A stretch of 64,000 nucleotides of DNA, from the NCBI RefSeq assembly GCF_000971275.1, contig NZ_LAPV01000134.1, positions 1 through 64,000 on the forward strand. The letters are read 5' to 3'. This DNA is from Devosia psychrophila (GTDB lineage Bacteria; Pseudomonadota; Alphaproteobacteria; Rhizobiales; Devosiaceae). The notes under the pieces are model-generated. The model was not told where the DNA came from, did not search any database, and was given only the letters and a program-made list of their open reading frames with translations. Numbering within the stretch: position 1 is the first letter of the stretch; each line of letters starts with the position of its first letter. Position numbers and translations under genes: made by a program. Below are positions 1 to 64,000 of the stretch, piece by piece.

Positions 1-343
1 GGAATGCTCGCTGTCGGTGGTGCGCTTGAAGCGGCGCTTCTGGCGCGCCACCAAGCCATTCTCGTGCATCAGTCTGGCGGTGCGGCGACGCCCGACGGCA
101 TGCGCCTCATCCTGCAACTCCCGCGTCGTGCGCGGGCTCCCATAAGTGCCATTCGAGAGTTTGAACGCCGATCGAACATGGGCGAGTAGAACCATGTCCT
201 GACGCTGCCTGGAACAGGCCGGTCGATCCTTCCAGGCGTCGATCCTTCCAGGCATGGAACCCGCTCGGGCTGACGCCAAGCACTTTGCACATGCGGTTGA
301 TGGGGAACTCTGCCTTCTTCGCATCGATGAACGAGAACCTCAT
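1..343 (-). pseudogene. IS3-family transposase OrfB, frameshifted and cut by the window edge
   Basis: The frame starts as normal OrfB (MRFSFIDAKK, then SPSGFHAWKDR) but leaves frame at about 238. There a 16-base unit (222-237) is directly repeated (238-253). Removing one unit restores a continuous OrfB reading through HAWKDRPACSR, YGSPRTTREL and RLMHENGLVARQ to the window edge. Sixteen is not a multiple of three, so the duplication itself breaks the gene. The DDE catalytic residues would lie beyond position 1 and cannot be judged. A sequencing or assembly error at a short tandem repeat is the alternative. Confidence 0.8.
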
Positions 344-630
344 CGACTTCCCTCCTTGGCGAAAAAAGCGGCGGCGCGCTTGAGAAGCTCGCGTTCTTGC
401 CGAAGAATTTCGTTCTCCCGGCGAAGCCGTTTCAGCGCGGCCAACACATCTTCCGAGCCGGGCTTGGCAGGCTCGTCGATCAAACGGTCCCGACTGCGAC
501 CAACCCAGCGCACAAGCGTCGAAAGCCCGATCCCCAAATCGTCGGCAACCTCGCGCTGCGTGCGCCCACTGGCCTGCACCAGACGAACAGCTTCGGCTTC
601 AAATTCTCTCGTAAATCGTCTCTTTTGCAT
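340..630 (-). CDS. IS3-family transposase OrfA
   Basis: A 96-residue protein with the OrfA plan: an N-terminal helix-turn-helix (about residues 5-45, ending in LSTLVRWV) followed by a basic leucine-zipper-like segment (RLRRENEILRQERELL, about 68-83). OrfA binds the element ends and, fused to OrfB by -1 frameshifting, forms the active transposase. The frame is intact and of normal length. It overlaps the start of orfB by 4 bases. Because OrfB in this copy is broken, OrfA alone could at most act as a repressor of related copies. Confidence 0.85.
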   Translation of the reverse strand: MQKRRFTREFEAEAVRLVQASGRTQREVADDLGIGLSTLVRWVGRSRDRLIDEPAKPGSEDVLAALKRLRRENEILRQERELLKRAAAFFAKEGSR

Positions 631-684
631 CGGGAAGTTCCTCGTCCTTCATTGGGAACTCTCCACCTTTCCAAAGCAAGTCCA

Positions 685-1038
685 CTGTTGCTCGACGCTG
701 GCGATCTCGTCGCTGCCGACGCGAGAGTAATAGGCGACGTCTCACCGACCGCCATGGAAGCAGCTCTGACCGATGAGTCCGAGGTGGTCGCCAAGCAGAG
801 CCAACCTCTAGATGGGCAGACGCCAACCGAGAGTTGACCGCGGCAGGTGCCATCGGACTGGCGGCGGTCGATGGCGAGCGGGGGATGGTTTTCATCGCTC
901 TTACCGGCCTCTACGATCCTGCGCGACTTTCAGGCCAAGGCAGCGATCGCTAAATGCAGGAGCGCAGGTATCCGCGTCATCATGATAACAGGTGACTATC
1001 CAGAGACTGCGACGACGATTGCCGGGGCGCTGGGTGTA
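685..1038 (+). pseudogene. Remnant of a cation-transporting P-type ATPase
   Basis: Three pieces in two frames match a P-type ATPase. Bases 685-837 encode an actuator-domain piece (DAGDLVAADARV, then AALTDES, where the conserved TGES has become TDES). Bases about 850-924 encode MVFIALTGLYDPA, and about 925-1038 encode the hinge region IRVIMITGDYPETA. The phosphorylation loop (DKTGT) and nucleotide-binding domain between pieces one and two are missing, so there is a large internal deletion plus a frameshift near 924. The insertion sequence abuts its left end, so the upstream part may lie beyond the element. Not functional. Confidence 0.75.
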
Positions 1039-1117
1039 ACGCGGCGCCATAATGTGACCTCGCAGGTGATTGAAATTTCAATGACTTACCGTGCCGATCG
1101 GCACCCAAACCACACGC

Positions 1118-1921
1118 CTATTTATAGCCAGAGTTTATAGCGGAGGTTGTGGAAGAAGGAGGGCGCCCGGAAAGAACAGCCAGATCGCTGCCCGTCAACC
1201 CGGAAATGCTCATCAGTCGAATGTGGTTGAGCACTTCGAAATGGCTGGCGTCGATGATACGGATGACGCCTTGAGCGGCCAAATAGTGCACGTGCCGACT
1301 GATTGTTTCGATAGTGGTGCCGAGGTAGCTGGCCATATCCCTCCGCGTCAGCACCGAAACTGAAACGCGCTTATGCAATTCGACCGACATGTGTTCGAGC
1401 AGTTGCTCGCGCCGATCCAATGTTACCAAAAGATATGTCGAGACGCGCTCAAGCGTACTTTGGGCCGTGAGTAGCATGGAGCGCTCATACGCTCTTGCGA
1501 GATCATTGAAACCGCGCAGCATGATTTCGTGTTCCAGCTCTGGATGACGCTGCAGAACCGCCTCGAACCCGTGCCGGTCCATCACGCAAAGTACGAGATC
1601 GGAAGCTGCCTCGTAGCTGAAACTAGTGCGGTCAGCAAAGAGGCGTCCAAAGAACTCGCCGGGGTAGACCAAACCCACGATCTGCTCGCGACCGTCGCGC
1701 ATACTCTTGGTGACACGGACTACCCCCCGCAGAACCGTCGCGACGAACGAAGCCTCCGCATCGTCCCCAAGTACGGTTCCGCCGGAAGGCACGGTTTTCA
1801 CATGGGATATCTTGGACAGTTCGGTATGACCCAAGATATTTGTAGTAGCGCAAAGCGTTGTGGACTTCACGGGACAGTCTGAGCAAAGCGTATTCACGTT
1901 CTCGAGCAATGTCGCTGACAC
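1118..1921 (-). CDS. FNR/FnrN-type oxygen-sensing transcription regulator
   Basis: A 267-residue Crp/Fnr-family protein. From the chosen start, Cys13, Cys16, Cys24 and Cys112 match the four ligands of an FNR-type [4Fe-4S] cluster, with C-x2-C-x7-C spacing as in FnrL/FnrN. The cyclic-nucleotide-binding-like domain spans about 30-140. The helix-turn-helix (about 190-215) carries Glu205, Ser208 and Arg209 in ETISR, the residues that read TTGAT-N4-ATCAA. The GTG start at 1921 is preferred because AAGGAG lies six bases upstream; a longer ATG frame from 2002 lacks such a site. It probably activates the neighbouring stress genes when oxygen is low; matching boxes are at 3299 and 8443. Confidence 0.85.
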   Translation of the reverse strand: MSATLLENVNTLCSDCPVKSTTLCATTNILGHTELSKISHVKTVPSGGTVLGDDAEASFVATVLRGVVRVTKSMRDGREQIVGLVYPGEFFGRLFADRTSFSYEAASDLVLCVMDRHGFEAVLQRHPELEHEIMLRGFNDLARAYERSMLLTAQSTLERVSTYLLVTLDRREQLLEHMSVELHKRVSVSVLTRRDMASYLGTTIETISRHVHYLAAQGVIRIIDASHFEVLNHIRLMSISGLTGSDLAVLSGRPPSSTTSAINSGYK

Positions 1922-1979
1922 GTGGCACTCCTTAACGCTAGGAGAGCAGCCAAGGGCTGGCGGTCCTGAGTTCCCTTCT

Positions 1980-1994
1980 ACCGGACATTCCGGT
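1980..1994. promoter_or_regulatory. Perfect dyad upstream of the fnr-like gene
   Basis: ACCGGA-CAT-TCCGGT is a perfect 6-base dyad 58 bases upstream of the GTG start of the regulator. It does not resemble an FNR box. It could be an operator for another protein or chance. Confidence 0.2.
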
Positions 1995-2023
1995 CGGCGC
2001 ATGACGCTGCGCTCTAGATTGGC

Positions 2024-2494
2024 TTAGGAGGTGATCGGAACTGTCCGCGTCGGCATCACCAGCTCAGCCGACTTAGGTGCCCTTATGGAAAGCACCCCAT
2101 TATTTGATTCTGCGGTAACTCTATCGGTGTCGACAGGCACAGGCAACGTAAATGACTGAGAAAACGCGCCGAACGCCCGATTTGAGAAGTAGTGATCATC
2201 GCCCTCCGTTCTAACTTTAGAGCGTTTCTGCCCAGAGACAACTATTGAATTAGCGGTCGAGGAAACGGAAACGTCATTCAACATGACACCAGCGAGTTCG
2301 ATATTGATCAAAATCTCGGTTTGCGAATCGAGAACTTCGTGCGCAGGCAAAAACTCGAAGCTTCCTTCACTCGAAATTGGGCTTGGCAAAGCCCGCGCAA
2401 TGTCATTGAGCAGCATTTCAATCTGTTCTCGAAGTGGGGCGAATGTGAGGACATTTGAAGATCCGTTGACGGTGAACGGTGCGCTGCGAGCCAT
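2024..2494 (-). CDS. Hsp20 / alpha-crystallin small heat-shock protein
   Basis: A 156-residue small heat-shock chaperone that holds unfolding proteins without ATP. The alpha-crystallin domain covers about residues 55-150, with the beta-strand pattern EILINIELAGV, the loop FSNRAFGAFSQSFTLP and the characteristic late segment NNGVLSIRAPK. An I-x-I-type end is not obvious; the protein ends TRTVPITS. The ATG at 2494 has AGAAGG ten bases upstream; a longer frame from 2557 would run into the hairpin at 2537-2566. It lies 80 bases downstream of the BON gene on the same strand, so the two are probably co-transcribed. Hsp20 next to BON and USP genes under an FNR-type regulator is a typical low-oxygen stress grouping. 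Confidence 0.9.
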   Translation of the reverse strand: MARSAPFTVNGSSNVLTFAPLREQIEMLLNDIARALPSPISSEGSFEFLPAHEVLDSQTEILINIELAGVMLNDVSVSSTANSIVVSGQKRSKVRTEGDDHYFSNRAFGAFSQSFTLPVPVDTDRVTAESNNGVLSIRAPKSAELVMPTRTVPITS

Positions 2495-2536
2495 AATATT
2501 CGTGCCTTCTCTAAGATTGCTTCCGTCGCTGATGGG

Positions 2537-2566
2537 TGACGGTCGACAACGGATCATCGACCGTCA
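2537..2566. other. Perfect 10-bp hairpin between the BON and hsp20 genes
   Basis: TGACGGTCGA at 2537 pairs perfectly with TCGACCGTCA ending at 2566, with a 10-base loop. There is no T-run on either side, so it is not a standard terminator. In the minus-strand mRNA it lies between the BON stop codon and the hsp20 ribosome site. A role in mRNA processing, stability or attenuation is inferred. Confidence 0.5.
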
Positions 2567-2574
2567 GATCAGGC

Positions 2575-3222
2575 TCAAGCGATTCCGAGGTGGTCGACGA
2601 CGGAGGAAACGCCGGGTGTCGCCCAGGCAGCATCTTCAACGAGACGGCGCTCGGACCAGGCCTTGACTTTGCCTTCGAGGGTGACCTTGCTGCCTATTAC
2701 GTTGACGCGGATGCCGCTGGCTTCGAGCTCGGCATTGCGTTTGAGCGAATCCTCGATGCGCTTTTTGACGTTATCGGGCGTGGCGCGAGCGCGAATTTGG
2801 ATCATGTTGCTCACGCCCAGCACGCCATGCAGGCCCCGAACTGCGTGTTCAGCTGAATTCTTCTCGAAGTTCCAGTCGACGGTGCCGGTGAGTGTGACCC
2901 AGCCCCGCTGAACCTTGACCTGAAGGTTTTCGTCAGGAACCACGACGTTCCATTTCATGGATTCCACAGCACGTCTGGCTATCTCGTCGTCTGCATTCCC
3001 ATTGGTGCCGGCAAAACGGACTTCGAGCTCTTCCGCAATGCCCCTCACGCCCTTGATGCGGCTGACCACACGTTCGACGGTGGATTTTTGGGGGTAATTC
3101 GCAACATGGCCGGTGATGGTCACGATGCCGTTCTCGACGGCCACGCCGACATCATTGGCGTCGATGCCGGGGGTGAAGTCGAGTTCGTCCAGAATATCTT
3201 GGCGTAGCTTGGTGTCGTTCAT
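2575..3222 (-). CDS. Triple BON-domain protein
   Basis: A 215-residue protein made of three BON repeats (about residues 5-70, 80-145 and 150-213), each with the G-x-V-T-L/I-x-G core (for example GIVTITGHV and GWVTLTGTV). BON domains are found in OsmY-type envelope-stress proteins and are thought to contact phospholipid or other envelope components. No signal peptide is visible. The ATG at 3222 follows AAAGGAGACAGCG. A near-perfect FNR box lies 77 bases upstream (3299-3312). A paralogue of the same length and plan is at 6213-6863. Confidence 0.85.
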   Translation of the reverse strand: MNDTKLRQDILDELDFTPGIDANDVGVAVENGIVTITGHVANYPQKSTVERVVSRIKGVRGIAEELEVRFAGTNGNADDEIARRAVESMKWNVVVPDENLQVKVQRGWVTLTGTVDWNFEKNSAEHAVRGLHGVLGVSNMIQIRARATPDNVKKRIEDSLKRNAELEASGIRVNVIGSKVTLEGKVKAWSERRLVEDAAWATPGVSSVVDHLGIA

Positions 3223-3298
3223 CGCTGTCTCCTTTGTCGGGCGCAACGTCCGCCGTTTCGCCTTGACCGCATTGAACGCCTCGCTGTGCTTTCCATTA

Positions 3299-3312
3299 TT
3301 GATGCAGGTCAA
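3299..3312. promoter_or_regulatory. Near-consensus FNR/FixK box
   Basis: TTGAT-GCAG-GTCAA matches the FNR consensus TTGAT-N4-ATCAA at nine of ten positions. It lies between the divergent BON gene (start 3222, minus) and the truncated USP gene (start 3406, plus). The regulator encoded at 1118-1921 has the matching recognition residues. Confidence 0.6.
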
Positions 3313-3405
3313 ATCCCGCACGGCGCGTCGCAGTACATTTGGACACCGGACAATCCAACTCGCCGCATGCCCGGTCTATTGGTTGATACCCATGGAGGGC
3401 CGAGC

Positions 3406-3576
3406 ATGATCAAGGATATTGTCGTGCATCTGACAGGCTCGGAAAAGGACCAAGTCAGCCTCGGTTTTGCCGAGGCGACCAGCGAGCGCTTCAAAGGGCT
3501 CGATAGTCTCTGTCACAGGCTTGATCCCCGTCAATGCTTGCACCCAGGCGCACTCTACAGTGTTCCCAATCCCTGA
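3406..3576 (+). pseudogene. Universal stress protein, N-terminal remnant
   Basis: The frame opens with MIKDIVVHLTGSEKDQ and continues to about residue 30 as a normal universal stress protein N-terminus (first beta strand and helix), preceded by GGAGGG. It then turns into unrelated sequence and stops after 56 codons, where a USP needs at least 140. The rest of the gene is not found downstream, where a histidine kinase begins. It is best read as a deletion remnant once driven by the FNR box at 3299. Confidence 0.6.
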
Positions 3577-3580
3577 TTGG
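3566..3580. promoter_or_regulatory. Perfect dyad CCAATC-N3-GATTGG before the kinase gene
   Basis: A perfect 6-base dyad ends 15 bases before the ATG at 3595, where it could act as an operator or as a small mRNA hairpin near the start. No known binding protein is recognised. Confidence 0.25.
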
Positions 3581-3594
3581 CGGGGCCGTCGAAC

Positions 3595-4680
3595 ATGACG
3601 AACGATCGCATGCACAAGAGGGAGGTATCCGTTGGTGTTCTCGCCAGAGCCTCCATGCCGTTTCAGGATTTTCTCGACGCGATACCGGCTGGCGCCGTCG
3701 CCGTTGACGGGCAGGGGGAAATTGCGGCGCTCAACGAGGAACTGCTTGACCAGTTCGGCTATCGCGCCGACGAATTGCTGGGTGAGCGCATCGAGCTTCT
3801 TATCCCCAGCCCGCTGCGAGGCGACCACATCGGCCACCGGTCACGGTTGGTTGAGAACCATCACGCCCGCGTCATGGGCGCCGGAGAAATTCTCCATGGT
3901 CAGCGAAAGGATGGTTCGATCTTCCCCGTGGAGGTGGGTCTGCGCGCCCTGCCGTTCGAAGGCGACTTCGTGCTGGCGATCGTCTCGGACCGAAGCGATC
4001 AGGCCCGTGCCGTGGCCTCCGAGGCCCATGAGGAGGTGCTTGCCCACGAACTGAAGCATCAGCAGGTCGTGGCCCGGGAGATGGGTCACAGAGTCAAGAA
4101 TCTTCTGGCCACGGTCACTGCGTTGATTACGCTGAGCGCTCGTGGCGCGACATCTCCCAAGGCGATGGAGGAAAGCCTGAGAGGCAGGCTCATCGCGCTT
4201 TCCTCCGTGATCGACCTTTCCCTCCGTTCGCCTTCCGATCCGGCGGGTGGGACATTGTCCATCGAAGAGGTCCTGCGCGCCGTGCTGTCACCTTTCATGT
4301 GGACGAGTGTTGAGGCCGACAAGATTTCCCTGACCGGGCCTTGCCTTGTGGTCGGAGCACGACCCGCAGAGGTGTTGGCACTAGTGTTCCACGAACTGTC
4401 AACGAACGCGCTCAAGTACGGCTCCTTTCGCCATTCCGACGGCAGGGTCGATGTGACTTGGGAATTGATCGAGGATCAGGTGGTACTGACCTGGCAGGAA
4501 CGGGCGATCCAGTTCGTGGCTGCTACCCCGTCGGTACCCGGGTTCGGCATGACCTTGATGAGGCGTCTTATCGAGATGGAGTTCCGGGGGCGGACGGAAC
4601 GGCAAGTCACCGACCTGGGGTGGACGACGCGTATTACAGTCCCGCTTTCGGTCTTGGGTATTTCTCCTGCAAAACTGTGA
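3595..4680 (+). CDS. PAS-domain HWE-family sensor histidine kinase
   Basis: A 361-residue soluble sensor kinase. A PAS domain spans about residues 20-140 (FLDAIPAGAVAVD, then HGQRKDGSIFPVEV). A short helix leads to the phosphoacceptor segment GHRVKNLLATV and an ATPase domain with N-box HELSTNALKYGSF and G-box GFGMTLMRRLI. The W-x-E in LTWQER fits the HWE/HisKA_2 families. No transmembrane segment is seen, so the signal is probably cytoplasmic, and no partner receiver is encoded nearby. The start is uncertain: a TTG at 3577 gives a longer frame, and no strong ribosome site is visible. It ends two bases before the convergent MgtA relic. Confidence 0.85.
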   Translation: MTNDRMHKREVSVGVLARASMPFQDFLDAIPAGAVAVDGQGEIAALNEELLDQFGYRADELLGERIELLIPSPLRGDHIGHRSRLVENHHARVMGAGEILHGQRKDGSIFPVEVGLRALPFEGDFVLAIVSDRSDQARAVASEAHEEVLAHELKHQQVVAREMGHRVKNLLATVTALITLSARGATSPKAMEESLRGRLIALSSVIDLSLRSPSDPAGGTLSIEEVLRAVLSPFMWTSVEADKISLTGPCLVVGARPAEVLALVFHELSTNALKYGSFRHSDGRVDVTWELIEDQVVLTWQERAIQFVAATPSVPGFGMTLMRRLIEMEFRGRTERQVTDLGWTTRITVPLSVLGISPAKL

Positions 4681-4682
4681 CG

Positions 4683-5530
4683 TCAGACCGCGCGGGCATT
4701 CCTGCGCGACAGCAGAGATTGAAGTTCGCCGAGTCTGCTCTCCAGCAGGCCCGAAGGGGCGCCGTACAGGCCCGTCTGCAGCTTGGCATTGAGCACCGCC
4801 CACATGATCGTCGCCTCCAACGAGTTCCCCGAAAAGTCCAAAGCGCGATCAAGGTGCGCCTTGCCGTCAGTCAGCGTGCCGGTTTTGTGGGTGCACAGGA
4901 CTTCCATGGCGCCGAGATTTTCGATTGCCACCGAGCGTTTCACCAACACTCCGGCTTCGGCAAGCTTGCCTGCCGCTAGTGCCAAGGTAACCGTGACTAC
5001 GGCCAGCAGCTGGGGGAAAAGGCCGACTGCAAGAGCCGCCCCAAACAGCAAGGAGTCGATCAGTGGCCGCCCTAGGAACACATTTGCTGCGAAGACCTCT
5101 GTCACGATGACCAACAACTGCGTCATCAGCGGGCCGAAGCGACGGACGCCCTTGGCAAAGCTGGTTCGGGCTCCTGCCGCGCAAGGGCCGTGGCGATGGC
5201 TCGATACTGGGTGTCATTGCCGGTTTGGATGACCAAGGCCAGCCCCGAAGCGCTCCGGATGGATGTTCCAATATGATGGAAGGATAACACGCACCGGTGA
5301 GGGCCGCTTCCTCGACATGCAGATCCTTGCATTCGATCACGATGGCATCGGCGGGTATGAGGTTGCTGCCGGCAAGGACTATGAGGTCGCCCGGCACCAG
5401 GCCAGCGGCGTCGACCTCGATCAGACTGCCGCCCCGCAGCGCCTAATGGCAAGACGCTGCTCCAAGGCCTGCACGGTGCGGGAGAGGTGGCTCGGGAGAT
5501 GTGAACAGGGGGAGGAGTGGATTTTCTGCC
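4683..5530 (-). pseudogene. Relic of an MgtA-type P-type ATPase with lost catalytic residues
   Basis: Pieces of one P-type ATPase lie in successive frames. A helix resembling the start of the actuator domain (about 5530-5450) is followed by LVPGDLIVLAGSNLIPADA and AALTGACYPS (to about 5270), then LVIQTGNDTQYRAIATAL (about 5235-5165), then FAKGVRRFGPLMTQLL through the M4 helix and phosphorylation loop (5165-4683). At least three frameshifts separate them. The dephosphorylation motif TGES reads TGAC, and the phosphorylated Asp in DKTGT is His (CTHKTGTLTDG). The gene stops about 60 residues after that motif, so the nucleotide-binding domain is gone. It lies at the 3' end of the stress operon. 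Not functional as a pump. Confidence 0.8.
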
Positions 5531-5605
5531 TGACGGCGGCCAGTATGGCCGCGAACAGGAGAGACCATTTTCCGAGGGAGGAGAGCCGCCGATGCGGCGG
5601 TGTGC

Positions 5606-5788
5606 TTATTTTAGGCTTCTTGGTGTTGGCAAAGTCATGCCGCGGGCTTCCAATTCGCGCTTGATCGAAGTGGGTATCTCCCGACACCCGCAGTTCACGG
5701 AATGTTGGATATGCCAGTGGAGCCGCTCCTCGATCGACGCATCTCGGGCCAGCTTATGAGTCGCGTGCCATTCGCGGTTGATGGACAT
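5606..5788 (-). CDS. Small conserved-looking protein with Cys-x-Cys, unknown function
   Basis: A 60-residue soluble protein rich in His and charged residues, with the central segment HIQHSVNCGCREIP. GGAG stands five bases before the ATG, and the gene follows the eRF1-like gene by eight bases, so it looks like a real member of the operon. The His and Cys-x-Cys cluster could bind a metal, but no family function is recognised. I recall similar short proteins with CGCREIP in rhizobial genomes; a search is needed to confirm this. Confidence 0.6.
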   Translation of the reverse strand: MSINREWHATHKLARDASIEERLHWHIQHSVNCGCREIPTSIKRELEARGMTLPTPRSLK

Positions 5789-5796
5789 GGCCGCTC

Positions 5797-6180
5797 CTAG
5801 CTATGAACGCGTGTCGCGGTCTTGAAGAACTGCCGCGCAGCGACCACAAGTTCGCCATCGATCGGGTGATCAACAGCGGCCACCGGCCAGATCTTCTTGG
5901 CAACGGCCGGAAACTGCTCCCTGAGGTGGGCAATCAGATCGGTCTTGGCCCGACTCGGGCCCACGATAATGATGCCGCCGGCCAGGAGTAGCGCCTCGCC
6001 GATGGAATGCAGAAAGTCAGGGCTTGTGGGAGCCTGACCGTGCCGGCCATGACCGGGAGAGCGATGAGCATGGTCCTTCGCGCCCTGGTTGGACACGATG
6101 CCTTCATTGGTGGTGTCCATCCCGACGCCGAGGATGTTGGCTTCGGTATGATCGACCCAAACACAAAAATACTGCTTCAT
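5797..6180 (-). CDS. eRF1-like / 'translational machinery' small protein
   Basis: A 127-residue soluble protein. It begins MKQYFCVWVDHTEANILGV, has a His-rich middle (HAHRSPGHGRHGQ, about residues 50-62), then LLAGGIIIVGPSRAKTDL, KKIWPVAAVDHP and a C-terminal helix. This pattern resembles short bacterial proteins annotated as translational machinery or eRF1-domain-like; the strand-loop-helix GIIIVGPSRAK is the most telling part. I infer a role at ribosomes or RNA under stress, not a proven activity. The ATG at 6180 has GGAGG just upstream. It sits between the second BON gene and the 60-residue gene in one tight operon. Confidence 0.6.
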   Translation of the reverse strand: MKQYFCVWVDHTEANILGVGMDTTNEGIVSNQGAKDHAHRSPGHGRHGQAPTSPDFLHSIGEALLLAGGIIIVGPSRAKTDLIAHLREQFPAVAKKIWPVAAVDHPIDGELVVAARQFFKTATRVHS

Positions 6181-6212
6181 CTCGCCTCCGACGTTCATGC
6201 CCCATATTTTTT

Positions 6213-6863
6213 TCACGGAACCAGTATCTGGTTATCGACCGTCGACACGCCGGATACGGACCGGGCTACGGTTTCCGCGATCTCCCTCTCGTGCCATGAG
6301 TTCACGGAGCCGCTGAGCCGGACGCTGCTTCCCTGGGTCTTCACAATCACTTTTGCGGCGTCGAGTGGGGAAATCCGTGACAGTGCGTCCCGGACACGTT
6401 TCCTTACGGCGCCGACTTTAACCGGAGGTCTGATCTTGATCCGGTTCTGCAGCACTCTTATGCAGTCCAGCGCCATCATGTCACTCTCGATTGCGTCCAA
6501 CTGATAGTGCCAGTCCACATCACCGCTGAGGGTCACGATCCCGTCTTCCAGCACGATATGAATTCGGTCGAGCGGCACGGATCGATTTGTCGAGAGTCGG
6601 ACGGACACGCGATCCGCAATAGTTTCGTCCCCGGTGGTGCGATGGCCGGGCCAATCGACGGTTATCTCGTCGACGACGCCCCTCACTCCGTGAACGATTC
6701 CAGCGGCCGTGTCCGCCGCGCCCTTCTCTCCGAAGTTCTGGACGTGACCTGTCAGCACCACGACGCCGTCGCGAACCGCAACCCCGATGTGACTTGAGTT
6801 GATCGAGGGATCACAATCGAGCTGTTCCAGCACGTCTAGCTGCAGTTGATGGTCGGTCGGCAT
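6213..6863 (-). CDS. Second triple BON-domain protein
   Basis: A 216-residue paralogue of the protein at 2575-3222, again with three BON repeats (GVVVLTGHV, GIVTLSGDV, SSVRLSGSV cores) and no signal peptide. The N-terminus (DVLEQLDCDPSINSS) aligns with the other copy (DILDELDFTPGIDAN), so the pair arose by duplication or was acquired together. The ATG at 6863 has AAGGA eight bases upstream. It lies between the universal stress protein gene (29 bases upstream) and the eRF1-like gene (32 bases downstream), and is probably driven from the FNR box at 8443. Confidence 0.85.
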   Translation of the reverse strand: MPTDHQLQLDVLEQLDCDPSINSSHIGVAVRDGVVVLTGHVQNFGEKGAADTAAGIVHGVRGVVDEITVDWPGHRTTGDETIADRVSVRLSTNRSVPLDRIHIVLEDGIVTLSGDVDWHYQLDAIESDMMALDCIRVLQNRIKIRPPVKVGAVRKRVRDALSRISPLDAAKVIVKTQGSSVRLSGSVNSWHEREIAETVARSVSGVSTVDNQILVP

Positions 6864-6892
6864 GGCGATCATCCTTCGGAAAGCGGCATGGT

Positions 6893-7753
6893 CTAGTGAG
6901 ACATCAGTACGGGCAGACGAAGCCCGCGCAGGATCGTGCGTGTGGCGCCGCCCAGGACGAATTCCTGCAGTCTGTTGTGGCCGTAGGCGCCCATGACCAG
7001 CAGATCGGCGTCCAGGCTTGCTGCGACAGCCTGTAACGTGTCGCCGATGGGAGACTTTCCGCGCAGGCGAGTGATGTGTTTGGCCTTGATGCCATGGCGA
7101 GCGAAAAACTTGAGAATGCCGTCCGTATTCGAGACCGGCTTGTCGTCGTCCACGGTCAGCAGATGGACCGTGTCGGCTTGCTTCAGGATCGGGACAGCAT
7201 CCCGGATGCTTCTGGCTGCCGCGCGCCCGCCATCCCACGCCACCAAAACGATAAGCGGGATGGCCCGCTGTTCGGCGACAGGTATCGCTGGCTCGGTTGC
7301 CGGAATGACCATGACCGCACCCCCTGTCTCGAAGATAAGTGCCTCAGTTTCCGCAAGCCTCTGTGGGTCGCTGGTATCGAGGATGCTGATCGTCAGGTCA
7401 TGGCAGCGCGCAGCGGGAAACAGGTCGTCCGCGAATCCTTCTGGTCGGGAGCGGATCGTCTGTAATTCGATCGGCACGGCCAAGCGATCTGCGCGGTCCT
7501 GCATCCATTCCCGGATTTCTCTCACCCTGTCGCGGCTCCGGGCCTCGGCCTCGCCGGCCAGGCGCGATACGCCCAGGACTGCTTCGCCGACTGCGCTGTG
7601 TATAGGAGTAATGTCGACTTCTTGTACGACGGCGGTCACGCCAGCGCCGAATCTGGACGCCATGGCCAGGGCGCTCCCAAGTCCCAGTTTCGTCGTCGGA
7701 TCGGGATAGGTGGCGACGGGCAAGAGGAAAAGAAGACGGGCGTTCTGTTCCAT
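6893..7753 (-). CDS. Tandem-domain universal stress protein
   Basis: A 286-residue UspA-family protein with two USP folds (about residues 1-140 and 155-286). The second half has the ATP-binding signature MGAYGHNRLQEFVLGGATR near the C-terminus, the usual G-x2-G-x9-G-S/T pattern. The first half lacks it. USPs of this type are induced under oxygen limitation, starvation and stationary phase. The start codon follows the stop of the upstream bactofilin-like gene by one base, so translation is probably coupled. No frameshift is seen. Confidence 0.85.
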   Translation of the reverse strand: MEQNARLLFLLPVATYPDPTTKLGLGSALAMASRFGAGVTAVVQEVDITPIHSAVGEAVLGVSRLAGEAEARSRDRVREIREWMQDRADRLAVPIELQTIRSRPEGFADDLFPAARCHDLTISILDTSDPQRLAETEALIFETGGAVMVIPATEPAIPVAEQRAIPLIVLVAWDGGRAAARSIRDAVPILKQADTVHLLTVDDDKPVSNTDGILKFFARHGIKAKHITRLRGKSPIGDTLQAVAASLDADLLVMGAYGHNRLQEFVLGGATRTILRGLRLPVLMSH

Positions 7754-7754
7754 T

Positions 7755-8390
7755 TCAGACCCCGGCGCTCAATGGGGTGGCCGCCGGAATGCGATTGCTT
7801 TTCCTGGATGTCCATCGCCTGCTCATCATGATGGCCAAGGCACCGAAGCCGAAGACCAGCAGTACCAAAATCAGCAGCCAGCCGATGAAGGGCAGCATTC
7901 CGAATACCCGGGCCGCAGGGCCGAACGTGGGGGTCTCCCCATAGAAGCTGAAATCTCCCTCGACGGCCTGGTCGAGCATAAAATCCTTCGCGGTGACGAG
8001 TGCCGATCCGGCAACTGGCGTCGCCAGAATGACCGTGCCGCCTGCCAATCGAACATTGTCCGAAACCGGACTGGTCGAACGCACTGTCACGGTGTTTCCC
8101 CCGGCCGTGAGATCGCCCCAACGGCTGTCGTGGCTTGCACTGAAAAAGCCCGCAACATCGGCGCCGACATCTACGTTGAAGCCGGCAAGATGCGCGTCTC
8201 CCGAAAGGGCACCTGAGAGGGTAACTTCGTGGCCCACGGCAAACGTGTCCTGCTGAACAGGCGCGGCAACGGCAAAGACCTGCCCAGCGGCGAACTCGTC
8301 GCCGCCGAACGATGGCCTTGCTTCATCGGCCAGCGCCGGCAACAAACCGATCAAGATGCAAATCCATATCAGAGTGCCGAACGTTTTCAT
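7755..8390 (-). CDS. Bactofilin-like secreted/membrane protein
   Basis: A 211-residue protein with an N-terminal signal peptide (about residues 1-21, ending LLPALA), a central beta-helical region of short repeats typical of polymer-forming (bactofilin-like) proteins (GALSGDAHLAGFNVDVGADVAG), and a C-terminal membrane segment (about 174-194, FIGWLLILVLLVFGFGALAI) with a basic tail. Relatives I know are longer between the repeats and the membrane segment, so an internal deletion near residue 170 is possible. It is the first gene of the minus-strand operon, about 53 bases from a perfect FNR box. The ATG at 8390 starts a clear signal peptide. Confidence 0.6.
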   Translation of the reverse strand: MKTFGTLIWICILIGLLPALADEARPSFGGDEFAAGQVFAVAAPVQQDTFAVGHEVTLSGALSGDAHLAGFNVDVGADVAGFFSASHDSRWGDLTAGGNTVTVRSTSPVSDNVRLAGGTVILATPVAGSALVTAKDFMLDQAVEGDFSFYGETPTFGPAARVFGMLPFIGWLLILVLLVFGFGALAIMMSRRWTSRKSNRIPAATPLSAGV

Positions 8391-8442
8391 CGCAATGTTC
8401 CCTCGGGTCGCAGGGATTATGACGCATTGGAAGGATCCAGTT

Positions 8443-8456
8443 TTGATCCGTATCAA
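8443..8456. promoter_or_regulatory. Perfect FNR/FixK box TTGAT-CCGT-ATCAA
   Basis: The site matches the FNR consensus at all ten defined positions. It lies in the 137-base divergent region between the bactofilin-like/USP/BON operon (minus, start 8390) and the beta-CASP RNase gene (plus, start 8528). Its place suggests control of both. The regulator at 1118-1921 has the matching E-x2-S-R recognition residues. Confidence 0.8.
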
Positions 8457-8527
8457 CATACAGGTCGCGCTGTGCCCCTATTGTTCAGGCAAATCCACGT
8501 CCCGCATGTCGGAGCCTTAAGGATACC

Positions 8528-10111
8528 ATGAACCCAGAACTACACTTTCACGGCGCCGCCCACGGTGTGACCGGGTCATGTTTTTTGATCAAGTTGGCTG
8601 GGAAACAGTTTCTGGTCGATTGCGGTCTGTTCCAGGGATCGAATTCCGAGCGTGAACTCAACGCTCAGGATTTCCCGTTCACCCCGTCGACGATCGATGC
8701 AGTCATCCTTACCCATGCCCACATTGACCACAGCGGCCTTCTGCCGAAATTGGTCAAGGATGGCTTTACCGGCCCAATCTACGCGACTAAGGCAACCATC
8801 GACCTCTGCTCCGTCATGTTGCCGGACTCCGGCTACATTCAAGAGGCCGAAGCTGATCGGCGAAGCCGCAGAGGCAAACGCAGCGGGCGCAGCGACGTCG
8901 TGCCCATCTACACGGCTGCGGATGCCACTGTGTGTCTGGTTCAGTTCCGCCCCATCGCATACGAGGAATGGCTGGAAGTCGTACTCGGTGCGCGTGCGCG
9001 TTTCTGGAATGCGGGCCACATGTTGGGCTCTGCCTCGATCGAACTGGAGCTGGGCGCGGGGCAGGGCAACATACGCATCCTTTTTTCAGGCGACATTGGA
9101 CCGGCCGGCAAACTGCTGCAGCCCGATCCTTTAGCCCCAAGCGGCTTTGACTATGTCGTCTGCGAGTCTACGTATGGCGCCAAAGATAGGCCGGAGACGA
9201 CATTGCAGGGACGTAGAGAGATTCTATGCGCGGAGGTCCTCGACGCCGTGCGACGGGGCGGCGCGCTGCTCATTCCCTCCTTCGCGGTCGAGCGCGCGCA
9301 AGAGGTCTTGGTGGATCTTTTTTGGCTGATCGAGCAGTCTCGACTGCCCGCTTTTCCCATTTACATAGACTCGCCGCTGGCCAGCAGAGCGACCGGCGTG
9401 TTCAAACGCCATGCAGATGAAATGGACGAGGGCGCGACGCTTGTCCGAGCGCTGACCTCCACCAACGTGAAGTTCACGCAAAGCGTCGAGGAGAGCATTG
9501 CGCTCGACGGCATAACAGGCTTCCATACGGTGATCGCGGCTAGTGGCATGTGCGATGCCGGCAGAATTCGTCACCGCCTGAAAAGCTGGCTCTGGCGGCC
9601 AGAAGCAACCGTACTCTTCGTCGGTTTCCAAGCCGCAGGTACGTTGGGCCGCGTGATCCTCGACGGTGCCCCTTCCGTTCGCATTCACGGCGAGGCCATA
9701 GCGGTCAAAGCTGCCATCCGCAGTATCGATCTCTATTCGGGACACGCGGACGGCCCGGAGTTGCTCGAGTGGATCAAACGCAGGCGGCCGGTCGCACAAG
9801 ATGTCTTCCTCGTGCATGGTGAAGATGTGGGCATCGACGGGATGAAGGCGCGTCTCGTCGGAATTGGATTAAAGGGTGAGGTGGTCGCTCCACATTTGGA
9901 CGATGCCTTCGCCCTGACGAAGTCGGGTGCCGTCGAAATTGCCGTATCCGGGATCAGAAGCGGACAACAGGCGAAGATCGGCAGGCGAGACGCCGACAAC
10001 GACCTTTCGGAACTACTGCTGGATATTGGCGACGCGATAGACGCCGCAGCAGACGATAGATCCAGAGGTGTGATCGTGCGCCGATTGAGGCAGGCCTTAT
10101 CCGAGAAGTGA
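8528..10111 (+). CDS. Metallo-beta-lactamase / beta-CASP ribonuclease
   Basis: A 527-residue protein of the CPSF73-like beta-CASP family of zinc-dependent RNA nucleases. The metallo-beta-lactamase motifs are present: HAHIDHSG (about residue 62), NAGHMLGSAS (about 161) and FSGDIG (about 183). The beta-CASP motifs are STYGAKDR, SPLASR with ASGMCDAGRIRHRLK, and SGHAD as the last zinc ligand. About 60 extra residues follow the last motif. It is complete, with AAGGATACC before the ATG. Such proteins cut or trim RNA; pairing with an eRF1-like gene across an FNR-controlled promoter suggests RNA control in low oxygen, which is inference. Confidence 0.9.
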   Translation: MNPELHFHGAAHGVTGSCFLIKLAGKQFLVDCGLFQGSNSERELNAQDFPFTPSTIDAVILTHAHIDHSGLLPKLVKDGFTGPIYATKATIDLCSVMLPDSGYIQEAEADRRSRRGKRSGRSDVVPIYTAADATVCLVQFRPIAYEEWLEVVLGARARFWNAGHMLGSASIELELGAGQGNIRILFSGDIGPAGKLLQPDPLAPSGFDYVVCESTYGAKDRPETTLQGRREILCAEVLDAVRRGGALLIPSFAVERAQEVLVDLFWLIEQSRLPAFPIYIDSPLASRATGVFKRHADEMDEGATLVRALTSTNVKFTQSVEESIALDGITGFHTVIAASGMCDAGRIRHRLKSWLWRPEATVLFVGFQAAGTLGRVILDGAPSVRIHGEAIAVKAAIRSIDLYSGHADGPELLEWIKRRRPVAQDVFLVHGEDVGIDGMKARLVGIGLKGEVVAPHLDDAFALTKSGAVEIAVSGIRSGQQAKIGRRDADNDLSELLLDIGDAIDAAADDRSRGVIVRRLRQALSEK

Positions 10112-10548
10112 TTTGGTTGTTTCGATAAGGGCTCACGTGTCAGGGTTGCATTCAATCATACAAATGCGCGAAGTGCTATTACCGGCACGAATTAACATGA
10201 CGCGACACTTGACACGCAAAACCTGCCGCCACACTGAAGTCTAAGTTCGCTTAATATGCGGTCTGGAACGCGTGACCACGCCATGGACTATGTGTCGGCA
10301 ACTATCACGCGGTCGTTTCCAAAGGCTGCCTGACCGTTACCGGCCCCGTTTGCGCAAGTCTCGATGAGACAACAAATCTATGTCTGTGCGGGTGAGGGCG
10401 CACGCCGGGAGCATGAACCGGGGTACGAGGAGTGAACCGATTTCAGAAGATTGCTGTGCATCCACTCGTTGGCATTTCAGAAAATTGAGCTGACGCTGCT
10501 TGGGGTCTTGCATAAGCCCTTGGTGTCCAATAGTTACTGCGGACGTGA
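10112..10548. other. Gene-free stretch between the stress island and tRNA-Cys
   Basis: No frame with a convincing ribosome site or family match was found on either strand. It marks the change from accessory stress genes to the core chromosome. I see no direct repeat of the tRNA end, insertion sequence or terminator in it. Confidence 0.6.
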
Positions 10549-10622
10549 GGCCTCGTGGCGGAGTGGTGACGCAGCGGATTGCAAATCCGCGTACTCCGGT
10601 TCAATTCCGGACGAGGCCTCCA
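10549..10622 (+). tRNA. tRNA-Cys (anticodon GCA)
   Basis: GGCCTCG (10549-10555) pairs with CGAGGCC (10612-10618) as the acceptor stem. The anticodon loop TTGCAAA has the GCA anticodon within a GGAT/ATCC stem. The T-arm reads CCGG-TTCAATT-CCGG. The discriminator base is T, a hallmark of tRNA-Cys, and the CCA end is encoded. Confidence 0.97.
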
Positions 10623-10711
10623 ATAATCTCAAATCGTCAGAATGGCCTATCATTCCTGCCCGTGAAGCGCGCTCTTCGCCCGCAAATGGTGCCGTCGCTG
10701 CACGCTCGGCA

Positions 10712-10906
10712 CTAGCCCTTGTACGCAGCGATCCGCTTCACCGCCGCCGGAACATTGCCCGGGTGTTGCATGGCGAGTGTGGCTAATGCGCAGGTTTCGC
10801 CCGGTAACAGTGGGACGACTTCGTCGGGTCGGGTCGGGTCGGGTCGGGTAGAGATGGTGGACATCCAGTTCGAGGCCGCGAGCACGCGGCTTGCTGCGGT
10901 GCGCAT
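10712..10906 (-). CDS. Small hypothetical protein containing a 5-bp tandem repeat
   Basis: A 64-residue frame supported mainly by a very strong ribosome site (GAGGAG, then six bases, then ATG). No domain is recognised. The middle, TRPDPTRPDE, is encoded by five copies of a 5-base unit, so gain or loss of one unit would shift the frame. The C-terminal part (LPGETCALATLAMQHPGNV) is mildly hydrophobic with one Cys. It could be a real orphan gene or a chance frame. Confidence 0.4.
   Translation of the reverse strand: MRTAASRVLAASNWMSTISTRPDPTRPDEVVPLLPGETCALATLAMQHPGNVPAAVKRIAAYKG
10824..10848. repeat. Pentanucleotide tandem repeat (TCGGG x5)
   Basis: Five exact head-to-tail copies of TCGGG on the plus strand. 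They lie inside the small minus-strand frame at 10712-10906. Five-base units are prone to slippage and change reading frame when copy number changes. Confidence 0.9.
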
Positions 10907-11133
10907 CGAATTCCTCCTCACCGTTTGGAGCAACGGACGCAGGGGGCAGGGTGGTTCGCGCGCCGGGGTCTGTAGTAAAGCGGGCGGTAGTGCCCGTTCT
11001 CAGCTTGCGCCGATATCGTGGCATGGCTGCCATGCCGCCCCAAATTGTCGCGGATGCCCGTCGCTACTTGTCATCACGGTGGCCGATCGATATTCACGTC
11101 CGGCATAGGGTTGGCGGGCAGGGCAGTTGCTTC

Positions 11134-11790
11134 ATGGTCGATTTTGATCGCGCACGGCAGGTGATGGTTGATGGCCAGTTGCGTGCCGGCGGCGTTACCG
11201 ATGAGCGCCTTCTGGCCCAGATGAGCCGCTTGCCGCGTGAACTTTTCGTGCCGGAACCGCGCCGCAATCTCGCCTATTTCGATGACCTGCATTGGCTGGG
11301 CGAGCCGGGTTCCCGGCGCTTCATGCCTGCACCGGCAACACTTGCCAAGCTGCTGAAGCTGGCCGAAGTCGCCGCGGGCGATGCCGTTCTCGATCTCGGC
11401 GCGGGCACTGGCTATGCCACCGCAATTCTCGCAGGCCTCGCCGCAACGGTGGTCGGCCTCGAGCAGGATGCCGCGCTTGCTGCCAGCGCCAACGCCAATC
11501 TGGCTACCTTGGGCATAGCCAATGCCAGCGTGGTCACCGGCACGGTAGATCAATTTGGGCCGGCCCGTTTCGACGTCATCATTGCGCAAGGTATGCTTGA
11601 TAGTATCCCCGCAGCATTCTTCGATGTTTTGAAGGACGGTGGCAGCTTGGTGGCGCTGGTGCGCACTGGTCCCGTTGGTCTCGCGACGGTTTTTAGCAAG
11701 TCGGGTGGCCATGTTGCCGCGCGGCGAGAGTTCAATGCCTGGCTGCCGCCGCTGTTCGGCGCGCTGCGCCATGAGGAATTTATATTCTGA
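11134..11790 (+). CDS. PCMT-family protein (protein-L-isoaspartate O-methyltransferase-like)
   Basis: A 218-residue SAM-dependent methyltransferase of the PCMT fold. It starts ARQVMVDGQLRAGGVTD and has the SAM-binding loop AVLDLGAGTGYATAILA at about residues 85-101. This PCMT branch commonly precedes tolC in rhizobia-like genomes, and tolC follows here after 133 bases. PCMT enzymes repair isoaspartyl residues, but the canonical active-site context (S-Q-P) is not seen: the equivalent region reads RRFMPAPATLAKLL, so the substrate may differ. An upstream extension of the frame to 10891 looks non-coding; the ATG at 11134 fits the family start. Confidence 0.8.
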   Translation: MVDFDRARQVMVDGQLRAGGVTDERLLAQMSRLPRELFVPEPRRNLAYFDDLHWLGEPGSRRFMPAPATLAKLLKLAEVAAGDAVLDLGAGTGYATAILAGLAATVVGLEQDAALAASANANLATLGIANASVVTGTVDQFGPARFDVIIAQGMLDSIPAAFFDVLKDGGSLVALVRTGPVGLATVFSKSGGHVAARREFNAWLPPLFGALRHEEFIF

Positions 11791-11923
11791 TCTGCGAGTA
11801 GCCGGTGTTGCCCGTCGGGCACGGAGCTAGACAAATCGCACTTTAGAGTTCTGTGGGATTGCCGCGGCAGTTGTGTACCCCATGTGCCGGGCTTAGAGTT
11901 TTGGGGTTCCTTGGAGTCGGCCG

Positions 11924-13303
11924 ATGGGTTTGCGCGTAAATTTGATCGTCAGTGCGCTGGCGCTTGGTCTGGCTGCCATCTCGGTTGGGGGCGTCCAGGC
12001 GCAGTCGATCACCCAGGCATTGACCATTGCCTACGACCACGCGCCTGAGCTGCAGGCTGCTTTGCTCGATGCCAAGTCATCTGCGGAAGACGTGGCGTTG
12101 GCCAATGCGGGAAAGAGGCCGACGATTGGCGCATCGGTGGGCGGCACCTATGCCTGGAGCGCCGGGCAGGCGGGCGTCGGCAATCCAAATGGCAATTTTT
12201 CGGATAGCGCCACCTATACGGCCGGGGTCTCCTATAGTCAGACCATTTTCGACAATTACAAGACCGATGCCCGGATTGAAGCCGCTCGCGCCGGCGCTGA
12301 AGCTGCTGAGCATCAGATTCGCAACACCGAGCAGAATGTTCTCCTGTCGGTGGTGCAGGCCTATATGTCTGTTTTAAGCGGGCGCCAGCTCGTTGCCTTG
12401 CGCCAGGAAAATACCAGCTTCTTCCAGGCCCAGCTCCAGTCGTCTCAGGATCGTCTGGAAGTAGGCGAGGGCACCCGCATCGACGTTGCCCAGGCCCAGG
12501 CGCGCCTCGCCCAAGGCGATGCCACTTATCGGGCCGCCTTGAGTTCACTTGAAATTAGCCAGGCCACCTTCCAGCGCTATGTCGGCGCGGCTCCGCAAAG
12601 TCTTAGCGCATCGCACAATTATGGCCGGCTCATCCCCAATAGCTTGCAGACGGCGATAGCCGAAGCTGAGGCTGGGCATCCGGCTATTCTGCTAGCCAAA
12701 GCTTCTATCCGTGCTGCTCAGGCCGGCAGCGACGCTGCGGATTCCGAGTTTGGACCCAACGCTTCGATTTCCGGCGATGTTGGTACCGGCATCAATTCGG
12801 TCAGCGGCTCAAGAGGAATCAGTGGCACTCTTGGCTTCAAGATAACCGTGCCAATCTATGCCGGTGGAGCCATCGGCGCCGGCGTTCGCAAAGCGAATAT
12901 CGAGCAGATCAAGTCCGAAGTGAACGCTATGTCGGCCTATGACCAGGTCCGCGAAGCTGTCATTTCGGCCTGGGCCGGCATGCAGAGCGCCGATGCGCAA
13001 ATTGCTGCCGCGACTGCTGGCGTTTCCGCTGGCACTACCGTACTCGACGGCGTCATCCAGGAACGTGACCTCGGCAGCCGCACTACGCTCGACGTGCTGA
13101 ACTCTCAGGCTGAGTTGACCACGGCCCGCGAAGCGCTAATCAACGCATCGACCAATAAGGTGGTAGCGACTTTTTCTCTGCTGGCCGCCATCGGGCATCT
13201 TACCGCTCCCGATCTTGGCCTTGACGTCGAGGTCAAATCGGCGGTGCGCTACAATCAAGCCGTCGAAGATGTGTGGCAGGAGTTGCGCACCGTCGCCGAA
13301 TAA
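11924..13303 (+). CDS. tolC: TolC family outer-membrane efflux channel
   Basis: A 459-residue protein with a signal peptide (about residues 1-26, cleaved after VQAQ) and the duplicated helical plan of TolC-type outer-membrane factors (SYSQTIFDNYKTDARIEAAR in the first half, ITVPIYAGGAIGAGVRKANI in the second). Family members form trimers that let type I secretion systems and RND or ABC pumps discharge through the outer membrane. Length is normal and no defects are seen. A strong hairpin terminator follows. The symbol reflects family and genomic position; the partner pump is not next to it. Confidence 0.9.
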   Translation: MGLRVNLIVSALALGLAAISVGGVQAQSITQALTIAYDHAPELQAALLDAKSSAEDVALANAGKRPTIGASVGGTYAWSAGQAGVGNPNGNFSDSATYTAGVSYSQTIFDNYKTDARIEAARAGAEAAEHQIRNTEQNVLLSVVQAYMSVLSGRQLVALRQENTSFFQAQLQSSQDRLEVGEGTRIDVAQAQARLAQGDATYRAALSSLEISQATFQRYVGAAPQSLSASHNYGRLIPNSLQTAIAEAEAGHPAILLAKASIRAAQAGSDAADSEFGPNASISGDVGTGINSVSGSRGISGTLGFKITVPIYAGGAIGAGVRKANIEQIKSEVNAMSAYDQVREAVISAWAGMQSADAQIAAATAGVSAGTTVLDGVIQERDLGSRTTLDVLNSQAELTTAREALINASTNKVVATFSLLAAIGHLTAPDLGLDVEVKSAVRYNQAVEDVWQELRTVAE

Positions 13304-13331
13304 AACGCTATCTGCCCGTCTTATTCCATCC

Positions 13332-13364
13332 CTTGTGGCCGGGTCATTCCCGGCCACAAGTTTT
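13332..13364 (+). terminator. Rho-independent terminator after tolC
   Basis: A perfect 12-bp stem (CTTGTGGCCGGG pairing with CCCGGCCACAAG) with loop TCATT is followed by TTTT, 28 bases after the tolC stop codon. Confidence 0.9.
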
Positions 13365-13492
13365 AGTGGAAGACGCTTGTGCGGCCTGTCCTATTTGTCG
13401 CCGCTACGGTTAAGGTGGTGGTAACGAATCAGGGCAGTCGCGTTGGCGGATGATTGCAAGCTGGTTTGGGCGCGCATGAGTAAGAGGCACTG

Positions 13493-14242
13493 ATGAACAA
13501 GCCGGCACCCAAAGAACCATCGATGGACGAAATCCTGTCGTCGATTCGGCAAATCATCGCCGATGACGATGCCGCAGGGGTGCCACGGCGACCCAGCATT
13601 CAGGCGGCCGCGCCGCCGATGCAGGCAACGCCCGCTCGCCAGGCGGGCTCGCTGGATCGCGACCTGAGCGACATGCTTGATGATATCGAGCCGCTCGCAC
13701 TGTCGGCCGCGCAGATCGTCGACAAGGAAGACGATGATATCGGTGGCTTCAGCTTTGACTCGATCCTGGCCGACACCGCCGCCGATGACGAACCTATGCT
13801 GGCCGCTGCGCCGCAGCTGGTCGAGCCGGAAGATATTGCCTTTGACCTCAGTGATGTCGAAGAAGAGGAAGACGATCTTCCTTCGTTTGATCCGCCGCCG
13901 CTTGCCAGGTCCGTGCCGGCTCCCGAGCCTGAGCCAGAGCCGGTGTTTGCGCCGCGCATTGTCCCTGCGCCCGAGCCAGTCGCTCAGGTTCAGGCCGCGC
14001 CGCTGCCCGATCCGAAACTGTCCAGTGACATGGCTGATCAGTTGCTCGAGCCGGCCACCCAGGCCGCCGTGCGCAGCTCGATTACCCGGCTCAATGGCCT
14101 CGGCAACACCGGCGCCACTATCGAATCACTGATGCGCGACATGCTTCGCCCGATGCTCAAGGAATGGCTGGATGAAAATCTGCCATCGGTGGTCGAGCGC
14201 ATGGTCGAAAAAGAAATCGCCCGCGTCTCCCGCGGCGAGTAA
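13493..14242 (+). CDS. PopZ-like polar organising protein (DUF2497)
   Basis: A 249-residue acidic, proline-rich protein. The N-terminal helix (SMDEILSSIRQIIADD, about residues 10-25) and the C-terminal helical domain (about 190-249; LRPMLKEWLDENLPSVVERM) are the two conserved ends of the DUF2497/PopZ family. The middle is low-complexity and rich in Asp, Glu and Pro. PopZ self-assembles into a pole-localised hub that anchors the chromosome origin and cell-cycle proteins in alphaproteobacteria. Position just before valS is typical. AAGAGG lies before the ATG. Confidence 0.85.
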   Translation: MNKPAPKEPSMDEILSSIRQIIADDDAAGVPRRPSIQAAAPPMQATPARQAGSLDRDLSDMLDDIEPLALSAAQIVDKEDDDIGGFSFDSILADTAADDEPMLAAAPQLVEPEDIAFDLSDVEEEEDDLPSFDPPPLARSVPAPEPEPEPVFAPRIVPAPEPVAQVQAAPLPDPKLSSDMADQLLEPATQAAVRSSITRLNGLGNTGATIESLMRDMLRPMLKEWLDENLPSVVERMVEKEIARVSRGE

Positions 14243-14267
14243 TCCAGAACATAGCCAATGCCAGTCT

Positions 14268-14294
14268 AAAACCCTCGAGTTCGCCCGGGGTTTT
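14268..14294. terminator. Probable bidirectional terminator between convergent genes
   Basis: AAAACCC pairs with GGGTTTT across a 13-base loop between the popZ-like gene (plus) and the small secreted-protein gene (minus). The stem is short but has an A-run on one side and a T-run on the other. Confidence 0.5.
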
Positions 14295-14310
14295 GCGTAT
14301 CCGGGCCTGC

Positions 14311-14610
14311 CTAGAGCATCGGCTGCACCACCGGCGGCACATAGACCGGCGGCGGCACGTATCTGGGCAATGCGTCCATACGCTGTTGCAACTGCATGTC
14401 CTGAAACCGCCGCTCCGTTGCGTCGATATCGAATTCCAGTTTTCGCAGTCGAGTCTCGGCGGCTACTTCATTCTGAAGGCAGACGATACGCTGCTGATTG
14501 CCACGGATTTCCTCGGCCGTTGTACCGCCCATCTCGGGCGGGCAAGCTGCCATTACTCCAGAGGTGCCAAGGAGCACGAGTGCGAAAAAGCTATGGGCAA
14601 TCAGTTTCAT
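14311..14610 (-). CDS. Small secreted protein, unknown function
   Basis: A 99-residue protein with a signal peptide (about residues 1-22, ending GVMAA) followed by Cys23. The mature part is a charged helix likely to form a coiled coil (QQRIVCLQNEVAAETRLRKL, then RRFQDMQLQQRMD) and ends in a proline-rich tail (YVPPPVYVPPVVQ). The two mature cysteines could form a disulfide in the periplasm. The Ala-Ala-Cys junction is not a clear lipobox. No family is recognised. Convergent with the popZ-like gene. Confidence 0.65.
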   Translation of the reverse strand: MKLIAHSFFALVLLGTSGVMAACPPEMGGTTAEEIRGNQQRIVCLQNEVAAETRLRKLEFDIDATERRFQDMQLQQRMDALPRYVPPPVYVPPVVQPML

Positions 14611-14793
14611 CTACCGATGGGACGCGAACCAAGCCATGGATGCAAATCAAAATCGCGCCATCCGCCACGCCGCCGGTCACCCATGCGCACTTGCCATTGA
14701 CCCCGCACCCCGCATTTGATTGAAGTCTGCCAACCTGTTTATCCGGCCCGCCAAGTCATCTGCCTGGCGGGTCAATGCTGTTGCGAGTGACCT

Positions 14794-17673
14794 ATGCTTG
14801 AAAAGTCCTATGAGCCGAGCGCTGTCGAAGACCGCGTCTATGCCGAGTGGCTCAAGGCCAATGCCTTCGCCGCCGGGGCAGGGGCCGCGCCCGGCGCCGA
14901 GACATTCACCATCGTCATTCCGCCGCCCAACGTTACCGGCTCGCTCCATATCGGCCACGCCCTGAACAACACGATCCAGGACATCCTGGTGCGTTACAAT
15001 CGCATGCTGAAAAAGGACGTGCTCTGGCAGCCCGGCACCGACCACGCCGGCATCGCCACCCAGATGATCGTCGAGCGCCAACTAGCCGAGCGCCAGCAGC
15101 CTGGCCGCCGCGACATGGGCCGCGAGAAGTTCGTTGAACGCATCTGGGAGTGGAAGGCCGAAAGCGGCGGCACCATCATGAACCAGCTCAAGCGCCTCGG
15201 CGCCTCGGCTGATTTCTCGCGCGAACGCTTCACCATGGGCGAAAACGGCGCGGCCGACGACCAGATGGTTCGCGCCGTCACCAAGGTCTTCGTCGAGCTG
15301 CACAATCGCGGCCTGATCTATCGCGCCAAGCGCCTGGTCAACTGGCACCCGGGCCTAGAGACTGCAATCTCCGATCTCGAAGTCGAGAACATCGAGATCA
15401 AAGGCCACATGTGGCACCTGCGCTATCCACTGGCCGACGGTATCACCTACCAATTCCCCATCGCCCACGATGAGGACGGCAAGCCCACCGAATACGAAAC
15501 CCGCGATTACATCGTCGTCGCCACCACGCGCCCCGAAACCATGCTCGGCGACTCGGGCATTGCGGTGCATCCGACCGACGAGCGCTACGCTCCACTGGTC
15601 GGCAAGTTCGTCGACCTTCCGCTGGTCGGCCGCCGCATTCCCATCGTCGCCGACGAATATGCCGACCCAACCCTGGGCACCGGCGCCGTCAAGATCACGC
15701 CCGCCCACGATTTCAACGACTTCGAAGTCGGCGTCCGCAACAGCCTCGAACAGATCAACGTCTTTACCACTAGTGGCCTGATCATCTCCGACGAGTTCAT
15801 CCCGGCAGCCTATCGCGGCCTCGATCGCTTTGCCGCGCGCAAGGCCATCGTCGATGACCTGACGTCGCTCGCCGAAACCGAACCCACCCGCGGCCTCGAT
15901 CATATCGAGGACAAGAAGATCATGGTGCCGCATGACGAGAAAAGTAAACTCGTCGTCATCGAGCCCTTCCTGACCGACCAGTGGTGGGTCAAGGCCGACG
16001 TTCTGGCTCAACCAGCCATGGCCGCCGTCCGCGAAGGCCGCACCAAATTTGTGCCTCAACAGTACGAGAACACCTATTTTGCCTGGCTCGAAAACATCAA
16101 GCCCTGGTGCATTTCGCGCCAGCTTTGGTGGGGTCACCAGATTCCTGCCTGGTACGGCCGTGTTAAGGATGAGCCAGAGAGCGGCTTTCCCTATAAGGCG
16201 TTTCAGACAAAGGAGTTTGTTGCCTATTCTGAGGAGGAGGCTGTCCTCCTTGCGAAAGAATATTATGGCAATGATGTCGTCGTGGGTACTCGGCCAAGTG
16301 CGTTCGATGCAACGTCTCCCGCGCAGTACGACGTGGTGGATGCATCTGGACCATCGCTGATTTGGCGCGACGAAGACGTGCTCGACACCTGGTTTTCATC
16401 CGCCCTCTGGCCCTTCTCCACTCTCGGCTGGCCGGACGATACCGCCGAGCTGCGCCGCTACTATCCGACCGACGTTCTGGTCACTGGCTTCGACATCATT
16501 TTCTTCTGGGTTGCCAGGATGATGATGATGGGTCTTGAGTTCCTGGATGAAGAGCCGTTCCACACGGTCTACATGCATGCGCTGGTCCGCGATGAGAAGG
16601 GCCAGAAGATGAGCAAGACGAAGGGCAACGTCATCGACCCGCTGGCGCTGATCGACGAATACGGCGCCGACGCCACCCGCTTCACGCTGGCCGCCATGGC
16701 CGCGCAGGGGCGTGACCTCAAGCTGTCGCTGCAGCGCGTTGAGGGCTATCGCAACTTCGTCACCAAGATCTGGAACGCCGCCCGCTTCCTCGAAATGAAC
16801 GAGTGCCGCCGCGTCGAGGGCTACGATCCCAAGGATAACAAGCTGCCGCTTAATCGCTGGATCGTCGGCGCCACTGCCCGCGCCGCTGCGGCCGTCACCC
16901 AGGGCATAGTCGATTACAAGTTCAACGAGGCCGCCAACAGCGCCTATGATTTCGTCTGGGGCACTTTCTGCGACTGGTATGTCGAATTCGCCAAGCCGGT
17001 CTTCATGGGCACCGACGAAGCCGCCAAGGCCGAAACCCGCGCCACCGCCGCCTGGGCGCTCGACCAGATACTGACCATCCTCCACCCCTTCATGCCCTTC
17101 GTCACCGAAGAGCTGTGGGCCGAGACCGGCAAGTTCGGAACGCCGCGCAGTTCAATGCTGATCCTCACCCAATGGCCGGCCCTGTCGGGGCTCGAAGATC
17201 CCGAGGCCGATGCCGAGCTCAACTGGCTGATCGACGTCATCACAAATGTGCGCTCGGTCCGCAGTGAAATGAACGTGCCCGCAGGCGCCAAGCTGCCGAT
17301 CGTCGTAGTCGGGGCAGGGGAGGTCACCCTCCGCCGCCTCGTCGCCGGCACCTCCCTGATCACCCGCCTCGCCCGCCTCGAGGAAATCTCGCCGCAATCG
17401 ACAGTTCCGGGCGAGTCGGCGCAATTCGTCGTCGGCGAAGCCACCTGGGCGCTGCCGCTGGCCGGCGTCATCGATATCGCTGCCGAAAAAATCCGCCTCG
17501 AAAAAGAGGTCGGCAAACTCGACGCCGAAATCAGCCAGATCGACAAGAAGCTTGGTAATGAGCAATTCGTCGCCAAGGCACCGCCCGAAGTGATCGAAGA
17601 ACAAAAGGCCCGTCGTGAAGCCGCCGTAGAACGGCGTCATTACATCTTCGAAGCTTTGAAGCGTTTGAGCTAA
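14794..17673 (+). CDS. valS: Valyl-tRNA synthetase
   Basis: A 959-residue class I synthetase that charges tRNA-Val and edits misactivated threonine. The HIGH motif is in PPPNVTGSLHIGHAL (about residues 46-60), the CP1 editing domain contains TTRPETMLGDSGIAVHP, and the KMSKS motif is in GQKMSKTKGNV (about 605-615). The C-terminus is a coiled-coil tRNA-binding arm (LEKEVGKLDAEISQIDKKL). Full length. A patch at about 16,150-16,370 uses A/T-ending codons unlike the strongly G/C-ending codons around it and encodes an extended loop before DEDVLDTWFSSALW. Upstream spacing of 184 bases suggests its own promoter. Confidence 0.97.
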   Translation: MLEKSYEPSAVEDRVYAEWLKANAFAAGAGAAPGAETFTIVIPPPNVTGSLHIGHALNNTIQDILVRYNRMLKKDVLWQPGTDHAGIATQMIVERQLAERQQPGRRDMGREKFVERIWEWKAESGGTIMNQLKRLGASADFSRERFTMGENGAADDQMVRAVTKVFVELHNRGLIYRAKRLVNWHPGLETAISDLEVENIEIKGHMWHLRYPLADGITYQFPIAHDEDGKPTEYETRDYIVVATTRPETMLGDSGIAVHPTDERYAPLVGKFVDLPLVGRRIPIVADEYADPTLGTGAVKITPAHDFNDFEVGVRNSLEQINVFTTSGLIISDEFIPAAYRGLDRFAARKAIVDDLTSLAETEPTRGLDHIEDKKIMVPHDEKSKLVVIEPFLTDQWWVKADVLAQPAMAAVREGRTKFVPQQYENTYFAWLENIKPWCISRQLWWGHQIPAWYGRVKDEPESGFPYKAFQTKEFVAYSEEEAVLLAKEYYGNDVVVGTRPSAFDATSPAQYDVVDASGPSLIWRDEDVLDTWFSSALWPFSTLGWPDDTAELRRYYPTDVLVTGFDIIFFWVARMMMMGLEFLDEEPFHTVYMHALVRDEKGQKMSKTKGNVIDPLALIDEYGADATRFTLAAMAAQGRDLKLSLQRVEGYRNFVTKIWNAARFLEMNECRRVEGYDPKDNKLPLNRWIVGATARAAAAVTQGIVDYKFNEAANSAYDFVWGTFCDWYVEFAKPVFMGTDEAAKAETRATAAWALDQILTILHPFMPFVTEELWAETGKFGTPRSSMLILTQWPALSGLEDPEADAELNWLIDVITNVRSVRSEMNVPAGAKLPIVVVGAGEVTLRRLVAGTSLITRLARLEEISPQSTVPGESAQFVVGEATWALPLAGVIDIAAEKIRLEKEVGKLDAEISQIDKKLGNEQFVAKAPPEVIEEQKARREAAVERRHYIFEALKRLS

Positions 17674-17683
17674 CCCGAGTAGA

Positions 17684-17764
17684 CCTCATGGTGAGCCTGT
17701 CGAACCACGAGGTCGTGCCGCCGTTCATGCCACGCCCTCGTCCTTCGACACGCTCAGGATGAGG
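17684..17764. repeat. Inverted pair of REP-like palindromes
   Basis: Two 29-base units (17684-17712 and 17736-17764) face each other. Each is itself an imperfect palindrome of the form CCTC-n-TGGT...ACCA-n-GAGG or CCTC-n-TCCT...AGGA-n-GAGG. The inner stem differs between the units but stays paired. They fill the gap between valS and the zntB-like gene. Confidence 0.8.
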
Positions 17765-17797
17765 GCTACTGGGCCTGCGCCCGAGACTGGATTGACT

Positions 17798-18808
17798 ATG
17801 GACGACATCATTCCCCGCGAGCCCCCCGCCCGCCACGTCGCCAACGGCATGGTCGGCGTCGGGGCAGTTCTGGTGTTTGACGGCAAAGGCGGCGTAGTTC
17901 GCCACGAACCGACCGCCGAAGAACCCAAAGTGCCCGCTCGCGGCTTCAAGCTGGTCTGCGGCAATTCCAAAGCGCCCGAATTCAAGGTCTGGCTCAAGCA
18001 GGAGTTGGGAGAGTTCAACGCCGACCTGCTCACGGTGCCGAGCACTCGTTCGCGCTGCACGGTCATTGAAGACCGCGCCATGGTTATGATGCGAGTTGCG
18101 CGGCCGGGGGCCGAACCGCATGACATAGGCCGTCAATTGCTCACGCTGTGGATCGAGAAGGGGCGCGTCATCATCGCGTCGGAGCTAAATATCCTCGATT
18201 TTCTTGGACTGACCAAGTGGGAGAGCTCTCACCACGCACCAGTGTCGCCGGCCGACCTCGTCGCCCGCCTCGGCCTGCGGGCCGCAGATCGGCTTGAACC
18301 GCTCGTTGAAATGCTTGGGGATCGTCTCGATAGCATCGAAGAAGCGTTGATCGTCCAGAACAATACCAAGATGAACAGCCGCCTCGCCGAGTTGCGCCGC
18401 ACCATGATCAGCTTCCGTCGTATCGTCTGGCCGCAGCGCGACGTACTCAACACGCTTGAGATCGAAGACCTTTCTCACTTCACCGCCCGTGACCGCCTCC
18501 GCCTGCGCGAAGCCTCGGCTCGCTCAGCCCGTATCGGCGATGAGCTACAGGCGCTTTCCGAGCGCGCCGTGCTGGTGCACGAACAGATCATCGACGCGCG
18601 CGCCGAACAGATGAACCGCACCATGCTGATCCTCGCCGCCGTCACGGTGGTCTTTATGCCCCTAACGCTACTGACTGGCGCCCTCGGCATGAACGTCGCC
18701 GGCATTCCCTTCTCCGACAATCCGCACGCCTTCTGGACAGTCTGTCTGGCTCTGTTTTTGCTGTCGCTGGGGATAGTCTGGTGGATGCGCGGCCAGCGGT
18801 GGCTTTGA
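17798..18808 (+). CDS. CorA-like zinc transporter (ZntB type)
   Basis: A 336-residue member of the CorA superfamily, which forms pentameric divalent-cation channels. A cytoplasmic alpha/beta domain and long stalk helices (about residues 1-270) are followed by two transmembrane helices (about 277-297 and 310-330). The signature GMN is present in GALGMNVAGIP between them. The replacement of the usual loop acidic residues and overall length fit ZntB rather than Mg-specific CorA. The ATG at 17798 is preferred to an upstream ATG at 17759 that lies within the REP-like repeat. Confidence 0.8.
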   Translation: MDDIIPREPPARHVANGMVGVGAVLVFDGKGGVVRHEPTAEEPKVPARGFKLVCGNSKAPEFKVWLKQELGEFNADLLTVPSTRSRCTVIEDRAMVMMRVARPGAEPHDIGRQLLTLWIEKGRVIIASELNILDFLGLTKWESSHHAPVSPADLVARLGLRAADRLEPLVEMLGDRLDSIEEALIVQNNTKMNSRLAELRRTMISFRRIVWPQRDVLNTLEIEDLSHFTARDRLRLREASARSARIGDELQALSERAVLVHEQIIDARAEQMNRTMLILAAVTVVFMPLTLLTGALGMNVAGIPFSDNPHAFWTVCLALFLLSLGIVWWMRGQRWL

Positions 18809-18821
18809 ACCGGCCATAGGC

Positions 18822-18883
18822 AAAATCGCTCCAGTGGAGCGATTTTAGGTGAGAAGGCCATTGGGCCTATGGCCTAATGGCGG
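18822..18883 (+). repeat. Two-hairpin repeat, copy 1 (doubles as terminator)
   Basis: A perfect 11-bp stem (AAAATCGCTCC / GGAGCGATTTT) with loop AGT is followed by AGGTGAGAAGGCC and a second palindrome (GGCC-TAT-GGCC), ending AATGGCGGG. The same plan occurs at 22297 and, reversed, at 47473. As it follows the zntB-like stop by 13 bases and the stem ends in T-rich sequence, it can also end transcription. Confidence 0.85.
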
Positions 18884-18899
18884 GCTCTTCAGCACCCAC

Positions 18900-19026
18900 G
18901 GTGTCACCCCGGCCTTAAGCCGGGGCCCATCCCGAGGTAGCCCGCGGCCGCAAGGTCGACCGCATGACCACCCGGGGCGATATGCACATCTCAGGATAGA
19001 TCTCGGCTCAAGGCCGGGATGACACC
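18900..19026. repeat. Intergenic inverted-repeat element (GGTGTCACCCCGGC family), copy 1
   Basis: A 127-base element bounded by GGTGTCA and TGACACC. Each arm holds an inner palindrome (CCCGGC...GCCGGGG), and GGCCCATCC/GGATAGATC segments are offset between arms. A relative of the same design is at 34855-34956. No coding potential. Confidence 0.8.
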
Positions 19027-19061
19027 GAGTGTGGGACTGCGTCGCGCTTGGTCCGCCCCTC

Positions 19062-20909
19062 CTAAATCCGCCCCGAAACCCGATGCAGCCCGGCGTACAA
19101 CCCATCCGCCGCCATCAATGCATCATGCGTGCCTTCCTCGCCGACGCCCTCGGGCGTCATCACCACAATCCGGTCAGCGTGCCGCACCGTCGACAGCCGA
19201 TGCGCGATGGCAATCATCGTCCGTCCCTTTGCCAGGATCAGCAGCGCCTGTTGCACCTCCCGCTCGCTTTCATTGTCCAGCGCACTGGTCGCCTCATCGA
19301 AAATCAGCACTGCCGGGTTTTTCAAAAACGCCCGGGCAATGGTCAGCCGCTGCTTCTGCCCACCAGATAGCTTCACCCCACGCTGGCCGATGTTCGACTG
19401 ATAACCATCAGGCAGGCCTGTGATAAACTCATGTGCGTTGGCCGCCCGCGCCGCCGCCACAATTTCGTCCTCGCCAGCTTCCGGCCGTCCATAACGCAGG
19501 TTGTCTTCTACCGTGCCGCTGAACAGATACACATCCTGTTGCACCACGCCGACGCTGCGCCGAAGCGAGGCCAGCGTCACATCCCGGACGTCCTTGCCAT
19601 CGATAGTGATGGCGCCGCTGGTAACATCATAGAACCGCGGGATCAGCGCACAAAGCGTACTCTTGCCTACCCCCGATGAGCCAACCAGCGCTACAAACTC
19701 GCCCGGCGCGATGTCCAGCGACAGCCGGCTGAACACCTGCGCAGACCCTTCGCCATAGCCAAAGCTGACATCGCGAAATGCAATTGCGCCCTTCACATGC
19801 CCGATATCCACCGCACCCCACCGGTCGGCGATGTCCGGCTGTTTTTCCAGCAGTTCCATGGCCCGCACGAAGCCGGTAGCGCCCTCCTGCCAAAGCCGGA
19901 TGAAGTTATCCAGCCGCCGCACCGGATCGACCAGCACGCCCACGCAAAGCAGGAAGGTCAGCATTTCCGCCACCGTGAGCTCGCCGCCGAGAATGCGGAT
20001 TGCTCCACCCACGATCACCATGATCGTCACCAGTTGCGCAAAGCCGTCCATGCCGACCCAAAGCAGCGCTTCGCTGCGGTAGCCAGCGGCCCGGCTGCGG
20101 AAGAAACTCTGGTTCTCTGCCTCGAAGCGGCGCAATTCCTCCGCCTCATTGGCAAATGACTGCACCACCCGAATGCCGCCCAACGCATCCTCGACCCGCT
20201 CGTTGACCGCCGCGATATGCTCCTTGCTGGTCTTGAGCGCCACACTCATCCGACCGTTGAAATGGCGCGCATACAGCACGGCAAACGGTACCAGCACCGC
20301 GATCAGCCCGGCCAACATCGTATCAATCACGGTCAACACCACCATGGCGCCGCCAAATTTCAGCACGCTGATGGCGATGTCTTCCGGTCCGTGATGGAAC
20401 AACTCGCCCAGCCAAAGCGAGTCATTGCTGATCCGACTCATCAGCTGCCCGACGCGCTGCCGGTCATAAAAGCCGAACGATAGCTTCTGGCAGTGCTCGA
20501 ACAGTTCCCTGCGCACATCGGCCTCGATGCGCGCGCCCATCACATGGCCCTGGTAATCAACGAAATATGTCGCCAGCGATTCCACGAGGAACACGCCAAG
20601 CATCAACCCGCCCATGCTCAGGATTTGGAGCAGGGCATCGTCGGCCTGCGCCAGTTCGGGCAGCCGCGTCGTGATGTAGCTGGCGCAGAGGGGCAGGGCG
20701 ATGGCGCTGGCTGCCACCAGTACGGCACAGCAAAGATCGGCCACCAGCAGCGGCACATAGGGCCAGTAGTAGCCAATGAACTTGCGCGCTCGCGCCGCAG
20801 ATTGGGCGGGGTCGTTCCGGCCTTTAGTCAGTCTTGAGAGAAGTTTGTAGAAGAAATGGCTACGGCCTGCGTCGCTGCGCTGCTCCGGCCAGGAATTTTT
20901 CGAATGCAT
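19062..20909 (-). CDS. MsbA-like ABC exporter (fused membrane and ATPase domains)
   Basis: A 615-residue half-transporter that would work as a dimer in the inner membrane. Six transmembrane helices span about residues 45-345. The ATPase domain has Walker A GSSGVGKST (about 412), signature LSGGQKQR (about 517), Walker B AVLIFDEATSALD (about 537) and the switch His in AHRLSTVRHAD. It resembles lipid or multidrug exporters; the substrate cannot be told. The ATG at 20909 has only a distant AGGA upstream, and a 35-codon frame with a better ribosome site (20860-20967) overlaps it. Confidence 0.85.
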   Translation of the reverse strand: MHSKNSWPEQRSDAGRSHFFYKLLSRLTKGRNDPAQSAARARKFIGYYWPYVPLLVADLCCAVLVAASAIALPLCASYITTRLPELAQADDALLQILSMGGLMLGVFLVESLATYFVDYQGHVMGARIEADVRRELFEHCQKLSFGFYDRQRVGQLMSRISNDSLWLGELFHHGPEDIAISVLKFGGAMVVLTVIDTMLAGLIAVLVPFAVLYARHFNGRMSVALKTSKEHIAAVNERVEDALGGIRVVQSFANEAEELRRFEAENQSFFRSRAAGYRSEALLWVGMDGFAQLVTIMVIVGGAIRILGGELTVAEMLTFLLCVGVLVDPVRRLDNFIRLWQEGATGFVRAMELLEKQPDIADRWGAVDIGHVKGAIAFRDVSFGYGEGSAQVFSRLSLDIAPGEFVALVGSSGVGKSTLCALIPRFYDVTSGAITIDGKDVRDVTLASLRRSVGVVQQDVYLFSGTVEDNLRYGRPEAGEDEIVAAARAANAHEFITGLPDGYQSNIGQRGVKLSGGQKQRLTIARAFLKNPAVLIFDEATSALDNESEREVQQALLILAKGRTMIAIAHRLSTVRHADRIVVMTPEGVGEEGTHDALMAADGLYAGLHRVSGRI

Positions 20910-20967
20910 GATTGGTAGTGTCCTGGTGAGGATTTGTTTTCATCGTCCTGGACAGGGCTTTCATCAT
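20860..20967 (-). CDS. Possible 35-codon leader ORF overlapping the ABC exporter start
   Basis: The frame starts with MMKALSRTMK, is preceded by GAGGAG at good spacing, and ends 50 bases inside the exporter gene in another frame. It is basic and short, and has no recognised relative. If translated, its ribosomes would unwind or reinitiate at the exporter start. Evidence is the ribosome site and overlap only. Confidence 0.3.
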   Translation of the reverse strand: MMKALSRTMKTNPHQDTTNHAFEKFLAGAAQRRRP

Positions 20968-21370
20968 GCGCTCCTCGGTTTGAAATCTGCGAACATTATG
21001 CTTCCGGCGATCCCGCGACACAACCACATGGACGCGACAACTGCCTCTCTGTGCTGATTCCGCAACAGCGTCCGTGAATCCATTTTGCCCCGGTGCTCGG
21101 CAACACTTTGGCGATGTTTGTCGCCACAATCTCACCCTAAACGAGACGGCATAGGCATCTGGGGGCGGATGACCTGTGAGCAGCGTGGATATCTCTGCGC
21201 GCTTGCATGTTTTTCTTCCCCAAAAGCCCAGGCCGATGCTGCAGCCAATCTGGTTGCGCGCTCTCGGCACGGTGAAGCGACGACGTGACAATACCTCCGA
21301 AGCGCCATGCGCTTGGCGGAATCCGGTCACAAACGGAGTTTACCGAAAGATTAACATCTCGCTTCCCGGG

Positions 21371-21456
21371 CCAGCTTGGTTCGGCCGAAGCTGGAACAGA
21401 CGATCGTGAGGCCTGAACGGGCCTCGGAAACAATGTTCGCCCGCAAGAATGCGGGC
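21371..21456 (+). promoter_or_regulatory. Three consecutive hairpins in the leader of the Sel1-protein gene
   Basis: CCAGCTT/AAGCTGG (21371-21394), GAGGCC/GGCCTC (21408-21425) and GCCCGCA/TGCGGGC (21439-21456) stand in series and end a few bases before AAGGAG and the ATG at 21470. The last could influence access to the ribosome site. No known riboswitch pattern is recognised. The remaining 20,968-21,370 holds no gene I can support. Confidence 0.4.
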
Positions 21457-21469
21457 AAGAAGGAGCAAG

Positions 21470-22279
21470 ATGCGGACCATTAGGGACCACTCCCTGATTT
21501 CCGTGACAACGGCAGTCGTCCTCGCGCTCGCTGCGTCGATCCTGCCTGTGCACGCCCAGACGGCAGCCGACGCTGCCCTCAACATGGCCAACATGCTCGA
21601 TGGGGCAGGAGGCGGTGTTTCTGGAGACGACCTGCTTGCGGCCCTCGAAGACGCCGCCGAAGCCGGCCAGCCGATGGCCATGTGGCAACTCGGCACCATG
21701 TATGAAAACGGCGAAGGCGTAGACCGCGACCCGGCCAAGGCTTTCGGCTACTTCGCCCAGATCGCCAATCAGCACGCCGATGCAGTGCCCAAGGGCGTCG
21801 AGGCCGATATCGTGGCCCAGTCATTTGTCAAAGTCGGCGACTACTACCGCGAAGGTCTGCCTGATGCTGGCATTCCTGCCGACGCCGAGCGTTCGCACGC
21901 CCTGTTGCTGCATGCCGCCACCTATTTCGGTGACGCCGATGCGCAATACCGCGTCGGCCTGCTCTACATGAGTGACGATGGCCTCGGTGCCAATCCGCTG
22001 CAAAGCGCCCGCTGGTTCTCGCTGGCCGCCCGCAAGGGGCATTGCCCGGCGCAGGCTCAGCTCGGCGAACTGCTGTTCCACGGCGTCGAGGGGATCGAAG
22101 CCCAGCCCGTTGAAGGCCTGATGTGGCTCGAAATCGCCCACCAGCGCTGCGCCACCACCGCCGATGCCGGCTGGATCGACGACATGCTCAACAAGGCAGT
22201 GGCAGCGGCTGCCCCCGAGCAACAGTTAGAAGCGACCAAGCTGGCCGACACGATAGCCCCGCAGTTTGCTGGCTTTTGA
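21470..22279 (+). CDS. Secreted Sel1-repeat protein
   Basis: A 269-residue protein with a signal peptide (about residues 1-29, ending LPVHAQ) and several Sel1-like (TPR-type) repeats from about residue 60 to 225, for example AMWQLGTMYENGEGV, AQYRVGLLYMSDDGLG and AQAQLGELLFHGVEG. Sel1 repeats form helical solenoids for protein-protein contacts, often in envelope signalling or peptidoglycan remodelling. AAGGAG precedes the ATG. The partner is unknown. It stands alone, with three hairpins in its leader and a hairpin terminator-like repeat after it. Confidence 0.8.
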   Translation: MRTIRDHSLISVTTAVVLALAASILPVHAQTAADAALNMANMLDGAGGGVSGDDLLAALEDAAEAGQPMAMWQLGTMYENGEGVDRDPAKAFGYFAQIANQHADAVPKGVEADIVAQSFVKVGDYYREGLPDAGIPADAERSHALLLHAATYFGDADAQYRVGLLYMSDDGLGANPLQSARWFSLAARKGHCPAQAQLGELLFHGVEGIEAQPVEGLMWLEIAHQRCATTADAGWIDDMLNKAVAAAAPEQQLEATKLADTIAPQFAGF

Positions 22280-22296
22280 CGGGCCGCTCCGCGGCT

Positions 22297-22358
22297 AAAA
22301 CGCGCCAGTGGCGCGTTTTTAGGTCAGAAGGCCTTGAGGGCTATGCCCGAATGGCGGG
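22297..22358 (+). repeat. Two-hairpin repeat, copy 2
   Basis: The first stem is AAAACGCGCC/GGCGCGTTTT with loop AGT, followed by AGGTCAGAAGGCC, a second hairpin GGGC-TAT-GCCC (22338-22348) and AATGGCGGG. Compared with copy 1 at 18822 the first stem has changed on both sides yet pairs perfectly. It follows the Sel1-gene stop by 17 bases. Confidence 0.85.
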
Positions 22359-22386
22359 TGAACTTTTTTGCTTGAATGACAGTTGG

Positions 22387-22556
22387 TACCCCCACCTAAC
22401 TTTCCCCTGATGAGGGGGAGGAATACCTTTGGTGATCGTCACAAATCCCGCCAAAAACTGGATCGGATTCCTCCCCCTTTTCAGGGCTTGGGCGCGATCC
22501 AGAGGGGCAAATCGCTCCGGTGGAGCGATTTGAGCAACCAAGGCTAGGTGGGGGTA
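22387..22556. repeat. MITE-like element 1 with perfect 12-bp terminal inverted repeats
   Basis: The 170-base element starts TACCCCCACCTA and ends TAGGTGGGGGTA. Inside are the paired segments CCTGATGAGGGGGAGGAAT and ATTCCTCCCCCTTTTCAGGG, and a further 10-bp hairpin at 22509-22531 (AAATCGCTCC/GGAGCGATTT, loop GGT) of the same kind as the two-hairpin repeats. No ORF. A related element is at 47465-47656. Confidence 0.8.
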
Positions 22557-22588
22557 TTCTTCCTCACTTACTCGAGCGAACCAGCCCC

Positions 22589-23368
22589 TCAAAAACTAAA
22601 CCGCCCCTCGACCGGCACATGATCGCTCGGCTTGTCCCAGCCGCGCACATCCTTGTGCACGATCACGTCTTCCAGCCGGTCCGCCGCCTGTGGCGACAGC
22701 ATCAGGTGATCGATACGAATGCCGGCGTTGCGTCGCCACGCGCCAGCCTGGAAATCCCAAAACGTATAGGCGGATTCCGATGTCGTCGCCCGCAGCGCAT
22801 CGGTCAGCCCGAGGTTAACCAGCGTCCGCCAGCGCTCGAGGCTCTCCGGGCGATACAACGCATCGCCCCACCAGGCAGCCGGGTCATGCGCATCGATCGG
22901 CGCCGGGATCAGGTTGAAATCCCCCAGCAGCACGAACGGCTCTTCCAGCGCCAGTCGGCCCTCGACATAGGTCTCCAGTCGCTTCATCCAGCTCAGCTTG
23001 TAGGGGAATTTTTCCGTATCCACCGGGTTACCGTTCGGCAGGTAAATCCCGCACACCCGGATGGCGCCGGTCTCGACCGAGAACACTCCCTCGATCAAGC
23101 GTGCCTGCTCGTCGGCATCGTCGCCGGGCAGCCCGCGCGACACCTCGTCGAACGGCAGCAGCGACAGGATGGCCACGCCGTTCCAGCTCTTCTGCCCATG
23201 CGTCTCGATATTGTAACCAAGCGCCTCGATCTCGGCGCGAGGAAAGCCCTCGTCGATGGTCTTGATCTCCTGCAGCACCACGATGTCCGGCTTTTCCTGC
23301 GCCAGCCAGGTGACCAGCAACTCGATGCGGGCCTTGATGCCGTTGATGTTCCAGGTGGCGATACGCAT
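22589..23368 (-). CDS. xthA: Exodeoxyribonuclease III
   Basis: A 259-residue member of the exonuclease III/AP endonuclease family, which cuts at abasic sites and trims 3' ends in base excision repair. The motifs are in order: WNINGIKAR (residue 6), LQEIKT (about 36), NGVAILS, LGDFNLIPAPIDAHDP (about 145), YTFWDFQAGAWRRNAGIRID (about 210) and the catalytic His in KPSDHVPV near the end. The ATG at 23368 follows AAGGAG. Placement beside erpA and dgt is usual for the order. Confidence 0.95.
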   Translation of the reverse strand: MRIATWNINGIKARIELLVTWLAQEKPDIVVLQEIKTIDEGFPRAEIEALGYNIETHGQKSWNGVAILSLLPFDEVSRGLPGDDADEQARLIEGVFSVETGAIRVCGIYLPNGNPVDTEKFPYKLSWMKRLETYVEGRLALEEPFVLLGDFNLIPAPIDAHDPAAWWGDALYRPESLERWRTLVNLGLTDALRATTSESAYTFWDFQAGAWRRNAGIRIDHLMLSPQAADRLEDVIVHKDVRGWDKPSDHVPVEGRFSF

Positions 23369-23396
23369 GGCGAGAGTCTCCTTAAGTGCCGACAGC

Positions 23397-24509
23397 TCAA
23401 CCGCGCAGGAAATCCGCATAGATGGCGTTCCGCACGTTACGTGGAAACATTCCGAGGCACCCTTCCTGCGCGGTGTTGCTCATCGAGACCATTACCAGTT
23501 CGTTGGCCGGGTCCACCAGCCACGAATGTCCGTATACCCCGCCCCAGTTGACAGTTCCCGGGGCCTCTGGCGTGTTGGCCGCAACCGGATCATCCACCAC
23601 GGCGCCAAGATAGCCAAACCGCAGCCCGGCGTCCTCGCGCGGCAATTTGCCGACCTGATTGCGCATCGCCGCGGCGACCGTACTGGCGGAGACAATGCCG
23701 CCGCCGCCGGTCCGCAGTGTTTCGAGTAATTTCAGGATATCGACGCCTGTGCCCACCATGCCGGCGCCGCCAGACTGGAAGGCTTTGGGATTCCACACTC
23801 GCACCGGCGAGAATATTGTCGTGTCGCCATTGTCATTGATAATTGTCTGATGATCCGCCATGCGGACCGGCTCCGGCGTACCATCGGCATAGGCTGGCGC
23901 CAGCCGGGAGGGATCGGAAACCTCGAAACCGGTATCGCTCATACCTAGCGGCCCGGTCACCTGGGTGAAGGCTGCCTCACCGAGCGTACCACCATGTACT
24001 GCTGCCAGAACCGCGCCCAGGACGTCGATAGCCACCGAATAGTTCCACCCGGCGCCTGGAGCGAACAACAGAGGTTGCTGCGCGATTCGCGTCAGATTGC
24101 TCTCATGATCGAGATTGGTATCCTGCATACCGGTGGTGATGATCGTGTCACCCGGATAGCCATAACTCAGCCCGGCAGTGTGGTTCAGCAAGTGCTTCAG
24201 GGCGATGTTGGCAATACTGCCATCGCCAAGCCTGGGTTGAAAATACGGAAGGTATCGGTCAACCCGGTCGTCGAGGTCGAGCAACCCCTTGTCCGCCATG
24301 GCCAGCGCAGTCGTCGCGACGATTGGCTTGGTGACCGAAGCAAGCCGATAAATCGCGTTTTCCGGCATGGCTATGCCGGCTTCGCGGTCAAAATAACCAG
24401 CGGCGCGTCGATAGACGATCTCGCCGCCTTTCGACGCGATGATCTCGGCCCCGACAATGGATTTATTGCTTATGGCGTCGTCTATGACGCGATCGACCGA
24501 CTGCTGCAT
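23397..24509 (-). CDS. Serine hydrolase of the beta-lactamase/esterase family
   Basis: A 370-residue class C beta-lactamase-fold protein. The nucleophile motif is S-V-T-K in RLASVTKPIVAT (about residue 59). The second motif is Tyr-Ser in GWNYSVAIDVLGAVL, and the third region contains YGHSWLVDP in place of the lactamase KTG. Without a signal peptide it is probably a cytoplasmic esterase or D-amino-acid-related hydrolase rather than a resistance enzyme. The ATG at 24509 is chosen because the helix MQQSVDRVIDDAI fits the family start. It ends 28 bases before the xthA start, on the same strand. Confidence 0.8.
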   Translation of the reverse strand: MQQSVDRVIDDAISNKSIVGAEIIASKGGEIVYRRAAGYFDREAGIAMPENAIYRLASVTKPIVATTALAMADKGLLDLDDRVDRYLPYFQPRLGDGSIANIALKHLLNHTAGLSYGYPGDTIITTGMQDTNLDHESNLTRIAQQPLLFAPGAGWNYSVAIDVLGAVLAAVHGGTLGEAAFTQVTGPLGMSDTGFEVSDPSRLAPAYADGTPEPVRMADHQTIINDNGDTTIFSPVRVWNPKAFQSGGAGMVGTGVDILKLLETLRTGGGGIVSASTVAAAMRNQVGKLPREDAGLRFGYLGAVVDDPVAANTPEAPGTVNWGGVYGHSWLVDPANELVMVSMSNTAQEGCLGMFPRNVRNAIYADFLRG

Positions 24510-24566
24510 ATTGTTCCCCTCGGATACAACTATGCAAAGCCACGCCCGATTGATCAACCAGGAAGG

Positions 24567-24917
24567 CTAAACCGCAAAGCTCGTCCCGCAACCGCAGGAC
24601 GCTACGGCATTAGGGTTCTTGATCTGGAATGACTGGCCGATCAGGTCATCGGTAAAGTCGATCTCGGCGCCGCCCATGAATTCAAGGCTCATCGAATCGA
24701 TCAGCACAGTCGCGTCGCCCTTGCTCAAAACGATATCGTCGCTGGCCGGCTTTTCCTGTACGAGATTGTATTCATACTGGAATCCGGAGCAGCCACCCCC
24801 CGCCACCGAAATGCGCAACACCGTGCCTTGCGGCTCCTTGGCGAGTATGCGCGCCACCCGCTTGGCAGCGCGATCGGTCAATACGACTTCGGGGGAGGCA
24901 AGCAGGGTTTCGGTCAT
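24567..24917 (-). CDS. erpA: Iron-sulfur cluster insertion protein ErpA
   Basis: A 116-residue A-type carrier that delivers iron-sulfur clusters to target enzymes. The three ligand cysteines are present: Cys43 in GGGCSGFQYEY, and Cys108 and Cys110 in SCGCGTSF at the C-terminus. The ATG at 24917 fits the family length; the longer frame from 25004 adds a non-conserved N-terminus. It is divergent from dgt, with 98 bases between the two starts. ErpA rather than IscA is chosen because of the dgt-argS neighbourhood outside any isc or suf cluster. Confidence 0.9.
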   Translation of the reverse strand: MTETLLASPEVVLTDRAAKRVARILAKEPQGTVLRISVAGGGCSGFQYEYNLVQEKPASDDIVLSKGDATVLIDSMSLEFMGGAEIDFTDDLIGQSFQIKNPNAVASCGCGTSFAV

Positions 24918-25015
24918 GATAGTTCCACGCCGTAATGTCATAACGGTTAGGCTAAAATAGTAACTCTTGGACCATTTGAAAAGGCCCAAGTCGTCAAAAG
25001 GCAAAGCGATCCCCG

Positions 25016-26206
25016 ATGAGCGACACCGCTCCCTATGCCAGCCGGTCAGAGTTTTCCCTCGGGCGGCTCCACAGCACCGGCCCCAGCCCGACGCGCAGCG
25101 AATTCCAGCGCGACCGCGACCGCATCATTCATTCCACCGCCTTCCGCCGCCTGCAGTACAAAACCCAGGTTTTCCTGCAGTTTGGCGGCCATTTCCGGAA
25201 CAGGCTGACTCATACGCTCGAAGTCAGCCAGATGGCCCGCTCGATGGCCCGCGCCTTGCGGCTGGATGAAGACCTCGCCGAAGCCGTTGCCCTCAGCCAT
25301 GATCTGGGCCACACCCCGTTCGGCCACGCCGGCGAGCGCGCGCTCCATGCCGCAATGCAACCCTACGGCGGCTTCGATCACAATATCCAGGCCATGCGTG
25401 TCGTCACGCGGCTGGAAAACCGCTATGCCGAGCATGACGGCCTCAATCTCACTTGGGAAACCCTCGAAGGCATTCTCAAGCACAATGGCCCGCTGACTAA
25501 CGCCGATGGCACGCCATTCGGCAAATACGCCCACGAAGGCCTCCCCGCCGGCCTCGACGACATCCCCGCCGCCGCCGACCTGCGTCTCTCCAGCTTCGCC
25601 TCGCTCGAAGCCCAGACCGCTGCCATCGCCGACGACGTGGCCTATAACGCCCATGACATCGACGACGCCCTCCGCGCCGGCCTGATCGTTCTGGCTGATA
25701 TGGTCGACGTACCGTTAGCCGGCCCCATCGTGCGCGAAGTGCTCGCCCGCTATCCCGGCATCGCCCCCAAGCGCCAGGCCCACGAAGTGCAGCGCCGCCT
25801 CATCACCTCCAGCATCGAAGACGTCATCGCCACCACTTCCGCCAACATTGCCGCGTCCGGTATCAACTCCCCCGAAGACGTCCGCAACGCCGGCCGTACA
25901 CTCGTGACCTTCTCTCAATCCGCAGCCGAAGCCGAAAAAGGCCTCAAGGCCTTCCTGTTCGAACGCGTCTATCGCCACGAAACCGTCATGGTCCCCGTCC
26001 GCCACAGCGAAACCGTCGTCACCGGCCTGTTCATCCGCTACATGGCCAGCCGCGACCTCCCCGGCCGCTGGCACGGCTACGCCGCCGACGCCCCCGACGA
26101 CCATGCACTTGCCCGCATCGTCGCCGATTTCATCGCCGGCATGACCGATCCCTACGCCCTCGACGAATATGCCCGGCTGTTTGACGCTCGCCCGGATTTC
26201 CGTTAA
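25016..26206 (+). CDS. dgt: dGTPase-like HD-domain dNTP triphosphohydrolase
   Basis: A 396-residue HD-domain protein that splits dNTPs into deoxynucleoside and triphosphate. Visible parts are the entry motif RDRIIHSTAFRRLQYKTQVF (about 37-56), HFRNRLTHTLEVSQMARS with the first His ligand, and the metal-binding HD in ALSHDLGHTPFGHAGE (about 98-113). The rest is helical and of normal length for the class 2 (short) dGTPase-like group. It precedes argS by 30 bases, so the two probably share a transcript. Confidence 0.93.
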   Translation: MSDTAPYASRSEFSLGRLHSTGPSPTRSEFQRDRDRIIHSTAFRRLQYKTQVFLQFGGHFRNRLTHTLEVSQMARSMARALRLDEDLAEAVALSHDLGHTPFGHAGERALHAAMQPYGGFDHNIQAMRVVTRLENRYAEHDGLNLTWETLEGILKHNGPLTNADGTPFGKYAHEGLPAGLDDIPAAADLRLSSFASLEAQTAAIADDVAYNAHDIDDALRAGLIVLADMVDVPLAGPIVREVLARYPGIAPKRQAHEVQRRLITSSIEDVIATTSANIAASGINSPEDVRNAGRTLVTFSQSAAEAEKGLKAFLFERVYRHETVMVPVRHSETVVTGLFIRYMASRDLPGRWHGYAADAPDDHALARIVADFIAGMTDPYALDEYARLFDARPDFR

Positions 26207-26236
26207 CCCCGGCGCACTTCAATAGTCAGGTCTACC

Positions 26237-27982
26237 ATGGACGTTTTTGCCCTATTCTCCGCGCGCATTGCCAATGCGATGCAGGTTCTGTTCCCCGAAG
26301 CCGGCGCCGACCTCATCGCCCGCATCGTGGTCGAGCCTCCGCGAGATGCGTCCCATGGTGATCTCTCCACCAACGCAGCGATGATCGTTGCCAAGCCGCT
26401 CGGCAAAAATCCGCGCGAAGTGGCGACCGCCCTGGTCGAGCATTTCAAGCATGATGCCGACGTGGTCTCGGTCGAAGTGGCTGGTCCCGGTTTCATCAAC
26501 TTCCGTCTCGCTGCGCCGGTCTGGCACCAGGTGCTGAAGTCGATTGCCGAGCAGGGTGCCGATTTCGGCCGCTCCACGCTGGGCGGCGGCGAAGCCGTCA
26601 ACATCGAATATGTCTCGGCCAACCCGACCGGACCAATGCATGTCGGCCACACCCGCGGTGCCGTGTTCGGCGATACGCTGGCCGCGCTGATGGCGTTTTC
26701 CGGCTATGAGGTCAGCCGCGAATACTACATCAACGACGCCGGCAGCCAGATCGACACGCTCGCCAATTCCAGCTTCCTGCGCTACCGCGAAGCTCTGGGC
26801 GAGACCATCGAAATTCCGTCCGGCTTCTATCCCGGCGATTACCTGATCCCGGTCGGCGAGGCCCTCAAGGCTGAGTTCGGCGATAGCCTGCTGGCCATGC
26901 CCGAGGCCGAGCGTACTCCGCTGATCAAAGATCGCGTTCTGGCCGCCATGCTGGAACTGATCAAGGCCGACCTGGCCCGGCTCAACATCCATCACGACGT
27001 GTTCTTTTCCGAGCGCACGCTGCACGGGCCGGGGGGCGATATCGAGCTCACGCTCGCCTGGCTGCGCGAGATGGGCATGATCTATGAGGGTCGGCTGGAG
27101 CCACCAAAGGGCAAGGCGCCCGAGGAATGGGAAGACCGCGAGCAGACGCTGTTCCGCGCCACCGATTATGGTGACGACATCGATCGCCCGCTGATCAAGT
27201 CGGATGGGTCCTATACCTATTTCGCGGCCGATATCGCCTATCACCGCAATAAATTCCTGCGCGGCTTCAAGCACATGATCAACGTGCTGGGCGCCGACCA
27301 CTCGGGTTACGTCAAGCGCCTGCAGGCGGCCACCAAGGCCGTCTCGCTCAATGCCGCCGATATGGACGTCCGCATCTGCCAACTGGTTCGCCTGCTCAAG
27401 AATGGCGAGCCGTTCAAGATGTCAAAGCGTTCGGGCGATCTGGTCACCCTGGCAGGTGTTGTCGAAGAAGTCGGGGCCGACGCTACGCGCTTCATGCTGA
27501 TGTATCGGCGCAATGATGCGGCCATGGATTTCGATTTTGCCCTGGTCAAGGAACAGACCAAGGATAACCCGGTCTTTTACGTTCAATACGCGCATGCCCG
27601 GACGCACTCGATCTTCAAGACCGCGGCGCGCGATCTTCCGGCGCTCGATTTCTCCCCTGCAGCACTCGCTTCGGCAGAGATCGAACGTATTGCCACACCA
27701 GCAGAACTCGACCTGGTTCGGGTGCTCGCAGCATGGCCGCGCACCGTCACCGCGGCGGCTATAGCCCACGAGCCGCACCGCATTGCCTTCTATGTTCACG
27801 AGCTTGCGGCGGCATTCCATGGCTTCTGGGCCAAGGGCAAGGATGACCCCCATTTACGATTTGTTAACTCTGACGACCCAAAGCTGACTTTGGCCCGACT
27901 CGCGCTGGTCGATGCCGTGCGTCAGGTTATCGCCAACGCACTAGCAATTCTGGGCGTTACAGCACCGGAGGAGCTTTCATAA
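26237..27982 (+). CDS. argS: Arginyl-tRNA synthetase
   Basis: A 581-residue class I synthetase that charges tRNA-Arg and needs the tRNA for amino-acid activation. The N-terminal tRNA-binding domain spans about 1-110, the HIGH-type motif is HVGH in [15 protein letters not shown] (about 130-144), and a KMSKS-type motif is seen as [13 protein letters not shown] (about 394). The anticodon-binding DALR domain is C-terminal (about 460-581). Length is normal. It is followed after 80 bases by the SPOR protein gene. Confidence 0.96.
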
Positions 27983-28062
27983 TTCCGGCGCAATACTATG
28001 GTGATTTCCGGCACAATGCCCCCGTCAGGGTGCCGTAGTCGTAACCGAGAGGGCGCTGCCAG

Positions 28063-30330
28063 ATGACAGCGAAACCGCAACCGATGGCCGGACAGTCCGA
28101 CACTTCAGACGACCTGATTGCCGAATTGGCCAAGCTCATGGCGCAGGATGCGCAGAGCGATAAGCCAGCGGAACCGACTCGCCCTTCGTCGCCAGTCCGA
28201 ATTCCCGGTAGCGATACCGGCACGACGCCTTTGCCGCGTTTCGATTTCCAAGCCTCGTCGGCGCCCGATCAGTCGGGCGCACTCGATGCTCCAGAAGCGA
28301 TGGCGGAAGCCGCGCAGTATAACGTTGCGCCCGAGCCCGTTGAGCCGTTCCGTTTCGACTTTGGCCTCGTCGCACCCAAGAGCATTCCAGCGCCCGCGTC
28401 AGAGCAGTCGATCCCAGCCCAGGTCGCGGCGCCGTCTTCGCCGGTGCAGATGGTGCCCGATGCCGGTTTCACGCCTGCCGATCACGACACTATTGCCGAC
28501 CTGATTGCCGCTGAACTGTCGAACGACCCTGAGCCGGTAATAGAAGCGCCCGCCGTGCCCGTTCCGGCCCCGGCGCCTATTGTTGCAGAAGCCCGCCCAG
28601 CGCCGCCGCCATCGTCCAGATGGTCACCGACCGCCGTCGCTGCAAACCTGACCGCACCCAATACGCAGGAACGCATTGTCATGCGTCCCGTCAACCTGCA
28701 GTCGGCGCCACGCCCGGAACAGGACCGCTTCAAGGTTGCGCCAGTATTTGGTCTCGGGTCAGGTGCCGCCGTTCCCTCAGTTGTCCCCGTAGTCAGCGAG
28801 CCTGTCGTGGCTGCTCCGGCGCCGGTTGCCGATGCACCCGCTCGCACCGAGCCGTCCTTCGACTGGCGCCAGCCAGCGCCCGAACCCACGCCGGACGCAT
28901 TGGACGACGGCATCGGCCGCGATCCGATCGACGAGATCGAAAGCCTGATTGGCAGCGCCATGCGGGTCGAACTCGATCGCGCCAATAATCCTGCTTACAA
29001 GTCGGAACGGATTGTTCCCAGTCCAGCTCTTCGTAGCCTCGCCACGCCCACAATTCCCGCCTCTCAGGCTGCACAATCTTCCGGCAGCAGGCGTCCGCTG
29101 ACGGGCGCCGATGAGGCCATTCTTGCGGCGGCTCAGGCCACCGGCGTAAAAATTGGTTGGGTAGATACAACAGAGCAATCTAACCAAGAGCCCGTCGCGC
29201 CTCGCGCACGGCGCGCTCCACGCGCCTTGGGCATGACCCGAGCCCTCGCGGGCCCGCTGGTGGCGGTGACGTTGCTGCTGGCCGCCGGCTTCGGTCTCTA
29301 TTGGGTGTTGGGTCTCGGTCGCGAGGCCGGTCCTGCACCGCTGCTTACGGCAGATGCCAGCCCCTCCAAGGAAACGCCGGTTGTCGATCCCGAAGCCGCT
29401 GCATCGCAATCCGTCGTCTTCAACGAGATCGATGGCGTGGTGCCGGGTGCTGAAGAGCAGCTGTTATCGCGCGACCAGGCCGACGTGAGTGAGGTCACTC
29501 AAATTCCGCCTACTGCGGAAGTGAGTGAAGAAGGCCTCGCCAACCGCAAGGTTCGTACCGTCACCGTTCGCCCCGATGGCACTATCGTCAGCGGCGAAGA
29601 CAGCGTTGCCGGCAGCAACATCCTGCCCGTTGCACGGCCGAACGTACCGGCCGTTCCGGGTGCCGAAACCGCTAGCGAAGAGCTGCTCGCCAGCATCGCG
29701 GCTCCTGCGACTGCTACAGATCCCGCGGCGGCGACGCCTGCCGCGACCCCGACGCCTGCTGCACCGGCCATCGCGCTGGTCACCCCGGGCGCCACCGTTC
29801 CCGCCGTCGATCTGGCTGGCAATGCGCTGGCTGGCAAGACAACCGTCGTTCCGATGACTCGCCCCGCCGGTCTTGAAGGACCGGGCGCGGCGTCGTTCGT
29901 CGCGCCGACCTCGCCGGTCAATGCCGTCGTCAACTCTGGCAGCGGCGGTGGCAACATGCTGCCTCCCCCGCCGACTAACAGCGCCTTTGGTGCCACCGCC
30001 GCGCCGGCTGCTGCAGCGACGCCAGTGGCCCCGGCGCAGGTGACCACAGCCACGGCGCAACCGGTCGAAGTCGCCCCATTGGGTAATACCGCTCCGGCCT
30101 ATGCTCAGCTGGCATCCTTGCGCACCGAGGATGAGGCGCGGCAGGCCGGACAGAATTTGGTGACGCGTTTTGGCCCGGTGTTCAATGGCGCCAATCTCGA
30201 AGTGCAGCGTGTCGATCTGGGCGAGCGGGGTATCTACTACCGCGTGCGCGTGCCGGCCGCCTCTACGCAGGATGCGAACACCATCTGCGCCAATGTCAAA
30301 GCTGCCGGTGGCGACTGCGTTCCGATGTAA
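28063..30330 (+). CDS. SPOR-domain membrane protein
   Basis: A 755-residue bitopic protein. A long, low-complexity Pro/Ala-rich cytoplasmic part (1-390) leads to one transmembrane helix (about 393-415, LVAVTLLLAAGFGLYWVLGL). A disordered periplasmic linker follows, and a C-terminal SPOR domain (about 675-755, AYAQLASLRTEDEARQAG to the end) binds denuded glycan strands at division sites. Family members recruit division or peptidoglycan-remodelling enzymes. Position between argS and scpA is conserved, but the nagZ gene commonly found after it in rhizobial genomes is absent here. Confidence 0.88.
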   Translation: MTAKPQPMAGQSDTSDDLIAELAKLMAQDAQSDKPAEPTRPSSPVRIPGSDTGTTPLPRFDFQASSAPDQSGALDAPEAMAEAAQYNVAPEPVEPFRFDFGLVAPKSIPAPASEQSIPAQVAAPSSPVQMVPDAGFTPADHDTIADLIAAELSNDPEPVIEAPAVPVPAPAPIVAEARPAPPPSSRWSPTAVAANLTAPNTQERIVMRPVNLQSAPRPEQDRFKVAPVFGLGSGAAVPSVVPVVSEPVVAAPAPVADAPARTEPSFDWRQPAPEPTPDALDDGIGRDPIDEIESLIGSAMRVELDRANNPAYKSERIVPSPALRSLATPTIPASQAAQSSGSRRPLTGADEAILAAAQATGVKIGWVDTTEQSNQEPVAPRARRAPRALGMTRALAGPLVAVTLLLAAGFGLYWVLGLGREAGPAPLLTADASPSKETPVVDPEAAASQSVVFNEIDGVVPGAEEQLLSRDQADVSEVTQIPPTAEVSEEGLANRKVRTVTVRPDGTIVSGEDSVAGSNILPVARPNVPAVPGAETASEELLASIAAPATATDPAAATPAATPTPAAPAIALVTPGATVPAVDLAGNALAGKTTVVPMTRPAGLEGPGAASFVAPTSPVNAVVNSGSGGGNMLPPPPTNSAFGATAAPAAAATPVAPAQVTTATAQPVEVAPLGNTAPAYAQLASLRTEDEARQAGQNLVTRFGPVFNGANLEVQRVDLGERGIYYRVRVPAASTQDANTICANVKAAGGDCVPM

Positions 30331-30448
30331 AGAGCGCCGGTCCCAACGGACCGGTGCACATCATCGCAGGTTGCGGCTCAACGCTTGACGCTTGCCGACC
30401 CAGCGGCCAAGGATGGCGCCAGTTTCCAGCAGCGCGGCGCCCACTTCG

Positions 30449-31237
30449 ATGACCACAGCCCAGACCGACTGGTTTGAAACGCCGACACCGCCGGCTGACG
30501 AAGATGTCATGTATGTCGACGTAGATGGCTATGAGGGCCCGCTCGACCTTCTGCTCGATCTGGCGCGGCGGCAAAAGGTTGATCTTGCCGCCATTTCCGT
30601 CTTGGCTCTGGCCGAGCAATATCTCGCATTCATCGAAACCGTGCGCGAGAAGCGCATCGAAGTGGCGGCCGATTATCTGGTGATGGCAGCGTGGCTGGCC
30701 TATCTCAAAAGCCGGCTCATGGTGCCGCAGGCGCGGTCCGATGACGAGCCATCGGGCGAAATGCTCGCCGCCATGCTGCAATTCCGCCTAAAGCGCCTCG
30801 AAGCCATGCGCCAGGCCGCCAACCGCCTGATGAACCTCCCTCGGTTGGGCTCCCGAGTCTACGCCAGGGGCATGCCCGAGCCCATGGCGGTCACCCGTAC
30901 CAATATTTGGGAGGCCACGCTCTACGATCTGCTCAAGGCCTATGCCAGCCAGCGCCAGCGCGGCATCACCGAGGACTACTCGCCCATCCAGCGCACCGTC
31001 TGGTCGCTCCACGACGCGCGCGATATTTTGCAACGCCTGATCGGGGAAAGCTTTGAGTGGGTGGCAATGGACTCCTACCTTGTGGATTATCTCGCCACCC
31101 CGGCAGAACGCGCCACTGTCCGCGCCTCCAGTTTCGCTTCGAGCCTCGAACTCGTCCGCCTCGGCCAGATCGATTTGCGCCAGACCGAGACCTTTGGACC
31201 GCTGCTGATGCGCAGGCACAAGGCCGACTGCTCTTGA
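30449..31237 (+). CDS. scpA: Segregation and condensation protein A
   Basis: A 262-residue kleisin that bridges SMC heads in the bacterial condensin. It shows the family N-terminal region YEGPLDLLLDLARRQKVDL (about 26-44) and the C-terminal winged-helix segment (about 215-255). The start is uncertain: ATG codons at 30413 and 30449 and a TTG at 30392 are in frame and none has a strong ribosome site. I chose 30449 by comparison with family length. It ends at, or overlaps by a few bases, the start of scpB. Confidence 0.92.
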   Translation: MTTAQTDWFETPTPPADEDVMYVDVDGYEGPLDLLLDLARRQKVDLAAISVLALAEQYLAFIETVREKRIEVAADYLVMAAWLAYLKSRLMVPQARSDDEPSGEMLAAMLQFRLKRLEAMRQAANRLMNLPRLGSRVYARGMPEPMAVTRTNIWEATLYDLLKAYASQRQRGITEDYSPIQRTVWSLHDARDILQRLIGESFEWVAMDSYLVDYLATPAERATVRASSFASSLELVRLGQIDLRQTETFGPLLMRRHKADCS

Positions 31238-31242
31238 CCGAA

Positions 31243-31896
31243 ATGTACGATGACCGGCAGGAAGTGCTTGAGCGCCATATGCGTATCCTTGAAGCGGTGC
31301 TTTTTGCATCGAATGAGCCGCTCGATGCTAATAGCCTGCTACCTTTTGTGGGGGACGGAGCACGAGTAGGTGAACTGCTTGAGGCGCTCCAGCAGCGCTA
31401 TGCGGGCAGGGGGGTCAACCTGGTCCGGCGCGGGGATAAGTGGGCCTTTCGAACTGCAGACGATCTCGGATTCCTGCTCCGCCGCGAGGAAAGCGAGACC
31501 CGTCCGCTATCTCGTGCGGCGCTCGAAACCCTGTCCATCATCGCTTACCACCAGCCCGCGACCCGCGCTGAAATCGAGGAAGTTCGCGGCGTTGCCACCG
31601 GCAAGGGTACGCTCGACCTGCTGATGGAAGCCGGCTGGATCCGCATGCGCGGCCGTCGTCGCACCCCCGGTCGTCCCGTAACCTATGGCACTACCGACGC
31701 TTTTCTCGATCACTTCGGATTGGAAAGTCTCAGCGATCTGCCCGGCATGGACGAACTCAAGGGCTCCGGCCTGCTCTCCGGTCGGCTGCCGGCCACCTTG
31801 CAAATCCCGCTGCCCTTCGATAGCGCCCTCCGTGACGACGAAGATCCGCTCGAGCCCGACGACTTGGGCAGCGACGAGGATCATGCCGATGACTGA
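31243..31896 (+). CDS. scpB: Segregation and condensation protein B
   Basis: A 217-residue partner of ScpA in the SMC complex, made of two winged-helix domains: about 10-85 (RILEAVLFASNEPLDANSL) and about 86-165 (LSRAALETLSIIAYHQPATR, then RGRRRTPGRPVTYGTT). The C-terminus is an acidic tail. The ATG at 31243 is six bases after the scpA stop; a TTG at 31234 would overlap that stop and is the alternative start. Translation is likely coupled with scpA. Confidence 0.92.
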   Translation: MYDDRQEVLERHMRILEAVLFASNEPLDANSLLPFVGDGARVGELLEALQQRYAGRGVNLVRRGDKWAFRTADDLGFLLRREESETRPLSRAALETLSIIAYHQPATRAEIEEVRGVATGKGTLDLLMEAGWIRMRGRRRTPGRPVTYGTTDAFLDHFGLESLSDLPGMDELKGSGLLSGRLPATLQIPLPFDSALRDDEDPLEPDDLGSDEDHADD

Positions 31897-32971
31897 TTGG
31901 GGCGCCAGGGGGACGACCGGCGTCAGCTTTGCCGCCACCCTCGATTTCGACGCGGTTACTGTCAGCCTCGGAAACCGCGTGGTCCTCGACCAGTTTTCTC
32001 TCAGCTTACGGCCGGGCGAGATCGTTTGCCTACTGGGCGAATCCGGTTCCGGCAAGTCGACAGCGCTCCGCGTCGCGGCAGGAATCCAGCCGGTGCATGG
32101 CGGTGCGGTGCGCATCAACGGCGAGACGGTCTCCGCACCCGGCGCCACGACGCCACCAGACCGACGCGGAATTGGCTTGATGTTTCAAGACTTTGCGCTC
32201 TTCCCTCATTTGACCGTGCTAAGGAATGTGCTGTTCGGACTCCGGGGCCTCAACCGGGCCGGCGCCCTGGCGCAGGCGCGCGCCGCCCTGAAACGCGTTG
32301 GCCTCGCTGACCGCGAAACCGACTATCCGCACATGCTTTCCGGCGGTCAGCAACAGCGCCTCGCCCTCGCCCGCAGCGTCGCCCCAAGACCCGGCGTTCT
32401 GCTGCTCGACGAACCCTTTTCCAGCCTCGACGCCCGCATGCGTGAAAGTGTCCGCGAGGAGACCTTGGCTGTGCTGCGCGAGACCAATGTGACCAGCCTG
32501 ATGGTCACTCATGACCCCGAAGAGGCCATGCTGCTGGGCGACCGCGTGGCCTTGCTGCGCCAAGGTCGCATTGCCCAGATCGGCACTCCGGCCGAGGTTT
32601 ACCGCCGACCGATCGACCTTAATGCGGCACGGTTCTTTTCGCCATTGAGCGAAGTAGAGACCCGCGTTTCCGGGGCTCAGGCGATGACGCCTCTCGGTCC
32701 CGTCGCTACGCCGGGCCTGGCCGATGGCACCTCCGTCACCGTGGCCATCCGCCCTGCGGGGGGCGTGCGCATTGCCCTGCGCGGGTCTGGTACGCCCGGC
32801 CGCATCATCGGCAAGCGCAACGCCATCGGCATCGATATCTGCGAGGTCTCGGTCGATGGGCTCGACGCTCCGCTCGGCCTGCGCCAGCCGTCCGATGCCG
32901 AACTCAGCGTGGGACAAGACGTATTCGTAACGCTCGACCCTGAGCACGTTCTTGTGTTTGCGCGCGATTGA
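31889..32971 (+). CDS. Orphan FbpC-type ABC transporter ATPase with TOBE domain
   Basis: A 360-residue importer ATPase. Walker A is LLGESGSGKST (about 50), the Q-loop is LMFQDFALFPH, the signature is LSGGQQQRLAL (about 148), Walker B is GVLLLDEPFSSLD (about 170) and the switch His is in LMVTHDPEEAM. The C-terminal third (about 250-360) is a TOBE-like regulatory domain. Sequence style is that of ferric-iron, thiamine or polyamine importers. Its start overlaps the scpB stop, and tatA follows, so it is embedded in a core operon with no permease or binding protein nearby. Confidence 0.85.
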   Translation: MTDWGARGTTGVSFAATLDFDAVTVSLGNRVVLDQFSLSLRPGEIVCLLGESGSGKSTALRVAAGIQPVHGGAVRINGETVSAPGATTPPDRRGIGLMFQDFALFPHLTVLRNVLFGLRGLNRAGALAQARAALKRVGLADRETDYPHMLSGGQQQRLALARSVAPRPGVLLLDEPFSSLDARMRESVREETLAVLRETNVTSLMVTHDPEEAMLLGDRVALLRQGRIAQIGTPAEVYRRPIDLNAARFFSPLSEVETRVSGAQAMTPLGPVATPGLADGTSVTVAIRPAGGVRIALRGSGTPGRIIGKRNAIGIDICEVSVDGLDAPLGLRQPSDAELSVGQDVFVTLDPEHVLVFARD

Positions 32972-33031
32972 CCCTATTTCTGACCTATCTTTCGCGTGTA
33001 ACGCGTTCTGAGTTTTACTAGGGAGTCCAAT

Positions 33032-33247
33032 ATGCACGCGCCAGGAATTTGGGGCATTCTCATCGTCGCCGTCGTTGTGATCATGCTGTTCGGTCGCGGC
33101 AAGATTTCCGGCATGATGGGCGAAGTCGCTTCGGGCATCAAAGCTTTCCAGAAGGGGATGAAAGACGACGATAAGCCGGTGGAACGCGTAACCACCACCG
33201 CCGATGGCGAAATCGTCCGCGAGACCGAGAAGAAGGACGTCCTATAG
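33032..33247 (+). CDS. tatA: Sec-independent translocase subunit TatA
   Basis: A 71-residue protein with one short transmembrane helix (about residues 6-20, GILIVAVVVIMLFG) followed by the amphipathic helix ISGMMGEVASGIKAFQKGM and a charged tail. TatA polymerises to open the path for folded twin-arginine substrates. It heads the tatABC group, 60 bases after the orphan ATPase gene. Confidence 0.93.
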   Translation: MHAPGIWGILIVAVVVIMLFGRGKISGMMGEVASGIKAFQKGMKDDDKPVERVTTTADGEIVRETEKKDVL

Positions 33248-33290
33248 GACGTTCTCTCTGGCCGCGCTCATGCTTTGAAGGAATAAGACT

Positions 33291-34001
33291 ATGCTCGGCT
33301 TGGGCTGGACAGAGATGCTGGTGATTGGCGTCGTGGCGCTGATCGTCATCGGCCCGAAAGACTTGCCCGTGGTGATGAACCGCGTCGGCAAGATCATCGG
33401 CCAGATCAGGCGCATGGGAAGCGAGTTCCAGCGCGAGATCAACAAGACCTCCGGTCTTGATGAGGTTCGCAACCTGCGCAACTCGATTACTGGCCCGCTC
33501 AAGAAGACCAGTGATGAAATCCGCAAGGAGTTCAATGCAATGACCCCGACCGGTCCCAAGCCAAGCGGCATCATCAAGCCGACCGATCCCAAGACCGAAA
33601 GCGTGGTTGACGCGATCAAGGTTCAGGCGGGCATGACGCCGACCAAGACCGCGGATGAGGTCGCAGCTGAAGCCGGATTCAAGCCGGCCGGTCCTGCACC
33701 GACGGCGTCCACGGCCAGCGTGCGGGCGCCAACCAAGGCGGCGGTCAAGCCCAAAGCGCCCGCAAGGGCCAAGGCCGCCCCGACGCGGCCTGTGGAGACC
33801 ACCGATCTGGCGCCGCTCGACGCAGTGCCTGCACCTGCCGAATCTCAGCCGGTCGCCGTTGCGGCAGTTAAGCCGCGCACGAAGAAAGTAACGGCTCCAA
33901 AGCCCATTCCTGCACTGGCGGTCGAACCCGCTGACTCGCCGGCGACCAACACACCAAAGGTCCGCGCTCCCCGCAAGGCAGCAGCCGCCGGGGATAACTA
34001 G
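33291..34001 (+). CDS. tatB: Sec-independent translocase subunit TatB
   Basis: A 236-residue protein beginning MLGLGWTEMLVIGVVALIVI, the TatB transmembrane start with Glu8, then the amphipathic region PKDLPVVMNRVGKIIGQIRRM. TatB forms the substrate receptor with TatC. The second half (about 110-236) is a long Pro/Ala/Lys-rich tail, which is usual in this order. Four bases separate it from tatC. Confidence 0.93.
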   Translation: MLGLGWTEMLVIGVVALIVIGPKDLPVVMNRVGKIIGQIRRMGSEFQREINKTSGLDEVRNLRNSITGPLKKTSDEIRKEFNAMTPTGPKPSGIIKPTDPKTESVVDAIKVQAGMTPTKTADEVAAEAGFKPAGPAPTASTASVRAPTKAAVKPKAPARAKAAPTRPVETTDLAPLDAVPAPAESQPVAVAAVKPRTKKVTAPKPIPALAVEPADSPATNTPKVRAPRKAAAAGDN

Positions 34002-34004
34002 ACC

Positions 34005-34823
34005 ATGGCCGACGCAAAACAGATCGAAGACAAGAGCGCCGAGCCGGTTGACGAACTCGCCGGCAGCGAAGCGCCGCTGCTCGAGCATTTGGTCGAACTG
34101 CGCAAGCGGCTGATCTATTCGGCGGTGACCATTGTCGCCCTGATGGCTTTCTGCTTCATTTTCGCCAGCACCATCTACGACTGGTTGCTGGCGCCATATC
34201 GCGCTGCGGCACCGGGCACCAACCTGATTTTCACAGCCCCGCAGGAGCTGTTTTTCACCTATCTGAACGTGGCGATGTTTGGCGCGATCTTCCTCGGTTT
34301 CCCGATGATCGCCTCCCAAATCTACATGTTCGTCGCGCCGGGGCTGTATAAGCACGAGCGCAAGGCGTTCTTGCCGTACCTGATCGCCACGCCAGTGTTC
34401 TTCGCGGCTGGCGCGGCCCTCGTATATTTCGTCGTGCTGCCGATGGCGCTGCGCTTCTTTGCGGGCATGCAGACCGACGAAATCCAAATGTTGGTTAGCG
34501 TCAGCGAATATCTCGGCTTCGCCATGGTGCTGATCCTGGCCTTTGGCGTCTGCTTCCAGCTGCCGGTGATCCTGACCCTGCTGGCGCAGATCGACCTCGT
34601 GCATGTCGACATGCTCAAGAAGGGTCGCCGCTATGCCATCGTCGGCATCCTGATCTTTGCGGCCTTCATCACGCCGCCCGATCCGATCTCCCAGATCGGC
34701 CTCGCCGTGCCAATGTACCTGCTCTACGAACTCTCGATCATTTCCGTTCGGATGATTGAGAAGCGCCGCGCCGCTGCCTTGGCCGCGCAGGAAGCCGAGC
34801 TTTCCAGCTCATCATCCGAGTAG
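34005..34823 (+). CDS. tatC: Sec-independent translocase subunit TatC
   Basis: A 272-residue inner-membrane protein with six predicted transmembrane helices. It opens with the TatC cytoplasmic segment EAPLLEHLVELRKRLIYSAV (the region that reads the twin-arginine signal). The conserved periplasmic part after TM1 (FTAPQELFFTYLNVA) and the Pro-rich FITPPDPISQIGLAVPMYLLY in the last helices are present. Normal length; the C-terminal tail is charged. Confidence 0.95.
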   Translation: MADAKQIEDKSAEPVDELAGSEAPLLEHLVELRKRLIYSAVTIVALMAFCFIFASTIYDWLLAPYRAAAPGTNLIFTAPQELFFTYLNVAMFGAIFLGFPMIASQIYMFVAPGLYKHERKAFLPYLIATPVFFAAGAALVYFVVLPMALRFFAGMQTDEIQMLVSVSEYLGFAMVLILAFGVCFQLPVILTLLAQIDLVHVDMLKKGRRYAIVGILIFAAFITPPDPISQIGLAVPMYLLYELSIISVRMIEKRRAAALAAQEAELSSSSSE

Positions 34824-34854
34824 TTGCCAGGCTGACACCATTTCACCCACCTAC

Positions 34855-34956
34855 GGTGTCACCCCGGCGAAGGCCGGGGCCCATCCTGAGATGGATCGAC
34901 GTGCTGTTAGCCTGGAAATATCTCTGGATGGGTTCCGGCCTTAGCCGGAATGACCC
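34855..34956. repeat. Intergenic inverted-repeat element (GGTGTCACCCCGGC family), copy 2
   Basis: The left arm GGTGTCACCCCGGC-GAAG-GCCGGGGCCCATCC faces a right arm GGATGGG-TTCCGGC...GCCGGAATGACCC. Each arm is also a palindrome. It shares GTGTCACCCCGGC and GCCGGGGCCCATCC with copy 1 at 18900. It fills the gap between tatC and serS. Confidence 0.8.
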
Positions 34957-35051
34957 GGTGGTTTGGGGATTGCAGGGTTTCCCCATCGACCTTAGACAAG
35001 CTTCAACCTGCGCATCACCAATCAGAGGCGGGCGGCGTCCCGTAGCAACCG

Positions 35052-36446
35052 ATGTTCGATATCAAGTGGATCAGAGCCAACGCCGAAGCCTTCGATGCCG
35101 CCGTTTCGCGGCGTAAGGGAGTTTCGGTCCGCTCCGCCGATCTGCTCGCCATCGATGACCGGCGCCGCGAAATCATCGCCAAGCTGAACGACGCCCAGGA
35201 AAAGCGCAACGCGCTTTCCAAGCAAATCGGCCAGGCCAAGGCCCAGAAAGACGAAGCCAAGGCCGCCGAGCTGATGGCCGAAGTCGCCGGCCTCAAGGAA
35301 TCCATTCCTCAGGGTGAAGTCGAAGAGCGCGCGGTCGAGGCCGAACTGCGCGATGCATTGTCGGTCATCCCCAACCTGGTGTTCGACGACGTGCCCGATG
35401 GCACCGACGAATCCGGCAACGTCGAATATTTCGGTCGCAACGGCACTGCCGAAACCGCCGCCAAAGTCCGCGCGCGCAAGCCCGTTTTCTCGTTCGCTCC
35501 CAAGGAGCATTACGAAATCGGCGAAGCCATGGGTGAGATGGACTTCGAAAAAGCCGCCAAGCTTTCGGGCAGTCGCTTTGTGGTTCTGAAAGGGTCGGTG
35601 GCGCGGCTAGAGCGTGCTCTAGGCCAGTTTATGCTAGACCTGCATACGACTGAGCATGGTTACACTGAAGTGCAGCCTCCACTCATCGTGAACAACGCTG
35701 CGATGATCGGTACGGCTCAGCTGCCGAAATTTGAGGACGACCAATTCGAGGTGGCGGCGGACCTGCGCTCGGTGTTCGCAGGAATCGACTCGGTCGGCTC
35801 CGCCGAGGTCGTTGCGTCAAGCCGGGTGGACAATCGCCGTTGGCTTATACCTACGGCTGAAGTCCCTTTGACCAACCTCGTTCGCGAATCCATCGTCGAC
35901 GAGCCAGAACTGCCCCTTCGCTACACCGCTCTTACCCCATGCTTCCGCGCTGAAGCCGGCTCGGCGGGTCGTGATACGCGCGGTATGCTGCGCCAGCATC
36001 AGTTCAACAAAGTGGAAATGGTGTCGATCACCACGCCGGAAACTTCGGTGGACGAGCATGAGCGCATGCTGGGTTGCGCCGAGACCGTGCTGCAGAAGCT
36101 TGGCCTCCACTACCGCGTCATGGATCTCTGCACCGGCGATATCGGCTTTGGCGCCAGGCGCACCTATGACCTCGAAGTCTGGTTGCCGGGCCAAGACACC
36201 TATCGCGAAATCTCGTCGGTGTCGGTGTGCGGCGATTTCCAGGCCCGCCGCATGGATGCCCGCTATCGTCCATCGGGCGAAAAGCAGGCGCCGCGCTTTG
36301 TCCATACGCTTAACGGTTCCGGCACCGCGGTTGGCCGCTGCCTGATCGCGGTCATGGAAAATTACCAGCGGGAAGACGGCTCGATCGCCATTCCCGCCGT
36401 GCTGCAGCCCTACATGGGCGGCCTGACCTCGATCGGCGGCAAGTGA
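35052..36446 (+). CDS. serS: Seryl-tRNA synthetase
   Basis: A 464-residue class II synthetase for tRNA-Ser. An N-terminal long coiled-coil arm (about 28-110) binds the tRNA. The catalytic domain has motif 2 around [20 protein letters not shown] (about 297-316) and motif 3 near the end ([19 protein letters not shown]). About 18 residues more than in the E. coli enzyme lie between LPKFEDDQF and [12 protein letters not shown]. The stretch at about 35,590-35,960 has A/T-rich codon choice (CTA, ATA, CCT, ACT) unlike both flanks. The stop codon shares a base with the surE start. Confidence 0.96.
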
Positions 36447-37225
36447 TGGCAGGCCTGCGCATCCTCATCACCAATGACGATGGTGTGGATGCGCCGGGCA
36501 TTGCCATCATGGCCGACATTGCGCGCGCCTTGAGCGGCGATGTCTGGATCGTGGCGCCGGATAGCAACCAGTCCGGTGCAGGGCACCGCTTCACCCTTGG
36601 CCGCGAACTGCATTTCGACAAGCTCGATGAGCGGACTTTCGCTGTGGTTGGCGGCTCGCCCGCCGACTGCGTCGTCGCCGGTATGACACATCTGCTCGGC
36701 GACAAGCCCGCCGACGTCGTGCTGTCCGGCGTCAATGCCGGTCAGAATCTGGGCGACATCATCAATGCCTCCGGCACAGCTGCCGGCGCGCGGGAAGGGG
36801 CTCTGCAGGGTGCCATCGGCATCGCCATGAGCCAGGGCATCAATTACGAGCATGGCCGCGAGGTGAATTGGTCCAACTCGGTACGGCACGGCGCCGCCGT
36901 TGCGCGCTCGATCATTGCGTCCGCCCAGGGCCGCGATCACTATTACAACGTCAATTTCCCGTTCTGCGACCCGGACGCCACCAAAGGCATCGCCGTGGTG
37001 CCGCACCAGCGCTTCTCGCGCTCGCCGTTTCGTTATTATCCCAGTGACAACGCTGGAAAATTCTTCATCGCTATCCCGGAGACCCCGCTGCCGCTCGATC
37101 GGCAAGCCGATTTCGAAGTGATGCGCAGGGATGGGTTCGTGACCGTAACGCCGATGCGTCTGCAGCAGACTGATATGGACGTGGTGGAACGGCTCAAGGG
37201 CACGCTGAAGCTTGAGGCTCGGTAG
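36446..37225 (+). CDS. surE: 5'-nucleotidase SurE
   Basis: A 259-residue metal-dependent phosphatase acting on nucleoside 5'-monophosphates. The active-site segment RILITNDDGVDAPGI (about 4-18) holds the metal-binding Asp pair. Further motifs are APDSNQSGAGHRFT (about 40) and LSGVNAGQNLGDI (about 94-106). The ATG overlaps the serS stop by one base, so expression is coupled. In many relatives a second pcm gene follows; here there is only a repeat element. Confidence 0.94.
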   Translation: MAGLRILITNDDGVDAPGIAIMADIARALSGDVWIVAPDSNQSGAGHRFTLGRELHFDKLDERTFAVVGGSPADCVVAGMTHLLGDKPADVVLSGVNAGQNLGDIINASGTAAGAREGALQGAIGIAMSQGINYEHGREVNWSNSVRHGAAVARSIIASAQGRDHYYNVNFPFCDPDATKGIAVVPHQRFSRSPFRYYPSDNAGKFFIAIPETPLPLDRQADFEVMRRDGFVTVTPMRLQQTDMDVVERLKGTLKLEAR

Positions 37226-37250
37226 GCAACTCACCGCATCGGGGCCAAGC

Positions 37251-37357
37251 CACCCCACCCTTAATCCCTCCCCACAAAGGGAGGAGGGAGACGATGAACA
37301 CTGACATTCGAGCTTGCGCCTCCCTCCCCTGAATGGGGAGGGAATGAGGGTGGGGTG
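37251..37357. repeat. Inverted-repeat element related to the CTCCCC/GGGGAG family
   Basis: The arms CACCCCACCC...CCCTCCCC and GGGGAGGG...GGGTGGGGTG pair at 21 of 23 positions across the 107-base unit, with inner palindromes (CCCTCC..GGAGGG) in each half. It lies between surE and the M23 gene. It differs in ends from the elements at 22387 and 47465 but has the same layout. Confidence 0.75.
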
Positions 37358-37505
37358 ATGGCAGCCACAGGGCCGGTCTCTTAACCTTACCCAATCCGGA
37401 ATCACCCCGCCACGAATTTGCTCAAATCGCATCGGCCTTAAACTCGTCTTTACCTTACCGGCCTAGATTCAAACTCGTGTTGAGTACCTGCGTACGAGTA
37501 AGCTG

Positions 37506-38765
37506 ATGAGTATCCGCGTATCCCGCCGGGCGCCCAAAGGTGCCGTTGCGATGACCACTCTGGTGATTGCTGCCGTTGCACTGTCTGGGTGTTCCAGTCT
37601 CGGTGGCCGTACCTTCGGCGACCCGACGACCACCAGCGCCGTGCCTGCAAACTCCCCCAATAGTTTTAACCAGCCGATGCCCTCCAGCCTCGGTGGTCCT
37701 CAGGCTATGGTTGCCGAAAACCAGTTCGTCCCACCGGCCAATGTGGGCGGCGGCTGGAACAGCCAACCAGCGCAATCCCAGCAGGCCTGGAACCAGCCTT
37801 CCCAGACTGGCTTTGCCGCGCCAATGGCGCCGGTCCAGTCCCAAGACCTTCCTGTACTGAGTAACCAGTCTTCCCAGGGGAACCTGACCGCCATGCAAGC
37901 CCAGCCCTCGTTCGCTTCAGCCTCTCCTATGCCATCTCCCGCCGTTCTCGGCAGCCTGCCTGCCAATAGCTCGGTGCCATCGCTTGCTGCGGTGACCCCG
38001 GCTTCTTCCGGTGCGACGACCAACAGCTTCACCCACACCATTGCCAGCGGCGAGTCGCTTTACACCATCGCCCGCCGCTATGAAGTGACCACCCAGGCGC
38101 TCGTGCAGGCCAATGGACTGTCCTCCCCCGACAAGATCGTGGTCGGCCAGAAGGTGATCATTCCAGGCCGCGCCGACCTGCTCGCCACCAAGGCGCCCGC
38201 TGCTATCCAGGTTGCCAGCGCCTCGCCAATGGCTGCGCCGGCACCACAGCAGACCCTGCCGCAGGCGGCACCCAATGCCTTGCAGGCAGCGAAGCCTGTG
38301 CTGGGTACAACGCCGGCTTCGGCGCCTCTCGTTGCTCCGGTCCAGGCAGCGCCGGCCCAGGTGGCAAGCGTTCCCGCCGCCGAGCCCGCAATGTCGGGCA
38401 ATGACAAGTTCCGTTGGCCAGCCAGCGGCCGCGTTCTGGTCGATTTCGCTTCGTCCAAGGGAACTGGCATCAATATCGAAGTGCCGGAAGGCTCGACCGT
38501 CAAGGCCGCCGAGAATGGCACGGTGATCTATGTCGGCTCGGGAGTCGAAGGTTATGGCAACCTCGTGCTGATCCGCCACCCGAACGGCTACGTCTCCGCC
38601 TATGCGCACCTGCAGTCGATGAGCGTCGCCAAGGGCGCTGTCGTCAGCCGCGGTGATGCGATCGGCGCCGCCGGCATGACCGGCTCGGTGACCAAGCCAC
38701 AACTCCATTTCGAGCTCCGCAAGGGCGCGACACCGGTTGATCCCGTGCCGCTGCTGGCGGGCTGA
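37506..38765 (+). CDS. NlpD-like LysM/M23 lipoprotein, probably non-enzymatic
   Basis: A 419-residue protein. The N-terminal lipoprotein signal has lipobox LSGC with Cys29, a low-complexity Gln/Pro/Ser region follows, then one LysM domain (about 180-225, IASGESLYTIARRYEV). The C-terminal M23 (LytM) domain spans about 300-415. The usual zinc-binding H-x3-D is replaced by GTGINIEVPEG, while RHPNGYVSAYAH and QLHFELRK remain, so zinc binding is probably lost as in EnvC/NlpD. Such proteins switch on cell-wall amidases at division. Confidence 0.85.
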   Translation: MSIRVSRRAPKGAVAMTTLVIAAVALSGCSSLGGRTFGDPTTTSAVPANSPNSFNQPMPSSLGGPQAMVAENQFVPPANVGGGWNSQPAQSQQAWNQPSQTGFAAPMAPVQSQDLPVLSNQSSQGNLTAMQAQPSFASASPMPSPAVLGSLPANSSVPSLAAVTPASSGATTNSFTHTIASGESLYTIARRYEVTTQALVQANGLSSPDKIVVGQKVIIPGRADLLATKAPAAIQVASASPMAAPAPQQTLPQAAPNALQAAKPVLGTTPASAPLVAPVQAAPAQVASVPAAEPAMSGNDKFRWPASGRVLVDFASSKGTGINIEVPEGSTVKAAENGTVIYVGSGVEGYGNLVLIRHPNGYVSAYAHLQSMSVAKGAVVSRGDAIGAAGMTGSVTKPQLHFELRKGATPVDPVPLLAG

Positions 38766-38783
38766 TCTGACATAATACGAAGC

Positions 38784-38813
38784 AAGGGCTCCCGCGAAGG
38801 TGGGGGCCCTTTT
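38784..38813. terminator. Terminator between the M23 gene and the DUF815 gene
   Basis: AAGGGC-TCCC pairs with GGGG-GCCCTT, followed by TTTTCG on the plus strand and preceded by A residues for the minus strand. It separates two convergent genes. Confidence 0.65.
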
Positions 38814-38818
38814 CGTTT

Positions 38819-39697
38819 CTAGACCGGCTTGCCCATCTCGCCAGCCAGCGTCCGCACCAGCTGAATGGCGACACGGCCCGAACGGGCGCCGCGCGTGGCC
38901 GACCACTCGATGGCCCGGGCCTTCAGTGTCTCGTCGTCGATATCGAGCCCATAATGATCGGCATAGGTCCGCACCATGATCAGGAATGTCGGCTGGTCGC
39001 AATTGTGGAAGCCGAGCCACAGCCCGAAGCGGTCCGACAGCGACACTTTCTCTTCCACGGCTTCACCCGGATTGATCGCTGTCGAGCGCTCGTTCTCGAT
39101 CATGTCCCGCGGCATCAGGTGGCGACGGTTGGACGTGGCGTAGAACAACACATTCTCAGGGCGGCCTTCGAGGCCACCATCGAGAATGGTTTTGAGCGAC
39201 TTGTAGCTGGTCTCGCCATTGTCAAAGCTGAGATCGTCGCAGAACACGATAAAGCGTGATGTCTCGCCGCCGATTCGCCGCATCAGGGCCGGGAGGGTAT
39301 CCAGATCCTCGCGCGCAATCTCGATCAGCACCAGCCGCTGAAACCCTTCACCGGACCGAACAGCGACGTCGCCGTGGATGGCCTTGACCAGCGAACTCTT
39401 GCCCATGCCGCGAGCACCCCATAGCAGTGCATTGTTGGCGCCATGGCCGCGGGCGAACTGCTCGGTGTTGCGCAGCAGGATGTCCTGCACGGAATCGATG
39501 CCCTTCAGCATGGCCAATGGCACCCGGCTGACCTGAGGCACGGCGATCAATACACCGGCATCGCCATCCCAATGGTAAGCGTCCGCCGATCCGAGCACAG
39601 TCTCCGTGCCCGAATCCTGCGGCGTCAAAGCCTTAAGTGAACGGGCAATCTCGCTCAGCGAGGTGGCGATGTCAGCGAGGTATTGTTTGCTCTTCAA
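38819..39697 (-). CDS. DUF815-type AAA ATPase
   Basis: A 292-residue P-loop ATPase of the DUF815 family. The P-loop is ALLWGARGMGKSSLVKAI (about 94-111), the Walker B region is RFIVFCDDLSFD (about 146-157) and a sensor-like segment is LFYATSNRRHLMP. The family's substrate is unknown. A TTG start at 39697 is chosen because AGGAAA lies eight bases upstream and the protein then has the family's length; the ATG at 39838 adds an unconserved N-terminus. It lies between the NlpD-like gene and yajC. Confidence 0.85.
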   Translation of the reverse strand: MKSKQYLADIATSLSEIARSLKALTPQDSGTETVLGSADAYHWDGDAGVLIAVPQVSRVPLAMLKGIDSVQDILLRNTEQFARGHGANNALLWGARGMGKSSLVKAIHGDVAVRSGEGFQRLVLIEIAREDLDTLPALMRRIGGETSRFIVFCDDLSFDNGETSYKSLKTILDGGLEGRPENVLFYATSNRRHLMPRDMIENERSTAINPGEAVEEKVSLSDRFGLWLGFHNCDQPTFLIMVRTYADHYGLDIDDETLKARAIEWSATRGARSGRVAIQLVRTLAGEMGKPV

Positions 39698-39905
39698 GGT
39701 CTGGTTTCCTATGCGCGGCGCGGCAATTTGCGGCCCCCTGAATGCCTTTGCAATCGCTGGGGTGCAATTGTATAGTCCGGCCGATTTTGTGCGGGGTGCA
39801 AGTGCAACGAGCCCCTTATGCGTCCAGTAGCGTCGCAACGTCGATGCTGGGTCCTGGCGCCGTTACCTCCACAGCCACAACAAGAAACGATAGGAATCTC
39901 GCCTC

Positions 39906-40262
39906 ATGTTCGTAACGCCCGCTTATGCCCAGGCAGCCGGTGCAGCCGCCCCCGCAGGAGGTGGCATGTCCGACATCTTCATCCAGCTGATGCCAATCCT
40001 TTTGCTGGTGGTGATTTTCTGGTTCCTGATCTTCCGCCCGCAGCAGAAGCGCCTGAAAACCCAGCAGGCAATGCTGTCGTCGATCAAGCGCGGCGATACC
40101 GTCGTGACCACCGGCGGCATCGTCGGCAAGGTGACCAAGGCCGTTGACGGTGAAGATCTCGAAGTCGAGATCGCCACGGGCGTCAAGGTCAAGCTGGTTC
40201 GCGGCATGGTGGCCGACGTTCGCTCCAAGGGCGAGCCGGTCAACGACAACAAGCCTGCCTAA
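39906..40262 (+). CDS. yajC: Preprotein translocase subunit YajC
   Basis: A 118-residue inner-membrane protein with one transmembrane helix (about residues 22-44, FIQLMPILLLVVIFWFLIF) followed by the signature RPQQKRLK and the small cytoplasmic domain GDTVVTTGGIVGKV. It associates with SecDF. A hairpin terminator-like structure lies between it and secDF, so secDF expression may be only a fraction of yajC. Confidence 0.95.
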   Translation: MFVTPAYAQAAGAAAPAGGGMSDIFIQLMPILLLVVIFWFLIFRPQQKRLKTQQAMLSSIKRGDTVVTTGGIVGKVTKAVDGEDLEVEIATGVKVKLVRGMVADVRSKGEPVNDNKPA

Positions 40263-40281
40263 CCGCAGCACTCCGACTGCC

Positions 40282-40306
40282 GCCGGCGCCTGAGGGCGCC
40301 GGCTTT
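40282..40306 (+). terminator. Hairpin between yajC and secDF
   Basis: GCCGGCGCC pairs perfectly with GGCGCCGGC across loop TGAG, followed by TTTC. It ends 22 bases before the secDF start and could act as a partial terminator or mRNA processing site. Confidence 0.6.
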
Positions 40307-40328
40307 CTGCTTTCAGGACTTACCTTCC

Positions 40329-42875
40329 ATGCAGTCTTCGCCGATCCGTACCGCCGTCATCGCCCTTGTCGCCATTCTGGGTGTGCTCTTTGCCGTCCCA
40401 AGCTTCCTGCCGCAGGATGTGCGCGACGCCTGGCCCAGTTTCCTGCCCCGGCAGACAGTGGTGCTCGGCCTCGACCTTCAGGGCGGCTCGCATCTGCTGC
40501 TGCAGGTCAACGAAGACGGCATCGTTACGGAGCGCCTGCAGGCCTTGCGCCGCGACGTTCGCAACACGCTGGCCAACCAGAACGGCATCGGCAACCTGAT
40601 CACGACCGACGAAGCGACCAAGACGCTATCGATCGAGCTGACCGATCCTACGCAGAAGGAAGCCGCCCGCACGGCTATCCAGGCGTTGCAGAACACCATC
40701 AGCAATTCGATGCTTGCCGTTGGCGGCACTAACGAATTGGCCTTTGGCGATTCGCCCGACGGCAAGCTGACCGTCACCCTGACCGAAGAGGGCGTCAGCG
40801 AGCGCATGTCGTCGCTGGTAGCGCAGTCCATCGAAGTCATCCGCAAGCGCGTTGACGAACTGGGCACTACCGAGCCGTCGATCCAGCGCCAGGGCACCAA
40901 TCGCGTGCTGGTCCAGGTTCCGGGTTTTGGCGACAGCCAGCGCCTCAAGGACATTATTTCACGTACCGCCCGCCTGACCTTCCACATGGTCTACCCCGGG
41001 CTGACCGCCAGCCAGGCCGAGGCCCAGGGCCTGCCGGCCGGCACCATGGTGCTGCCCAGCCAGGATGGCGGCAGCGAATTGCTCTATGAAGACATCGCCC
41101 TCGGTGGAGAGTCTTTGGTCGATGCGCAGCCAAGCTATGACCAGCAGCGCGCCATGCCCGTTGTGAGCTTCAAGTTCGACACCCGCGGCGCCATCGCCTT
41201 CGGCCAGATCACCGGCAAGAATGTCGGCCAGCGCTTCGCGATCGTGCTCGACAACACCGTCATCACCGCGCCGGTCATCCAGCAGCCAATCACCGGCGGC
41301 TCGGGCCAGATTAGCGGCAGTTTCACCACATCGACCGCCAACGACCTTGCCGTGCTGTTGCGCGCCGGTGCCTTGCCGGCTTCGCTCGACGTCATCGAAG
41401 AGCGCACCGTCGATGCCAGCCTCGGCGCCGATTCGATCCAGCACGGCATCACCGCCGGCGTCATCGCCGCAGTGCTCGTCATCGGCTTCATGATCGCCGC
41501 CTACGGGCTGTGGGGCGTTTTCGCCAACGTCTCGTTGATCCTGAATATCGTCCTGATATTTGCCGCGCTCTCCATGCTGGGCGCCACGCTGACCTTGCCG
41601 GGTATTGCCGGTATCGTGCTGACCATCGGCCTGGCGGTTGATGCCAACGTGCTGATCTATGAGCGAATGCGAGAGGAGCAGCGATCGGGTAAATCGCCGA
41701 TCCAGGCCATCAATGCCGGCTTCGAACGGGCTTGGGGCACCATTATCGATTCGCACCTGACCCAGCTCATCGTGGCAATCGTGCTGTATTTCCTGGGCTC
41801 CGGCCCGGTTCAAGGCTTTGCCGTGACGCTCGGCCTCGGCATCCTGACCTCGCTGTTCACCTCCTACTGGGTCACCTCGTATCAGGTGCAGGCCTGGTTC
41901 CGCCGCGTGCGGCCAAAAGTGCTCAAGATCCAGCACTTCCGCTTTATTCCTGATGGGACCAAGATTCCCTTCATGAAAATCTCGCGCTACGTGATCGCCT
42001 TCTCGATCATCGCCAGCGTGCTGTCGCTCGGTTCGGCCTATTTCAAGGGCTTCAACCTTGGTATCGACTTTGTCGGCGGCACTGCCATTGTCATCCAGCA
42101 TCAAGGTGGCCCGGCCGATGCTGGTGCGGTGCGTGAACTGCTCGATGGCCTGAACCTTGGCGAAGTCCAGGTGCAAGGCTTCGGCACGCCGGAAGACGTG
42201 CTGGTCCGCATCCAGGCGCAAGAGGGCGGGCAGGACGCTGACCAGGTTGCAGTTTCCAAGGTCCGCGATGCTTTGGCGACCGAGAGCTACACCGTGCGCA
42301 GCACGGAGGCCGTCAGTGGTACCGTTTCGGGCGAGCTCGCCTGGAAGGGCGGCATCGCCGTCATCATCTCGCTGATCGCCATCCTGATCTACATCTGGTT
42401 CCGCTTCGAGTGGCAATTCGCCTTGGCCGCGGTGACCACGACGACGCATGACGTCATCATGACCATAGGTCTCTATTCGCTCACCGGGCTGGAGTTCAAC
42501 CTGACCTCCATCGCTGCAGTGCTGACTCTCGTGGGCCTGTCGCTGAACGAAACCGTGGTGGTGTCGGATCGCGTTCGAGAAAATCTGCGCAAGCATCGCA
42601 AGATGCCGCTGCCGGAGTTGATCGATCTGTCGATCAACCAGACTATCGTGCGCACCACGATCACTCAGTTCACCGTGTTCCTGGCGCTGATCCCGCTGGT
42701 GATCTTCGGTGGCGAAGTGATCCGCAGCTTTACCATTGCCATGACGTTCGGTTGCCTCGTCGGCATGTACTCGTCGATCATCGTCAACGGTCCGATCCTG
42801 ATCAACTTCGGCCTCAAGCAAAAGGTCGAGGACGACAAGGCGGTCGCCAAGACGGTTGACGGCGCTTCGGTCTAG
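40329..42875 (+). CDS. secDF: Fused protein-export membrane protein SecDF
   Basis: An 848-residue fusion of SecD (about 1-530) and SecF (about 540-848), which uses the proton gradient to complete protein export after SecA. It has twelve predicted transmembrane helices and the SecD signatures VVLGLDLQGGSHLLLQV and RVDELGTTEPSIQRQG. The conserved first half of the SecF part is FNLGIDFVGGT. The fused form is common in this order. It is followed by the NDUFAF3-like gene after 13 bases, in one transcript. Confidence 0.96.
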   Translation: MQSSPIRTAVIALVAILGVLFAVPSFLPQDVRDAWPSFLPRQTVVLGLDLQGGSHLLLQVNEDGIVTERLQALRRDVRNTLANQNGIGNLITTDEATKTLSIELTDPTQKEAARTAIQALQNTISNSMLAVGGTNELAFGDSPDGKLTVTLTEEGVSERMSSLVAQSIEVIRKRVDELGTTEPSIQRQGTNRVLVQVPGFGDSQRLKDIISRTARLTFHMVYPGLTASQAEAQGLPAGTMVLPSQDGGSELLYEDIALGGESLVDAQPSYDQQRAMPVVSFKFDTRGAIAFGQITGKNVGQRFAIVLDNTVITAPVIQQPITGGSGQISGSFTTSTANDLAVLLRAGALPASLDVIEERTVDASLGADSIQHGITAGVIAAVLVIGFMIAAYGLWGVFANVSLILNIVLIFAALSMLGATLTLPGIAGIVLTIGLAVDANVLIYERMREEQRSGKSPIQAINAGFERAWGTIIDSHLTQLIVAIVLYFLGSGPVQGFAVTLGLGILTSLFTSYWVTSYQVQAWFRRVRPKVLKIQHFRFIPDGTKIPFMKISRYVIAFSIIASVLSLGSAYFKGFNLGIDFVGGTAIVIQHQGGPADAGAVRELLDGLNLGEVQVQGFGTPEDVLVRIQAQEGGQDADQVAVSKVRDALATESYTVRSTEAVSGTVSGELAWKGGIAVIISLIAILIYIWFRFEWQFALAAVTTTTHDVIMTIGLYSLTGLEFNLTSIAAVLTLVGLSLNETVVVSDRVRENLRKHRKMPLPELIDLSINQTIVRTTITQFTVFLALIPLVIFGGEVIRSFTIAMTFGCLVGMYSSIIVNGPILINFGLKQKVEDDKAVAKTVDGASV

Positions 42876-42888
42876 GCGGAGGCCTTCG

Positions 42889-43272
42889 GTGAGCCAGGTC
42901 AAGCAGTACCCGACGCAGGCAGGCATCGACGCCTATGGCAATGGCGGTTTCCGCTTTGCCGGCGTTTCGCATAGGGGATCGCTGCTTTGCCTGCCGAGCG
43001 GCATGCTGGCCTGGCCCGTAACGACGCCGTCGGAGATCACGCTTGAGTCGCTGGCGCCGGTGTTTGCCGCCGCCGATGATATCGACGTGCTTCTGATCGG
43101 CATCGGCCCCGATATCGCGGCGATCCCTCGCCAATTGCGAGAGGCGCTGCGTGAGCGTGGGGTGATTGTCGAAGCGGTCAATACTGGCAGCGCCATCCGG
43201 ACCTACAACGTGCTGCTGGCCGAGGAACGGGCCGTCGCTGCCGCACTGATCGCAGTCGACAAGGTTCGCTGA
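42889..43272 (+). CDS. Mth938/NDUFAF3-like protein (DUF498)
   Basis: A 127-residue protein of the Mth938 fold. Typical parts are IDAYGNGGFRFAGVSHRGSL at the start, IDVLLIGIGPDIAAIP (about 64-79) and EAVNTGSAIRTYNVLLAEER near the end. Its mitochondrial relative NDUFAF3 assists assembly of respiratory complex I. The GTG start at 42889 is chosen because GGAGG lies six bases upstream. It stands between secDF and the NDUFAF6-like gene, one base before the latter, suggesting joint work at the membrane. Confidence 0.85.
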   Translation: MSQVKQYPTQAGIDAYGNGGFRFAGVSHRGSLLCLPSGMLAWPVTTPSEITLESLAPVFAAADDIDVLLIGIGPDIAAIPRQLREALRERGVIVEAVNTGSAIRTYNVLLAEERAVAAALIAVDKVR

Positions 43273-43273
43273 C

Positions 43274-44119
43274 ATGGACCAAGCCAGTTTTGCCCATGCG
43301 GCAGACGCCCTGCGCCTGGGTGACCGCGATCGCTATCTCTCGACGCTGGTGCTGACCGGCGGGTACCGCGATGCGGTCACCGCGCTTTATGCCTTCAACG
43401 CCGACGTCGCCTCGATCCGCGAGCGAGTGTCCGACCCGGCGCCGGGCGAAATCCGCCTGCAGTGGTGGAGCGATGCGCTTGAGGGCGAGGGGCATGGCGA
43501 GGTGCGCCTGAACCCCGTCGCCGATGCGCTGCTCGATACCATCAGCCGCTACAATATCCCGGCCGGTACGTTGCTACGGCTGATCGGAGCGCGGCGCTTC
43601 GATCTTTATGACGACGCCATGCCGGACCTCAAAAGCTTCGAAGGCTATGCCGGCGAGACGGTATCGACGCTATACCAGCTGGCCGCGATGATCCTTAATG
43701 ATGGTGAGATCGTCGAAACCGGTGACGCGGCAGGGCATCTTGGCGTGGCGCATGCGATGATCGGGCATCTGCGCGCATTCAGCTACGTGTCGTCGCTGGG
43801 CCGCATCATGCTGCCGTGGTCGATTTTCGAGGCCAACGGCGTACGCGAGGGCGAGATTTTCGCCCGCACGGACAGTGAAGGTTTGCATGAAGCGCTGGGG
43901 CAACTTGCCGAGATTGCGGCAGAACACCTCAAGAAGGCTGAAAGCGCCATTGCCGCGCTGCCTGCCAAGCTCAAACCGGCTTTTGCCACCATCGCCATCC
44001 TCGAACCACAGCTCAACAGCCTCAACCGTCGCACCAGCCCGTTCGCTCCCGTCAGCGACGAAGCGGACTGGCGGAAAATAACACGGCTGATGTGGTGGGG
44101 GATAAGTCGGGGGCGCTAG
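43274..44119 (+). CDS. Squalene/phytoene-synthase-family protein, NDUFAF6-like
   Basis: A 281-residue all-helical protein of the trans-isoprenyl synthase fold. It shows ALYAFNADVASIRERVSDP and YDDAMPDLKSFEGYAGETVS. The two Asp-rich metal sites (D-x3-D) needed for prenyl transfer are not found at the expected places; they read DVASIRE and TGDAAGHLG. That matches the NDUFAF6 branch, which aids complex I assembly in mitochondria, rather than a true phytoene synthase. No carotenoid or hopanoid genes flank it. It begins one base after the NDUFAF3-like gene. Confidence 0.8.
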   Translation: MDQASFAHAADALRLGDRDRYLSTLVLTGGYRDAVTALYAFNADVASIRERVSDPAPGEIRLQWWSDALEGEGHGEVRLNPVADALLDTISRYNIPAGTLLRLIGARRFDLYDDAMPDLKSFEGYAGETVSTLYQLAAMILNDGEIVETGDAAGHLGVAHAMIGHLRAFSYVSSLGRIMLPWSIFEANGVREGEIFARTDSEGLHEALGQLAEIAAEHLKKAESAIAALPAKLKPAFATIAILEPQLNSLNRRTSPFAPVSDEADWRKITRLMWWGISRGR

Positions 44120-44130
44120 CAGGCTTTCTT

Positions 44131-44260
44131 ACCTCTCCCTTTGGGGGAGAGGTCGGCGCGCAGCGACGGGTCAGGGGGCCTTCAAGGCACATTGCACCCA
44201 GTAAAGGCCACCTCACCCGACCCAAGAGGGTCGACCTCTCCCCCGAAGGGAGAGGTGAGG
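44131..44260. repeat. Inverted-repeat element (CCTCTCCC / GGGAGAGG type)
   Basis: The left arm (44131-44156) and right arm (44232-44260) are each palindromic (CCTCTCCC...GGGAGAGG) and complementary to each other, including the GGTCG/CGACC ends. It fills the gap between the convergent NDUFAF6-like and trmFO genes and could end transcription from both sides. Confidence 0.8.
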
Positions 44261-44264
44261 CGCG

Positions 44265-45650
44265 TCAGCCCCAGGCTTCCAAATCCACCAGTGCGCGCGA
44301 GGTGATCGCACGGCGCTTGGCGATGGTTTTGTCGTTGCCGCGCCAGCGGCCGGCGCCTTCCGGCCTGACCACGGTGACTTCGGGGAACAGGCCGAAATTG
44401 ACATTCATCGGCTGGAAGCTGCGCGCGCCGCTATAACCTTCGGCTTCTATATGGCCGCCGGTGATATGGGCTACCAGCGCGCCGAGTGCCGTGGTGATCG
44501 GAGGCGTAGCTATGCTCTCGCCGCGCGCGTCGGCCGCTGCCAGGCGTCCGGTAATCAGGCCACAGGCGGCGCTTTCGACGTATCCTTCGACGCCGGTAAC
44601 CTGGCCCGCGAAGCGAATGCGCGGATCGGCCTTGAGCTTGAGGTCGGGCCCCAGCAGCTTGGGCGAATTGAGGAACGTATTGCGATGCAAGCCGCCGAGC
44701 CGCGCAAACTGCGCGTTCTCAAGGCCCGGGATCATGCGGAAAATATCGGACTGGATGCCATAGCGCATCTTGGTCTGGAAGCCGACCATGTTCCACAATG
44801 TGCCGAGCGCATTGTCCTGCCTAAGTTGGACGATGGCGTAGCATTTGACGGTGGGATTGCGCGGATTGGTCAAGCCAACCGGCTTCATCGGGCCATGGCG
44901 CAGGGTCTCGACGCCGCGCTCGGCCATCACTTCGATGGGCAGGCAGCCGTCGAAATATGGCACATTCTCCCAATCCTTGAATTCGTGCAGTGGCGCGGTC
45001 TTCAGCGCTTCGACGAATGCAAAATACTGGTCCCTGTCCATCGGACAGTTGAGATAGTCGGCGCCGGTGCCGCCAGGGCCGGCCTTGTCGTATCGCGACT
45101 GAGCCCACACCACATCCATATCGATGCTGTCCTTGTGGACGATGGGTGCGATGGCGTCGAAAAACGCCAGCGCGTCTTCGCCGGTCTTGGCCATGATCGC
45201 TTCGGCAAGGGCAGGGGAGGTCAGCGGCCCGCTGGCGATGATGACATTTTTCCAGTCCTCGGGCGGCCAGCCGGCGATCTCCTCGCGCAGCACGGTTATA
45301 TTGGCGTGGTTGTGAATGGCGCGGGTGACCTCGGCCGAAAAGCCGTGCCGGTCGACCGCGAGTGCGCCACCCGCCGGCAGCTTGTGCAGATCGGCTGCGC
45401 GCATGATGATCGAGCCACGACGGCGCATTTCCTCGTGCAGCAGGCCGACGGCGTTCTGTTCGTGGTCGTCGGAGCGGAAGCTGTTGGAGCAGACCAGCTC
45501 GGCAAAGCTGTCGGTGCTATGCGCATCGGTGCCGCGCACGCCGCGCATTTCGTGGATGATGACCTGACAGCCAGCTTCCGCTGCCTGCCATGCGGCCTCG
45601 GAGCCGGCGAGACCGCCGCCGATAATATGAATGGGTTCTGATGTGGACAT
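44265..45650 (-). CDS. trmFO: tRNA m5U54 methyltransferase TrmFO (folate/FAD-dependent)
   Basis: A 461-residue flavoprotein that makes 5-methyluridine at position 54 of tRNA using methylene-tetrahydrofolate. The FAD-binding start is [20 protein letters not shown] (residues 7-26). Family segments [15 protein letters not shown] (about 47-61), the C-terminal [18 protein letters not shown] and [12 protein letters not shown] near the end are all present. The ATG at 45650 starts just before the FAD motif. Complete. Confidence 0.95.
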
Positions 45651-45745
45651 GGCTGGCAGATAGCAAGAGGACCGAAGGGGCGCAACCGGCACTTGCGATT
45701 GCGAGCCCCAACATTAGCATGCGCAGCACTATGGGGGGATAATTG

Positions 45746-46399
45746 ATGGGTCCTGGACTGAGGCTGTGGGGGCGGGCGAGCTCTGCCAATGTGCAAAAGA
45801 CGCTATGGTCGCTTTGGGAACTGGGTGTGAGCTATGAGCATCGCCTGGTAGGTGGTGCACACGGCGGACTTGATACTCCCGACTTTCGGGCGATGAACCC
45901 GAATGGGCTGGTGCCGGTGTTGCAGGATGGTGAGTTGACGCTGTGGGAAAGCCACGCGATCTTGCGTTATGTGGCCGCGGCTTACGGCGCTGACGGCCTC
46001 TGGCCTTCCGATCCGCGACAGCGGGCTATCGCTGACCAATGGACCGATTGGACGGCGGCGACGTTCCAGCCCGCCTGGATCTCGCTGTTCTGGCTACTGG
46101 TGCGGACGCCCGAGGATCAGCATGATCTTGAGGCCATAGCCGCGGCGCATGCGAAAACAGTGGCCGCACTACGCATCCTCGATGCCAACCTTGCAGAGCG
46201 GGATTATCTGGCGGGAGATCGGCTGAGTTATGCTGATATCGCAGCGGGCGTATTGCTCTATCGCTGGTTCAGCATGGAGATCGACCGGCCAGCCATGCCG
46301 GGTGTCGAGAATTGGTATCGGCGCCTGCGGGAAAGTCCCGCGTTTTGCAGGGCAGTTATGGTCAGTTATGACGAACTTATAGGCAGGTTGGCATTCTGA
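45746..46399 (+). CDS. Glutathione S-transferase family protein
   Basis: A 217-residue two-domain GST. The thioredoxin-like N-terminal domain starts LRLWGRASSANVQKTLWSLW, with the catalytic Ser probably at SSANVQK. It contains the cis-Pro and glutathione-binding NPNGLVPVLQDGELTLWESHAIL (about residues 51-73). The all-helical C-terminal domain has the N-capping motif YLAGDRLSYADIAAG (about 152-166). The substrate is unknown. It is divergent from trmFO, with 95 bases between starts. Confidence 0.88.
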   Translation: MGPGLRLWGRASSANVQKTLWSLWELGVSYEHRLVGGAHGGLDTPDFRAMNPNGLVPVLQDGELTLWESHAILRYVAAAYGADGLWPSDPRQRAIADQWTDWTAATFQPAWISLFWLLVRTPEDQHDLEAIAAAHAKTVAALRILDANLAERDYLAGDRLSYADIAAGVLLYRWFSMEIDRPAMPGVENWYRRLRESPAFCRAVMVSYDELIGRLAF

Positions 46400-46420
46400 C
46401 TTCAATGAGCATCAAACCAA

Positions 46421-46451
46421 AACAGCCGCATCTCAGAGAGAAGCGGCTGTT
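46421..46451 (-). terminator. Terminator between the GST gene and the DUF1127 gene
   Basis: AACAGCCGC pairs perfectly with GCGGCTGTT across a 13-base loop. Read on the minus strand it runs into TTTTGG, fitting the end of the DUF1127 transcript. Confidence 0.7.
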
Positions 46452-46487
46452 CGAAATGTTGTGTCTGTAAGTCCAGTCGAGCAGAAC

Positions 46488-46637
46488 TTAAAGACCAGCA
46501 GCATGATCGCGGGCAATGCGATTGATGTCGGTGCGCGAAATGCCCAGGTCGTTGAGCTGACGATTGTCGAGAGCGGCGAGCTCACGAACGGTCTGCTGGT
46601 ACGCTGCCCACTTCTTGAAAGTCTTGCGGATGTCCAT
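46488..46637 (-). CDS. DUF1127 small protein
   Basis: A 49-residue basic protein with the DUF1127 pattern: an N-terminal helix (FKKWAAYQQTVREL), then ALDNRQLNDLGISRTDINRI. A strong ribosome site (AAGGAG, seven bases) precedes the ATG. Members of this family in alphaproteobacteria bind RNA or affect small-RNA turnover and phosphate or carbon responses, and they are often abundant transcripts. It is below usual gene-calling length. Confident in the family, not in a specific role. Confidence 0.88.
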   Translation of the reverse strand: MDIRKTFKKWAAYQQTVRELAALDNRQLNDLGISRTDINRIARDHAAGL

Positions 46638-46835
46638 TTGAATTCTCCTTTTCGTTTACAACACTATATTTAGAGCAGTGCTCGCCAGATGAGCAGTGGG
46701 ATATTGGTCAAATGGGTCATGCGTCTGGCGCAGGGCTTTTGCCGTCACGGTTCATGTTCGGTTAAGGCTTGCGGCAAAGCAAAGGCCGCTGGATGGCGAT
46801 CCGGCGGCCCTGCAGAAGTCGGCAAGTTGAAAGCC

Positions 46836-46988
46836 TTAGCGGTCGAACAAAGACCGGGTCATCTTGGAAAAGTCGGGGCCCGTAAGCCCCAGCAGATAGG
46901 CATCACGCGTCGAAGGAACGTCCATTTCCTTCAGGGTCTGCTTGATATCTACGAGGCGCTTGATACGCCAGACGGCACGGACAAACAT
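46836..46988 (-). CDS. 50-residue hypothetical protein beside DUF1127
   Basis: A small basic protein beginning MFVRAVWRIKRLVDIKQTL and ending FSKMTRSLFDR. GGAG lies seven bases before the ATG. The first half is an amphipathic, positively charged helix and the second half contains the segment DAYLLGLTGPDF. It is similar in size, charge and placement to DUF1127 proteins but lacks their LxDxGIxRxDI core. It may be a distant relative. No known family is recognised. Confidence 0.55.
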   Translation of the reverse strand: MFVRAVWRIKRLVDIKQTLKEMDVPSTRDAYLLGLTGPDFSKMTRSLFDR

Positions 46989-47180
46989 CGTCGCACTCCA
47001 TTCAGGCTGTTGAGCAACACGCTGAAGATGATCTGATTTGAGGACAGGCGCCACCGCCGATGCGTCAACCGCTTTATGCGCGGGATGCATGGCAAATTCA
47101 CGATACGGTCGCAAATGACGTGCGGAGGCGCCGCCTGCACGCGGATTTTGTGTCGTCCGATGAGCTCACGAGGTGAGCGA

Positions 47181-47242
47181 TGGTGGCGAGGCGACTGCCT
47201 CGGGGTAGGGTAGTAGGAAGTGAGGCAGTTGCCTCGCCACCA
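47181..47242. repeat. Long 21-bp hairpin in a 680-base intergenic region
   Basis: The arms at 47181-47201 and 47222-47242 pair at 20 of 21 positions, the exception being a G-T wobble, with a 20-base loop. Each arm also contains a small palindrome (GAGGC-n4-GCCTC), so a cruciform can form. No T-run follows. The surrounding 46,989-47,464 has no gene I can support. It could be an imperfect mobile repeat or a structured small RNA. Confidence 0.8.
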
Positions 47243-47464
47243 AGTCGGGATTTGTCGTGGGTTGGGATCGTGCTGGCCATTATCGCAGACCAGCGCGCCC
47301 GATTTCCCCGCACGCAACAGGAGCGACCTCCCATTCCCGGCAGTCTCCACGCTCGTCACTCGTCATGACTAGCTCTGTTGTGAAGATGGGATGGAGTATG
47401 CGGGACTTTCGGTGGACGGGGATAAGTTTTTTGAGACAAGCGGCCGGAAGAGTCTTTGATGGGG

Positions 47465-47656
47465 TACCCCCACCGCCATTCGGGCGTAGCCCTCATGGCC
47501 TTCTCATCTAAAACCACGCCACCGGCGTGGTTTTGCCTTCGGCCGGATCGAAGTCCCGCTGATGAGGGGGAAGAATCCCTCCGGTGAATTGGGCGAGATC
47601 GAGGGCACACTCGATGCGGCTCCTCCCCCTTTTCAGGGGGAGGTTGGGTGGGGGTA
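47465..47656. repeat. MITE-like element 2 with 10-bp terminal inverted repeats
   Basis: The 192-base element starts TACCCCCACC and ends GGTGGGGGTA, like the element at 22387. It contains CTGATGAGGGGGAAGAAT and CTCCCCCTTTTCAGGGGGAG and encloses a reversed two-hairpin repeat at its left end. Both elements are followed by TTCTT. No ORF. Confidence 0.8.
47473..47534 (-). repeat. Two-hairpin repeat, copy 3 (reverse orientation)
   Basis: Read on the minus strand: stem AAAACCACGCC/GGCGTGGTTTT with loop GGT, then AGATGAGAAGGCC, hairpin GGGC-TAC-GCCC and AATGGCGG. The plan and spacing equal copies 1 and 2 while the first stem again differs with full pairing. It is nested in the MITE-like element. Confidence 0.85.
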
Positions 47657-47668
47657 TTCTTGCTACCT

Positions 47669-50563
47669 TTACTCAGCCGCCCGCGTCGCGAACATCGGGC
47701 GCCGCGCCATGACATCCTTGAGGAACTTGCCGGTGTAGGAGCGGTCGACCTGGGCGACGTCTTCGGGGGTGCCAATGGCCACCACTTCGCCGCCGCCGTC
47801 GCCACCTTCGGGACCCATGTCGATGACCCAGTCGGCGGTTTTGATGACTTCGAGATTGTGCTCGATGACGATGACGGTGTTGCCGCCATCGACCAGCTCA
47901 TGCAGCACTTCGAGGAGCTTGGCCACGTCGTGGAAATGCAGGCCCGTGGTCGGCTCATCCAGCATGTAGAGCGTGCGGCCGGTGGCGCGCTTGGACAGCT
48001 CCTTGGACAGCTTGACGCGCTGCGCCTCGCCGCCCGAAAGCGTATTGGCCGGCTGGCCGACCTTCACATAGCCGAGGCCGACGCGCTGCAGCGTGGCGAA
48101 CTTGTCGCGGATCACCGGCACCGCCGAGAAGAAATCGACGCCTTCGTCGATGGTCATGTCGAGGATGTCCGAAATTGACTTGCCCTTGAACTGAACTTCC
48201 AGCGTCTCGCGATTGTAGCGCTTGCCCTTGCAGACGTCGCAGGTGACGTAAACGTCGGGAAGGAAGTGCATTTCGATCTTGAGAACGCCATCGCCTTCGC
48301 ATTTCTGGCAGCGGCCGCCCTTGACGTTGAACGAGAAACGGCCGGGGCCGTAGCCGCGGGTCTTGGACTCCGGCAGGCCGGCAAACCACTCGCGCAGCGG
48401 CGTGAAGGCGCCGGTATAGGTTGCCGGATTGGACCGCGGCGTACGGCCGATAGGCGACTGGTCGATGTCGATGACCTTGTCGAGAAATTCGAGGCCGGTC
48501 AGGCTGTCATGCGGGGCAGGGACCACGCGCGCGCCGTTCAGCCGGCGGGCGATGGCCTGGTACATGGTGTCGATCATCAGCGTAGACTTGCCGCCGCCGG
48601 AGACGCCGGTGATGGCGACGAACAGGCCCAGCGGGATATCGACTGAGACATTCTTGAGATTGTTGCCGGTGGCGCCCTTGACGCTAAGGGTCTTGCCCTT
48701 GGTGGCCTCGCGACGCTCCGCCGGCATGGCAATGCCCATCCGCCCGGACAGATACTGCCCGGTCAGCGAGTCGGGGTGATTGAGGATGTCCTGCGGCGTG
48801 CCTTCGGCGACGATATGACCGCCATGTACACCGGCACCGGGGCCGATATCGACCACGTAATCGGCACTCATGATGGCGTCTTCGTCATGCTCGACGACGA
48901 TCACCGTATTGCCGATATCGCGTAGGCGCCGCAGCGTTTCGAGCAGCTTGGCATTGTCGCGCTGATGCAGGCCAATGCTCGGCTCGTCCAGCACATAGAG
49001 CACGCCGGTCAGGCCGGAGCCGATCTGGCTGGCGAGCCGGATACGCTGGCTCTCGCCACCCGACAGAGTGCCGGAATTGCGCGACATCGACAGATAGTCT
49101 AGGCCAACGTCGATCAGGAAATTCAGCCGCTCGCGGATTTCCTTGAGGATGCGCTCGCCAATGGTCATCTGCGTTGGCGTCAGCTTGGCCGGCAGCGAAT
49201 TGAACCAGGCGAGGGAGTCGCGGATCGACTTTTCGGTGACCTGGCCGACATGCAACCCGTCGATCTTGACCGCCAGCGATTCCGGCTTGAGACGATAGCC
49301 GCCGCAGGCCAGGCAAGGCTTGGCCGACATGTACTTTTCGATCTCTTCGCGCATGCCGGCGCTTTCGGTTTCCTTGTAGCGGCGCTCAAGGTTGCCGATG
49401 ACGCCTTCGAAGACCTTGGTGGTCTTGTACTGGCGCAGGCCATCGTCATAGACGAATTCGATCTTAGCCTTGTCGGTGCCATAGAGCACCGCGTGCTGCA
49501 CCTCGAACGGCAGCTCGTTCCAGGCAGTGGCGGTCGAGGCGCCATAGTGTTTTACCACCGCTTGCAGAGTCTGCAGGTAATAGGGCGCACTGGTCTTGGC
49601 CCAGGGCAGGATGGCGCCGTTCTTTAGGGACAGCGCCTGGTCCGGCACGATCTGGTCGGGGTCGATCTTTTGCTCGGTGCCGAGGCCATCGCAGACCGGG
49701 CAGGCGCCAAATGGGTTGTTGAACGAAAACAGCCGCGGCTCGATTTCGGCAATAGTGAATCCGCTGACCGGGCAGGCGAACTTTTCGGAGAAAGTGATCT
49801 GGCGCGCCGAACCGTCTTCGTTCTTCTCGTCAGCAAACTCGATCAGGGCGATGCCGTCGGCCAGCTTCAGCGCCGTCTCGAAGCTTTCAGCCAGGCGTCC
49901 GGAAATCTCGGGACCGACCACGACGCGGTCCACCACCACTTCGATGTCATGCTTGAACTTCTTGTCGAGGACCGGAGCCTCTTCGATCTCGTAATATTCG
50001 CCATCGATCTTGACGCGCTGGAAGCCCTTGCGCATCAGGTCTGCCAGTTCTTTCTTATACTCGCCCTTGCGGCCGCGCGCGATCGGCGCCAGCAGGAAAA
50101 CCCGCGCACCTTCCTTTAGCTCCAGCACCTTGTCGACCATCTGGCTGACGGTCTGGCTCTCGATCGGCAAGCCGGTGGCCGGCGAATAGGGCACGCCGAC
50201 GCGGGCGTAAAGCAGGCGCAGGTAATCGTAGATTTCGGTGACCGTGCCAACCGTAGAGCGCGGGTTACGCGACGTGGTCTTCTGTTCGATGGAAATGGCC
50301 GGCGACAGGCCTTCGATGTGATCCACATCGGGCTTCTGCATCATCTCAAGGAACTGCCGCGCATAAGCCGACAGCGATTCGACATAACGGCGCTGGCCCT
50401 CTGCATAGATGGTGTCGAAGGCGAGCGAAGACTTGCCGGAACCGGACAAGCCGGTCATCACGATCAGGCTGTCGCGCGGCAGCGTGACGTCGATGCCCTT
50501 GAGATTGTGCTCGCGGGCGCCGCGCACAATCAGTTCACGGTTCTGGCTGGTCTTTGGCGTCAT
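47669..50563 (-). CDS. uvrA: Excinuclease ABC subunit A
   Basis: A 964-residue damage-recognition ATPase of nucleotide excision repair. The two ABC halves are present: Walker [20 protein letters not shown] (about 38-56) and [16 protein letters not shown] (about 650), with signatures [14 protein letters not shown] and [15 protein letters not shown]. Zinc-binding Cys clusters are seen in [10 protein letters not shown] and [16 protein letters not shown]. Normal length. A GAAC-N7-GAAC SOS box lies 192 bases upstream (50755-50769). Confidence 0.97.
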
Positions 50564-50754
50564 CGTTCAAGTCCATAACTCGGTGCGCCAGCGAGGCGGC
50601 ACGGCGGCAAAGTCGGAATAGGGCAGCGGAATGGGGAGACACTGAGATAGGCGTCGCTCACCCCTCTCGCAAGCGGCCTCTGCGCATGGCCGCCCGGCGG
50701 TCTGGTCACCTTAGCGTGTCCCGTCGGCTCTGCCAAAGCACCTTTGCCGACTTG

Positions 50755-50769
50755 GAACATAAGCGGAAC
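50755..50769. promoter_or_regulatory. LexA (SOS) box upstream of uvrA
   Basis: GAAC-ATAAGCG-GAAC is a direct repeat with a seven-base spacer, the LexA target of alphaproteobacteria. It is in the uvrA promoter region, just beyond the lysE stop codon. The box before ssb (51514) shares the GAACATAA start. Confidence 0.75.
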
Positions 50770-50782
50770 AATATAGATTCGG

Positions 50783-51427
50783 TCAAGGGCCGACATGCTG
50801 GGTCACCCCGTGCCAGGCGGTAAACAACGCCGCGACAAGGAACAATGCGCCGGCACCGCGACCGATCCAGGCGGTAACGCCGGGATTGCCAATCAGCGCA
50901 TCACGGCCCTTGCCGGCGGCGAGCGCCAGCCCGCCATAGACCACGAATTGCATGCTAACGGACAGCACGCCCATTACCAGCGCTTGCGACCAGATCGGAC
51001 CAAATTCGGGACGTAGGAACTGCGGATAGACCGCCAGCACAAACAGATAGGCCTTTGGATTGAGCAGGCAGGTTACTGTGCCCTGCCTGAACGCAACCCA
51101 GTTGGAGCGGCTTGATGCCTTGCCGATGGCGCCGACGGTTATCGAACTGAGTAGCAACGTGTAGCCGATCCAGCCCATATAGGCGGCGCCGATGACGATC
51201 ATCACCTGGAAGATAATGCCCGGCAGCTGGGCCAGCGCCCCGACCACCAGCGCGCCAAACAGCGTATGTACGGCGCCGCCGAGCATGATGCCGGCGACTG
51301 CAGCGAGGCCCGCCTTACGGCCGCCGGTGAGTGCATTGGCGATGACGAAGAACATATCCATGCCCGGCACCACGATGATCCCAAACAGCAGGACGGAAAA
51401 GAGCCAAAGCGACAGCGCGTAGTCCAT
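50783..51427 (-). CDS. LysE/RhtB-family amino-acid exporter
   Basis: A 214-residue inner-membrane protein with about six hydrophobic helices. The family start is SLWLFSVLLFGIIVVPGMDM, with the conserved Pro-Gly, followed by NALTGGRKAGLAAVAGIMLG and FRQGTVTCLLNPKAYLFVLA. Such proteins export amino acids or homoserine-type compounds. It lies between uvrA and ssb, which are often direct neighbours, so it is an insertion in that pair. It shares its upstream region with the ssb SOS box. Confidence 0.85.
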   Translation of the reverse strand: MDYALSLWLFSVLLFGIIVVPGMDMFFVIANALTGGRKAGLAAVAGIMLGGAVHTLFGALVVGALAQLPGIIFQVMIVIGAAYMGWIGYTLLLSSITVGAIGKASSRSNWVAFRQGTVTCLLNPKAYLFVLAVYPQFLRPEFGPIWSQALVMGVLSVSMQFVVYGGLALAAGKGRDALIGNPGVTAWIGRGAGALFLVAALFTAWHGVTQHVGP

Positions 51428-51513
51428 GCACGATTTCCCCACAACCCCGCCTGCCTTGCGGCAGGCATGCTGACAATGCGTGTCAGTAGGCCCTTGACGC
51501 TAAAACAGAAACA

Positions 51514-51528
51514 GAACATAACAAGAAC
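51514..51528. promoter_or_regulatory. LexA (SOS) box upstream of ssb
   Basis: GAAC-ATAACAA-GAAC, a perfect alphaproteobacterial LexA direct repeat, lies 130 bases before the ssb start and 87 bases before the divergent lysE start. ssb is a known SOS gene. Confidence 0.75.
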
Positions 51529-51657
51529 AAATAAGACCTGTTTACAACCGTGCCAAGGCGCGGGCGGCGAGCGCTGCGCCGGAGTAAGGTAAGGTCGCTA
51601 TGTAAGTGAGCGTCCCGGCGGGCGATGGCCCGGGGACTGAATCGAAAGGAATGAGCG

Positions 51658-52176
51658 ATGGCAGGCAGTGTCAATAAGGTGATCCTGGTCGGTAATCTCG
51701 GCGCGGACCCTGAAATTCGCAATCTTCCCAGCGGCGGCAAGGTTGTGAATCTTTCGGTTGCGACCTCCGAAAACTGGAAAGACAAGAATACCGGCGAGCG
51801 CCGCGAAAAGACCGAATGGCACCGTGTGGTGATCTTCTCGGAAGGCCTGGCGCGCGTCGCCGAGAGCTATCTGAAAAAAGGCAGCAAGGTCTATCTCGAA
51901 GGCCAGCTACAGACCCGCAAGTGGCAGGACCAGTCGGGCGCCGATAAGTATTCCACCGAGATCGTGCTGCAGGGCTTCAATTCGAACCTGACCCTGCTTG
52001 ACGGTCGTGGTGACGGCGAAGGCGCTGGCGCAGGTGATAGCGGCGGCTTCCGCGGTGCCCGCGACAACGGCGGCAATAGTGGTGGTGGCAACAATAATAG
52101 TGGCGGCGGCCAGCGTCCGCGTCCTAGCGCCCCGGCGTTCGAGCCCGGCGGAATGGACGACGATATCCCGTTCTAG
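51658..52176 (+). CDS. ssb: Single-stranded DNA-binding protein
   Basis: A 172-residue SSB. The OB fold covers residues 1-115 ([19 protein letters not shown] at the start, [20 protein letters not shown] in the middle). A Gly/Asn/Ser-rich linker follows and the C-terminal DDDIPF tail binds partner proteins. It coats single-stranded DNA in replication, recombination and repair. A SOS box is upstream and a terminator hairpin follows. Confidence 0.96.
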
Positions 52177-52199
52177 AAACGGCTGGAAAAACTTGTGAG

Positions 52200-52227
52200 A
52201 CGGGTCGCCTAAAGGCGGCCCGTTTTT
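52200..52227 (+). terminator. Terminator after ssb
   Basis: ACGGGTCGCCT pairs with AGGCGGCCCGT (one T-G wobble) around a two-base AA loop extension, followed by TTTTT. It overlaps the last codons of the convergent diguanylate cyclase gene. Confidence 0.8.
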
Positions 52228-53639
52228 CGTTGGGGATGACCGCTATCCTCGTGCGATCCGGCGGCGTCCGCCGCAAAAGTCCGACTGGTGCTGCGGCCTG
52301 CGGCCTTGGCGGCATAGAGGGCGATGTCGGCCTGCTGAAACAGACTTTCCGAGGATCCGCCACGATATTGCGCGACGCCGACCGATGCGCCCAGAGTCAA
52401 CCGATGGTCGCCGCGGACGAAGGGTCTACCGATCATCGATACGATATGTGCTGCCAGCGCCTCGCTCTCGGCAGCGGAGACATCGGCGCCCAGCAGGACG
52501 GCAAACTCGTCGCCGCCAATGCGGGCGACCAGTTCGGCACCGCCGCAGCTTGCCACGAGACGTTGCGCTGCTTCCTTGAGGCATTCATCGCCCAAGGCAT
52601 GGCCGTAGGTGTCGTTGACCTGCTTGAAACCGTCGAGGTCGATCAGCAGCATGGTGCCGATGGATTCGCGGCCCTCGTCCAGCCGCATCAGCCGCGCTTG
52701 GAATAGGCTGCGGTTGGCAAGGCCGGTCATCACGTCGAACTCGGCCAGGTAGCGAATGCGGTCGGCCGTCAGCTTTTCTTCGGTGATGTCCTGCTTCATG
52801 CCGAAAATTCGGTGGGCGACGCCGTCACGACTTTCAACGGCGCCGGTGATTCTCATCCAGCGCCGCTTGCCGGTCGTGGTGATGATTTCGCAATCCACCG
52901 AGAAATCGGTGCAATCGGCGACGGCCTTGGAGCGTGCCGCTTCCATCTCGCGTCGTGATTTTTCGGTATATAGGGTCAGTGTGAGTTCACGCGTCACGGC
53001 TGAGTTACGCGGTATCTCGAACAGATCGTAGACGCCATTGGTCCAGATGAGGCTGTTGTCACTGAGGTTGCACTGCCAGATACCGATGCGGGCGGTCGAT
53101 GAGGCCCGGTCGAACAGGGTGCGCCGCTGTTCTTCGAGCGCTGCATAATCCGCAATGGTGCGTTTCTGTGCCTCGATTTCGCGGCGCTGCCGGTCGGTCA
53201 AGTGCTGTGACACAGCCTCCTGCGCCAATCCAGCAATATGATCAGCCATGCTGGCACTGCGCGGGCGGATGTCGAACAGGGTGAGCAAATAGGATTGATC
53301 TGCCGCTTCGCCGGGTAACAACAGCCCGACATAGAAGCGGGCCGCTGAAGGCCCCGTCGCCTGGGTGTCGGCAATGATCATTGTCTTGCCGGAGACGATG
53401 GTTAGCGCGTCGAGATTGGCAAGGTTACTGGCAGCGCTGCCGGTCGAAGCGAATGTCGCGGGGATACCGGCATCAACCAGCGCCAAGCTGGCTCCGCCAA
53501 TGCCGAGCAGGTCACAAAAGCGCTGCAGCCGTGGGGCCAGATCGCTCGAAGCGGCCTGAGCCTGTGCAGGGTGTTTGATAGGACGGTGCAATTGGGCATT
53601 CCCGATAGTGCGCGAACGATAGCGCCGGCTGGTTAACAC
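52209..53639 (-). CDS. GAF-like/PAS/GGDEF diguanylate cyclase
   Basis: A 476-residue soluble protein. An N-terminal GAF-like region (about 30-150), a PAS domain (about 175-295, IWQCNLSDNSLIWTNGVYDL) and a GGDEF domain (about 305-460) follow in order. The active site is intact in RIGGDEFAVLLGADV, so it should make cyclic di-GMP. No inhibitory-site RxxD just before the active site is obvious. The start is uncertain: the GTG at 53639 is used, but no strong ribosome site is present there or at a TTG about 16 codons inside. Convergent with ssb. Confidence 0.85.
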   Translation of the reverse strand: MLTSRRYRSRTIGNAQLHRPIKHPAQAQAASSDLAPRLQRFCDLLGIGGASLALVDAGIPATFASTGSAASNLANLDALTIVSGKTMIIADTQATGPSAARFYVGLLLPGEAADQSYLLTLFDIRPRSASMADHIAGLAQEAVSQHLTDRQRREIEAQKRTIADYAALEEQRRTLFDRASSTARIGIWQCNLSDNSLIWTNGVYDLFEIPRNSAVTRELTLTLYTEKSRREMEAARSKAVADCTDFSVDCEIITTTGKRRWMRITGAVESRDGVAHRIFGMKQDITEEKLTADRIRYLAEFDVMTGLANRSLFQARLMRLDEGRESIGTMLLIDLDGFKQVNDTYGHALGDECLKEAAQRLVASCGGAELVARIGGDEFAVLLGADVSAAESEALAAHIVSMIGRPFVRGDHRLTLGASVGVAQYRGGSSESLFQQADIALYAAKAAGRSTSRTFAADAAGSHEDSGHPQRKTGRL

Positions 53640-53686
53640 TTTGTCCGCCGCAAGCTGCTGGCAAACAAAAAGAAAATCCGTCGGGT

Positions 53687-54211
53687 CTATTTCTTTGTAA
53701 ACGGTACCTCGGCGCGCAGGCTGTCGCCGCTTTCGACGTAAACCACCGAAAACGTCACCTCCATGGCCTCCGGCCGGAGATTGATCTGGGCCGTGATGTT
53801 CAGGTCTTTGCCCTCTTCGTCTTCGTCGCGCTCGCGCAGGTTGAACACCATGCCATCGCCGCGCTTTTGGCCGACTGCAACGCCGGTAAAAGTCGCATTG
53901 GAGCTCATCGCCGCCTCGAAGCGCTTGCTGGCCTCGACATAGACCATGGTGCCAGCCACCGAGAGCTGCGTGCCGGCCAGCGAGCAGCGCCCGCTATAGT
54001 TGACCTTGTCCTGGTTGCCCTGCGTCACCGACATGCGGCAGACAACCGTCTCGGTAGTGGCGCCGATCAGGACGCCACGCCCGCGCCATTCCCCGATATA
54101 GGACTGGATCAAAGCCACATCGGCTGGCGCAGCGAGGGCCGGGGCGGCGGCGCCAATCGCGATCAGGCTGGCCAGCACCAGGGCGCGCGACACGGTTCTG
54201 ATAAAGCTCAT
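53687..54211 (-). CDS. Secreted protein, unknown function
   Basis: A 174-residue protein with a signal peptide (about residues 1-27, SRALVLASLIAIGAAAPALAA). The mature part looks like a beta-rich, lipocalin-like barrel: SYIGEWRGRGVL with a conserved-looking GEW-G-G start, then short strands up to VTFSVVYVESGD. Two mature cysteines (CRMSVTQG and GRCSLAG) may pair. No catalytic motif is seen. It is 47 bases upstream of the cyclase gene and downstream of the RND exporter on the same strand. Confidence 0.7.
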   Translation of the reverse strand: MSFIRTVSRALVLASLIAIGAAAPALAAPADVALIQSYIGEWRGRGVLIGATTETVVCRMSVTQGNQDKVNYSGRCSLAGTQLSVAGTMVYVEASKRFEAAMSSNATFTGVAVGQKRGDGMVFNLRERDEDEEGKDLNITAQINLRPEAMEVTFSVVYVESGDSLRAEVPFTKK

Positions 54212-54295
54212 CCCAGAGGTCTCCAGCACTTACGGCAGTCGAATCAGCCGCCAAATATGTAATCCGCCAAGGGTTTTGCCCGCAAGCGCAGCGGC

Positions 54296-56692
54296 TCAGG
54301 CAGGCGTGGAATGCCCTTCGGTGCCGCCTTCACCGGTGATGGTGTCCCCGGTCGGGTCGTCCGGCGTTGCGTCGTGGTCGGCCGTACCAACGCGAATCCT
54401 ACCCAGGGGGTGGAAGAACTTGCCGCCCGCCGCCAGCAAGGCCGGCAGGATGAACAGGTCCCCGATCACTGCAAAAGCCAGTGTCGAAACAAACAGCGTG
54501 CCGAACAGCGCAACCTGGGGCAGGTCCGAAAAGACGACGATGACCACGCCGGCGCAGAGGATTATGGTGGTGGCGACGATGGCGCCGCCGATGCGATCCA
54601 GCGTGTGCTTGATCGCCTCCAGATGCGGTCGGCCTTCCTCGCGCCGGGAATGCAGGTAATGCGACAGGAAATGCACCGTGTCGTCCACCGCGATGCCGAA
54701 GGCGATGGTGAGCGCGATGACCGTGGTCAGTTGCAGCCCCTGGCCACTGAAATACAGCCACGCCTCGGTGCCCAGCACCGGGAAGAGGTTAGGAATGGCC
54801 GAGGCCAGCGCCACCCGGAATGACTGGAAGGCAAAGCCGATCAGCGCCAGATTGACCAGGACGGACAATGTGAGGTCGAGCTGCAATCCGGTGACGATCT
54901 GGTCGGTCGCGAAGGTGATCAGCACCCGCAATCCGCCGATCTCGGCGCCCTCGATGCCGGCCGCCTGCATCTCTGCAGTTACGTCGAGCACCAATTGCTT
55001 GAGGTAGTCTGAGTCGATGATGGTCGGCATGAATCCGGTGACCAGAGCCTGGCCGCCATCATCCGTGACGAAGCGCTTGCGCATGAAGGGGCCGACCGAG
55101 TCGAACACTTCCTTGCGGGAAAATCCGCTGTCGGTGTAGTCGACGATGCTGGCGGCTGAGATGACCTTGTTCTGGCCGATATGGCTCTCGAGAATCCGAT
55201 GCACGGTGCGAATTTTCTCGAAGTCGACATCATCGACATTGGGGTCGGTTCCGGCCAGCGGCACGCGGATGTAAAGCGGCGCTACGCCACCCACGCCTTC
55301 GTCGATTTCGGCCGAGGTCGAAAGCGCGCTGGAATCGGAGGCGACAAAATCCTCGAAAGCGAAATGCGGTTTGATCAACCCATAGGGGATCAGCAGCAGC
55401 AGGGTGACCACGATGGCAAGCACCGATACCTGACGGCCAAAGCGGCTGGCGATGAACCAGGCCAGGGGCAGGGGGGCCGTCAACACCAGGCTGGACCGCT
55501 TGGGCGGCTTGAAGCCAATCCGGATCGCCAGCTTGAGCAACAGCGGCAGGAAGGTCATCAGGCAGACGAACAGCAGGAAGGTGCCGATGGCGCCGGCGAT
55601 GGCGAATTCGCGAATGCCCTGACCGGGCGTCAGCGCCAGCGAGGCGAAACTGACGAACGTGGTGAGCATGGTCAGCGCCGCAGCAGGCCCGACCAGCTTG
55701 ACCGTTGCATCCACCGCCTTGTTGGGCTCCATGCCATCGCGCCAATAGGCCAGCCAGTTGAACACGAAGAACATCGACTCGGCAAAGCTGATCACCAGCA
55801 CCAACGTGGTGACGATGATGGTCAGAAAGGAAAACGAGCCAAAAAAGAACAGGATCAGGCCCATCGACCATATCACGGCAAGGACTGGCGTGGCCGCCAC
55901 CAGCAGCGCGCCGGACAGCGAGCGCAGCGCCAGCAGTGCGATGATCGAGCCGAGGGCCAAGCCCCACAGCGTGAACTTGACCTGGTCGTCGAGCGCCGCA
56001 TTGACCATTTCCGAGGTCCACAGCGGCGGTCCGGTCAGCTCGACACTGATATTGTCGTCGGCGTAATAGGCGATGGTCTCGCGCACGCTGGCAATCATCG
56101 CCTTGCTGCCTTCGCCGCGCGTCATTTCCTGATTAGGGAACATGATCAGCACCACGCCGGTAAGGTCGGGCGTGATCAGGTTGCGCATCATCGGATCGTT
56201 CTGCTGAAGGTCGGTCAGGGCCCGAGCTACATCGGCAAAATTGTCGAACCCCTCTGGCACGGCAGGCACCGAGCCCCCATTGCCGCTCGGTTTGCGCAGG
56301 GTGAACGGCGACATGGTGCCCACGGCATAATCATTGAGCTCAAGATCGAACGCCAGCTCGCGCACCCGCTCCAGCGTTTCCGGCTCAGTCAGGCGCGGCG
56401 ACGAAACCAGCACATAGATGTCGTTCTCGAACGTGCCGAAGGTGTCGGCCAGCTGCTCATAGGCGTCGTAGTAGTGCCCTGAATCGGCATAGACCCGCAG
56501 CAGGTCGCCATCGACATTGGCCTTGGGAATTTGTGTGAAGCAAAAGATCGAAAATGCCAGCACTGCCAGCGCAACGGCACGCGGATAGCGCAGCGTGGTA
56601 AGGCCGATATGCTCAAGGCCAAAACCGATGGAACGGTCATAGACGAAGTGCGCCCATAGACGCTTGAACACAGAACCAAACGACACGGGCAC
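54296..56692 (-). CDS. RND/MMPL-family exporter (HpnN-like)
   Basis: A 798-residue inner-membrane protein with about twelve transmembrane helices in two halves and two large periplasmic loops (about 60-230 and 440-600). The segments SIIALLALRSLSGALLVAATP and TIAFGIAVDDTVHFLSHYL (with the conserved Asp pair in TM10) are typical of MMPL and patched-type exporters that move lipids. Overall plan is like hopanoid transporter HpnN, but no hopanoid genes are nearby. The start is one of several GTG codons near 56692. A downstream secreted barrel protein could be a partner. Confidence 0.8.
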   Translation of the reverse strand: MPVSFGSVFKRLWAHFVYDRSIGFGLEHIGLTTLRYPRAVALAVLAFSIFCFTQIPKANVDGDLLRVYADSGHYYDAYEQLADTFGTFENDIYVLVSSPRLTEPETLERVRELAFDLELNDYAVGTMSPFTLRKPSGNGGSVPAVPEGFDNFADVARALTDLQQNDPMMRNLITPDLTGVVLIMFPNQEMTRGEGSKAMIASVRETIAYYADDNISVELTGPPLWTSEMVNAALDDQVKFTLWGLALGSIIALLALRSLSGALLVAATPVLAVIWSMGLILFFFGSFSFLTIIVTTLVLVISFAESMFFVFNWLAYWRDGMEPNKAVDATVKLVGPAAALTMLTTFVSFASLALTPGQGIREFAIAGAIGTFLLFVCLMTFLPLLLKLAIRIGFKPPKRSSLVLTAPLPLAWFIASRFGRQVSVLAIVVTLLLLIPYGLIKPHFAFEDFVASDSSALSTSAEIDEGVGGVAPLYIRVPLAGTDPNVDDVDFEKIRTVHRILESHIGQNKVISAASIVDYTDSGFSRKEVFDSVGPFMRKRFVTDDGGQALVTGFMPTIIDSDYLKQLVLDVTAEMQAAGIEGAEIGGLRVLITFATDQIVTGLQLDLTLSVLVNLALIGFAFQSFRVALASAIPNLFPVLGTEAWLYFSGQGLQLTTVIALTIAFGIAVDDTVHFLSHYLHSRREEGRPHLEAIKHTLDRIGGAIVATTIILCAGVVIVVFSDLPQVALFGTLFVSTLAFAVIGDLFILPALLAAGGKFFHPLGRIRVGTADHDATPDDPTGDTITGEGGTEGHSTPA

Positions 56693-56829
56693 CCGACTCC
56701 GCGAATACGGCAGACGTTGGGGATTGGTACGGGTTTGTGTGGTAGGCGTCCAGCAGCGCGATAGCTTGACCCCAGCGGCTGTGGATTTGGCTATGGGAAG
56801 GCCCCGCGCCGAAGCGCGAGGCCAGCAGA

Positions 56830-57708
56830 TCAGGCGCCGAGGGCAGCCTTGTTGGCGGTCAGGAAGCTTTCAAGAGTTTCCGGCTTGCGGCCGGAATAAC
56901 GCTCGACCGTATTGGTGGTGATGACGTGGTGGCCGTCTGCCGCATCAAGGTCAAAGGCCACGAGAAGCGTCGCCATGAAGCTGGGCACCCCAGCAGCCTC
57001 GAGGCCCCCCAAAAGCTGCTCGCCGGTGAGGCCGACGCGCGCTACCGGCTTGCCGGTCAGCTTTGTGTAAAGCGCCGCGACTTCTTCCTGGGAGACGGGG
57101 GTCGGGCCGGTGACGTCGACAATTTCCTTGCCGGTCGCAGAGAGCAGGGCGCCTGCCGCAGTGCGGGCCGTATCAAGACGGGTCACGTAGTTGCGGCCCT
57201 TACCATCGGTGGCGTCAAACAGCTGGCCGCTGGCAAGTGCTGCGCCGGCGCCGAAAATCGTCATGTCGGCATAGATATGATTGCGCAGCAGAGTGAAGTC
57301 GAGGCCCGAAGCGGCGATAGCCTGTTCGGTCCAATAGTGGTCATTAATGCCGCCTGCATCGGCATTGGGCCGGGCATTTGGCGCGGAGGTATAGGCGATA
57401 TACGTGACCCCGGCAGCCTTGGCGGCAGCGACGGCATTGGCCTGCTGCTCGGTGCGGTTATGCGCCACCGTGCTGATCAGCAGCAGGCGATCAACGCCGG
57501 CAAAGGCCTTGGCAACGCTGGCGGCATCATCAAAATCAAGATGGCGGACATCAACGCCTTTGGCGGCCAGATCGGCCAGCTTGGCTGTGTCGCGGGTGCC
57601 TGCGACGATCTTGGTAGCGCCGCGCACCAATAATTCTTCCACAGCGAGGCGGCCGAGATTGCCACCGGCGCCGGTCACCAGCAGGGTCTGATCTTTGAAT
57701 TGCGTCAT
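56830..57708 (-). CDS. NmrA-like NAD(P)-binding protein (QorB-type quinone reductase)
   Basis: A 292-residue atypical short-chain dehydrogenase of the NmrA/QorB group. The nucleotide-binding start is TLLVTGAGGNLGRLAVEELL (about 8-27), and NDHYWTEQAIAASGLDFTLLR (about 120-140) is the family's active region. Similar enzymes reduce quinones with NADPH. It is divergent from an HxlR regulator, the same arrangement as E. coli ytfG-ytfH. The palindrome TTGTTGCAACAA lies just upstream of its ribosome site. AGGAGTGCACAG precedes the ATG. Confidence 0.85.
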   Translation of the reverse strand: MTQFKDQTLLVTGAGGNLGRLAVEELLVRGATKIVAGTRDTAKLADLAAKGVDVRHLDFDDAASVAKAFAGVDRLLLISTVAHNRTEQQANAVAAAKAAGVTYIAYTSAPNARPNADAGGINDHYWTEQAIAASGLDFTLLRNHIYADMTIFGAGAALASGQLFDATDGKGRNYVTRLDTARTAAGALLSATGKEIVDVTGPTPVSQEEVAALYTKLTGKPVARVGLTGEQLLGGLEAAGVPSFMATLLVAFDLDAADGHHVITTNTVERYSGRKPETLESFLTANKAALGA

Positions 57709-57720
57709 CTGTGCACTCCT

Positions 57721-57732
57721 TGTTGCAACAAA
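57721..57732. promoter_or_regulatory. Perfect palindrome TTGTTGCAACAA before the qorB-like gene
   Basis: A 12-base perfect palindrome just beyond the ribosome site of the minus-strand reductase gene in the divergent promoter region. It could be the operator of the HxlR regulator, although the dyad at 57767 competes for that role. Confidence 0.35.
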
Positions 57733-57766
57733 CCCTTCCTTGCAGCAGATGCCGATGGAGAGTAAG

Positions 57767-57787
57767 TATCGATTAGAGAGTGATACC
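57767..57787. promoter_or_regulatory. Dyad GTATC-N11-GATAC in the qorB/hxlR divergent promoter
   Basis: Two 5-base half-sites spaced by eleven bases lie near the middle of the 147-base divergent region, a spacing suited to a winged-helix dimer such as HxlR. Its role is inferred from position only. Confidence 0.4.
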
Positions 57788-57855
57788 TATGCGGCTTCGA
57801 CGGGAAGCGAAAGAGGGCACCTTCACCGCCTAAAGGCACCTTGGAGTAACCACGC

Positions 57856-58260
57856 ATGTTGAACATGTCCGAACAGGCCGCGCTCTATGTCGAGCGCTGG
57901 AACAATGCCCCTGAAGGCCCCTCCAGCGATTGCCCGGTGCGCGGCGTGCTCGACAAGATTTCCGACAAATGGAGCATGCTGCTGGTTATGACCCTGGCCA
58001 GCGGCCCCAAGCGCTTCAACCAGTTGCGTCGTGAGGTCTCCGATATTTCCCAAAAAATGCTGACTCAGACTCTTCGCGATTTGCAGCGCGACGGAATGGT
58101 CGCGCGCCGCGTCTACGACACCAAACCACCATCGGTCGAATACCGCCTGACGCCGCTAGGCGAGTCCATTATCGTACCGTTTGGGCATCTGATTGAGTGG
58201 GCCGGCCACAACCACCCGCAGATAGGCGCTGCACGGGCGGTTTTCGACGGGACGAACTGA
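57856..58260 (+). CDS. HxlR-family redox-type transcription regulator
   Basis: A 134-residue winged-helix protein. The HxlR signature CPVRGVLDKISDKWSMLLVMTL (with Cys28 or nearby as the likely redox switch), KRFNQLRREVSDISQKMLTQTL and VEYRLTPLGESI are in order. Members such as HypR or QorR sense quinones, aldehydes or oxidants through the N-terminal Cys and control a neighbouring reductase gene, here at 56830-57708. TTGGAG precedes the ATG. Confidence 0.88.
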   Translation: MLNMSEQAALYVERWNNAPEGPSSDCPVRGVLDKISDKWSMLLVMTLASGPKRFNQLRREVSDISQKMLTQTLRDLQRDGMVARRVYDTKPPSVEYRLTPLGESIIVPFGHLIEWAGHNHPQIGAARAVFDGTN

Positions 58261-58289
58261 ATCCCGACATTGAGGTTGGCATTTTAATA

Positions 58290-58311
58290 GTATATACATT
58301 GTTGTATATAC
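58290..58311. promoter_or_regulatory. Probable VapB/VapBC operator: GTATATAC-N6-GTATATAC
   Basis: Two copies of the self-complementary octamer GTATATAC are spaced by six bases and end 20 bases before the vapB start, overlapping the likely promoter. Paired palindromes are the usual autoregulatory operators of AbrB-type antitoxin and toxin complexes. Confidence 0.7.
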
Positions 58312-58330
58312 CGCAATGCGAGGTTGATAA

Positions 58331-58591
58331 ATGGTCCAGCTTGCCAAGGTATTTCAGTCCGGAAATTCGCAGGCTGTGCGCCTGCCCAAGGAATTCAGGC
58401 TGGACGTGGATCAGGTCGAGGTCAGCCGCGAAGGCGACGCGATCATTCTGCGTCCCGTGGCAAATGATCAAGCACCTTGGGCCTCGCTGCGGGCTGCCAT
58501 CGCACGTGGCATGAGCCCTGACTTCATGGAAGCCGGACGTGAGCAACCCGAACAGCGGGATCGGCCGGACCTCGACGCTGCGTTTCCGTGA
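58331..58591 (+). CDS. vapB: VapB-type antitoxin (AbrB/SpoVT fold)
   Basis: An 86-residue protein. The N-terminal half is a swapped-hairpin AbrB-type DNA-binding domain (AKVFQSGNSQAVRLPKEFRL, about 5-24, then VEVSREGDAIILRP). The C-terminal half is an extended acidic tail that would wrap the toxin. It forms the antidote to VapC and represses its own operon. The vapC start (GTG) overlaps its stop codon by four bases, a sign of coupled translation. Confidence 0.9.
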   Translation: MVQLAKVFQSGNSQAVRLPKEFRLDVDQVEVSREGDAIILRPVANDQAPWASLRAAIARGMSPDFMEAGREQPEQRDRPDLDAAFP

Positions 58592-58992
58592 TCGACTATC
58601 TGCTGGACACCAATGCGGTGATCACGCTGCTGAACGATCGATCGCCGGCTTTGGTTGAACGGGTTACCAAGAGCACGCCAGGTAGTATCGGGGTTCCCAC
58701 TATCGTTGCGCATGAGCTCTACCTCGGCGCCTATCGGAGCCAGCGCGTGGAGTTCAATCTGGAAAGCCTGCGGCTCTTGTTTGCCGATTTCCCGACCTTG
58801 GACTTCAGCAGGGATGACGCTCATAGCGCCGGTCAGATCAGGTCTGGTTTGTTGCGTCTCGGCACACCGATCGGCCCCTATGACGTCCTGATCGCCGGCC
58901 AAGCCAAGGCACGAAACCTGACCCTCGTCACCAACAACACCAGCGAATTTGCGCGCGTCGAGGGACTAAGCATCGAGGACTGGACGCGCTAG
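58588..58992 (+). CDS. vapC: VapC-type PIN-domain toxin
   Basis: A 134-residue PIN-domain ribonuclease of the kind that cuts tRNA or rRNA and slows growth when the antitoxin is lost. The acidic residues of the active site are seen: Asp7 in LLDTNAV, Glu43 in AHELYLG and Asp99 in GPYDVLIAGQA. The C-terminus NNTSEFARVEGLSIEDW is typical. It begins with GTG inside the vapB stop codon. Complete and apparently functional. The cell target cannot be told from sequence. Confidence 0.9.
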   Translation: MIDYLLDTNAVITLLNDRSPALVERVTKSTPGSIGVPTIVAHELYLGAYRSQRVEFNLESLRLLFADFPTLDFSRDDAHSAGQIRSGLLRLGTPIGPYDVLIAGQAKARNLTLVTNNTSEFARVEGLSIEDWTR

Positions 58993-59051
58993 AGTATATC
59001 TTGCTTCATTCTCCACGCTGCGCCACGAACGACGGAAGACGGTGTCACACC

Positions 59052-60278
59052 ATGAGCAGGCAGGGACCGCTGATCGCACTGGCTGTTGCCAGCGTCGCGT
59101 CCATCGGCGGCACGCGGGTGTCGACTATTGCCATTCCCTGGCTGGTACTGACGACGACCGGAAGTCCGGTGCTGACTGGACTGGTCGGGTTTGCAGAGAT
59201 GGCGCCTTATGTGCTGGCGAAGGCACTGGGCGGGCCGTTGATTGACCGCATCGGGGCGCGACGCATCTCTATGTGGTGCGACGGACTTTCTGCCATCGCT
59301 GTGACGCTGGTGCCGCTGCTGTTCTGGGCGGGCATGCTCTCCATCTGGGTGCTACTGCCCGCGGTGGCATTGATCGGCGTGCTGCGGGCGCCATCCGATG
59401 CCGCCAAGCAGGCGCTGGTGCCGACGATAGCGGCGCTAGGGCAGGTGCCGCTGGAGCGGGTCACCGGGGTGATGGGTGCCAGCGACCGGCTGGCCGGCAC
59501 GATCGGTGCGGCCAGTGCCGGAGCGTTGATCGCGCTGCTTGGACCGGCGCCGGCTTTGCTGGCTAATGCGCTGGCATTCTGCCTGTCCGGGCTGGTGGTG
59601 GCGTTTGGCATTTCGGGGCGCCAGACGCAGGCCGAAAAACGCGACGTTGTCACCACTTATGGCACCGACTTCGCGGCAGGCTGGACCGTGCTCAGCAGCG
59701 ACCCGGTGCTGAAGGGGCTGGTCATCATGATTGCCGTGACCAACCTGTTCGATCAGGCCTATGGCGTGGTGCTGTTGCCGGTCTGGGTGAAAACCGCCGG
59801 CCTCGACGTCACCTGGGTCGGGATATTTCTAGCCACCTTTTCCGGCGCGTCCATCCTTGGCGCTGCCATTGCCGCCGTCATCGGCGCTCGTCTGCCGCGG
59901 CTGCTGATCTACACCATCGGGTTCCTGTTTGCCGGGCCGATGCCGATGGCCATCTTCGCCGTTGATGCGCCGCTTTCTGCTATCGTGGCGGTGCTGCTGG
60001 TCAGTGGCTTTGCCGCCGGCTTCCTCAATCCGATCATTGGCGCCATCCTGTTCGAGCGAATTCCATCGGCCATGGTGGGCCGCGTCATAGCATTGTTTGG
60101 GGCGTTGGCTTGGGCTTTAATGCCGTTTGGGGGGCTGTATGGCGGGCTGCTGATCGACAGTTACGGCATTGCAATCGCACTTGGCGCTACCGGATTGTTC
60201 TATCTGATCGCCACGCTGGCGCCGGTCGCGTTGCCTAGCTTCCGCCATATGAACCGAAAAGGCTCGGTCGCGGCCTGA
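59052..60278 (+). CDS. MFS transporter
   Basis: A 408-residue membrane protein with about twelve transmembrane helices. The loop between TM2 and TM3 reads KALGGPLIDRIGARRISM, the family A-motif (G-x3-D-R-x-G-x-R/K). It resembles the DHA3-type drug or siderophore exporters. The substrate is unknown. The ATG at 59052 starts directly before TM1; upstream codons to 59001 look non-coding. It stands between vapC and gyrA without a regulator. Confidence 0.82.
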   Translation: MSRQGPLIALAVASVASIGGTRVSTIAIPWLVLTTTGSPVLTGLVGFAEMAPYVLAKALGGPLIDRIGARRISMWCDGLSAIAVTLVPLLFWAGMLSIWVLLPAVALIGVLRAPSDAAKQALVPTIAALGQVPLERVTGVMGASDRLAGTIGAASAGALIALLGPAPALLANALAFCLSGLVVAFGISGRQTQAEKRDVVTTYGTDFAAGWTVLSSDPVLKGLVIMIAVTNLFDQAYGVVLLPVWVKTAGLDVTWVGIFLATFSGASILGAAIAAVIGARLPRLLIYTIGFLFAGPMPMAIFAVDAPLSAIVAVLLVSGFAAGFLNPIIGAILFERIPSAMVGRVIALFGALAWALMPFGGLYGGLLIDSYGIAIALGATGLFYLIATLAPVALPSFRHMNRKGSVAA

Positions 60279-60365
60279 TCTCCACAATTTTACTGGGACG
60301 AAATTCGCATTTTCCTGCGAAATAGCTTATCTGCAAGGTAACTCAATCAACCAAGAATCACCCCA

Positions 60366-63158
<2,793 letters not shown>

Positions 63159-63161
63159 ATG

Positions 63162-63183
63162 AAGGGGCGCTTCGGCGCCCCTT
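63162..63183 (+). terminator. Terminator after gyrA
   Basis: AAGGGGCGC pairs perfectly with GCGCCCCTT around a stable TTCG tetraloop, three bases after the gyrA stop codon. It also follows the end of the convergent DUF805 gene. Confidence 0.85.
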
Positions 63184-63189
63184 GTCGTT

Positions 63190-63696
63190 TCAGATGAAGC
63201 GTTCCGGCGAGCTCAACCCTTCGTAGCCTGCGGCCATTGGACGGCCGGCATTGCTGCCCATGCGTATCTGGCGCGGAATGGTGCTATAGCGGGGCAGGCG
63301 GACCTGCTGCTGCATGTAATAGGGCTCATACCGGCTCGGTTCGGATTCGTCGTGGGCATTGCGGCCGGGTTCCGAGGCGCAGCAGTTCCAGTAGAGCACG
63401 ATCAGGCCGGCGAACGGGATCAGGTACAGCAGAATCCACGCGCCGGATTTTCCCAGATCATGCAATCGCCGCACCTGAACCGTTATGCCGGGCACAAAAT
63501 GCACGAAGGCTACGAAAAGCGAGATGGGAAGTTGTGGCTTGCGTGGATTGGCAAATCCATCAAGCACGAAGACGTCGATCACCGCAGCGGCGGCGTAGAC
63601 CAGTGTTTGTACCAGGAAAAACATCCAATACTGCATGCGAGTGCTGCGTCCCGCAAACTCGAAGGTGCGCAGCATGCCGTCCAGGTAAGATCGCAT
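63190..63696 (-). CDS. DUF805 membrane protein
   Basis: A 168-residue protein with three predicted transmembrane helices. The family start RTFEFAGRSTRMQYWMFF (about residues 10-27) and the segment VQVRRLHDLGKSGAWILLYLIP (about 75-96) define DUF805. The function of the family is unknown. The C-terminal 60 residues are polar and not conserved. The start is uncertain: the ATG at 63696 or a GTG at 63708 with a GGGGA nearby. It converges on gyrA. Confidence 0.82.
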   Translation of the reverse strand: MRSYLDGMLRTFEFAGRSTRMQYWMFFLVQTLVYAAAAVIDVFVLDGFANPRKPQLPISLFVAFVHFVPGITVQVRRLHDLGKSGAWILLYLIPFAGLIVLYWNCCASEPGRNAHDESEPSRYEPYYMQQQVRLPRYSTIPRQIRMGSNAGRPMAAGYEGLSSPERFI

Positions 63697-63869
63697 CCAT
63701 GTCCCCACGCGGATGTCTCGTTACTGTCTTCCTAGCGGGTTCAGCCTAATTAATTCGTATTTGGAATAGTTAAGGTTTTAGCTTCCAGACACAGGTCTGG
63801 TTCTTGCTGGCCATTTTGTTGTCGACCTGAACCGATGGTCCGCGCCTTGCCATGAATCTGCCCGCGTGA

Positions 63870-64000
<131 letters not shown>

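Follow-up and report, generated by a model that had tools for sequence, protein, structure and literature searches.

The window, a stretch of 64,000 nucleotides from Devosia psychrophila, contains three full copies and one shortened copy of a structured repeat of roughly 82-86 nt (about 85 nt). A first-pass annotation had described three copies of a two-hairpin repeat at 18822, 22297 and 47473, together with a relative at 22509, and all of these are present at those positions, the copy at 47473 being on the minus strand. Copy 1 occupies 18802-18883 on the plus strand and is matched with 93.0 bits (E = 8.9e-20) by R1, a covariance model built from 22 aligned copies (alignment A1). In order from the 5' end, it has the 5' arm of an outer stem P1 (CTTTGAACC, 18803-18811), a small hairpin H0 (GCC-ATA-GGC, 18813-18821), the hairpin H1 (AAAATCGCTCC, 18822-18846), the 3' arm of P1 (GGTGAGAAG, 18848-18856) and the hairpin H2 (18857-18881). 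H1 and H2 correspond to the first stem and second hairpin described previously, and the 3' arm of P1 to the linker between them. The element had been taken to start at 18822; because P1 and H0 belong to it, the true start lies further upstream, at 18802. The 5' arm of P1 includes the TGA stop codon (18806-18808) of the upstream gene, called at 17798-18808.

Copy 2 has the same arrangement. It extends over 22273-22357 on the plus strand, with an R1 match at 22276-22357 (84.8 bits, E = 9.9e-18) and P1 from 22273. Its P1 5' arm (CTTTTGACG, 22273-22281) pairs with GGTCAGAAG at 22322-22330 and includes the TGA stop (22277-22279) of a gene called at 21470-22279, so that two of the three full copies have an upstream TGA inside P1. 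H0 is GCCGC-TCC-GCGGC (22283-22295), H1 is AAAACGCGCC (22297-22319, the next pair outward being T-T), and H2 is at 22331-22355. Copy 3, at 47473-47554 on the minus strand (R1 102.1 bits, E = 4.9e-22), has H1 AAAACCACGCC at 47534-47510 and P1 arms at 47553-47545 and 47508-47500; it lies 114 bp past the 3' end of a minus-strand gene at 47669-50563, and is nested in another repeat. Copy 4 (22486-22579, plus strand, R1 34.9 bits, E = 2.4e-5) is a P1-H0-H1 module without H2, and is also inside another repeat. It had been described as a lone hairpin, but it has, besides H1 at 22508-22532, a possible P1 in which 7 of 9 positions pair (22487-22495 with 22534-22542). A further dispersed repeat is present in the window at 22385-22580 and 47460-47650, with ends GGTACCCCCACC / GGTGGGGGTA and arms CCTCCCCCT..AGGGGGAGG; this repeat hosts several nested copies of the element in the D. 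psychrophila genome (L209, L211-L214).

When the copies are compared side by side, the two hairpins recognized at first are seen to be the core of a larger fold, in which P1 encloses H0 and H1 and is followed by H2. In the consensus, the 5' arm of P1 is CTTC-GA-GCC, preceding H0, and its partner is the linker that follows H1, GGT-GA-GAAG; H0 is a small hairpin GCC-NNA-GGC and variants of it. H1 is perfectly paired in each of the three full copies, as had been claimed. The second hairpin is also present, but is longer than had been described, being an imperfect hairpin with the consensus GCCAT-GA-GGGC-TAY-GCCC-GA-ATGGC. A tandem G-A step is found in both P1 and H2. One strand therefore forms a three-way junction (P1 closing H0 and H1), with H2 immediately after it. 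The whole structure is found in minimum-energy folds of single copies, both as RNA and as DNA, with the DNA centroid having H1 and H2 only. For copy 1, P1, H0, H1 and H2 are all present at minimum energy, as RNA (-43.1 kcal/mol, z -4.5) and as DNA (z -4.9), and here too the DNA centroid is H1 and H2 only.

The covariation claimed from the window copies proved to be real: in alignments A1 and A3 it lies above all 500 shuffles on all five measures. For 131 distinct aligned copies, in an alignment fitted to the R1 structure (which is without P1), the structure with P1 has 93.2% of its cells paired, compared to 79.2% after shuffling and 35-48% with slid partners, and changes on both sides are found in 25 of the 30 pairs. 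The weakest part of P1 is its inner half, with 76.1% of cells paired. P1 could be counted in fixed columns for 80 of 188 copies, namely those that have as H0 a 3-bp hairpin belonging to four stem types; of the 720 P1 cells, 479 form Watson-Crick pairs, whereas 1000 linker shuffles averaged 392 and never exceeded 412. All four of P1, H0, H1 and H2 covary.

The element is dispersed and non-coding, as had been proposed. At E<=10, 30 matches were found in the D. psychrophila genome with a 68-base copy as the query and 114 with R1; among the weaker R1 matches, many are to the opposite strand of H1, which is palindromic. Applied to the stretches retrieved from this genome, R1 matched 69 sites, one of them on both strands (70 matches in all), the best genome match having E = 8.9e-23; only 4 of the 69 have their midpoint inside a called gene. 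In a sample of 41 Devosia genomes (this one included), matches at E<=0.001 are present in 39, numbering between 1 and 91 in each, and are absent from two; these counts are lower bounds, since only part of the candidates was scored (112 of about 2,450 in D. psychrophila). With the covariance model built and both this genome and its relatives searched, the further copies keep a paired first stem. The H2 pattern matches 107 contig stretches of the genome collection, and among the 80 of these that were listed, all are from Devosia or from metagenome bins labelled Alphaproteobacteria or Hyphomicrobiales. In high copy number, extragenic position and imperfect palindromic form, the element is a REP-like palindrome in the broad sense.

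Scanning the window against Rfam at the gathering score found only a tRNA, with no match to the element; this is a sizeable structured family that has no Rfam entry at that score. A lax scan of copy 1 (E<=10) gave only the Brucella sRNA BASRCI153, a sub-threshold likeness over 18813-18881 of 13.1 bits (E 0.24, gathering score 137). Among the titles and opening parts of abstracts listed for open-licence PMC articles, none describes the element. It may be added that some copies form inverted, BIME-like pairs (L168, L126, L129, L080).

Gene ends were located using a simple codon-score gene caller of our own, trained on D. psychrophila loci, in place of an annotation. An upstream gene in the sense direction is present for 124 of 188 well-formed copies, and in 48 of these its stop codon ends 12-21 nt before H1, a range that is approximately the P1 5' arm plus one preceding base. 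Beyond this range the numbers fall to 3 (22-31 nt), 0 (32-41 nt) and 5 (42-51 nt). The corresponding distance on the other side, between the 3' end of the element and the stop of a convergent gene, is spread out. For the 51 copies with a stop within 7-22 nt, the stops are TGA in 29, TAG in 14 and TAA in 8, compared to 422, 316 and 205 in the background of the same loci, and therefore no stop codon is clearly preferred. The upstream genes include what we take, reading by eye, to be fabF, gmk, dnaN, petC, a ferredoxin gene and dnaJ.

The 3' ends of petC and dnaN were compared in 30 Devosia genomes each, using R2, a broader model. R2 was built partly from loci in G010, G049, G070, G072, G106 and G127, and also from Devosia copies, among them four at petC and the dnaN copy of D. 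psychrophila. An R2 match lies directly behind the stop in 9 of 30 genomes for petC (21 without a model match) and in 5 of 30 for dnaN (25 without), where matches at source loci, here as in the order sample and at lepA, are by construction. In the nine petC copies, the stop is TAG with linker CTA in two and TGA with linker TCA in seven. The remainder of P1 also varies and yet pairs, for example CTGACCCAC/GTGGGTCAG and CTGACTTCA/TGAAGTCAG, and 75 of the 81 P1 cells are Watson-Crick. Alignment A4 contains eleven petC copies, namely the nine matched and two degraded ones (G181, G005) that have no model match; two seeming remnants identified by eye (G162, G153) were left out. In these eleven, 90.2% of cells pair, compared to 79.5% after shuffling (0/500), although 33 of the 500 shuffles attained the same level on one of the five measures (further pair types). 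H2 type B is common to all petC copies, which speaks for their probable origin in a single insertion. Given that the stop-codon stem changes in step with the stop at one orthologous gene end, models of a guide and its target and of an RNA switch make different predictions.

Three further observations concern these gene ends. A second H2 type (GGCCCGAAGAGCTAYGCTCGCAGGGC) is used at dnaN (L240/L263) and petC (L293-L322); the D. psychrophila dnaN copy and another copy in that genome (L232, 8888-8970) run on into GCATATGCGAT; and in two species a second copy of the element lies behind the petC copy (L307 1301-1384 and L319 1288-1371, both minus strand).

Outside Devosia, R1 gave weaker matches in other families of the order, in 12 of 150 genomes (D. 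psychrophila included). At E<=1e-4, R2 matched at least 29 of 199 genomes of the order and, in the class sample, at least 7 of 289 (again including D. psychrophila), these being lower bounds from 22 and 15 scored candidates per genome, respectively. Common to the relatives are a CCAGTGG-like loop in H1, a tandem G-A in H2 and a short P1, and most have a GTGAG start; in 16 of 33 such matches, the stop of the upstream sense gene is either the TGA within this start or lies immediately in front of it. P1 is Watson-Crick in 112 of 145 cells, against a shuffled mean of 71 and maximum of 84 (2000 shuffles, 29 rows), a count that retains seven rows in which the motif rule misread the arm. The 45 rows for the relatives include weak matches and one on the opposite strand, and the reading of the weakest class match (G477, L385) was misplaced. 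Behind the stop of what is presumably lepA, recognized by eye from its C-terminus, an R2 match is found in 5 of 30 genomes, made up of 4 of 6 in family f27 and 1 of 2 in f41; an additional f41 genome also has the element there (L348). In a genome of another order, the first bases of the element (L388, 1501-1586, minus strand) coincide with the CA in the terminal CCA of a tRNA-Val gene, and P1 is extended to pair with that end (CATTCGAGCC/GGTGAGAATG). A second copy in the same genome (L382) is behind a tRNA-like end, at which ARAGORN called no gene.

If selection acts on the transcribed strand, then G-U pairs should exceed A-C mismatches. In H1 they do not overall: the 61 mismatches in 188 copies are 26 G-U and 35 A-C. 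The model alignments give 14 G-U and 19 A-C for the D. psychrophila copies, and 21 and 16 for the genus; outside Devosia the numbers are 2 and 12. P1 has 31 of each (80 copies). For H1 in stop-adjacent copies there are 12 G-U and 8 A-C, compared to 14 and 27 in other copies (difference p=0.10), and the nine petC copies have 6 G-U and 2 A-C over P1, H1 and H2. H0 has 22 G-U to 1 A-C (D. psychrophila) and 36 to 8 (genus), of which 17 and 29 G-U, respectively, come from one outer pair that is possibly misaligned. The outer pairs of H2 have 17 G-U and 9 A-C in the D. psychrophila copies; those of the genus set are uninformative, since the loci were chosen by the H2 pattern. As a rough control, petC terminators gave 10 G-U and 0 A-C, a comparison in which the choice of hairpin itself scored G-U above A-C, and in which the element's own H1 was picked at four of the 30 loci (L294, L307, L316, L318) and a different hairpin at one (L305). 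Because there is no G-U excess in H1, the fold appears to be kept mainly as a foldable DNA strand for most copies, with selection on RNA possible at some gene ends. The earlier suggestion of a novel RNA family agrees with the Rfam result, and the counts for H1 do not clearly bear it out.

Head-to-tail tandem arrays provide clues as to the borders of the element. These are present in D. elaeis (L146, four units of about 80 bp), D. ureilytica (L148, five units of 76 bp) and D. psychrophila (L237, two units). Read by eye, the first unit has a fuller P1, while later units are without its outer 5' half and keep the linker; to judge from these arrays, the unit has its left border within P1, so that in a lone copy the outer arm can be flanking sequence. 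A border in this position would be the expected trace of a guide-and-target rule, by analogy with IS200/IS605 elements. In those elements guides pair with the cleavage site, and the same has been proposed for REPs (PMC8266576). Against this, five D. psychrophila copies nested in the other repeat carry a whole P1, outer arm included, and here it seems that all of P1 travelled with the element. No target duplication was defined for the element.

We consider that the best reading, to which we give slightly less than an even chance, is that the element is a REP-like (BIME- or RIME-like) dispersed palindromic repeat of about 85 bp, without an Rfam match, that consists of foldable DNA lodged at gene ends. 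The covariation of the fold, the dispersal and the placement at the 3' ends of genes, with P1 often including the stop codon, are observed directly. Selection would act mainly through the need of the DNA strand to fold, and the copies would spread non-autonomously, in a manner that depends on the hairpin. A guide may be provided by the four linker bases immediately 5' of the foot of H2, which would pair with a left flank CTNN, often located at a stop codon. A stable structure directly behind a stop may in addition slow ribosome release or protect the end of the mRNA, by analogy with E. coli, where translation is reported to be lowered by REPs that lie within 15 nt of a stop (cited in PMC12306157). 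The occurrence of the same petC and dnaN stops without the element in most of the species compared also speaks for this reading. Counting against this reading are the absence of the Y1 transposase family PF01797 from nearly all Devosia genomes (see below) even though copy numbers reach 91, the whole P1 of the nested copies, and the G-U counts in stop-adjacent H1, in H0 and in the outer H2 pairs of D. psychrophila. More tentatively, this may be an alphaproteobacterial family belonging to gene ends, which builds its outer stem partly from the host gene (a stop codon or, in one genome, the CCA end of a tRNA-Val gene) within one covarying fold, with either the linker acting as a guide that directs insertion to gene ends or the fold acting as a switch that responds to ribosome termination.

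Somewhat doubtful, though deserving of attention, is the proposal that the element is a cis-acting RNA of the 3' UTR, in which the folded RNA, with the stop codon inside P1, would tune translation termination or shield the mRNA from 3' exonucleases. This would account for the bias to stop codons on the sense strand and for the pairing of P1 with TAG or TGA alike at petC; the petC mismatches and the G-U preference in H0 and, for the D. psychrophila copies, the outer H2 pairs point in the same direction, as do the model matches behind lepA in most f27 genomes. It also fits with locus L168, where two genes converge and each stop is abutted by its own copy. However, H1 and P1 show no overall excess of G-U, many copies have no sense gene in front, and most of the 30 genomes are without the element at petC and dnaN, as are 25 of 30 at lepA.

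Perfect but drifting stems could also arise without selection, if template switching during replication copied one arm onto the other. Half-changed intermediates are indeed few (H1 column 63/75 is UA in 84 copies, GC in 33, CG in 7 and all else in 5), and inverted-looking loops (ACT, ACC, GCT) occur in 6 of 188 copies. We regard this as improbable, because it leaves unexplained the spread, the stop-codon placement, the conserved linker and the tandem G-A steps of P1 and H2.

It had also been suggested that the element may be a terminator family, and a family of intrinsic transcription terminators is very unlikely. H1 does resemble an intrinsic terminator, being an A-stem-T hairpin behind genes, and a terminator-like site at 22344-22360 overlaps the 3' part of H2 in copy 2, followed by AACTTTTTT. 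However, H1 is usually followed by AGG with no T-run; a terminator scan of 18000-23500 did not list H1, and found 5 sites where 4.8 were expected from shuffles; and petC has a separate terminator, GGGCCC then T, downstream, whether the element is present or not. An intrinsic terminator was therefore rejected. A classical REP moved by a Y1 RAYT transposase is hardly credible: as in an E. coli REP, a tag lies on the 5' side of an imperfect palindrome that contains mismatches, and the guide pairing has CT at its distal end, but PF01797 (Y1/RAYT), the only mobilizing-enzyme model searched, has no match in D. psychrophila and is absent from 40 of 41 Devosia genomes (the single match being in a genome that is 78% complete), and GTAG is the tetranucleotide 5' of H2 in only 1 of 171 copies with the usual spacing. 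In these, GAAG is found in 88, CAAG in 15, GGAG in 9 and CTAG in 7, and by both features the element falls outside the REP/RAYT (REPtron) system.

We conclude that this is a real and sizeable family of structured repeats that behaves like REPs and is outside the REP/RAYT system by the features tested. It is distinguished by its outer stem, which includes the terminal bases of the adjacent gene and covaries with them. Its mode of movement and its effect on expression may be as outlined for the preferred reading of foldable DNA at gene ends. Palindromic intergenic repeats of around 100 bp occur in Hyphomicrobiales as RIME (Rhizobium-specific intergenic mosaic elements) and Bru-RS, which the element resembles by description only. 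Integron attC sites are also foldable and directly behind stop codons, with structure conserved above sequence, but the fold of the element differs from theirs.

REP-like repeats are common in bacteria, and the present family offers an approach to two questions, namely how some of them spread without a known transposase and why they gather at stop codons. The element resembles the REPs and BIMEs of E. coli and Pseudomonas (the GTAG and CGTC superfamilies; Di Nocera et al., 2013) in being intergenic and present in tens of copies, some of them paired in opposite orientation, in forming an imperfect palindrome whose mismatches are conserved, and in lying near stop codons. It differs in its length, its three-way junction and its usual tag, and in having an outer stem for which the flank or the stop codon provides the pairing partner. 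In the ends of IS200/IS605 elements, a short guide just 5' of the hairpin foot likewise pairs with the left flank (PMC8266576); the element differs in that no transposase was found, and in a pairing of up to 9 bp that encloses two hairpins. In PMC3733652, GTAG REPs are reported to supply TAG stops, and CGTC REPs to spread without a known transposase. CGTC REPs are described there as having a CGTC tag, a stem of 8-9 bp, a loop of 4-5 nt and a CCA tail, and identity with these was rejected on length and fold, although the letters CGTC do precede H0 in many copies (CCGTCCC), there with a 3-bp stem. As a separate observation, a palindrome that resembles a CGTC/TGTC-tagged REP (TGTCACCCCGGCCTTAAGCCGGGGCCCA) lies 3' of copy 1 in the window, at 18902-18930, and similar palindromes are found at dnaN 3' ends in other Devosia species.
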